DNA of 32,849 bases. Origin: Erysipelotrichaceae bacterium (GTDB taxonomy: Bacteria > Bacillota_I > Bacilli_A > Erysipelotrichales > Erysipelotrichaceae). Positions 1-32,849 of this stretch are shown here, piece by piece. The DNA is taken from assembly GCA_015058845.1 (NCBI GenBank), contig SVBO01000011.1:1-32849 (forward strand). Reading direction: 5' to 3'. Each line of letters opens with the position of its first letter. The stretch's first letter is position 1. The position numbers and the translations under genes are program-made. The notes under the pieces were generated by a model, which was given only the letters and a program-made list of their open reading frames with translations, did not search any database and was not told the DNA's origin.

Positions 1-39
1 AAATTATTATAATAACGAACGTATTCAAGCTAAAACAAA

Positions 40-75
40 ATGGATGCCCCCTGTTAAGTACAGGGAAACATCCAT
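40..75. repeat. Hairpin-forming inverted repeat
   Basis: Outer arms ATGGATG (40-46) and CATCCAT (69-75) enclose inner arms CCCTGT (49-54) and ACAGGG (60-65) around a 5-base loop. Read on the minus strand it is followed by TTTTGTTTTAG, so it could be a minus-strand terminator. On the plus strand no clear U-tract follows. The gene it serves is outside the window or unknown. Confidence 0.5.
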
Positions 76-96
76 GTCTGTTTAAATCATTTATCT

Positions 97-120
97 ATGT
101 GTCCAGAATTCTGGGTACAT
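97..120. promoter_or_regulatory. Near-perfect 24-bp palindrome, possible operator
   Basis: The core CCAGAATTCTGG (103-114) is a perfect 12-bp palindrome. It is flanked by ATGTGT on the left and GTACAT on the right, which match symmetrically except at the two inner positions (101/116 and 102/115). It lies about 100 bp upstream of the promoter at 221-249. A dimeric regulator site is the simplest reading; no regulator can be assigned. Confidence 0.35.
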
Positions 121-220
121 ATCACACTATTGCTGTAAGGGTCTTTTCAATTCCTCCAAACAGTCTATAAAAGAATATAAAAGTTGAAAACGCTATCATG
201 ATAATTTATTCACAAACTTA

Positions 221-249
221 TTGACTGCCCTATTTAAAAGGACTATACT
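221..249 (+). promoter_or_regulatory. Sigma-A promoter of the dehydrogenase gene
   Basis: TTGACT (221-226), 17-base spacer, TATACT (244-249). Transcription should start near 256 and give a leader of about 34 bases. This rules out the TTG at 221 as a start codon and supports ATG 290. Confidence 0.75.
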
Positions 250-289
250 AGAGTCACAAGGATCAAAAGTAATCAGGAGGAAACATAAT

Positions 290-1315
290 ATGGAAAAGAT
301 CAAAGTTGTTCAATACGGATGTGGTAAAATGTCTAAATACACATTACGTTACTTACATGAACATGGAGCACAAATCGTAGGTGCGATCGACGTAAACCCA
401 GCAATCGTAGGTATGGACGTAGGTGACTATGCTGAACTAGGCGTAAAGACAGGCGTTCTTATCTCTAATGATGCAGATAAAGTACTAGATGAATGTGACG
501 CAGACGTAGCAATCGTAACATTATTCAGCTTCATCGGTGACATCTACGAACACGTAGAAAAATGTGTAGCACGTGGAATCAACGTTATCACAACATGTGA
601 AGAAGCCATCTACCCATGGACAACAGCAGCAGCTCAAATCAATAAACTAGACGCATTAGCAAAGAAAACTAACTGTACTATCACAGGTTCAGGTATGCAA
701 GATATCTTCTGGATCAATTCAGTAGCTATGATCGCAAGTGGATGCCATAAGTTAACTAAGATCAAAGGGGCATACAGCTATAACGTAGAAGACTACGGAC
801 TAGCATTAGCAGAAGCACATGGATGTAACTTAACACCAGAAGAATTCGAAGAAAAGATCGCTCATCCAGAAGTATTCGAACCATCTTATGCATGGAACTC
901 AAGTGAAGCATTAGCTAATAAACTAGGCTTAACAGTGAAGTCAATTACACAAGAACATAAACCATATATCATCGATGAAGATATCTACAGTGAAACACTA
1001 GGAACAACTATCAAGGCTGGTAACTGTATCGGTATGTCTGCAGTAGTAACTATCGAAACATTACAAGGAATTACTATTGAAGAAGAAACTATTGGTAAGG
1101 TATATGGACCAGAAGATGGTGATATGTGTGACTGGTGGTTAACAGGTGAACCTAACACTGAATTCCATGTAGTGAAACCTGCTACAGTAGAACACACTTG
1201 CGCAACTATCGTTAACAGAATCCCTTCATTATTGAAGGCTCCTGCAGGATATGTAACATGTGATCAATTAGAAGCACATCCTTACTTAACATATCCAATG
1301 GAATACTATAAATAA
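290..1315 (+). CDS. 2,4-diaminopentanoate dehydrogenase-like NAD(P) oxidoreductase
   Basis: A 341-residue protein starting at ATG 290, nine bases after AGGAGG (275-280). The reading frame is open further upstream, but that part lies inside the promoter. The N-terminus has a Rossmann nucleotide-binding beta strand and loop (VVQYGCGKM, residues about 6-14) followed by a second strand ending in an acidic residue (GAIDVNP, about 32-38), as in dihydrodipicolinate reductase-like dehydrogenases. The overall length and the layout with a long C-terminal domain fit the 2,4-diaminopentanoate dehydrogenase family, which acts in anaerobic ornithine fermentation. No ornithine aminomutase genes are nearby, so the substrate is not established. 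The gene is monocistronic, bounded by its own promoter and terminator, and uses many C-ending codons, which suggests high expression. Other amino-acid or amine dehydrogenases of the same fold remain possible. Confidence 0.65.
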
Positions 1316-1330
1316 TATATAATATACAGT

Positions 1331-1359
1331 AAGGTCAGTTCTAAGGAACTGGCCTTTTC
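1331..1359 (+). terminator. Intrinsic terminator of the dehydrogenase gene
   Basis: Arms AAGGTCAGTTC and GAACTGGCCTT around loop TAAG, followed by TTCT. One G-U pair in the stem. Confidence 0.8.
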
Positions 1360-1382
1360 TATACCTACAAACTCTATATCCC

Positions 1383-1414
1383 CTAAAATAAAAGGTACCA
1401 CATCCATGGCACCT
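1383..1414 (-). terminator. Intrinsic terminator of the DMT transporter gene
   Basis: On the minus strand the arms AGGTGCC and GGTACCT (1408-1414 and 1393-1399) pair with one wobble and are followed by TTTTATTTTA. It faces the plus-strand terminator of the convergent neighbour. Confidence 0.7.
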
Positions 1415-1441
1415 CATATCACTCTCAATATAATAACTACA

Positions 1442-2353
1442 CTATTCTCCCTCTAGAACAGCTAACATCAATATACCAGTAATAATAATACTAATAAACA
1501 TATACTGTCTCTTCGTCAACTTCTCCTTCAAAAAGATCCTAGATAACACCAAAGAAACCACACAAACACTAGAAAGAATAGGAGCCGCAATAGCACCATT
1601 TCCACTCATAGCATATACATACGTCAACTGACCAGCCGTCTCACAGACAGCCGCAATCGCCTTATCCTTTTGTGCTCTCCATTTAAACTGAACTCTCTTA
1701 AACATCATGAACGCAAATAACACAGCTCCTACGATCGCAAACGTTAACTCATACGAAATATTCGCAACTAATTCAATATTCTCAGCATTCACCCCGATCA
1801 AAGGACTCGTCTCTAACTCCAAGAAGAAAATATCTAAGAAACTACCCAATGCATCAATGATCGCATAACAAAAAGGCATCGCGAAAGCTACTAAAGCAAG
1901 CCTCTTACCTAACTTCGCTTGTCTATTCACCTCATCACTTTGCTCAGTACGAGTCACCCCAATAATACCGATCGTAATGATCGCAATAGCCACCCATACC
2001 ATCGGAGCAATACTCTCCCCTAAAAACAACACACAAAGAAGAGAACACATAGCTCCAGCCGTATTCTCAATAGGATCCGCTAAAGATTCCTCAATGAATC
2101 TAATACCAAAGTATGAGCAAGCCATAGAAACAATATAACACAAAGAAACAGGCAAATATCTAATAATGTTCACAGGATCATACGAAACATCAGAAGTCAT
2201 AAGCGTATAGATGGCATGGATCCCCATCACCAAACCAACCATCACACACACTCTCAAATGATCATACTTCTCATCCTCATGAGACCCCTTCTTATAGAAA
2301 AGTTCAGCTACACCCCATAATAAAGTCGTAGCAAGCGTAAAAAATAACCACAT
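1442..2353 (-). CDS. EamA/DMT-superfamily transporter
   Basis: A 303-residue, very hydrophobic inner-membrane protein with about ten predicted transmembrane helices in two halves, as in drug/metabolite transporter (EamA) permeases. The N-terminal helix carries the typical W-G-x-x-x-x-x-x-K pattern (LLWGVAELFYKK). A short charged loop near the middle (TRTEQSDEVNRQ) separates the two five-helix repeats. I place the start at ATG 2353: GTGGAGG ends six bases upstream, while the GTG at 2365 lies inside that ribosome binding site. The substrate cannot be told from sequence; members export or import amino acids, sugars or metabolites. It converges with the dehydrogenase gene and has its own terminator. 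Confidence 0.8.
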   Translation of the reverse strand: MWLFFTLATTLLWGVAELFYKKGSHEDEKYDHLRVCVMVGLVMGIHAIYTLMTSDVSYDPVNIIRYLPVSLCYIVSMACSYFGIRFIEESLADPIENTAGAMCSLLCVLFLGESIAPMVWVAIAIITIGIIGVTRTEQSDEVNRQAKLGKRLALVAFAMPFCYAIIDALGSFLDIFFLELETSPLIGVNAENIELVANISYELTFAIVGAVLFAFMMFKRVQFKWRAQKDKAIAAVCETAGQLTYVYAMSGNGAIAAPILSSVCVVSLVLSRIFLKEKLTKRQYMFISIIITGILMLAVLEGE

Positions 2354-2391
2354 AAAAGCCTCCACTATAATATAAAAAATCTACCTTAGGA

Positions 2392-2403
2392 TCTATCATA
2401 TCA
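2392..2403 (-). promoter_or_regulatory. Possible extended -10 promoter for the DMT transporter
   Basis: On the minus strand TGATATGAT places an extended -10 element (TATGAT at 2395-2400) about 40 bases upstream of the start. No good -35 box is visible. Confidence 0.3.
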
Positions 2404-2571
2404 CAAATAACACATAATATCTATAAAAAATCAAAGAATAACAAAGGATTCATACCAAACACAACTCTCATTAAACCAAAGAAGAGCAAATATTATATTA
2501 TCCAGTTAGCGGGGGATAATGAAAGTTAAGTATTCATCAGTGTTTTTTGAATTTTTTTCGATTTTTTATCC

Positions 2572-2600
2572 AAAAAGACGTGTAGAATCCGTCTTTTTTA
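2572..2600 (+). terminator. Terminator-like hairpin with no gene in front of it
   Basis: Arms AAAAAGACG (2572-2580) and CGTCTTTTT (2590-2598) with a 9-base loop and a T-run. It sits in the 349-bp gap between the divergent DMT gene and the small protein at 2703, so no recognised coding transcript ends here. The rest of the gap (2354-2702) holds a short inverted repeat ATTATCC/GGATAAT (2497-2503/2514-2520), T-rich DNA and the promoter at 2646-2654. Confidence 0.6.
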
Positions 2601-2645
2601 TTACTTGTATATTGTAACAATCGTAATGGCGAAGTGCGTGCTTTG

Positions 2646-2654
2646 TGATATAAT
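2646..2654 (+). promoter_or_regulatory. Extended -10 promoter of the small unknown gene
   Basis: TGATATAAT, an extended -10 with a perfect TATAAT at 2649-2654. No convincing -35 box. Transcription would start near 2661, about 40 bases before the ATG. Confidence 0.5.
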
Positions 2655-2702
2655 AATAATGTATTAACAGGTCAGTCTATGATCTAGTTACGGAGGCTAT
2701 TT

Positions 2703-3005
2703 ATGTATAAAACAATTATTGAATTGAAAAGAGAAATATCTGATCAAGATTATGAAGTGATAAAACAAGATATTATTCATGCCTTTAATAATCGTGTAGG
2801 GAAGGTTGCTAATACTAGCACTGATCCATATTGCTTTGTATTTACGGGTGGAGAAAATGTATTTGCTAAATTGGATCTTGGGTGTGTTATTTTGTCGGAG
2901 AATGAGCTTTTCTGGAAGTGGGTCAAAGATTGGCGTTGGATCGATGAAACTGATCCGGATGAATGTTGTGATGTTATTAAGGTGTACTCTACACCTGTGA
3001 GGTAA
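2703..3005 (+). CDS. Small unknown protein, 100 residues
   Basis: I do not recognise a family. ATG 2703 follows CGGAGG (2692-2697) with normal spacing, there is an extended -10 upstream and a good terminator downstream, so it is very likely a real monocistronic gene. The protein is acidic, has no signal peptide or transmembrane segment, and has an N-terminal helix-rich part (ISDQDYEVIKQDIIHAF) followed by alternating hydrophobic stretches that suggest beta strands (PYCFVFTGG, DLGCVILSE). The C-terminal half is rich in Trp, Asp and Cys (WKWVKDWRW, ECCDVIKVY). It contains five GATC tetramers in about 300 bp, like the resident genes and unlike the island that follows. Confidence 0.7.
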   Translation: MYKTIIELKREISDQDYEVIKQDIIHAFNNRVGKVANTSTDPYCFVFTGGENVFAKLDLGCVILSENELFWKWVKDWRWIDETDPDECCDVIKVYSTPVR

Positions 3006-3029
3006 AATAGAGTATCTAATTTCAAAGCA

Positions 3030-3056
3030 AAACAGCAGTTAAATGCTGTTTTTTTA
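3030..3056 (+). terminator. Intrinsic terminator of the small unknown gene
   Basis: Arms AAACAGCA (3030-3037) and TGCTGTTT (3044-3051) with a 6-base loop, followed by a run of T. Confidence 0.85.
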
Positions 3057-3062
3057 TATTTT

Positions 3063-3096
3063 AACTGTATTGCTATATTGGATAGGCAATACAGTT
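3063..3096. promoter_or_regulatory. 11-bp inverted repeat beside the R-M promoter, possible operator
   Basis: AACTGTATTGC (3063-3073) and its exact reverse complement GCAATACAGTT (3086-3096) are separated by 12 bases. The repeat ends 5 bp before the -35 box of the restriction-modification promoter. No U-run follows, so it is not a standard terminator. A binding site for the winged-helix protein encoded next is the natural inference. Confidence 0.5.
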
Positions 3097-3101
3097 GCAG
3101 G

Positions 3102-3131
3102 TTGATTTTAAGCCTTTTTTTAGTATATAAT
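3102..3131 (+). promoter_or_regulatory. Promoter of the restriction-modification operon
   Basis: TTGATT (3102-3107), 18-base spacer, TATAAT (3126-3131). The start codon of the regulator follows 46 bases later, after AAGGAG (3164-3169). Confidence 0.7.
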
Positions 3132-3177
3132 TACAATGTAAAGAGATAAGGGTTTATCCCTAAAAGGAGATTGAAAT

Positions 3178-3453
3178 ATGGAATTCACATTAGAATTTTT
3201 TGCTAATGAAAGGTATAGGATGCTTAAATTGCTATGCGATAATCAAATACAAGTGAAAGAGGAATTTTTTGTTCCATTGAGTCAACAACAGATTGCTGAC
3301 TTGGCTCATTGGTCAAAATTAAAATCAAATCGTATCTTGGGCGAATTAATGGAATTAGGATACGTTACTAATTTTGATGGAAGTAAGGGTAAGTATGGTA
3401 TTACTGAGAAAGGACATAAAGTATTACGTCTGATCCAAAAGAATAATGCGTAA
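3178..3453 (+). CDS. Winged-helix regulator of the R-M locus
   Basis: A 91-residue protein with a winged helix-turn-helix fold. Residues about 36-60 (LSQQQIADLAHWSKLKSNRI) form the helix-turn-helix, followed by LGELMELGYV and a basic wing (GSKGKYGITEKGHKVL), the pattern of MarR-like and other small wHTH proteins. ATG 3178 has a good AAGGAG eight bases upstream. It is the first gene after the promoter at 3102-3131 and precedes mod by 88 bases, with a hairpin in between. The likely role, by position, is to control expression of the restriction-modification genes and its own synthesis through the inverted repeat at 3063-3096. It is not a Xre-type C protein, the commoner controller in R-M systems. 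Base composition is AT-rich, matching mod and res. Confidence 0.7.
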   Translation: MEFTLEFFANERYRMLKLLCDNQIQVKEEFFVPLSQQQIADLAHWSKLKSNRILGELMELGYVTNFDGSKGKYGITEKGHKVLRLIQKNNA

Positions 3454-3480
3454 GTAAGAATTACATAGTTTTAAATAATT

Positions 3481-3514
3481 AAAGCCGGCACTACTAAGTG
3501 TTCGGCTTTCTTGG
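3481..3514 (+). terminator. Hairpin between regulator and mod, possible leaky terminator
   Basis: Arms AAAGCCG and CGGCTTT (3481-3487 and 3502-3508) with further pairing inside (CAC/GTG) are followed by only a short T-rich stretch (CTT). No room for a new promoter exists between this hairpin and mod's ribosome binding site at 3528, so mod must be transcribed through it. Confidence 0.6.
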
Positions 3515-3541
3515 CGTACATAAAAATGGAGAATGTTGGAT

Positions 3542-5140
3542 ATGTTAAAAGTTGAAACAAAAAAAGAATTAATATTAGATTTAGAAAAACGAGTTAATGA
3601 TAAAATTTTAGAACGGACAAATTATGAGTTATTGAAAAAATTAATAGAAAAAGCAGATACTCTAGATGAAGCAATAAATATAAAAATACTAGGTACCCAC
3701 TATAAAAAAACTGGGTTTCATTTTGATCCACGACTTGAGAAATTAAGTGATACAATAAAGTACTTTTCAAAAAACAATAAATTATCATTTATTACAGATT
3801 TAAATAAATTGCATCACAAGTTAATTATTGGTGACAATTATCCAGCGTTATTAAATCTTTTAGTTGAATATAAAGGTGCGATTGACATTATTTATATAGA
3901 CCCTCCTTATGGTAAAGATAATATGGGAGAGTTTGCTGACACAAATTACGAAAATGCGATAACACGAGATAATTTATTATCTATGTTAAAGTATCGATTG
4001 ATATTAGCAAAACAGTTATTATCTGAAGAGGGTATTATATTTTGTAGCATTGATGATAGAAATCAAGCATATGTTAAGTGTCTGTTTGATGATATTTTTG
4101 AAGAAAAAAATTTTATCGCAAGTGTTCCAAGAAAAACGGGTGCTGGTAATGCAGCAGCGAGAAATGATGCTAAATTAAGAAAACCTTTTGATTATTTATT
4201 AATTTATAAGAAATCTAACACGGTTTTGAAAAAAAAGATTGTTGGAAGGAAAGAATATAAGTATGAGGATAGTTTAGGAAGATATGACTTAGCACAATTC
4301 CAAGCTACTGGATCCGATTCAACAAGAAGTGACAGACCAAATCTTTATTATCCAGTGTATTTATCATCTGATGGAAAATTATATACAGAACCACAACCGG
4401 ACACAATTAAAACAATTTTACCAAAAAAAGTACATGGAGAAGATGGAAGATGGATGTGGAAGAAAGAAAAATTTAATCAAGACGCAAACTTATATATTGA
4501 ATATAATGATGGTTTCTTATACAGAAAGATATATTATGATGAAAATGAAGACCAAAATGTATATCAAGTAGAAGAGGCATGGTTGGCTGATGGTAAATAT
4601 AGGAATTCCGAAGGCACAACACAATTAACTGAAATTATGAATTCAGAAAAGGTTTTGTTTAATAATCCAAAGCCAGTAGATTTGATGAAATGGTGTATAA
4701 ATCTACATCCTAACAAAAATGCTGTTGTTCTTGACTTTTTTGCTGGATCAGGTAGTACAGGACAATCTGTTTTAGAATTAAATAGAGAAGATAATGGCAA
4801 AAGACAATTTATTCTTTGTACTAGTGATGAAGTTACTGATACAACACCTAATGGTATTCCTTATGATGTTACTGTAAAAAGGCTTAAAAGAATTATGACA
4901 GGTAAGTGCTATGATAATACCAGCAATTTTGAGTGGCTTAAAAAGAATGAACCGTATGGTGATAATTTGGATGTTTTAGAAATAAAAGATGTAGCAAATT
5001 TTGAAGTTACGCCCGGTAAAACTCCATTTGATGTAATTGATGAAACACTTTATGGTGTTGATAAATTCAAAACCATTCAAGAAAAAATAAATTGGGTTTG
5101 TAATAATTTTGAAAAAAATCAAAAAGAAGTGGAGGCGTAA
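3542..5140 (+). CDS. mod: Type III restriction-modification methyltransferase (Mod)
   Basis: A DNA adenine-N6 or cytosine-N4 methyltransferase that also supplies target recognition for the Type III enzyme. From ATG 3542 it has 532 residues. The catalytic motif IV is DPPY at residues 120-123, the S-adenosylmethionine motif I is DFFAGSGSTGQ starting at 398, and this order (DPPY first) marks the beta class used by EcoP1I/EcoP15I Mod. The region between (about 190-380) is the expected target recognition domain. An in-frame ATG at 3533 is only about two bases after the ribosome binding site GGAG, so 3542 is the better start. The stop lies three bases before the start of res. No tandem repeats that would give phase variation are visible. 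GATC is scarce here and codons are very AT-rich, pointing to acquisition by transfer. Confidence 0.93.
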   Translation: MLKVETKKELILDLEKRVNDKILERTNYELLKKLIEKADTLDEAINIKILGTHYKKTGFHFDPRLEKLSDTIKYFSKNNKLSFITDLNKLHHKLIIGDNYPALLNLLVEYKGAIDIIYIDPPYGKDNMGEFADTNYENAITRDNLLSMLKYRLILAKQLLSEEGIIFCSIDDRNQAYVKCLFDDIFEEKNFIASVPRKTGAGNAAARNDAKLRKPFDYLLIYKKSNTVLKKKIVGRKEYKYEDSLGRYDLAQFQATGSDSTRSDRPNLYYPVYLSSDGKLYTEPQPDTIKTILPKKVHGEDGRWMWKKEKFNQDANLYIEYNDGFLYRKIYYDENEDQNVYQVEEAWLADGKYRNSEGTTQLTEIMNSEKVLFNNPKPVDLMKWCINLHPNKNAVVLDFFAGSGSTGQSVLELNREDNGKRQFILCTSDEVTDTTPNGIPYDVTVKRLKRIMTGKCYDNTSNFEWLKKNEPYGDNLDVLEIKDVANFEVTPGKTPFDVIDETLYGVDKFKTIQEKINWVCNNFEKNQKEVEA

Positions 5141-5143
5141 TTG

Positions 5144-7216
5144 ATGCTACAAGAAATAATTGAACTTCAAAATAATGCTGTACAGAAACTTGTAGATCTA
5201 ACTCGTAATGCTAATAATAAAAAATATACTTTTAGAGCTCCAACAGGGAGTGGGAAAACTTACATGATGGCTGATTATATGAATCGCCTTTTGCAAGTTA
5301 ATTCTAATGTTGTGTTTTTAGTGTCATCATTATCTAAGAGTGATTTGGCTGGACAAAACTATGAGAAATTTTGCGAATATCATGAGTATAATGGTTTTTT
5401 AAATTTAGAACCTTATTTAATTAATAGCGAGATTTCTGGAGAGGAACGGTTGTTTATTCCTTCAAATTATAATGTGTATCTATTACCACGAGATTTATAT
5501 AAAAAGGATTCTCGTTTAATGGCGGGTCCTATGATGAATTTTTTGTATGATCTAAAGTGGGAGAAAAGAAAAAGAATTGTTTGGATTAAAGATGAGTGTC
5601 ATATTGCTACAAAAAATTTAGATGCTATTGAAGATATTTATTTTGATTTAACTATAAATTTTTCTGCTACTCCTAATTTAAAAAGAGGACAGTATCCAGA
5701 TGTAGAGATTACTGATGAAGAAGCAGAAGCATGTAAGTTAATTAAATCAGTTAGTTATGGAGATGAAAACGATTCAGTAGAAGATGCTTTAGAGAAATTT
5801 GAAGATATTAAGGTTGAGTATCGAAATCTGTTGAATGTTAATCCATGTTTGATCATTCAGATTTCAAATAAAGAAAAAGCTGAAGAGGAATGGACTAATC
5901 ATATTTTACCTGCTCTTAATAATCATCCTGATTTAAAGTGGATGCTTATTGTAAATGATCCAAAAGATTGTGATACCAATGATGTTTTTAAAGCAAAAAA
6001 AATACCAGTATCAAAATGGAAAAGTTATGCAAAGGGTAATTTGAGTGATATTGATATTATTGTTTTTAAATTAGTAATTTCTGAAGGGTGGGATATTCCT
6101 CGTGCGTGTATGCTTTACCAAGCACGAAATTCTCGAAGTAAACAACTTGATGAACAAGTTGTTGGAAGAGTTCGTAGAAATCCACGCTTGCTTGATTATG
6201 AAACACTTTCGGATGAAGGAAAAAAACTTGCTACTACAGCTTGGGTTTGGGGTGTCGTTAATCAAAATATAAGAAAGGCATATGCTGTAAAATTGTATGA
6301 TGAGTCAAAAGATATTACTAACGAAATAAGAATTAAAACTATACTGATTAAAAATTTAGCAAAGAACGAGTCTTTTGATATTACTGAGTTTTTGAATAGT
6401 AAACAAACAAAAATTACTCATAAAAGCATATTTGAACTTAATCAAAAACTTCAAAAGGCAGATTATTCCGTAAAGGAGATTATTAATGATTATGCAAGTG
6501 ACTATACGAAATGGTTTCATGCTGTAGAGTTTATTGATGATATAATCAAAGAAAGCAATCAATATCAATGTGATTATTCAAAGAGTATGGAGATAGCAAG
6601 TATAGAGTCTTTTTGTCCTGAAAGTTATTATTATGATAATGATAAATATGTTCGGATCAATAATTGGATTTGGAAACGTAAAGATGGAAATTACAAATTT
6701 TCATTTGATAGTGATGCTGAACGAGATTGGGCAGAATTATTAAAGGATATATCCTCAAATGGATTTAAAAAAATAAAAGGAAATAAAAAGAAAGATACTC
6801 ACAATGAATATGAATTTAATTTATGGGGAGAGAAGACTTCGTTAGAGACTGAGAGTAAAGAAATATATCTTTGGGGTAAAAATTATGTTCCAGATTCATT
6901 AATAAAATTTGAATATTATTTAGATTCTGTTCGTTCATCTTATCCTGATTTTATAATGAAAGATAATAAAAATCGAATTCATATCTTTGAGGTTAAAAGT
7001 GTCAATCAATCTGCAAATGTAAATATAGATAAAGACGAATATAATAGGAAAATTATAGAATTAAAAAAGAGTTATAAGCAAGCTTCGTTGATTACTGGAC
7101 ATTATTTTTATCTTCCTATCCAAAAAGGAAATGACTGGCAAATTGTTCGCTTTGTAAATGGAGTGGAGAGTATACTTTCAAGTTCTCAATTTGAAAATTC
7201 AATCCTTGAAGATTAA
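5144..7216 (+). CDS. res: Type III restriction endonuclease/helicase (Res)
   Basis: The ATP-dependent DNA translocating and cleaving subunit, which acts in complex with Mod. It is 690 residues from ATG 5144, with GGAGG at 5131-5135. SF2 helicase motifs in order: Walker A APTGSGKT (32-39), DECH (150-153), SAT (174-176), SEGWDIP, and QVVGRVRR (338-345). The nuclease is a C-terminal PD-(D/E)xK domain: PDF at 601-603 and EVK at 616-618. It is clearly shorter than EcoP15I Res (around 970 residues), a length seen in compact Type III Res proteins; all catalytic motifs are intact. It forms an operon with mod and ends before a bidirectional terminator. Composition is strongly AT-rich, unlike flanking core genes. 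Confidence 0.93.
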   Translation: MLQEIIELQNNAVQKLVDLTRNANNKKYTFRAPTGSGKTYMMADYMNRLLQVNSNVVFLVSSLSKSDLAGQNYEKFCEYHEYNGFLNLEPYLINSEISGEERLFIPSNYNVYLLPRDLYKKDSRLMAGPMMNFLYDLKWEKRKRIVWIKDECHIATKNLDAIEDIYFDLTINFSATPNLKRGQYPDVEITDEEAEACKLIKSVSYGDENDSVEDALEKFEDIKVEYRNLLNVNPCLIIQISNKEKAEEEWTNHILPALNNHPDLKWMLIVNDPKDCDTNDVFKAKKIPVSKWKSYAKGNLSDIDIIVFKLVISEGWDIPRACMLYQARNSRSKQLDEQVVGRVRRNPRLLDYETLSDEGKKLATTAWVWGVVNQNIRKAYAVKLYDESKDITNEIRIKTILIKNLAKNESFDITEFLNSKQTKITHKSIFELNQKLQKADYSVKEIINDYASDYTKWFHAVEFIDDIIKESNQYQCDYSKSMEIASIESFCPESYYYDNDKYVRINNWIWKRKDGNYKFSFDSDAERDWAELLKDISSNGFKKIKGNKKKDTHNEYEFNLWGEKTSLETESKEIYLWGKNYVPDSLIKFEYYLDSVRSSYPDFIMKDNKNRIHIFEVKSVNQSANVNIDKDEYNRKIIELKKSYKQASLITGHYFYLPIQKGNDWQIVRFVNGVESILSSSQFENSILED

Positions 7217-7294
7217 TGTGGGAATTTAGTTCTTCCTATATACTATAATAATCTTCCGTTTCTTTCCCTCACCGTGAGTATTTGATGAACATAA

Positions 7295-7325
7295 AATAAC
7301 CCCTTGGATCTATTCCTTGGGGTCT
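7295..7325. terminator. Bidirectional terminator between res and the transposase gene
   Basis: Arms ACCCC (7297-7301) and GGGGT (7317-7321) with inner GG/CC pairs. It is followed by CTTTTG on the plus strand and TTATTTT on the minus strand, so it can serve both convergent genes. Confidence 0.65.
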
Positions 7326-7333
7326 TTTGTTTG

Positions 7334-8944
7334 TTATGCAATGCTCTTTGAACTCATTGCTTCTAGGTCTTCCTGATCGATCTTATAGTGTCGGTCTTCT
7401 GCTAATAGCTTATAGATGATCTGATCAATGTTATCTTGCTTCATGATCGCACTAACTAAGCTCCAAATAGAGAGTTGTCTATATCGTTTCATACCACATT
7501 CCTTTGCGATAGCGTATAACTTATTCCTAGACAGATCTAACAGGTATTCACGCTTGTTGAATGCCTTTACACCATCTTCTTCGCCGAACTTGAAATAACG
7601 GTTCTTTGTGGCTTCACGGGCTTTCTCTGTTTCACTCTTTAATAACTGCATATATCTTCCTGTAGGTTTTGGTAATTCTAGCTGAGTATTCTCGATTTCA
7701 ATGCTTGTATAGTTAACTTTAGTCTTCAGGATCTCGATAAAGATACTTTCTGTATCCTTTGCTGAGTTAGGGTAGTGTCCATGCTTTACTCTCCAGTTAC
7801 GAATATAGGTGAAGAATCCAATATAGTCTTGTAAATATTTAGTACTTACATTAGTCATTTCATGATTGATATATCTCTTAATATCACTATGTAGTTCATT
7901 CACTCTGGCTAGAGATAGGTTATTCTTTTTCTTTAATTCTACAAAGTCTTTGTATTTGATCTGACCACGGTTCGTGATTTTATCGATCTCTCCTTCGTTA
8001 TATAACTTTTCTAAGATTTTATCATTGTTTTCTTTAACAGCAATAGCTAATGCTTCATCACTAAAGTCTGGTGTAATATATCCATTCTTTTCTAGCGTAT
8101 CTAAATAGTTAGATGGTTTCTCATAGTGAGGAATATTATGTACTGCACAATAGTTTTCATAGATGTCATTGGCATCGCTGCAAATGTAAGCAGGTGAGTC
8201 AAAGTTTTCATCAAATAGATCATGGAACATTTCAATAGTGACTCTACCTAGAGAAGTTACCTTACATACAGAATATCCTCTATTATCGATAGCTGTAACG
8301 ATCGTAGCAAATTCAGATCCCATGACACCATATTTACTAGGCTTTCTTCCATATCGAGGAAGCCTTTTTGATTCTTTATGTACGTATGATATAAGCTCTC
8401 TGCTGCCTTTTTGAGATTCCCTTATAAATGTCTCATCTACTTGGATAACACCTGTCAGAGTCGGTTGTGGAAGGCTTGCAAGGGCATGGATCAATTTCAT
8501 TCTCCACATCCATACCGTTTTATAATTAATACCTACACAGTCGTAGTCGTCCACTAATACTCTAACCATAGCTTCAATAGGGTAATTGTTAATAATCATT
8601 TCTAGTACCTTGATCCAGATATCCCAGTGCCATTTACTTTTCTCTAGGATCGTATCTGTGAAAGGAGTGAATTGTTTACCACAGTCCTTGCATTCAAGAC
8701 GTTGTACGTTTTTCCTTTTGCCATTTTTTGAAATGTGAGCGGATCCACAGTTAGGACATGTAGAATTGACACCAAGATCAATTAGACGTTTCTGAAGGGA
8801 CACCGTGACCATCTTATCTAATTCATTATCAAAACTTACTCCATTAGTATCAGAATAGCTTTTTACTACCTTTTTGAACTCTGTAAATGGTAAGGATTGG
8901 ATAAGTTCCATTGCTTTTTCTAATGTCATTTCACTGTTTGTCAT
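7334..8944 (-). CDS. IS1595-like DDE transposase with zinc ribbon
   Basis: A 536-residue transposase-like protein. The N-terminal part has a C-x2-C...C-x2-C zinc ribbon (Cys 63, 66, 85, 88: CPNCG and CKDCGKQF) and a helix-turn-helix region. The RNase H-like catalytic core shows QVDETF (Asp170) and CSDAND (Asp257). The segment VNELHSDIKRYI (about 348-359) followed by NVSTKYLQDYIGFFTY matches the distal part of IS1595-family cores. About 80 residues are inserted between the second Asp and this segment, and about 150 follow it, so it is larger than the usual 300-350 residues of the family. The reading frame is intact. The ribosome binding site is weak (GGTGA). I found no terminal inverted repeats or target duplication, so a complete insertion sequence is not shown; it may be a domesticated or stand-alone gene. 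Confidence 0.75.
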   Translation of the reverse strand: MTNSEMTLEKAMELIQSLPFTEFKKVVKSYSDTNGVSFDNELDKMVTVSLQKRLIDLGVNSTCPNCGSAHISKNGKRKNVQRLECKDCGKQFTPFTDTILEKSKWHWDIWIKVLEMIINNYPIEAMVRVLVDDYDCVGINYKTVWMWRMKLIHALASLPQPTLTGVIQVDETFIRESQKGSRELISYVHKESKRLPRYGRKPSKYGVMGSEFATIVTAIDNRGYSVCKVTSLGRVTIEMFHDLFDENFDSPAYICSDANDIYENYCAVHNIPHYEKPSNYLDTLEKNGYITPDFSDEALAIAVKENNDKILEKLYNEGEIDKITNRGQIKYKDFVELKKKNNLSLARVNELHSDIKRYINHEMTNVSTKYLQDYIGFFTYIRNWRVKHGHYPNSAKDTESIFIEILKTKVNYTSIEIENTQLELPKPTGRYMQLLKSETEKAREATKNRYFKFGEEDGVKAFNKREYLLDLSRNKLYAIAKECGMKRYRQLSIWSLVSAIMKQDNIDQIIYKLLAEDRHYKIDQEDLEAMSSKSIA

Positions 8945-8991
8945 ATAAATTCACCGCAATTCTAAATGAAAGGTTATTATCCTACACCATT

Positions 8992-9000
8992 ATTATATCA
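8992..9000 (-). promoter_or_regulatory. Extended -10 promoter of the transposase gene
   Basis: On the minus strand TGATATAAT gives an extended -10 with a perfect TATAAT, about 47 bases upstream of the start. No clear -35 box. Confidence 0.4.
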
Positions 9001-9137
9001 TATATAGATACCGAAGTATATATTTTCTCCACGACTTTTTACATTTTTTTACTAATTAAAGTGTCAAAAGTACTGATTATTCCTTGCTTTTTTTGCGTCC
9101 TCCGATTATTGGATAATATAAGAGCAAATATATGATA

Positions 9138-9166
9138 TTGTTAATTTCAAACAAAAATGCTATAAT
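9138..9166 (+). promoter_or_regulatory. Promoter of efp
   Basis: TTGTTA (9138-9143), 17-base spacer ending in TGC, TATAAT (9161-9166). The leader is about 34 bases. Confidence 0.75.
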
Positions 9167-9206
9167 ATATAAGATATTATAGAATTATATAAAGGAGATA
9201 TTAATT

Positions 9207-9764
9207 ATGGCAATTGAATCAGGAGATTTCAGAACAGGATTAACACTTATCGTTGACGGAGATCCATGGGTAGTATTAGACTTCCAACACGTTAAACCAG
9301 GTAAAGGTGCAGCGATCCTTAAGACAAAAATGAAGAACTTAAAGACAGGTTCTACACAAGAAAGAAACTTCAACGCATCTACTAAGTTCGATCAAGCTAA
9401 TATCGAAAAGAAGAATGCTCAATTCTCTTATTCAGATGATTCAACATTATACTTCATGGATATGCAATCATATGAAACATATGAATTAGCAGCAGATATC
9501 TTAGGTGATAAGAAGTACTTCATCGTTGAAAGCATGGAAGTTTCACTAGTATTCTTCGAAGGTGCAGTATTAGACGTAGCTATTCCAGAAAAAGTGGAAT
9601 TAACAGTTACAGAAACTACACCAGCAATCAAGGGTGCTCCAACAACTCAAACAAAAGACGCTGTTACAGAAACAGGATTCACTCTACGTGTTCCTCAATT
9701 CATTGAAGAAGGCGAAAAGATCGTTGTATCTACATCAGACGGAAAGTATTCAGGAAGAGCTTAA
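9207..9764 (+). CDS. efp: Elongation factor P
   Basis: Cytoplasmic translation factor that binds between the P and E sites and rescues ribosomes stalled at polyproline. Length 185 residues, normal for the family. The three-barrel architecture is complete: domain I with the conserved loop HVKPGKGAA, where Lys33 corresponds to the lysine modified in other bacteria (Lys34 in E. coli, Lys32 in B. subtilis), then the middle barrel, and the C-terminal signature around GFTLRVPQFIEEGEKI. ATG 9207 follows AAAGGAGA with good spacing. The stop codon lies inside the terminator hairpin. Neither EpmA/EpmB nor EarP genes are in the window. Confidence 0.97.
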   Translation: MAIESGDFRTGLTLIVDGDPWVVLDFQHVKPGKGAAILKTKMKNLKTGSTQERNFNASTKFDQANIEKKNAQFSYSDDSTLYFMDMQSYETYELAADILGDKKYFIVESMEVSLVFFEGAVLDVAIPEKVELTVTETTPAIKGAPTTQTKDAVTETGFTLRVPQFIEEGEKIVVSTSDGKYSGRA

Positions 9765-9776
9765 TAGCTCTTTTTC
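9755..9776 (+). terminator. Terminator overlapping the efp stop codon
   Basis: Arms AAGAGCT (9755-9761) and AGCTCTT (9766-9772), loop TAAT, then TTT. The efp stop TAA is at 9762-9764 in the loop, and the next gene starts at 9783. Confidence 0.75.
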
Positions 9777-9782
9777 CTTATT

Positions 9783-10529
9783 ATGAATAAAGTAGTATTG
9801 ATCACAGGCGCAGCCAAAGGAATCGGAGCAGCCATTGCCCTAGAACTAGCTAAGAATCACTATGACATAGTTATCAATTATCTATCCTCTAGTGACAAAG
9901 CATTACAATTACAACAAACCATTACTAGTACCTATGGAGTGAGATGCATGACATACCAAGCAGACGTCTCCAAGGAAGAAGAAGTAGAGGCTATGGTATC
10001 TACTATTGAGAAAGAAATGGGTGGGGTAGATATACTAGTAAATAACGCAGCGATCGACCCCTCTAATCTATTCCACTTGAAAACAGCAGAAGAGTTCAGA
10101 AGAACACTAGATGTTAACCTAGTAGGAGCCTATAACTGTAGTAAGAGAGTATATAAACATATGCTACAACAAGAATACGGTAGGATCATCAACATCTCAT
10201 CTACCAATGGTATCAATACCTATTACCCCATGTGTTTTGACTATGATGCCTCTAAAGCAGCACTCATCTCACTAACCCATAACCTAGCCATGCAATTTGG
10301 ACCATACATCAACGTAAATGCCATTGCACCAGGTTTCATTGGTACAGAGAGTGAATTAGAGGGCTATGATGAGGAATTCTTACAACAAGAACAAGAGAAG
10401 ATCTTAGTAAAGAGATATGGGAAACCAGAAGAAGTGGCTTACTTAGTCAAGTTCTTGATCAGTGAGGAAGCTAAGTATATTAATAACACTGTCATTCGTA
10501 TTGATGGTGGACAATATGGTTCTAACTAA
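9783..10529 (+). CDS. SDR-family dehydrogenase (FabG-like)
   Basis: A 248-residue short-chain dehydrogenase/reductase. The coenzyme motif TGAAKGIG is at residues 8-15, followed by NNAA at 87-90, and catalytic residues Asn112, Ser139/140, Tyr154 and Lys158 (YDASK). The Asn-Tyr sequence after the second beta strand (INYLSSS) fits NADP preference. It resembles 3-oxoacyl-ACP reductase and related 3-hydroxyacyl or sugar-alcohol dehydrogenases; without fab genes nearby the substrate is open. The odd point is its start: ATG 9783 has a pyrimidine-rich stretch in front (CTCTTTTTCCTTATT) with no Shine-Dalgarno sequence and lies just after the efp terminator. Confidence 0.85.
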   Translation: MNKVVLITGAAKGIGAAIALELAKNHYDIVINYLSSSDKALQLQQTITSTYGVRCMTYQADVSKEEEVEAMVSTIEKEMGGVDILVNNAAIDPSNLFHLKTAEEFRRTLDVNLVGAYNCSKRVYKHMLQQEYGRIINISSTNGINTYYPMCFDYDASKAALISLTHNLAMQFGPYINVNAIAPGFIGTESELEGYDEEFLQQEQEKILVKRYGKPEEVAYLVKFLISEEAKYINNTVIRIDGGQYGSN

Positions 10530-10588
10530 AATAAAAATCTGAATAGTATTTTATATTTTTAAGTTCTAATTATGTTTTTTTTGGTGAT

Positions 10589-10647
10589 AAAAACGCTTCT
10601 GTAATCAAACTAGTTTTACTTACTTGTTTTGAGAAGGAAGCGTTTTT
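10589..10647. terminator. Long-stem terminator shared by the SDR and the PASTA-like gene
   Basis: Arms AAAAACGCTTC (10589-10599) and GAAGCGTTTTT (10637-10647) pair perfectly over 11 bp, with a 37-base loop that contains a smaller hairpin (CAAA.../...TTTG). The T-run on each side lets it work for either convergent gene. Confidence 0.65.
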
Positions 10648-10712
10648 AATTGTAATTTTGAAATAGAAAAGAGGAAGATAATAAAGAAATGGAGCTATGT
10701 AATTTATAATTA

Positions 10713-11813
10713 TCAGTTTGATTTTGGTATATGGTATTTAATGATTACTTCTATATCAGGTCTGTATTGATCGCTTGTGTTATAGTTCTTTTCTCCTGCA
10801 ATAAGAATAGAATCAACTTCTCCAGTTTTTACGAACCAACCAAATACAATGTCTTGTATAGGTTCAAGAGTAATATTGACAAAACCAGCATCAACAAAAG
10901 ATTTCTTAATATCAATATAGTTTAATCCTTTGGCTTCTTCGTTAACTAAAGGAGCAGAAACAAGTTTCAATCCATGATATGATATGATTATTTTCGAATC
11001 TCTAGGGAATCTATCATTTGAAATAAATGAATCTCTTCCCTCAATAGAAACATTTATAACTAATCCTTCTTTTTCTATTTGACTGTAAGTTAGATCAGAT
11101 ATTTCATTTAAACTAATATTAGAAAAACCGGCTTCATTTAACATTTTATACACACTAGAGTAATCTTGATTGTTTAATGAAGATGCTTCAGCACCAACAA
11201 TGATCATTTTTGAGTATTCCCACTGCTTATATATTGGAAAAACCATGCAACCTAACAAAAAGAGAAGAGTAAAGCCGATAAGATTATTTCTCTTTTTTTT
11301 AGGTTTCAAAGGAGTTGAAGTATGCATCTCAGCATTAGATTTATCAATACCATCATCTAAATTTTCGGGATTATTATTATCTTTGTTGATGAACTGCAAC
11401 AATTGATTTGAAATCATATCTCCAATTCTGTTTGGGATAGTCGAATCTTTGTTTTCGGATTTTATCCAGTATCTGCCAGTTATTTTTCCGTAATCATTAA
11501 AATCTACAGTGAATTTCCAAGTAGAAATTCCACTTTGAGATTCAACTTCTCCACAAATAAATGGTCCAGACACAGAAATACTTTTAATTCGCTTGATTTT
11601 TTTTGCAATTCTAAGAGCAAGATCGGTGAATTCAGCTTCTGAAATACCTTCTTTAAAGGTACACAAAGAACTCTTTCTGCGCTTTTCTTCTGCTTCATGT
11701 CGCGCGATTTCTTCTTGATTTTTCTTAGTTTCATGTCGAAGCCAAGCAAATACTCCACCAAGAGCTAAAATGCCAAGCAAGCCTAAACCAGAATCTTCAT
11801 CTTTTTTTGACAT
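10713..11813 (-). CDS. Two-TM membrane protein with PASTA-like repeats
   Basis: A 366-residue protein I cannot assign to a named gene. It has an N-terminal hydrophobic segment (GLGLLGILALGGVFAWL, about 9-25), a charged helix (KKNQEEIARHEAEEKRRK), a soluble alpha/beta domain (about 50-145), a basic linker (KPKKKRNN) and a second transmembrane helix (about 176-196). The C-terminal 165 residues contain two similar units, each with a D-Y/I-x-x-[VI] turn, a hydrophobic 'AGF.NI.L' strand, and a basic 'I..GEVDS' or 'V.IEGRDS' segment ending in '[IV]IISYH/[VI]IIKYH'. This resembles PASTA domains, which bind peptidoglycan or beta-lactams in other proteins. Basic residues before the second helix suggest that the repeats lie outside the cell. 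The start has a strong AAAGGAGG. Composition is AT-rich with little GATC, so it may be an acquired gene. Confidence 0.65.
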   Translation of the reverse strand: MSKKDEDSGLGLLGILALGGVFAWLRHETKKNQEEIARHEAEEKRRKSSLCTFKEGISEAEFTDLALRIAKKIKRIKSISVSGPFICGEVESQSGISTWKFTVDFNDYGKITGRYWIKSENKDSTIPNRIGDMISNQLLQFINKDNNNPENLDDGIDKSNAEMHTSTPLKPKKKRNNLIGFTLLFLLGCMVFPIYKQWEYSKMIIVGAEASSLNNQDYSSVYKMLNEAGFSNISLNEISDLTYSQIEKEGLVINVSIEGRDSFISNDRFPRDSKIIISYHGLKLVSAPLVNEEAKGLNYIDIKKSFVDAGFVNITLEPIQDIVFGWFVKTGEVDSILIAGEKNYNTSDQYRPDIEVIIKYHIPKSN

Positions 11814-11880
11814 AAAAGTTAACCTCCTTTTGTATTATCCAAAGAATATTTATTTAATGAATTATTGTAAACCTATTAAA

Positions 11881-11909
11881 ATTATATGATAGCCAATACG
11901 AAAGTACAA
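11881..11909 (-). promoter_or_regulatory. Promoter of the PASTA-like membrane protein
   Basis: On the minus strand TTGTAC (11904-11909), 17-base spacer, TATAAT (11881-11886). The rest of the 314-bp gap 11814-12127 holds the ribosome binding site, AT-rich DNA and the terminator at 12026-12063. Confidence 0.7.
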
Positions 11910-12025
11910 TATATTGCTTTTGTTGTTTAATAATAATACGTTTTTGTTGTAATAAACTGGAAGGTAGTAAAAGTAGAGATTCCATAATCTTAAGATTTAT
12001 AAAAGAAATCGACAAAATACCATGA

Positions 12026-12063
12026 TAAAAGACGATCTATTAGCTTTTGCTAACAAATCGTCT
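12026..12063 (-). terminator. Terminator of the PLP lyase gene
   Basis: Arms AGACGAT (12030-12036) and ATCGTCT (12057-12063) enclose inner arms TTAGC/GCTAA (12040-12044/12049-12053). On the minus strand TTTTAT follows. Confidence 0.75.
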
Positions 12064-12127
12064 GAAATTATTATTAGTTTCGTATGATTGCTTGATAAGA
12101 CTTGAATCAAACAACCTCGCTTTCCTA

Positions 12128-13378
12128 TTATTTACGGATCTTACTAAGTGCTAATAGAATAGATAACTTACCATATTCCAAAGATAGACCACCTTGCATA
12201 TATAAGGTATACGGCTCGATCACAGGTGCATCAGCACTCAATTCAATAGTACTACCTTGCGTGAAACTACCACAAGCCATGACTTCATCAAAAGGATAAC
12301 CAGGCATTGGAGCGGGAAGAACACGTACGAAAGAGTCGATAGGAGAAGACTCTTGGATCCCTTGTGTGAACTTTACTAGATTCTCTTCATTGCCTAACTC
12401 TACTGTTTGAATGATATCTGTACGATGATCATTATACTTAGGGGCTACATTATAGAACCCTAATTTCTCTAACATATAGGCAGAGAACACAGCTGTCTTC
12501 ATAGCACTCTTTACAGCAGCAGGGGCCATAAATAGACCTTTAAAGAAAGAATTATTCAAATTAAAATTAGCGCCTAACTCTTTCCCAATACCAGGTGCAG
12601 TTAGTCTCTCAGCCACCATCTCGATCAGATCAGCTCTACCAGCAATATACCCACCAGTAGAAGCCACACCTCCACCTAAGTTCTTCATCAATGAGCCAAC
12701 AACGATATCAGCCTCTACATGACCAGGCTCTCTAGTTTCTACTAATTCCCCATAACAGTTATCGACCATAATGATGACCTCATCATTAACCTCACGAATA
12801 CTCTTGATCACAGCCTCGATCTTATCTAAACACAAAGATTCTCTAGAAGAATACCCACGAGAACGTTGGATCTCTACTAACTTCACATCTTTTCTTGCTA
12901 AACGCTCCACGATCTTTGCAGTATCGAACCCATTATCCACAAGATCGATCTGCTCATAACTTACGCCATGTGCCTTTAAAGATTGAGTAGAATTTCCACA
13001 TAACCCGATCATCTCTTGTAAAGAATCATAAGGAGTCCCTGTTAAAGAGATCATCGTATCTCCATGTTTCAATAAAGCAGAGAAAGCAAGGTATAAAGCA
13101 TTCGTACCGCTCATAATATGCGGACGTACCAAAGCATCCTCACACCCTAACACAGTCGCGAAAATACGCTCTAACTTATCTCTGCCAGTATCATAGTTTC
13201 CATACCCATTAATATCTGCGAAATCAGTATAAGATACCTTATTCTCAATAAAAGCAGATAAGATCCTATTAGAATTATATAAACTAATACGATCGATCTC
13301 ATCATATACATCCTTTAATTCCACATCTGATCGTTCAGCCATCTCCAATAGATCTTTATCGATTTGTTCTAATATCAT
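12128..13378 (-). CDS. Methionine gamma-lyase family PLP enzyme (YnbB-like)
   Basis: A 416-residue fold-type I pyridoxal-phosphate enzyme. The pocket contains a glycine-rich phosphate-binding stretch (IMSGTNALYLAF, about 88-99), Asp206 in VDNCYGE (contact to the PLP ring nitrogen) and Lys232 in SLMKNLGGG as the Schiff-base lysine. This is the pattern of the family annotated as methionine gamma-lyase family or 'aluminium resistance' proteins (B. subtilis YnbB), whose exact substrate is not settled. I start at ATG 13378 because GAGGTG lies six bases upstream; two in-frame ATGs further up (13396 and 13426) lack a suitable site. The gene diverges from the AGCS symporter, which could supply or export small amino acids, but no functional link is proven. 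Confidence 0.85.
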   Translation of the reverse strand: MILEQIDKDLLEMAERSDVELKDVYDEIDRISLYNSNRILSAFIENKVSYTDFADINGYGNYDTGRDKLERIFATVLGCEDALVRPHIMSGTNALYLAFSALLKHGDTMISLTGTPYDSLQEMIGLCGNSTQSLKAHGVSYEQIDLVDNGFDTAKIVERLARKDVKLVEIQRSRGYSSRESLCLDKIEAVIKSIREVNDEVIIMVDNCYGELVETREPGHVEADIVVGSLMKNLGGGVASTGGYIAGRADLIEMVAERLTAPGIGKELGANFNLNNSFFKGLFMAPAAVKSAMKTAVFSAYMLEKLGFYNVAPKYNDHRTDIIQTVELGNEENLVKFTQGIQESSPIDSFVRVLPAPMPGYPFDEVMACGSFTQGSTIELSADAPVIEPYTLYMQGGLSLEYGKLSILLALSKIRK

Positions 13379-13408
13379 ACAATACACCTCATTCATACTA
13401 TCCCGTAT

Positions 13409-13414
13409 ATTATA
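13409..13414 (-). promoter_or_regulatory. Possible -10 box of the PLP lyase gene
   Basis: On the minus strand a perfect TATAAT lies about 30 bases before the start; a second TATAAT is found some 20 bases further upstream. Neither has a clear -35 box at the right spacing. Confidence 0.35.
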
Positions 13415-13514
13415 CACAAGAATCACTTATTATACTAGTAACATATTTCATCACTCATGACATAATTTAGTACATATATTACAAATCCACTGGATCCTAT
13501 ACAACAGAATTCTA

Positions 13515-13543
13515 TTGAAGTCGAAAAATGAATGCGATATAAT
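13515..13543 (+). promoter_or_regulatory. Promoter of the AGCS symporter gene
   Basis: TTGAAG (13515-13520), 17-base spacer, TATAAT (13538-13543). Confidence 0.7.
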
Positions 13544-13575
13544 TACTTTATATATACGATAAAGGGGGAATGGGC

Positions 13576-15180
13576 ATGCAATCGCTTCTTAAATTCTTTA
13601 CTGGAACAGTGAATACATTCGCGTGGATCTATGTATTATTACCCTGTGTCGCGATTGGTGGTGTATTCTTCACGATCCGAAATCGTGGTATCCAATTTAC
13701 AAAGTTTGGTTATGTGATGAAGAAAACTATCGGCAAGATGTTCCATAAACAAGAGACAGGTCAAGGTTCAGTAACACCATTTCAAGCCCTAACAACTGCA
13801 CTAGCAGCTACCGTAGGAACAGGAAATATCGTAGGAACTAGCCAAGCAATTGCAATGGGTGGCTATGGAGCGATCTTCTGGTTATGGATCGCTGCTTTGC
13901 TAGGTATGATCATTAAGTATTCTGAAGTAGTCTTATCTGTACACTTCCGTGAACGTAATGAGAAGGGGGACTTTGTAGGAGGTCCTATGTACTATATTAC
14001 TAAGGGTATGGGAAGCAACTGGAAATGGTTAGCACTTCTATATGCTTTATTTGCTGCCCTAGCATCCTTTGGGATCGGTAACTTATCACAAGCCAATAGT
14101 ATTACAGATTCTGTCAATAATGCACTAACAGTATTTATTCCATCTATGGCACAATACCGTAATACGATCAGTCTAGGGATCGGTGTGACATTAGCTATTC
14201 TAACAGCTATGGTATTATTTGGTGGTATCAAACGTATTGGTAAGGTTACAGAGTTCATGGTACCTTTCATGAGTTTATTCTATATTATCTTTACAGTCAT
14301 CGTTATTGGAGGAAATATTACTAATGTAGGAGATGCTTTCCGTTTGATCTTCCAATCAGCCTTCACTCCACAAGCAGTATTGGGAGCAGCTAGTGGTATC
14401 GCGATCAAAGAAGCGATCGTTTGGGGTCTAAGACGTAGTGCTTTCTCTAATGAAGCGGGTCTTGGTAGTGCGGCTATTGCCCATGCAGCTGCTGAAACAG
14501 AAGGGGCTGTACAACAAGGTCTACATGGGATCTTTGAGGTATTTGCTGATACATTAATGATCTGTACGTTAACAGGATTAACGATCATTGTTAGTGGAGT
14601 AGACATTGCCTTTGGTGTGAAACCAGGCTCAGCACTCATCACAAGTGCCTTCGCTACAGTATTTGGAGATAAGTTCGCAACCTTATTCGTAGCCATCGCA
14701 TTATTCTTCTTTGCCTATTCTACGATCCTTGGTTGGTCTTTATATGGTACAAGATGTGCCGAATATATCTTTGGAATGAAGTCTACTAAGTTCTATCAAG
14801 TGATCTATATCCTAATGATCGTAGTAGGAGCCACAACTTCTCTAGATGTAGTATGGGATATTGCTGATACATTCAATGGATTGATGGCTATTCCAAACTT
14901 CATAGCTCTATTCGCATTATCAGGGGTAGTTGCTAAGTTAACGAAACAATATTTCCAGAAGAAACCAGTATCTTTACCTCTATGTGATCTATTAAGACAA
15001 AATGTAGGAGGTATCGTAAAGGTGACACTTACTTCCTCTGTGTATAAAGGAGAATTAGAATACTGTGCTGATCAATACTTAGTAGTTCGTGATCCTAAGA
15101 CGAACGCTCATACAGTACTATTCCTGAAGGATGTAGAGTCATTATCCTTTGAGAATGATATTCAATATGTAAGTAACTAG
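13576..15180 (+). CDS. Alanine/glycine:cation symporter (AGCS) with extra C-terminal domain
   Basis: Sodium- or proton-coupled uptake of alanine/glycine across the cell membrane. The protein has 534 residues from ATG 13576, seven bases after AAAGGGGG; ATG 13570 is too close to that site. Family hallmarks are ALAATVGTGNIVGT (about 72-85), FVGGPMYYITKGMG, and RRSAFSNEAGLGSA. About eleven transmembrane helices end near residue 460. A further 60-70 soluble residues follow, longer than typical AGCS carriers (about 450-490). This tail (from about 479) has the spacing V-x-V-x-L, K-G-E-L, D-x-Y-L-V-V and then a short beta strand pair, resembling an Sm/SH3-like small beta-barrel. The tail may be a cytoplasmic regulatory domain. 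The gene stands alone between a promoter and a terminator. Confidence 0.92.
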   Translation: MQSLLKFFTGTVNTFAWIYVLLPCVAIGGVFFTIRNRGIQFTKFGYVMKKTIGKMFHKQETGQGSVTPFQALTTALAATVGTGNIVGTSQAIAMGGYGAIFWLWIAALLGMIIKYSEVVLSVHFRERNEKGDFVGGPMYYITKGMGSNWKWLALLYALFAALASFGIGNLSQANSITDSVNNALTVFIPSMAQYRNTISLGIGVTLAILTAMVLFGGIKRIGKVTEFMVPFMSLFYIIFTVIVIGGNITNVGDAFRLIFQSAFTPQAVLGAASGIAIKEAIVWGLRRSAFSNEAGLGSAAIAHAAAETEGAVQQGLHGIFEVFADTLMICTLTGLTIIVSGVDIAFGVKPGSALITSAFATVFGDKFATLFVAIALFFFAYSTILGWSLYGTRCAEYIFGMKSTKFYQVIYILMIVVGATTSLDVVWDIADTFNGLMAIPNFIALFALSGVVAKLTKQYFQKKPVSLPLCDLLRQNVGGIVKVTLTSSVYKGELEYCADQYLVVRDPKTNAHTVLFLKDVESLSFENDIQYVSN

Positions 15181-15206
15181 AACTGTCACATATGTGGCAG
15201 TTTTCT
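15181..15206 (+). terminator. Terminator of the AGCS gene
   Basis: Arms AACTGTCACA and TGTGGCAGTT (one wobble), directly after the stop codon, followed by TTCTTATT. Confidence 0.75.
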
Positions 15207-15237
15207 TATTTCTAATAAAGAAATACCAAAAATATAC

Positions 15238-15245
15238 AGGTACCT
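15238..15245. promoter_or_regulatory. Upstream half of a twin operator (AGGTACCT)
   Basis: AGGTACCT inside TATACAGGTACCTACATA, symmetric at both ends. The same 8-base core recurs exactly 50 bp downstream at 15288. It lies 11 bp upstream of the -35 box of the marR promoter. Confidence 0.5.
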
Positions 15246-15256
15246 ACATAAAATGC

Positions 15257-15285
15257 TTGACAAACTTATAAATATAATATATTAT
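15257..15285 (+). promoter_or_regulatory. Promoter of the MarR-ABC exporter operon
   Basis: TTGACA (15257-15262), 17-base spacer, TATTAT (15280-15285). The -10 box overlaps the palindrome at 15283-15300. Confidence 0.75.
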
Positions 15286-15300
15286 TAAGGTACCTTAATA
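15283..15300. promoter_or_regulatory. Perfect 18-bp palindromic operator
   Basis: TATTAAGGTACCTTAATA is fully symmetric and covers the end of the -10 box and the start site. MarR proteins typically bind such 16-20-bp palindromes and repress their own operon, so autoregulation by the product of 15355-15789 is the expected function. Confidence 0.7.
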
Positions 15301-15354
15301 TTAAAGGAGGGATATTCATAAGGTAAATCACAGAAAGATAGGAGGAATGTATAT

Positions 15355-15789
15355 ATGACAATTGAACAAGAATTAATGAGATACTTAATGCGTACACATG
15401 CTGCAACACGCAGACATACACAAACAAATCATAATGAAAAAGGAAAAAGAAGAGGCTTTGGCCATATTCTAAATCTATTATCTAACCAAGAAGGACTCAG
15501 TCAACAACAGATCGCAGATGCCCTACACATCCGCCCACAATCTGTATCAGAAGCTCTATCTATCTTAGAAGAGAGAAACCTGATCACAAGACAAACTAGT
15601 CCTAGTGATAAAAGAGTCAGCCTGATCTATATTACAGAAGCAGGAATGACTCTAAGAGAAGAACTAAAACAAGAATTACAAGAACGTACTAAACGCTTAT
15701 TCGCTAACTTAACACAAGAAGAGAAAGAAGAATTACTACGTTTATTAGAAAAGATCAATCATACACCCGAAGATAAGGAGGAAATGTAA
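15355..15789 (+). CDS. MarR-family transcriptional regulator
   Basis: A 144-residue winged-helix repressor. The DNA-binding core is GLSQQQIADALHIRPQSVSE (about 47-66), followed by ALSILEERNLITRQ and the wing SPSDKRVSLIYITEAG, where DKR is the hallmark Asp-x-Arg region of MarR proteins. The N-terminal and long C-terminal helices (LKQELQERTKRLFANL...) form the dimerisation part. AGGAGG lies nine bases before ATG 15355. The stop codon overlaps the start of the ABC exporter (TAATG), so both are made from one mRNA and the protein most likely controls this operon in response to a ligand, perhaps the exporter's substrate. The twin palindromes upstream support autorepression. Confidence 0.92.
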   Translation: MTIEQELMRYLMRTHAATRRHTQTNHNEKGKRRGFGHILNLLSNQEGLSQQQIADALHIRPQSVSEALSILEERNLITRQTSPSDKRVSLIYITEAGMTLREELKQELQERTKRLFANLTQEEKEELLRLLEKINHTPEDKEEM

Positions 15790-17687
15790 TGAGAGAGTCT
15801 TTTGGAAGTGCTTCTACACAACAAGGCACATTCCCTAAGACTTTCCAAGAACTGATCCACCTCCTAACAAGTTTCCTATCACGCTTCACATACATCGTGA
15901 AACTAGTGTGGAAAACAGGACACTGGATCTTATTCTTACTTACATTCGTAGCCCTATTCAAAGGCATCACACCCGTACTAGGCTCCTTACTATCTCAAAG
16001 TATCTTGAATGAACTTCAAGGCATCATTCAACAAGGAGCGCTACCAGAAGGAAGTTTCTATACATCCACAGTATTCTATCTATTAGTATTCTTATTCCTG
16101 TACAGGATCTTCTTACAGATCATCAATCACATCAGCAGAGCCCTGAATCGTATTGCAGGAGAGCAAGTAGTAAAGCATGTGAAAGTGATGATCATGGAGA
16201 AATCTAAGCAACTAGACTTAGCTAGTTTCGATGATCCTACTTTCTATGAGAAGATGGAGAATGCTAGTAGAGAAGCAGGAAATAGACCCTTAACGATCTT
16301 ATCAGAAACATTCAATGCTATTAGTACAATGATCGAACTAACAAGTTATCTAGCGATCCTACTCATGGCCAAAGATCTACCACTGATCACATTCGTCATC
16401 ATCAGTGTATCGATCCCTACAGCCATCATCAACTTCGTATATCGCAAGAAGAACTTCCAATACATCCGTAACAGAAGTAAAGAACGTCGTCAAATGAACT
16501 ACTATGCCAACTTATTAGTCGACAAAGATCTGATCAAAGAAGTACGTATGTATGATCTAGCAGACACATTCATTACAAGATATCTACAAGCCTTCCAAGT
16601 ATACTACAAAGGCTTACGTAAACTGATCACACAAGAGAACACATGGCATATCTTGATCAGTATCCTATCAGGCATCACTAATCTGATCTTCTATGTAACG
16701 ATCGCTAAGCAAGTATACACAGGCACTATCATGATCGGAGACTATACACTATTCACAGGCGCTATTGCCTCTGTCACAACATGTATAAATACTTTGATCT
16801 CTACATCCGGTTCGATCTATGAAGGGACTCTATTCATCGATAACCTGATCGATTTCTTAGAAGAAGAACAAACAGTAGTACCTACTACACAAACACCTTC
16901 TTCTGTATCCCGTAATATCGCCCATACCCTAGAGTTAAGAAATGTATCCTTCCGCTATCCCAACACTACCAAGGATATCCTGAAGAACATCTCTCTAGTC
17001 ATTGAACCAGGACAAACATTAGCATTAGTAGGATTAAACGGAGCAGGCAAAACAACTCTGATCAAATTACTCACACGCTTATATGACCCAACAGAAGGCG
17101 TGATCTTGCTAGATGGGAAAGATATCAGAGAATATGATCTATCTAGTTTATATCGCACATACGGCATCATCTTCCAAGACTTTGGGAAATATGCAGTAAG
17201 TGTAGAAGAGAATATTCGCTTTGGAAATGTGCATAAGGAAGGAACTATCGAAGAAGTACAAGAAGCAGCTAAACAAAGTAATGCTAGTGAGTATATCGAG
17301 AAATTACCACAAAGCTATCAAACACCATTGATGCGTATCTTTGAACAAAGTGGAACAGAGTTATCAGGTGGACAATGGCAGAAACTAGCTATCGCTAGAG
17401 CCTTCTATGCAGACTCAGACATCTTGATCTTAGATGAACCAACAGCCGCTCTAGATCCAATTGCAGAACAAGAGATCTTTAATCAATTCGATGCCTTACG
17501 TAAAGATAAAACAACGATCTTCGTATCCCATCGCTTATCCAGCGCCATTATGGCCGATAGTATCATCGTACTAGAGAATGGTGAAATGATCGAGAAGGGA
17601 AGTCATCAAGAGTTGATGGCTAGAGAAGGTAAATACTATGAGTTATTCTCTACACAGGCTAAGCGATATATTCCGCAGGCTGTATAA
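15789..17687 (+). CDS. ABC exporter, fused membrane and ATPase domains
   Basis: A 632-residue half-transporter that should work as a dimer in the cell membrane. An N-terminal cytoplasmic stretch of about 35 residues precedes roughly six transmembrane helices (about 40-340). The nucleotide-binding domain has Walker A GLNGAGKTT (415-423), the Q-loop near IIFQDFG, signature LSGGQ (525-529), Walker B ILILDEPTAALD, and the switch histidine in VSHRLS. The start overlaps the MarR stop codon, with AAGGAGG just before. Export of a drug, peptide or other hydrophobic compound sensed by the MarR protein is the likely role. The gene is exceptionally rich in GATC (19 copies in 16141-16860). Confidence 0.92.
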   Translation: MRESFGSASTQQGTFPKTFQELIHLLTSFLSRFTYIVKLVWKTGHWILFLLTFVALFKGITPVLGSLLSQSILNELQGIIQQGALPEGSFYTSTVFYLLVFLFLYRIFLQIINHISRALNRIAGEQVVKHVKVMIMEKSKQLDLASFDDPTFYEKMENASREAGNRPLTILSETFNAISTMIELTSYLAILLMAKDLPLITFVIISVSIPTAIINFVYRKKNFQYIRNRSKERRQMNYYANLLVDKDLIKEVRMYDLADTFITRYLQAFQVYYKGLRKLITQENTWHILISILSGITNLIFYVTIAKQVYTGTIMIGDYTLFTGAIASVTTCINTLISTSGSIYEGTLFIDNLIDFLEEEQTVVPTTQTPSSVSRNIAHTLELRNVSFRYPNTTKDILKNISLVIEPGQTLALVGLNGAGKTTLIKLLTRLYDPTEGVILLDGKDIREYDLSSLYRTYGIIFQDFGKYAVSVEENIRFGNVHKEGTIEEVQEAAKQSNASEYIEKLPQSYQTPLMRIFEQSGTELSGGQWQKLAIARAFYADSDILILDEPTAALDPIAEQEIFNQFDALRKDKTTIFVSHRLSSAIMADSIIVLENGEMIEKGSHQELMAREGKYYELFSTQAKRYIPQAV

Positions 17688-17689
17688 TG

Positions 17690-17709
17690 AGGTGCGAGAG
17701 CACCTTTTC
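17690..17709 (+). terminator. Terminator of the MarR-ABC operon
   Basis: Arms AGGTGC (17690-17695) and GCACCT (17700-17705) with GAGA loop, followed by TTTCA. Confidence 0.8.
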
Positions 17710-17761
17710 ATTTTCTCTTGATTAACTTTCGATCTTATTAAGAGTATATAGGATAGAAATA

Positions 17762-17770
17762 TGTTATAAT
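17762..17770 (+). promoter_or_regulatory. Extended -10 promoter of the nfn operon
   Basis: TGTTATAAT with perfect TATAAT at 17765-17770. No good -35 box at 17 bases. The ribosome binding site TGGAGG follows at 17782-17787. Confidence 0.55.
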
Positions 17771-17794
17771 GTACATAAGGATGGAGGTACCCAT

Positions 17795-18655
17795 ATGGAA
17801 AGTATCAAAATGTTTCAAATACTAAAGAAAAGAGAACTAAATCCTCAAGTGAGTCTCATGGAAATATATGCCCCATACGTGGCTAAGAAAGCGTTAGCAG
17901 GTCAATTCATTATCTTACGTGTAGATGATGAAGGAGAAAGAATTCCACTAACGATCGCAGACTATGACCGTGAGAAACAAACGATCACGATCATCTATCA
18001 AAAGGTAGGATATACAACATATCACTTAGATGAATTACAAGAAGGAGATTGTCTACATGATTTCGTAGGACCTCTTGGGAAAGCAAGTGAGTTTGAAGGG
18101 ATCAAGAAGGCTTGTGTGATCGGTGGTGGATTAGGAGTAGCTATCGCATATCCTCAAGCTAAGGCATTGTATGAAGCAGGCGCAGAAGTAGATTTCATCG
18201 TAGGATTCCGTAATAAGGATCTGATCATTCTAGAAGATGAATTCCAGAATGCTTGTACAGATCTAAAGATCATGACTGATGATGGATCTAATGGAAATAA
18301 AGGTTTCGTAACGAATGCTTTGAAAGAAAAGTTAGAAGCAGGTGTAATGTATGATACGGTGATCGCTATTGGTCCATTGCGTATGATGCAAGCTGTTGCG
18401 AATATGACGAAGGAATATAATATCAAGACGATCGTGTCTATGAACTCTATTATGATCGATGGAACTGGTATGTGTGGTGGATGTCGTTTAACTGTAGGTG
18501 GTAAGACGAAGTTTGCTTGTGTAGATGGACCAGACTTCGATGCCCATGAAGTAGATTTTGAAGAAGCGATCAGTAGAGCTGAGATGTATAAAGAAGAAGA
18601 GCAATTGAGTATGGAGAAACATATGTGTCATATGATCAAGAAAGGGGGATTCTAA
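17795..18655 (+). CDS. nfnA: Nfn-type transhydrogenase small subunit (FAD/[2Fe-2S])
   Basis: A 286-residue flavoprotein of the ferredoxin-NADP reductase/PyrK type. The N-terminal FAD-binding barrel (about 8-100) includes RIPLTI and VGPLG; the NAD-binding half begins at ACVIGGGLGVA (107-117). Near the C-terminus, Asp222, Cys227, Cys230 and Cys242 (DGTGMCGGC ... AC) match the unusual one-Asp three-Cys ligand set of the [2Fe-2S] cluster in NfnA. With the subunit encoded next it would form NADH-dependent reduced ferredoxin:NADP oxidoreductase, which couples ferredoxin and NADH oxidation to NADPH formation by electron bifurcation in anaerobes. Related sulfide dehydrogenase (SudB) annotation refers to the same family. 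Start ATG 17795 is well supported. Confidence 0.85.
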   Translation: MESIKMFQILKKRELNPQVSLMEIYAPYVAKKALAGQFIILRVDDEGERIPLTIADYDREKQTITIIYQKVGYTTYHLDELQEGDCLHDFVGPLGKASEFEGIKKACVIGGGLGVAIAYPQAKALYEAGAEVDFIVGFRNKDLIILEDEFQNACTDLKIMTDDGSNGNKGFVTNALKEKLEAGVMYDTVIAIGPLRMMQAVANMTKEYNIKTIVSMNSIMIDGTGMCGGCRLTVGGKTKFACVDGPDFDAHEVDFEEAISRAEMYKEEEQLSMEKHMCHMIKKGGF

Positions 18656-20049
18656 TGGCTTTCAATCTATCATTAACTAAATTACCTATGCCTACGCAAG
18701 ATCCTCAAGAGCGTATCAAGAACCTGAAAGAGGTGTCTACTGGGTATACAGTAGAAATGGCACAGGAAGAAGCACAACGTTGTTTAAATTGTAAGAATCC
18801 TAGATGTGTAGAGGGGTGTCCAGTGAATGTACATATCCCTGAGTTCATTGAACAGATCAAGTTAGGAAATTTCAAAGAAGCTAATGCGATCATTAAGCAA
18901 ACTAACGCTCTACCAGCGATCTGTGGTCGTGTGTGTCCACAAGAGAGTCAATGTGAGTCTAAATGTGTGCGTGGGATCAAGGGTGAGCCTGTTGGTATTG
19001 GTCGATTAGAGAGATTTGTGGCAGACTATGCGATGGAACATAAGGAAGGTCCGGCTGAGAAGGTGCCTACTAATGGACATAAGGTAGCTGTAGTAGGTAG
19101 TGGTCCTTCTGGTCTTACTTGTGCTAAGGATCTAGCTATGAAGGGCTATGAGGTAACTGTGTTTGAGGCACTTCATACGGCTGGTGGTGTACTTGTGTAT
19201 GGTATTCCAGAGTTTAGATTACCTAAGGAATTAGTGAAGAAAGAGATCGAAACGATCCAGGAGATGGGTGTAAAGATCGTTACGAATAGAGTGATCGGGA
19301 AGTCTATTACGATCGACGAGTTGATGGAAGAAGAGGGCTATGAGGCTGTGTATGTAGCGAGTGGTGCTGGTCTTCCTAAGTGGCAAGGGATCGAGGGAGA
19401 GAACTTGTTGGGAGTTTATTCTGCAAATGAATTCTTAACACGTATCAATCTTATGAAGGCGTATAAGTTCCCTGAGTATGCGACTCCTGTAAGAGTAGGC
19501 AAGGCTGCTGCTATTATTGGTGGTGGTAATGTGGCTATGGATGCTGCTCGTTGTGCGAAGCGTATGGGAGCAGAGGATACGTATATTATCTATCGTAGAG
19601 GGTTAGAAGAGATGCCTGCTAGAGAAGAAGAGATCCATCATGCGATGGAAGAGGGGATCATCTTTAAGTTCTTAACAAATCCTACTAAGATCGTAGGGAA
19701 TGATAAGAAGCGTGTAACTGGTATTGAGTGTATTTCTATGCAACTAGGAGAACCAGATGCTTCTGGTAGAAGAAGACCAGTTCCGATCGAGGGTAGTGAA
19801 GAGATCATTCCTGTGGATAGTGTGATCGTAGCAATTGGGAATAATCCTAATCCATTGATCCCACAATCTACACCAGATCTAGCGATCCAGAAGTGGGGTG
19901 GTATTATCACTGATGAGAATGGTAAGACTAACTTAGAGGGTGTATATGCTGGTGGTGATGCTGTGACTGGTGCTGCTACTGTGATTCTAGCAATGGGGGC
20001 TGGTAAGAAGGCTGCTGCTTCTATTGATGAGTATTTAAAGAATAAATAA
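18655..20049 (+). CDS. nfnB: Nfn-type transhydrogenase large subunit (GltD-like)
   Basis: A 464-residue flavoprotein with two N-terminal cluster motifs: Cys 43, 46, 51, 55 and Cys 90, 94, 100, 104. Then comes an FAD site VGSGPSGL (about 147-154) and an NADP site GGGNVAMDAAR, the layout of the glutamate synthase small subunit and of NfnB. The reading frame is open to 18625, but ATG 18655 overlaps the upstream stop (TAATG) and follows AAAGGGGG, so it is chosen. Tight coupling with the PyrK-like subunit and the lack of a glutamate synthase large subunit favour NfnB over GltD. NfnAB supplies NADPH to anaerobic metabolism. Confidence 0.87.
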   Translation: MAFNLSLTKLPMPTQDPQERIKNLKEVSTGYTVEMAQEEAQRCLNCKNPRCVEGCPVNVHIPEFIEQIKLGNFKEANAIIKQTNALPAICGRVCPQESQCESKCVRGIKGEPVGIGRLERFVADYAMEHKEGPAEKVPTNGHKVAVVGSGPSGLTCAKDLAMKGYEVTVFEALHTAGGVLVYGIPEFRLPKELVKKEIETIQEMGVKIVTNRVIGKSITIDELMEEEGYEAVYVASGAGLPKWQGIEGENLLGVYSANEFLTRINLMKAYKFPEYATPVRVGKAAAIIGGGNVAMDAARCAKRMGAEDTYIIYRRGLEEMPAREEEIHHAMEEGIIFKFLTNPTKIVGNDKKRVTGIECISMQLGEPDASGRRRPVPIEGSEEIIPVDSVIVAIGNNPNPLIPQSTPDLAIQKWGGIITDENGKTNLEGVYAGGDAVTGAATVILAMGAGKKAAASIDEYLKNK

Positions 20050-20054
20050 GAAAG

Positions 20055-20082
20055 AAAGCGTCTGTGATACAGGCGCTTTTAG
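20055..20082 (+). terminator. Terminator of the nfn operon
   Basis: Arms AAAGCGTCTGT and ACAGGCGCTTT (one wobble) around GAT, followed by T. The convergent aminopeptidase has its own terminator at 20141-20166. Confidence 0.8.
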
Positions 20083-20140
20083 ATTACTCATTAAGAGCAT
20101 ATGAAACGAAAATCTTAAAAAATTGCACATAAGTATCAAA

Positions 20141-20166
20141 TAAAAAGAGAGCATTAATTGCTCTCT
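20141..20166 (-). terminator. Terminator overlapping the aminopeptidase stop codon
   Basis: Arms AGAGAGCA (20146-20153) and TGCTCTCT (20159-20166); the minus-strand stop TAA is in the 5-base loop. TTTTTA follows on the minus strand. Confidence 0.85.
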
Positions 20167-21401
20167 AATAACTCTTCCGCAAAGTCACCATCTCTAAAGA
20201 TCACAACTTCCTTACCATCCTTAGTATATCCAATAATAGAAGTATCCTTAGCACCTACCATAAAGTCAACATGAATAGAAGAATCATTCAAATGCTTAGC
20301 CTCCCAAGTAGACTTATCCACAGGATGAGCATTTACACAACTAGGGAAACCTCTACCTAAAGCTAAGTGACAAGAAGCATTCTCATCGATCAATGTATTA
20401 TAGAATACATAGCCAGATAAACTGATAGGAGAATGATATGGAACAAATGCTACTTCTCCTAAATATCCACTAGTCTCATCAGTCTCGATCGTCTTGCGAA
20501 GTAACTCTTCTCCTACCTCAGCCTTACAATCGATCGCCTTACCATCCTTGAAAGTGATCTCGAAATGATCTACGATCTTACCACCTAGTAACAATGGCTT
20601 AGTAGACACTACCTTACCTTGAGTGCGCCACTTATCAGGAGAAGTACAGATCTCTACAGTAGGAATATTCGCTACATAATCAGGTCTATCAGTAGGCTTC
20701 ACATAACGTGTACCAAATGTCGCATCTTCATGTAGACCAAATTCGATATCAGTTCCATTGGAAGAAGTCATACGTAAACGATCAAAGTGATAGTCAGTTA
20801 ACTTTTGTTGGATCTTACCTTTCTCAATCTTTCTCTTAGTCCATGCTTCTACAGGATCGTTATCTTCCGTGATATATACAAAGTCTAAGATCAATTTCCA
20901 GAACTTATCTAACACTGTTTCCTTTGGTTCCTCAGGCATAACAGTCTCTGCCCATATTTGCGTAGGGACAGCTGCGATACACCATTGAATACCATCACTA
21001 GCGATCTTAGAGCGAATGATGTTTCTCTTATCATTAGTATGTGTTTGGATCGCATGGGCTCTCTCATCACTTAAGTCATCCATTAGATGAGGGTTAGGAC
21101 TTGCGAATAGTAAAGAACAAGCCCCTTCATTTAAATAATGTGATAGACTTTCTCTTTCCCATTGTTCTACATAGGCTACATCCTTAGGATCTCTGTGTAA
21201 AGAATGTATCTTAGTGATCGTAGAATCAGTATAATGAACGACTACTTCACCAGCCTTCTCCTTATACGCAGCCTCAGTAACCATACGAGCAAACTCATAT
21301 GCCTCTACAGGAGCCTCAATGATCACCTTTTGACCTACCTTTACATCTAGCCCAACTCTGACTAATAAGTGAGCGTATTTCTCAAGTAATTCTTTTTTCA
21401 T
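20154..21401 (-). CDS. M29-family metallo-aminopeptidase
   Basis: A 415-residue cytoplasmic exopeptidase of the AmpS/AmpT/PepS family, which removes N-terminal residues with two metal ions. The family's metal ligands can be seen in order: Glu in NIPTVEICTSP, Glu in LGEVAFVPYHSP, Glu/His in DENASCHLALG, and His and Asp in IHVDFMVG. Length is normal. I start at ATG 21401, preceded by AAGGAGGA; the frame stays open for another 123 codons upstream, but that part overlaps the divergent Sel1 gene and its amino acids look like noncoding sequence. It recycles peptides into amino acids, in keeping with an amino-acid-based lifestyle. Confidence 0.92.
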   Translation of the reverse strand: MKKELLEKYAHLLVRVGLDVKVGQKVIIEAPVEAYEFARMVTEAAYKEKAGEVVVHYTDSTITKIHSLHRDPKDVAYVEQWERESLSHYLNEGACSLLFASPNPHLMDDLSDERAHAIQTHTNDKRNIIRSKIASDGIQWCIAAVPTQIWAETVMPEEPKETVLDKFWKLILDFVYITEDNDPVEAWTKRKIEKGKIQQKLTDYHFDRLRMTSSNGTDIEFGLHEDATFGTRYVKPTDRPDYVANIPTVEICTSPDKWRTQGKVVSTKPLLLGGKIVDHFEITFKDGKAIDCKAEVGEELLRKTIETDETSGYLGEVAFVPYHSPISLSGYVFYNTLIDENASCHLALGRGFPSCVNAHPVDKSTWEAKHLNDSSIHVDFMVGAKDTSIIGYTKDGKEVVIFRDGDFAEELLESN

Positions 21402-21516
21402 ATACTGTATTCCTCCTTGCTTATTTGTATATATAATATCACTAATGGTAAGTATAATTCTATGTTTATTTATAGAATATAGAAACTTATATGTACTGGT
21501 AGTATTTTTGTGTGCA

Positions 21517-21525
21517 TGGTAGAAT
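21517..21525 (+). promoter_or_regulatory. Possible extended -10 promoter of the Sel1 gene
   Basis: TGGTAGAAT, an extended -10 with one mismatch to TATAAT, about 44 bases before the start. No clear -35 box. Confidence 0.35.
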
Positions 21526-21568
21526 AGGGGAAAGAGATCGAGGGATTTGAATTTAGCGAGGTGGACAT

Positions 21569-21958
21569 ATGGCAAGCAATTATTACAAACCATGTAAAGA
21601 ATTAGAAATGTGTGAAGAATTAATCGAAAAATATTGGAAATCAAAACAATATGATAAATGTTTTGAAGGGCATTTGCCATTAGCAGAACAAGGGTATCCT
21701 CTTGCAGAATGTCAAATAGGCTACTTTTATTTTGAGGGTCTTGGTATTGAAAAAGACTTAGAAAAAGCATTTTATTGGACGCATCGTGCAGCAGAACATG
21801 GCGATAGAGATGGACAATTCAATTTAGCGTGGTTTTATGAAGAGGGATATGGTGTAAATATTGACTTAGAAAAAGCGAAATATTGGTATAAAAAAGCAGC
21901 AATGCAAAATCATGACTTAGCAATCAATAAATGTAAAGAAATGAATATTAATTTATAA
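21569..21958 (+). CDS. Small Sel1-like repeat protein
   Basis: A 129-residue protein without signal peptide. Two and a half Sel1-like repeats are visible: LAEQGYPLAECQIGYFYFEG (about 38-57) with GIEKDLEKAFYWTHRAAEHG, then RDGQFNLAWFYEEGYGVNID with LEKAKYWYKKAAMQNH. Sel1 repeats are helical pairs that bind other proteins; small bacterial forms act as adaptors. The start ATG 21569 follows GAGGTGG (21559-21565). The gene has no GATC and is AT-rich, unlike its neighbours, so it may be a recent arrival. Partner unknown. Confidence 0.8.
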   Translation: MASNYYKPCKELEMCEELIEKYWKSKQYDKCFEGHLPLAEQGYPLAECQIGYFYFEGLGIEKDLEKAFYWTHRAAEHGDRDGQFNLAWFYEEGYGVNIDLEKAKYWYKKAAMQNHDLAINKCKEMNINL

Positions 21959-21960
21959 AT

Positions 21961-21974
21961 AATAAATATTTATT
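21961..21974. repeat. AT-only palindrome
   Basis: AATAAATATTTATT, perfect 14-bp symmetry three bases after the Sel1 stop. Too weak for a terminator by itself. Confidence 0.3.
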
Positions 21975-22084
21975 TGTTATTCTAGTTAGAAATAATCCAT
22001 TTCTTAACACAGGTATAAACTATTATTAAATCTACCTCATTTCTCTGAAAATTGATCTTACAGGAATAATGTAGACAAAATGAA

Positions 22085-22109
22085 TTTGTGTCAGCAGTGC
22101 TGACACAAA
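22085..22109. repeat. Large palindrome with 12-bp arms
   Basis: TTTGTGTCAGCA (22085-22096), one central G, then its exact reverse complement (22098-22109). It lies in the 232-bp gap between the convergent Sel1 and beta-eliminating lyase genes. No T-run follows on the plus strand; a partial copy of the arm (GACACAAA) occurs again at about 22131-22137. It may be a protein-binding site or a rho-independent structure. Confidence 0.55.
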
Positions 22110-22131
22110 CTATCATACTACTAAACATAGA

Positions 22132-22172
22132 CACAAATAAAAACGACCTATGATCACACCCATAGGTCGTTT
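22132..22172 (-). terminator. Terminator of the beta-eliminating lyase gene
   Basis: Arms AAACGACCTATG (22141-22152) and CATAGGTCGTTT (22161-22172) pair perfectly; TTTTATTTGT follows on the minus strand. Confidence 0.85.
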
Positions 22173-22190
22173 AAACTATTCTAAGTATTA

Positions 22191-23639
22191 TTACTGATCT
22201 TCCCCAAAATCAGCCATATAAGCCTCTAATAACTTCTCTGGCCAATCACTAGTAGGCTCTAAAGTACCAGTAAAGAAACGTAAAGTCTTAGGCTCACGTA
22301 CAAAACGTAATCCACCTACTAAATGTCTATGATCATATAACCACTTCACACGGTCGATCACATATTCAGTTTGAGAAAGAGTAAATACACGACGAGGGAA
22401 TGCTAGACGTACCATTTCTACTGAAGCAATACGTTCACTTCCATCTGGATTTCTCTCTTCAGATAAAGTACCGCGTTCCATACCACGAATACCACCACAT
22501 AGATATAAAGCAGCTACAAGAGCACCAGCAGGATATTCCTCAGAAGGAACATGCGCTAATACTTCCTTCGCATTGATATGAGCCCCTAGACCTCCCCCAG
22601 GAGTGATCATAGGAACACCTAGAGCATCTAACTCCTTCACAGCATGATTAATGAACTGAGGAGATTGAGAGATCACATCGAAATCCATAGTCTCATCAAA
22701 CCCGATCGTCATAGCTTCCATTTCCTTAACAGACATACCACCATACGTTAAGAAACCTTCATACATAGTAATATAATCTTCTAATTCATGGAATAAAGCT
22801 TCATCACGCACTAGAATACCGCCTCCGCGACCAAAACCAAACTTACGCCCAGAGAAGTAGATGATATCGAATAGATCAGCGATCTTACGAGTGATCTCTC
22901 TAATAGAAAGATCCTTTAAAGACTCTTCTCTAGTCTTATTGAAGTATAAGTTATCTTGTAATAGAGAAGCATCTAGTACAGTAGGAATCCCATATTCTCT
23001 AGCAATATCAGTAGCAGCCTTCATATTCTCATAAGAAATAGGTTGTCCACCGATCAAGTTAGTACCCGCCTCTAAACGTAAGTATGCGATATTATCTGCA
23101 CCTTCCTTAGCAATACAAGCACGTACCTTATCTAGATCGATATTTCCTTTGAATGGTAGAGTGCTTTGGGCGATCAATCCCTCATCTCTGATCAATTCCT
23201 CAACATGACCACCTAATGTAGTAACGTGAGCCTTAGATGTAGTGAAATGATAGTTCATGATGATACAATTACCAGGCTTAACAAAATGCTTAGCGATGAT
23301 ATGCTCACAAGCACGACCTTGGTGTGTAGGTAATAGATTAGGGATCCCGAAGATCTCTTCTAACTTATCTCGCATTCTATAGAATGTTTCACTACCTGCA
23401 TACGCATCGTCTGCACGTAACATAGCAGATTGCATGTTGTCACTCATAGCATTTACACCAGAGTCAGTCAACATATCCATGAAGATATCTCCATTATGTA
23501 ATAAGAAAGTGTTGAATCCAGCTTCCTTCATCTTAGCAAGACGTTGTTTAGCGGGTAATAGAGTTAACTTTTGAACGATCTTTACTTTATGCATCTCCAT
23601 TGGTACAGGAGCACGATTGTAGAATTTGATAATTGCCAT
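22191..23639 (-). CDS. Divergent tryptophanase/tyrosine phenol-lyase family enzyme
   Basis: A 482-residue PLP-dependent beta-eliminating lyase. Kept family residues include Tyr80 (DDAYAGSETFY), Arg109 (THQGRA), Asn194 (GTNLIGGQP), Asp223 (VLDAS), the Schiff-base lysine Lys266 (SGRK), Tyr293 region (YEGFLTYGG), Arg385 (GIRGMERG) and the substrate-carboxylate arginine in RLAFPRR (411-417). GIRGMERG is closer to tyrosine phenol-lyase than to E. coli tryptophanase. Three positions differ from both: the PLP-oxygen-binding arginine is Leu226, the lysine before the Schiff-base lysine is Arg265, and the active-site histidine of GGH is Leu351. So the substrate and product are uncertain, and it should not be called an indole- or phenol-producing enzyme without testing. 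It starts at ATG 23639 after GGGAGG and diverges from a LysR gene. Confidence 0.82.
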   Translation of the reverse strand: MAIIKFYNRAPVPMEMHKVKIVQKLTLLPAKQRLAKMKEAGFNTFLLHNGDIFMDMLTDSGVNAMSDNMQSAMLRADDAYAGSETFYRMRDKLEEIFGIPNLLPTHQGRACEHIIAKHFVKPGNCIIMNYHFTTSKAHVTTLGGHVEELIRDEGLIAQSTLPFKGNIDLDKVRACIAKEGADNIAYLRLEAGTNLIGGQPISYENMKAATDIAREYGIPTVLDASLLQDNLYFNKTREESLKDLSIREITRKIADLFDIIYFSGRKFGFGRGGGILVRDEALFHELEDYITMYEGFLTYGGMSVKEMEAMTIGFDETMDFDVISQSPQFINHAVKELDALGVPMITPGGGLGAHINAKEVLAHVPSEEYPAGALVAALYLCGGIRGMERGTLSEERNPDGSERIASVEMVRLAFPRRVFTLSQTEYVIDRVKWLYDHRHLVGGLRFVREPKTLRFFTGTLEPTSDWPEKLLEAYMADFGEDQ

Positions 23640-23690
23640 ATATTATACCTCCCAATATTGTTAATAATACTTTATTAGTATATAATATTT

Positions 23691-23728
23691 TTATCTATTT
23701 AGGAAGTGAATGAATTAGATAATATCTA
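23691..23728. promoter_or_regulatory. LysR-type binding site in the divergent promoter region
   Basis: TAGATA-A-TATCTA (23716-23728) is a 13-bp dyad that fits the T-N11-A rule for LysR-type regulators. A third half-site TTATCTA sits at 23691-23697. The region separates the lyase and the LysR gene (115 bp), as usual for a LysR protein that controls itself and its neighbour. Confidence 0.55.
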
Positions 23729-23754
23729 TCGAAATTATTAATGAGGTAATAATT

Positions 23755-24639
23755 ATGGAAATCAAGAACTTGATCAGTTTCTTACATGTTGCGGAATTAA
23801 ATAGCTTTACGAAAGCAGCCCAAAGACTAGGCTATTCTCAATCTACGATCTCTTTCCAGATCAAACAATTAGAAGATGAATTAGATTGTTTATTATTCGA
23901 ACGCATCAATCATACGATCACACTGACTACCAAGGGGAAAGAGTTATTTAGCTATGCCCAAAGGGTAACTGCCTTAACTGCAGAATTTAAACAGAATCTA
24001 GGAGAAGACCAGGATCTAAGAGCGGATATTCATGTTGTGCTACCCGATTCGATCTGTGAGATCTTGATGCAGGATTATGGAGAGTTCCATAAGAGATTTC
24101 CACACATATCCTTGAAGTTCACGACAGCCGATACAGAGGAAATGTTTCGGATCTTGAATCATAATGAAGCGGATGTTGTATTAACATTAGACCAACATAC
24201 CTATCAGAAAGAATTCTCGATCATTCAAGAGAAAAGGATCGATATGCACTTTGTGACAAGTAGTGCTTTTCCCTTAGCGAAACATAAGGATCTTCATGTG
24301 GAAGAGTTAGTAGACTATCCATTTGTATTAACGGAAAAGGGGATGGGGTATCGTAAGGTATTCGATGAGCTACTTGCTAAAAGATCCATCGAGCTCCAAC
24401 CGATCTTAGAACTATCTCGTACCGATCTGATCACGAAGATCATTGAGGAAACACAAAGTATCTCTTTCTTACCAGATTTCGTAACTCAAGATATGGTGAA
24501 GGAAGGAAAGCTAGTGTATCTAGATGTGAAGGATTTTGAGGTAGAGATCTGGAAACAATTGATCCATCATAAGAATAAATGGATCTCTAGACCATTACGG
24601 GAGTTCTTAGAGTATATTATCGAGAAGGAGTTTAAGTAG
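23755..24639 (+). CDS. LysR-family regulator of the beta-eliminating lyase
   Basis: A 294-residue regulator. The N-terminal winged helix-turn-helix is canonical: LNSFTKAAQRLGYSQSTISF (about 15-34), then QIKQLEDELDCLLFER. The remaining 200 residues form the periplasmic-binding-protein-like ligand domain with two lobes (DIHVVLPDSI..., ADVVLTLDQHT, FVLTEKGMGYR). ATG 23755 follows GAGGT. Divergence from the lyase and the T-N11-A dyad between them imply control of that gene, with an amino acid related to the lyase substrate as the likely inducer. No clear terminator follows; the prepilin peptidase has its own promoter right after the stop. Confidence 0.92.
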   Translation: MEIKNLISFLHVAELNSFTKAAQRLGYSQSTISFQIKQLEDELDCLLFERINHTITLTTKGKELFSYAQRVTALTAEFKQNLGEDQDLRADIHVVLPDSICEILMQDYGEFHKRFPHISLKFTTADTEEMFRILNHNEADVVLTLDQHTYQKEFSIIQEKRIDMHFVTSSAFPLAKHKDLHVEELVDYPFVLTEKGMGYRKVFDELLAKRSIELQPILELSRTDLITKIIEETQSISFLPDFVTQDMVKEGKLVYLDVKDFEVEIWKQLIHHKNKWISRPLREFLEYIIEKEFK

Positions 24640-24641
24640 TA

Positions 24642-24670
24642 TTGACAAGTAATGGATGAATGTATACAAT
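24642..24670 (+). promoter_or_regulatory. Promoter of the prepilin peptidase gene
   Basis: TTGACA (24642-24647), 17-base spacer, TACAAT (24665-24670), two bases after the LysR stop codon. The leader is about 60 bases. Confidence 0.65.
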
Positions 24671-24737
24671 ATGTGTACTAATATAGACGTAGTATTCCTA
24701 TTATAGAAATATATTGAATATTCTGATAGGAGGTACT

Positions 24738-25448
24738 ATGTCTTTTTTGTTATTTGTGTATGTGTTTGTAGTAGGATGTTGTGTAGGAAGTTTCTTGAAT
24801 GTATTGATCTATCGTTTGCCATTAGATCTAGAGGTAGTGATACAAAGATCTCATTGTCCGTATTGTAAGCATGAGTTAGCTTGGAGGGAAATGATCCCTA
24901 TAGTAAGTTATCTTAGATTACAGGGGAAATGTTCTGTGTGTCATGAGAAGCTCTCTCTTAGATATCCTGTGATAGAGGGTGTATGTGGGATTCTAGCTGT
25001 AGCTATGTTGTATGATAAGGGGTGTACTCTAGAGGCTGTAATAAGCTTTCTGGCAGGTGTTATTTTACTGGGGATCAGTTGTATAGACTATGTGCATATG
25101 ATCATTCCGGATAGTTTAAATGGGGGTATAGCAGTGCTTGGTGTATTACATCATGTATTAGTACTAAGGGGTATAGTGGTTAGTGATCTGGTTGTAGGTG
25201 TTTGTGTTGTGTTATTCATGATAGGGATGAATTATATAGTAGAGGATGCTTTTGGGGGTGGGGATATTAAGTTGATCATGGCTGCTTCTTTGTTGATTGG
25301 AAATAGGATGGGAATGGCTATATGTGTTGCTTCTACTATGGCTTGTGTGTATGCGAGTTATTTGTGGTATAGAGGGAAGATAGATAGTAGGAGTCATATT
25401 CCTTTTGGGCCTTTCTTAGCGTTTGGGATATGGGTGTGTATGATGTAG
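24738..25448 (+). CDS. Type IV prepilin peptidase (PilD/ComC type)
   Basis: A 236-residue membrane aspartyl protease that cuts the leader of type IV pilin-like proteins and usually methylates the new N-terminus. The cytoplasmic N-terminal loop has CPYC (Cys40, Cys43) and CSVC (Cys65, Cys68), the zinc-binding tetracysteine of bifunctional members. The catalytic aspartates are Asp117 (SCIDYVHMIIPD) and Asp176 (FGGGDIKLI). About seven or eight transmembrane helices follow the first one. I choose ATG 24738 because AGGAGGT (24728-24734) lies right before it; ATG 24714 lacks a site. No pilin or assembly-ATPase genes are in the window, so whether it serves competence pili or another system is open. 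Confidence 0.92.
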   Translation: MSFLLFVYVFVVGCCVGSFLNVLIYRLPLDLEVVIQRSHCPYCKHELAWREMIPIVSYLRLQGKCSVCHEKLSLRYPVIEGVCGILAVAMLYDKGCTLEAVISFLAGVILLGISCIDYVHMIIPDSLNGGIAVLGVLHHVLVLRGIVVSDLVVGVCVVLFMIGMNYIVEDAFGGGDIKLIMAASLLIGNRMGMAICVASTMACVYASYLWYRGKIDSRSHIPFGPFLAFGIWVCMM

Positions 25449-25457
25449 AGGGGAATA

Positions 25458-25485
25458 GAAAGGAGCGAATGAACGCTCCTTTTGA
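25458..25485. terminator. Bidirectional terminator between prepilin peptidase and lipoprotein genes
   Basis: Arms AGGAGCG (25461-25467) and CGCTCCT (25474-25480) with 6-base loop; TTT follows on the plus strand, TTTCTATT on the minus strand. Confidence 0.8.
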
Positions 25486-25489
25486 ATCT

Positions 25490-26758
25490 TTATTCTATAA
25501 TATATTCACATTTTTCTAAATAATCAACGTATAGAAAATTCATTAGTTCTTCTGCCGTCGGCAGATCTCTGTCATCCCAATATCCTTCAATGACATTATA
25601 TTCAGCATCTTCGGCAACGATATAATAGGTATTGATATCTATTGTGTATACTTCGTTATCAATAACCCTTAAAATTAACGGATAAAACTTTTTAGAATAA
25701 ACTTCTTTATTTTTATCATCTAAAGCTAAATAGTACAAATCTTTATGAAGTTCGACAACATTTCCTTCTACTCTATTTTCTGATCGTCCATCAGTATAAT
25801 CATAGAAGCCAAAAGAAAATTTACCATCTTCTATAATCACTTCTGTATATCGGTAATCATATTGTTGACATTTGTATACTCCATCTTTTAAAGGTTCTGA
25901 CTCAATAGTGGGTGTAATGGTAATTAATGGTTCTTCTTCGTCTACTTTTGTATAAACTTCTGAATTTGAGACTATTTCCGCATTTCCAAATGCAAGTCGA
26001 ACTTTTGAAATGTCTGTTTCTACCACGATTTGGAACATGCCCTGTTGATAAGTAACTGCTTGCCCTACTGGATAAATGAAGAACCCAACACCCTCCCCAC
26101 TAGGGTTATATACATTAGTGCGATATAATCCTCTATTATAAAACACTTCACCCAATGAATTAGAAGAAGAATCAGATAGTCCGTTTGCATTTAAATAAAA
26201 GGAGTCACCATTTGGTTTCTTATATTCCCCCACAATATCAGAAAAATCACCATCTATAATAGCATCGTGATATGAAGGCAAACCTTCAATAGTATCACTG
26301 ATCTTTGTGTATATTTCATATGAACCTTCGGGATCATCGTAGCCAGTCCAAGTGCGCAATTTAGAAGTGTCTGTTTCTATAATCTTATCATTACTCAATA
26401 CTTCCACACCGACTGGGTAAATGCGAGTTGACTGATTATAGAGGCGTTCTACACTATAGACACCTTTTGAATACGAAACTTTTCCGGCATGCCCGATATT
26501 ATATTGTCTGCCCTCAGAATTAATGTATATTTTCACTCCTTGAGAATTCTCATATGTACCAGCAATAGCAGAGAAATCCCCACTCATTAATTCCTCATGA
26601 TACTCAGGCATAGGAATATCTACCACAGGAGTAGTAACTGGCGTCGTTGTAGTCACCACAGTTTCACTAGTACTGGATGTACCAGTATTCCCACCACCTT
26701 GATGTGTACAACCTACACATAGAAACACACATATACATATAGTCAAGAATCTCTTCAT
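25490..26758 (-). CDS. Lipoprotein with two internal repeats, unknown function
   Basis: A 422-residue secreted protein. Residues 1-17 are a short signal peptide (MKRFLTICICVFLCVGC) with Cys17 as the probable lipid-modified residue; Cys14 at the -3 position is unusual, since Leu is normal there. A Thr/Ser-rich linker (20-45) follows, typical of surface lipoproteins. Two related modules of about 110 residues begin with PEYHEELMSGDFSAIAGTY and PSYHDAIIDGDFSDIVGEY and each contains an 'IYPVG' and an 'ETD[IT]SK[LV]R' segment; a third, less similar beta-rich part ends the protein. This 'GDFS.I.G.Y' layout resembles DUF6287-type domains. The start is ATG 26758, with AAGGAGAT inside the end of the LD-carboxypeptidase gene, one base after that gene's stop, so both are co-transcribed. 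A cell-wall-related role is plausible but not shown. Confidence 0.75.
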   Translation of the reverse strand: MKRFLTICICVFLCVGCTHQGGGNTGTSSTSETVVTTTTPVTTPVVDIPMPEYHEELMSGDFSAIAGTYENSQGVKIYINSEGRQYNIGHAGKVSYSKGVYSVERLYNQSTRIYPVGVEVLSNDKIIETDTSKLRTWTGYDDPEGSYEIYTKISDTIEGLPSYHDAIIDGDFSDIVGEYKKPNGDSFYLNANGLSDSSSNSLGEVFYNRGLYRTNVYNPSGEGVGFFIYPVGQAVTYQQGMFQIVVETDISKVRLAFGNAEIVSNSEVYTKVDEEEPLITITPTIESEPLKDGVYKCQQYDYRYTEVIIEDGKFSFGFYDYTDGRSENRVEGNVVELHKDLYYLALDDKNKEVYSKKFYPLILRVIDNEVYTIDINTYYIVAEDAEYNVIEGYWDDRDLPTAEELMNFLYVDYLEKCEYIIE

Positions 26759-26759
26759 A

Positions 26760-27773
26760 CTATATCTCCTTAAACTCAATATAACTCTCCCCATTCCCAT
26801 TCACCACATGAGCCATAGACCCATTCAAAATAGGCACAGTAGGAGCCACATGACCTACATCAAAATCCATGATCACAGGAACATCAAGCACACCCAAGAT
26901 CTCCTCTACAGCCTTCACATGAGAATACTCCATCACATCACTAGGATTATTCGGTCTACCAATAATGAACCCCTTCGCATACTTAAACCAACCAGCCTCA
27001 CGTAATTGCCATAAAGCACGCATAGCTCCAAATGGATTTAGGTCACAAGCTTCTAAATACCAAATAATACCATCATCCTTATATCTCTCTACAAACTCCA
27101 CAGTCTTATCAAACCTAGTACCACAGATCCCCACAAGCACATCTAAACAACCACCCATGATACGACCACTTAACTCTACTCTCTCTTCCCCATGAAGATT
27201 CTTCCATTCATTCTCAAACTCTAGATTATAAGGACTATACGGATACTCATGCTTCAGATCATTCCACTGAACCATTGGAAAAGACTCATGTCTCATCTTC
27301 TTACCCAACATAAACTCATAAGAATACTGTAAACAATCATCCCACTTATCTACTCCAAAGTCCATCAAATGGATCCCGTAGATACTAGCTATATCACACA
27401 ATACAGTAAGAGCATAACAAATAGTTGTATTATCAGAATATCCCATAAAACACTTAGGAGTACTGCTTAACTTCTCAATATCCAAATAAGGAAGTACCTG
27501 TAATTCCTTCTCTCCTCCTGCTACAGAACAAATGAAGTCAACATCCTGATCCATCCACATCTCCATGAACTCCTTCGCTCTCACGTCTGCAGGAGCACTC
27601 TCTCCATTCTCGATCACATGTACATGAGGTACCTTCTTGAAACTATACCCCAATTCTCTAAAATACTCCTCAGCTCTCTCCTGTCTCAAACCATAAGGAA
27701 CACCACAAGCTCCAAAACTAGGAGCCACAAGCCCGATCATATCTCTTTCCCTTAAAAACTTAGGATAACGCAT
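26760..27773 (-). CDS. LD-carboxypeptidase family (S66) serine peptidase
   Basis: A 337-residue peptidase of the MccF/LdcA family, which cleaves the L,D-bond of peptidoglycan tetrapeptides or microcin-like amides. The catalytic Ser-Glu-His triad is visible: Ser113 in GYSDNT, Glu241 in WYLEACD, and His308 in VGHVAP. The N-terminal GLVAPSF motif is also typical. Length is normal. I begin at ATG 27773, preceded by GAGGTG; the frame remains open further upstream without a good site and crosses the promoter. It is the first gene of a two-gene unit with the lipoprotein. Confidence 0.88.
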   Translation of the reverse strand: MRYPKFLRERDMIGLVAPSFGACGVPYGLRQERAEEYFRELGYSFKKVPHVHVIENGESAPADVRAKEFMEMWMDQDVDFICSVAGGEKELQVLPYLDIEKLSSTPKCFMGYSDNTTICYALTVLCDIASIYGIHLMDFGVDKWDDCLQYSYEFMLGKKMRHESFPMVQWNDLKHEYPYSPYNLEFENEWKNLHGEERVELSGRIMGGCLDVLVGICGTRFDKTVEFVERYKDDGIIWYLEACDLNPFGAMRALWQLREAGWFKYAKGFIIGRPNNPSDVMEYSHVKAVEEILGVLDVPVIMDFDVGHVAPTVPILNGSMAHVVNGNGESYIEFKEI

Positions 27774-27792
27774 ACTATCACCTCTTAGTATC

Positions 27793-27821
27793 ATTCTAAC
27801 AGAAATAGCCAAGTCATACAA
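27793..27821 (-). promoter_or_regulatory. Promoter of the LD-carboxypeptidase/lipoprotein operon
   Basis: On the minus strand TTGTAT (27816-27821), 17-base spacer ending in TGT, TAGAAT (27793-27798). Confidence 0.65.
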
Positions 27822-27836
27822 TAATTCATAGAAATG

Positions 27837-27845
27837 TGATATACT
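27837..27845 (+). promoter_or_regulatory. Extended -10 promoter of the phosphodiesterase gene
   Basis: TGATATACT with -10 TATACT at 27840-27845, 30 bases before the start codon. It diverges from the LD-carboxypeptidase promoter. Confidence 0.5.
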
Positions 27846-27874
27846 AAGCATATACTACAAAAGAGGTGTTGCAA

Positions 27875-28420
27875 ATGAAATGTCTATTACTATCTGATAT
27901 CCATGGAGATATCATGAACTTACAGAAAGTATTAGCCTATTACCAAGAATATAACTGCGATAAGATCTTGATCATGGGAGATGAATTATACCATGGACCA
28001 CGTAAAGGGATCCCAGAGAACTATGATCCAGTAGCCGTAGCGAATCTATTAAATGAATATAAAGACGTGATCACAGCGTGTCGAGGGAATTGTGATGCGG
28101 AAGTGGATCAAATGTTACTACAATATCCTATGATGGAAGACTTTGAATTGGTAGAAGTCAATGGTCATAGATGTTTACTAACACATGGACATGTATTCAA
28201 TGAAGATAGACTTCCAAGACTTCCCTTCTCTATCTATCTAAGTGGACATACCCATGTACCTGTATTAGAGAAAAGAGATAATGGTATCATCTATTGTAAC
28301 CCAGGCTCTATTACTTTCCCTAAGAGTGAAGTAGGAAGTTCTTTCGGGATCATGGATGATAATGGTATCTATCTATATACTATAGAGGGTAACAAATTTA
28401 AGGAGTTGTTGTTTGAATGA
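27875..28420 (+). CDS. YfcE/MJ0936-family metallophosphoesterase
   Basis: A 181-residue calcineurin-like phosphodiesterase. The five blocks are present: SDIHGD (Asp8, His10), GDELYHG (Asp36), RGNCD, THGH, and SGHTHVP. These bind two divalent metals. The E. coli relative YfcE acts on bis-pNPP and other phosphodiesters; its natural substrate is unknown. ATG 27875 has GAGGTG upstream; the TTG at 27866 lies in the ribosome binding site region. The gene ends four bases after the start of the DUF2974 gene (ATGA overlap), so both proteins are made together. Confidence 0.88.
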   Translation: MKCLLLSDIHGDIMNLQKVLAYYQEYNCDKILIMGDELYHGPRKGIPENYDPVAVANLLNEYKDVITACRGNCDAEVDQMLLQYPMMEDFELVEVNGHRCLLTHGHVFNEDRLPRLPFSIYLSGHTHVPVLEKRDNGIIYCNPGSITFPKSEVGSSFGIMDDNGIYLYTIEGNKFKELLFE

Positions 28421-29541
28421 ACACTATATTAGAGTATCTAGATTGGAGAGGAGATCTTAACTTTATAAGCAGTCCTTTCAATGAAGTAGATAACGTATTA
28501 TTAACTCAATTATCGTATATAGACTTTGAGGGGATCGTACCTTCTAGTAAAGAAGGCAAGTCTATCTCATTACCTAAAGCTAGTAAAGCATACTTTGAAA
28601 AGCATGACAGAAAGACACTAGAGAAAGCTAAGTCATTAGCTAGAGCATGTCCATTCACAATGGAGAGAATGGCTCAAACAGAACGCTTCAAAACCATTCG
28701 ATTATCACACTATGAAGCCCATATCAACGAAGAAACACACACCCAATTCTCTGCAATGCATATCCATCTACCAGATGGTACCACATACATTTGCTTTAGA
28801 GGCACAGATGATACACTTACAGGTTGGAGAGAAGACTTCAATATGTTGTATCAATTTCCGATCGAAGCACAACGCTTAGCTGTAGAATATCTAAACAATA
28901 CAGTATCTCCCTATAGTTATCGCAGAATAAGACTAGGAGGCCATTCTAAAGGAGGTAACCTAGCGATCTATGCAGGGGTATTATGTAGACCTAATATCAA
29001 ACGCAAGATCATTCATATCTTTAATAATGATGGACCAGGCTTCTGGGAGAAGTTCGTGAATACAAAGGAATATCAGGAAATGATCCCTAAGATCATCTCC
29101 ATAGCACCTCAAGGATCGATCTTTGGAATGTTATTCGAACATAAAGAAGAATTCCGGATCGTGAAGAGTAAGCAAGTAAGTCTGCTACAACATGATGCCA
29201 TCAATTGGGGCGTACTGGGAAATCATTTAGACTATGCAGATAAGTTTACGGATGATGGTAAGGTATTACACGATGCGATCGATCAATGGATGGAGAGACA
29301 TGATGAAGCACAACGTAAGAAGGCTGTAGAAGCGTTGTTTGGGCTATTAGAAGCCACAAATGCCAAGAATATCTTTGAACTATTGAATGTGAATATGAAG
29401 TCTGCCCAAAGTGTATATCAAACGTTCAAAGAACTAGATAAAGAAACGAAACAAGTATTATTAAGTGTGTTTGGTGTTATTAGTGGGGAATATAACAAGA
29501 CTATTACAAATCATGTTAAGAAATGGATCGAGAACCTATAA
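28417..29541 (+). CDS. DUF2974 (Mbeg1-like) alpha/beta-hydrolase
   Basis: A 374-residue lipase-class-3-like hydrolase. The nucleophile elbow is GHSKGG (Ser177), preceded by the oxyanion-region sequence FRGTDDT (128-134), which is the hallmark of the DUF2974/Mbeg1-like family. A catalytic Asp likely lies in FNNDGPGF, and the His may be in the GNHLDY region. The family's substrate is unknown; lipids are the usual suspects from its fold. The gene overlaps the phosphodiesterase by ATGA and has AAGGAG upstream within it. The C-terminal 90 residues are helical and charged. The stop is inside the stem of the terminator. Confidence 0.88.
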   Translation: MNTILEYLDWRGDLNFISSPFNEVDNVLLTQLSYIDFEGIVPSSKEGKSISLPKASKAYFEKHDRKTLEKAKSLARACPFTMERMAQTERFKTIRLSHYEAHINEETHTQFSAMHIHLPDGTTYICFRGTDDTLTGWREDFNMLYQFPIEAQRLAVEYLNNTVSPYSYRRIRLGGHSKGGNLAIYAGVLCRPNIKRKIIHIFNNDGPGFWEKFVNTKEYQEMIPKIISIAPQGSIFGMLFEHKEEFRIVKSKQVSLLQHDAINWGVLGNHLDYADKFTDDGKVLHDAIDQWMERHDEAQRKKAVEALFGLLEATNAKNIFELLNVNMKSAQSVYQTFKELDKETKQVLLSVFGVISGEYNKTITNHVKKWIENL

Positions 29542-29566
29542 AACGCTGATGAACAGCGTTTTATTT
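29539..29566 (+). terminator. Terminator overlapping the DUF2974 stop codon
   Basis: Arms TAAAACGCTG (29539-29548) and CAGCGTTTTA (29554-29563), loop ATGAA. The stop TAA is the first three bases of the stem. Confidence 0.85.
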
Positions 29567-29615
29567 ACTTTATATGGATATTTACAAGAACTTTACAACT
29601 TAATATAAAGAAATC

Positions 29616-29645
29616 TTAACACAATTCCCTAAAATTATGTATAAT
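29616..29645 (+). promoter_or_regulatory. Promoter of the trkAH operon
   Basis: TTAACA (29616-29621), 18-base spacer, TATAAT (29640-29645). Confidence 0.65.
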
Positions 29646-29685
29646 GAGAGGGTGGAAATAATAATTAAAGCGAGGTTGATGATTG

Positions 29686-31053
29686 ATGCGTATAATTATT
29701 GTGGGAGATGGAAAGGTAGGATCTATCCTAACTTCTCAATTAGCAAAAGAAGGACATGAAGTAGTCGTGATTGATAAACGCAGCGGTGTTTTAAAGAATG
29801 CTGAAAATCGTGAAGATGTATTAACGATCGTGGGAAATGGAGCAGATCTAAATGTCTTAAAAGAAGCAGGCGCTGGGGAGAGTGATCTGATCATTGCTGT
29901 TACCAATGCCGATGAAGTCAATATATTATGCTGTCTAGTGGCTAAGAAACTAGGCTGTAAACATACGATCGCTCGTGTACGTAATCCAGAATATTCTTCT
30001 CAATTAGTATTTATGAGAGAAGAATTGGGATTAAGTATGTCGATCAATCCAGAATTAGCAGCAGCTCGTGAGATCAAACGCCTAGTAGCCTATCCAAGTG
30101 CCTTAAAGGTAGAATCTTTCTTACGTGGTAGGATCGAATTGATCGAGATCAAACTAACAGAAGGAAACCCATTGATCGGAACTCCATTATCACAGATCCA
30201 TGCTAAGTATAAAGCTAAAGTATTAGTATGCGCGATCAAACGTAATGGAGAGATCCTGATCCCTAAGGGAGATGTAGTATTACAAGAAAAAGATAAGATC
30301 ACGATCACAGGATCTATGTCTGATATGACAGCCTTCTTCCGTAAGATCGGGATCATGCAGAATCGTATTCGTAATGTTATGATCGTGGGTGGCGGAAAGA
30401 TCTCTTACTACCTAGCAGATCGTTTATTAGAAAGTGGTAGTGAGGTAACGATCATTGAACAAAACCATGATCGTTGTTTAGAATTATGTGATATTCTACC
30501 AAAAGCACATGTGATCCATGGAGATGGAGCAGATAGTGAATTGTTGTTAGAAGAGGGTATGGCTGAGATGGATGCTGTGATCTCTTTAACAGGTATGGAT
30601 GAAGAGAACGTCATGATCTCATTATATGCAACACGCAGTGGTGTTAAGAAAGTGATCGCTAAGGTAGACCGTATGCCACATCTAGAGATCTTAGAAGAGA
30701 TCGGTGTAGATACAGTCATCTCTCCTAAAAACATTACTTCCACTCAGATCGTACACTTTGTAAGATCTATGGTATCGCAAGAAAACTCTACTTTACAATC
30801 TTTATATAGAATCGCAGATGATGAGGTAGAAGCATTAGAATTCGTGATCCCAACGAATGCTAAGGGATATTACTTACATAAAGCGATCAAGTTCTTGTCA
30901 TTTAAAGACAATATGTTATTAGCAGCGATCTTCCGTAATAGTGAAGTGATCCTACCACGTGGAGATGATACGATCGAACCTGGAGATCATGTGATCGTGG
31001 TGACAACACATACTGGTTTAAGTAATTTAGAAGATATTTTCGCAGAGGTATAG
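29686..31053 (+). CDS. trkA: Potassium uptake regulatory subunit TrkA
   Basis: A 455-residue cytoplasmic protein that gates the TrkH channel in response to nucleotides. Two complete RCK units can be seen: the first Rossmann fold starts at IIIVGDGKVGS and holds ID in VVVIDKR plus a conserved VGNGAD; the second begins at VMIVGGGKISYYLA with VHGDGAD. Each is followed by an RCK_C part (IELIEIKLTEGNPLIGTPL and VEALEFVIPTNAKGYYLHKAI). The length of about 455 matches the duplicated E. coli-type TrkA. Start ATG 29686 follows GAGG with longer spacing; TTG 29683 and an out-of-frame ATG at 29679 also lie there. trkH begins four bases after the stop. Confidence 0.95.
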   Translation: MRIIIVGDGKVGSILTSQLAKEGHEVVVIDKRSGVLKNAENREDVLTIVGNGADLNVLKEAGAGESDLIIAVTNADEVNILCCLVAKKLGCKHTIARVRNPEYSSQLVFMREELGLSMSINPELAAAREIKRLVAYPSALKVESFLRGRIELIEIKLTEGNPLIGTPLSQIHAKYKAKVLVCAIKRNGEILIPKGDVVLQEKDKITITGSMSDMTAFFRKIGIMQNRIRNVMIVGGGKISYYLADRLLESGSEVTIIEQNHDRCLELCDILPKAHVIHGDGADSELLLEEGMAEMDAVISLTGMDEENVMISLYATRSGVKKVIAKVDRMPHLEILEEIGVDTVISPKNITSTQIVHFVRSMVSQENSTLQSLYRIADDEVEALEFVIPTNAKGYYLHKAIKFLSFKDNMLLAAIFRNSEVILPRGDDTIEPGDHVIVVTTHTGLSNLEDIFAEV

Positions 31054-31056
31054 TGT

Positions 31057-32514
31057 ATGAAGTCGATGAATTACAAAATGGTACGCTATGTCTTAGCGAA
31101 AGTATTGTTACTGGAAGCGGCATTGATGTCATTACCATTATTATGTGCCTTGATCTATAAATCAGAGAGTACAGGTGCCTTTCTATCTACGATCTTCTTT
31201 ACAACATTCTTTGCATTCGTATTTTCAGTCCGTCAGCCAAAGGATACGATGATCCAAGCTAAAGAAGGTTTCGTGATAGTAGCGGCCTCTTGGATCATTA
31301 TGTCGATCTTTGGATGTATGCCCTTTGTGTTCTCGGGAGCTATTCCAAATCCTGTAAATGCGTTCTTTGAGACTGTTTCGGGATTTACTACAACAGGAGC
31401 TAGTATCCTCAGCAATGTAGAAGCACTAGATCACGCTTTATTATTCTGGAGAAGTTTCACTCACTGGATCGGTGGAATGGGGGTATTGGTATTCATTCTA
31501 GCGATCTTACCTTTATCTAAGAAGAATAATATGTATTTAATGAGAGCGGAATCGCCGGGTCCTAGTGTAGGAAAACTAGTACCTAGTATGAAGAAGACGG
31601 CTACTATTCTGTATGCGATCTATTTCGTCATGACTGTGATCGAGATCTTGGTGTTATATTTTTTCTGTGATATGCCAATGTTTGATTCGATCTTGCATTC
31701 ATTTGGTACGGCTGGTACTGGTGGATTTGGGATCAAGAATAGTTCGATTGGATATTATGATAGTGCTGCAGTAGATTATGTTATTGGGACATTTATGTTG
31801 TTATTTGGTATAAACTTCAATGCTTTCTTCTTTATTATGATCGGTAAGATCAAAGATGCCTTTGCGATCGAAGAGGTACGTGCATACTTAGGAATCGTGA
31901 TCGTATCAGTGATCCTGATCGCATGGAATATCTTGCCGCAGTATTCCTCATTCTTAGAAGCCGTTCGATATGCTTATTTCCAAGTAGCATCGATCATTAC
32001 AACAACTGGATATGCGACAACTGATTTTGATCTATGGCCTTCTTTCTCCAAAACGATCATTGTATTATTGATGTTCTGTGGTGCTTGTGCGGGTAGTACA
32101 GGTGGGGGGATCAAGGTGAGCCGTATCATGATCTTGGTGAAGTATCAATTATCTGAGATCAAGAGAATGGTGAATCCACGTCGTGTGCATGTGTTGAAAT
32201 CTGAGGGGAAAGTCGTGGATAGTGATGTGTTGAGTGGTGTGCAAGGATTCTTTGCGGCGTATATGTTTATTTTGTTAGGTTGTACGTTATTGATCTCGTT
32301 GGATGGGTTTGACTTTACAACGAACTTTACGGCCGTCTTGTCTTGTATTAGTAATATTGGGCCTGGGTTAGGTATGGTTGGTCCGACTTGTAACTTCTCG
32401 ATCTATTCGGATCTTTCTACGTTATTGATGAGTTTCGTGATGTTGGCGGGTAGATTAGAGTTGTTCCCGATGTTGATTTTATTCAATCCAGCTTTATATA
32501 AGAAGGGTAATTAG
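31057..32514 (+). CDS. trkH: Potassium transporter TrkH
   Basis: A 485-residue membrane channel-like transporter. The four selectivity-filter loops of the MPM fold are present: FTTTGAS, GTAGTGGFG, ITTTGYATTD and SNIGPGLG, with one glycine at the centre of each. The WIGGMGVLVF and CAGSTGGGIK motifs are also diagnostic. About ten transmembrane helices in four repeats. It follows trkA after three bases, with GAGGT in the end of trkA, so the potassium transporter and its gate are co-expressed. The stop codon is at the foot of the terminator stem. K+ uptake is coupled to H+ or Na+ in family members. Confidence 0.95.
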   Translation: MKSMNYKMVRYVLAKVLLLEAALMSLPLLCALIYKSESTGAFLSTIFFTTFFAFVFSVRQPKDTMIQAKEGFVIVAASWIIMSIFGCMPFVFSGAIPNPVNAFFETVSGFTTTGASILSNVEALDHALLFWRSFTHWIGGMGVLVFILAILPLSKKNNMYLMRAESPGPSVGKLVPSMKKTATILYAIYFVMTVIEILVLYFFCDMPMFDSILHSFGTAGTGGFGIKNSSIGYYDSAAVDYVIGTFMLLFGINFNAFFFIMIGKIKDAFAIEEVRAYLGIVIVSVILIAWNILPQYSSFLEAVRYAYFQVASIITTTGYATTDFDLWPSFSKTIIVLLMFCGACAGSTGGGIKVSRIMILVKYQLSEIKRMVNPRRVHVLKSEGKVVDSDVLSGVQGFFAAYMFILLGCTLLISLDGFDFTTNFTAVLSCISNIGPGLGMVGPTCNFSIYSDLSTLLMSFVMLAGRLELFPMLILFNPALYKKGN

Positions 32515-32542
32515 GATCTGTTTGGATACAGGTCCTTTCTTT
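32513..32542 (+). terminator. Terminator of the trkAH operon
   Basis: Arms AGGATCTGT (32513-32521) and ACAGGTCCT (32528-32536) pair with one wobble, then TTCTTTAT. It includes the last bases of the trkH stop. Confidence 0.75.
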
Positions 32543-32628
32543 ATATATAATGGGTGTAGAGGGGATGTGAGGGTTGGCTGGTATTGCGATAGTGGTGTGT
32601 AAGAGGGGAAATGGTAGGAGTTTGAAGG

Positions 32629-32664
32629 AAATTTAAAAAGTTTAAAATTTCTTTAAAAAAGTTA
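32629..32664 (+). promoter_or_regulatory. UP-like A/T tracts upstream of the rRNA promoter
   Basis: Alternating A and T runs directly in front of the -35 box, as in strong rRNA promoters. They also contain a 7-bp inverted repeat GAAATTT/AAATTTC. Confidence 0.5.
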
Positions 32665-32693
32665 TTGACAATTGAGGATAGGAGTGATATTAT
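32665..32693 (+). promoter_or_regulatory. rRNA operon promoter
   Basis: Consensus TTGACA (32665-32670), 17-base spacer ending in TGA, TATTAT (32688-32693). It is followed by an rRNA-type leader, so a 16S gene is expected just past the right edge. The 335 bases after trkH hold the trk terminator, this promoter and the leader only. Confidence 0.8.
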
Positions 32694-32728
32694 ATACAAG
32701 CTGTTGAGCTGATGAGCTCGCGGCGAAG

Positions 32729-32786
32729 GATCTTTGAAAACTAAACAGAAACAACGTCAATTCATCTAGCTATTAAATTAGCTAGA
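32729..32786 (+). promoter_or_regulatory. rRNA leader with boxA and boxB-like hairpin
   Basis: GATCTTTGAAAA (32729-32740) followed by CTAAAC is the typical Firmicute boxA region used for antitermination of rRNA transcripts. A perfect 8-bp hairpin follows, TCTAGCTA (32765-32772) and TAGCTAGA (32779-32786) with loop TTAAAT, in the position of boxB. The rRNA gene itself is not in the window. Confidence 0.75.
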
Positions 32787-32849
32787 AACAGACAAAGAGA
32801 GTAAGTAGAAATACGAACCTCGAACAGTAATTCAAAAAAGGAAAAAGCC

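Follow-up and report, generated by a model that had tools for sequence, protein, structure and literature searches.

A putative third subfamily beside tyrosine phenol-lyase and tryptophanase: a lyase with altered cofactor surroundings in an Erysipelotrichaceae bacterium

Introduction

A stretch of 32,849 nucleotides of an Erysipelotrichaceae bacterium (assembly GCA_015058845.1, contig SVBO01000011.1, positions 1 to 32,849; hereafter the window) carries a gene for a homologue of tryptophanase (TnaA) and tyrosine phenol-lyase (TPL) in which several active-site residues are replaced. The question raised by this locus is whether the encoded protein, hereafter the lyase, is one of these two enzymes or represents another one, and which reaction is to be expected of it. 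A literature search in open-licence papers revealed no description of such a lyase subfamily.

The Gene and Its Profile Matches

The gene, present as one copy in the genome, has exactly the coordinates given in an earlier note on this DNA and lies on the minus strand (Table 1). Its product matched the Pfam profile PF01212 (Beta_elim_lyase) with 153 bits at a cut-off of 27, with K266 and D223 aligned, and thus belongs to this superfamily. Among the NCBIfam models it passed the broad one named 'tryptophanase' (NF009709; 549 bits, cut-off 285), but fell short of the equivalogs: 412.5 bits were obtained with TIGR02618 (TPL), where 720.7 are required, and 324.6 and 369.6 bits with TIGR02617 and NF053783 (TnaA), the cut-offs being 825.8 and 750, respectively. 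By sequence, the closest solved structures are those of TPLs (identity of about 38-40%; 32% to E. coli TnaA). Membership tests of this kind support the view that the lyase is not a TPL, although its mode of action may be similar.

The possibility that the gene is dead or in decay was rejected in view of the open frame, the presence of the catalytic Lys in 101/101 relatives and the low dN (about 0.1) at saturated dS in all five sequence pairs compared by the Nei-Gojobori method; by these estimates, the lyase gene is under purifying selection.

Table 1. Features of the lyase locus (positions in the window).
Feature	Position	Strand	Basis
PLP-dependent aromatic-amino-acid beta-lyase homologue, putative third subfamily, 482 aa	22191..23639	-	Profiles, alignment, tree, structure
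Codon of Schiff-base Lys266	22842..22844	-	Alignment, codon read-out
Ser225-Leu226, replacing TPL Thr216-Arg217	22962..22967	-	Alignment, residue table
Arg265-Lys266-Phe-Gly-Phe-Gly-Arg271: Arg for TPL Lys256, loop shorter by one, basic residue before Gly-Gly	22827..22847	-	
Leu351-Gly-Ala-His354: His343 of TPL missing, an invariant His following three residues later	22578..22589	-	Residue table
Asp78, replacing Glu69 invariant in TPL/TnaA	23406..23408	-	Residue table
Divergent LysR-type regulator, 294 aa	23755..24639	+	Pfam HTH_1 and LysR_substrate; arrangement common to relatives
Imperfect palindrome ATTAA-N5-TCGAT, window version of ATCGA-N5-TCGAT (2 mismatches)	23728..23742	-	Putative LysR site
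Promoter-like TTCCTA-N17-TATACT of the lyase gene	23677..23705	-	Sequence

Altered Residues as a Signature of the Clade

The earlier note had listed five active-site residues as kept and three as replaced, and both lists were borne out by alignment with the TPL of C. freundii and TnaA of E. coli, the codons being re-read. Lys266 corresponds to K257 of TPL and K270 of TnaA, Asp223 to D214 and D227, Asn194 to N185 and N198, Tyr80 to Y71 and Y74, and Arg109 to R100 and R103, while Leu226, Arg265 and Leu351 occupy the places of TPL R217, K256 and H343; the first of these is presumably the contact to the PLP oxygen, as assigned in that note. Ser263, Thr58, Ser60 and Arg411 are also kept.

The relatives compared were drawn from genome contigs (80 loci kept of 91), from the window's family, class and phylum (244, 395 and 392 genomes) and from plasmids. 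Counted were full-length proteins of >50% identity with about 400 or more query residues aligned, the window protein being excluded (n = 101); four short matches (L110, L026, L023 and L028) were left out beforehand. The outgroup comprised 47 homologues, 19 of them TPL-like and 28 TnaA-like.

Leu226, Arg265 and Leu351 were present together in 101/101 relatives and any of them in 0/47 outgroup homologues, the TPL residues being found at these positions in 0/101 relatives; with three identical row pairs and many closely related gut genomes in the sample, such counts do not represent independent events. The earlier observation is in fact understated, as linked changes had been missed: Asp78 in place of TPL E69 (101/101 relatives vs. 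0/47 outgroup homologues), Ser225 in place of T216 and His354 in place of F346 (each in 101/101 relatives), a basic residue at position 271 (Arg in 95 and Lys in 6 of the 101 relatives; 0/47 in the outgroup), and a loop after the Schiff-base Lys that is shorter by one residue (spacing of 5 vs. 6; 101/101 vs. 0/47). The motifs S[AGS]RKx4[RK]GG and GGL[GA]xH were each found in 101/101 relatives and DASL[LIM] in 100/101, each occurring in 0/47 outgroup homologues. The clade-specific positions number 14, including the three cofactor-side residues that are invariant in the outgroups. Ten of the 11 named plasmid outgroup records were counted (the Variovorax record was left out of every count): the three positions are occupied by Arg, Lys and His in the eight of TPL/TnaA type and by Arg, Ser and His in the two polyketide SH-type domains. 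Being fixed across the relatives, the altered set is a family signature rather than a result of chance or sequencing error.

The residues of the ring pocket follow TPL. Thr124, Met379, Arg381 and Phe448 of TPL are represented by T133, M387, R389 and F455, kept in the 101 relatives except for two gaps at F455; Asp137 and His463 of TnaA are, accordingly, Thr133 and Phe455 in the lyase and its family, with the same two gaps at the second position. TPL Met288 is replaced with Phe296 in the lyase. Across the clade, as read from the alignment, the catalytic core and the TPL ring residues are thus kept, those of TnaA are absent, and the cofactor surroundings have been rebuilt uniformly. The changes seem to be grouped about the cofactor and not in the ring pocket.

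Phylogeny, Structure and Distribution

In the tree of 52 rows (LG+C20 PMSF, midpoint root), the 25 family rows formed one clade (100/100) with a stem of 1.29, sister, under this root, to the four TPLs; these constituted a clade of their own (100/98), and the TnaA-like rows fell outside, on other branches. The AlphaFold2 model of the lyase (mean pLDDT of 93.0) found its best VIA structure match in TPL (Z 53.2, rmsd 1.2, 445 residues, 39% identity), with TnaA close behind, followed by the thiocysteine-lyase domain 9cen (Z 35.5). The lyase belongs to a separate branch, apparently uncharacterised, of the tyrosine- and tryptophan-splitting enzymes.

Matches of >50% identity were detected in 5/244 genomes of the family, 21/395 of the class and 11/392 of the phylum, these samples overlapping. 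The relatives are mostly gut Bacillota, plus a copy on a Rhodobacter plasmid. A canonical homologue is also present in 8/21 lyase-bearing genomes of the class survey, which argues for a separate job of the lyase. Recent horizontal transfer of the gene is likely, considering its patchy occurrence in the window's family and the mostly Clostridia-type labels of its closest relatives, although its composition (GC3 of 0.30) resembles that of the neighboring genes. One of the five matches in the family (L023, G219 contig 36) comprises only the last 78 residues of the lyase at 77% identity with an internal stop, and is apparently a decayed copy.

Genomic Context and Putative Regulation

The lyase gene stands alone in the window, preceded by the divergent regulator gene. 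In close relatives, a LysR gene was recorded at position -1 in 28 loci of one cluster, with four more carrying a second LysR type, and beside the lyase in at least 26 loci of another survey; in the latter, a simple gene finder called the lyase in 88/102 regions and missed it in 14, so that its neighbor counts are lower bounds. Among the distant members examined, neither LysR beside the lyase nor any other recurring neighbor was found, and no pathway was found in the Rhodobacter lyase region. With LysR as the sole conserved partner, restricted to the closer clade, the context names no substrate. In three related genomes (L163, L168 and L169), the lyase lies near a gene of a shared cluster, c24, which we take to be aspartate-semialdehyde-dehydrogenase-like.

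The palindrome ATCGA-N5-TCGAT with no more than two mismatches was detected in 22/26 lysR-lyase gaps, 13 of them having it exact, whereas 200 mononucleotide shuffles gave a mean of 2.2 and a maximum of 6 such gaps. Of the four gaps without it, three lie beside a LysR gene of the second type and one was shortened by the gene call. The palindrome is a probable LysR site, and together with the regulator and the promoter-like site (Table 1) it fits a substrate-inducible gene.

Elsewhere in the window, several genes are recognizable. A second PLP lyase-type protein (12128-13426, minus strand; Pfam Met_gamma_lyase PF06838, 509 bits) adjoins a gene of the sodium:alanine symporter family (13570-15180). 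The open reading frame of an M29-type peptidase (20154-21770, minus strand; PF02073, 438 bits) begins some 125 codons before the domain; translation probably starts further inside. A DNA methylase (N6_N4_Mtase) and an adjoining Res subunit of type III restriction (3533-7216, plus strand) probably make up a restriction-modification pair.

Cofactor Surroundings and a Proposed Internal Cation

The K+ ligands of TPL are, as we assume, Glu69, Gly52 and Asn262, and the shortened loop 265-271 presumably corresponds to the cation-site loop of TPL, where, owing to the alignment gap, Arg271 stands opposite Asn262 or the residue after it. The substitution Lys269Arg leaves E. coli tryptophanase partly active. 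His354, Arg265 and Arg/Lys271 could serve as stand-ins for the lost side chains, and His354 may take a place similar to that of the lost His. In a model domain, the residues matched here to TPL Thr216 and Arg217 sandwich PLP and contact the carboxylate (PMC3870968, in part). In both TPL and TnaA, PLP is firmly bound only with the help of a monovalent cation, as stated by the title of Toraya (1976), cited in PMC2770544 (in part). Pyruvate kinases with Lys117 instead of Glu117 are K+-independent (PMC5501398, in part), and P-loop NTPases offer another precedent for a basic side chain doing the job of a K+ ion (PMC6310460, in part). Because Glu69 is always Asp in the family and the Asn262 loop is short and basic, and in view of the Lys117 precedent, we propose an internal cation, with which the lyase would probably be independent of K+.

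Possible Function of the Lyase

Counterparts of the kept residues are described for the tryptophan indole-lyase (TIL) of P. vulgaris, where Lys-266 performs transaldimination and abstraction of the α-proton, Asp-223 binds N1 of PLP, Asn-194 binds O3' and the carboxylate, Arg-414 and Thr-50 hold the carboxylate, Ser-52 and Ser-263 hydrogen-bond the lysine, and Tyr-72* protonates the leaving group (PMC11301627, in part). In the ring site of TPL, according to the same source, Thr-124 and Arg-381 bind the phenol OH, Phe-448/449 being also located there. Substitution of Arg381 in TPL impairs activity with Tyr and not with other substrates (PMC3870968, in part), and so the retention of Arg389 suggests that the ring is tyrosine-like and bears a polar group. 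The kept TPL pocket points to an aryl, presumably hydroxyaryl, substrate in preference to an S-alkyl one.

On these grounds, we regard it as on balance probable that the lyase, a PLP enzyme of fold type I in a third subfamily next to TPL and TnaA, is active and acts on an aromatic L-amino acid (hydroxyaryl or similarly hydrogen-bonding), with an internal cation and with induction through LysR. We infer its activity, substrate and K+ independence as follows. The enzyme would perform α,β-elimination of the aromatic L-amino acid, yielding pyruvate, ammonia and an aryl leaving group; Lys266 would take the α-proton, Tyr80 would protonate the leaving group, and the substrate carboxylate would be held by Arg411 and the polar group of the ring by Thr133/Arg389. 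The Arg/Lys271 loop and Asp78 would replace the monovalent cation of TPL and TnaA, so that no K+ would be required. The divergent regulator would probably switch on the single lyase gene when the substrate is present. A more far-reaching proposal is tentative: a third aromatic-amino-acid beta-lyase, mainly of gut Bacillota, in which Arg/Lys and Asp78 are built in for K+, a Leu/Arg rearrangement makes up for the cofactor Arg, and the substrate is neither Tyr nor Trp but, for example, a diet-derived or modified hydroxyaryl-alanine.

It is also possible, if doubtful, that the protein is a plain tyrosine phenol-lyase with Tyr as its physiological substrate and phenol as its product, the changes near PLP being neutral or only removing the need for K+. 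TPL (EC 4.1.99.2; TIGR02618; PDB 1tpl, 2ez1) is the nearest subfamily by sequence, tree and structure, and shares with the lyase the fold, the Schiff-base Lys, Tyr71, Arg100, Asn185, Asp214 and Arg404, as well as the four ring-binding residues. However, the score with the TPL equivalog and the identity to TPLs are low for this assignment, and the clade-specific positions speak against it: Arg217 is Leu, Lys256 is Arg, His343 is Leu, Glu69 is Asp, F346 is His, the loop is short with Arg/Lys, and Met288 is Phe.

An unlikely reading is that of a C-S beta-lyase, i.e., a cysteine desulfhydrase or an S-aryl/S-alkyl-cysteine lyase. TIL also forms the aminoacrylate from S-ethyl-cysteine (PMC11301627, in part), and the SH domain of leinamycin-type polyketide synthases, which belongs to the same superfamily (9cen, 20% identity), is a thiocysteine lyase (PMC8479088, in part). 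The two SH-type domains in our sample, however, possess Arg in place of Y71, lack R381 and carry Ser at 256, but have retained Arg217, His343 and the Asp that follows the Schiff-base Lys, the lyase family being the opposite (Tyr80 and Arg389 in the lyase) and retaining the aryl pocket.

Less probable still is another reaction on the same scaffold, such as racemization, retro-aldol cleavage or other Cα chemistry: Arg217, Lys256 and His343 change together, a joint loss that could alter the reaction type, and several fold-type-I relatives, e.g., threonine aldolase, do perform other chemistry, but Tyr80, Ser60, Ser263 and Arg411 of the lyase, corresponding to residues with a part in elimination by TIL (PMC11301627, in part), are all retained. 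Finally, an ordinary tryptophanase (EC 4.1.99.1; TIGR02617, NF053783), as suggested by the broad NCBI model, is hardly credible in spite of the common fold, catalytic core and place within NF009709, as both TnaA equivalogs were failed, Asp137, His463 and the cofactor-side residues are absent, and the TnaA-like rows branch elsewhere; on sequence grounds, there is good support for the lyase being no tryptophanase.

Implications

The label 'tryptophanase' would therefore mislead, as the earlier note had suspected; it is carried, for instance, by the Rhodobacter plasmid relative (58.7% identical). The same altered active-site residues occur in every relative examined, so that probably no indole is made, and surveys equating 'tryptophanase' with indole production would miscount this family, found in 21/395 genomes of the class and on 80 fetched contigs. 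The built-in cation, if true, would offer a natural means of testing for what reason K+ is required by TPL and tryptophanase, and the substrate of the lyase would extend the ways in which gut bacteria set aryl compounds free from amino acids.
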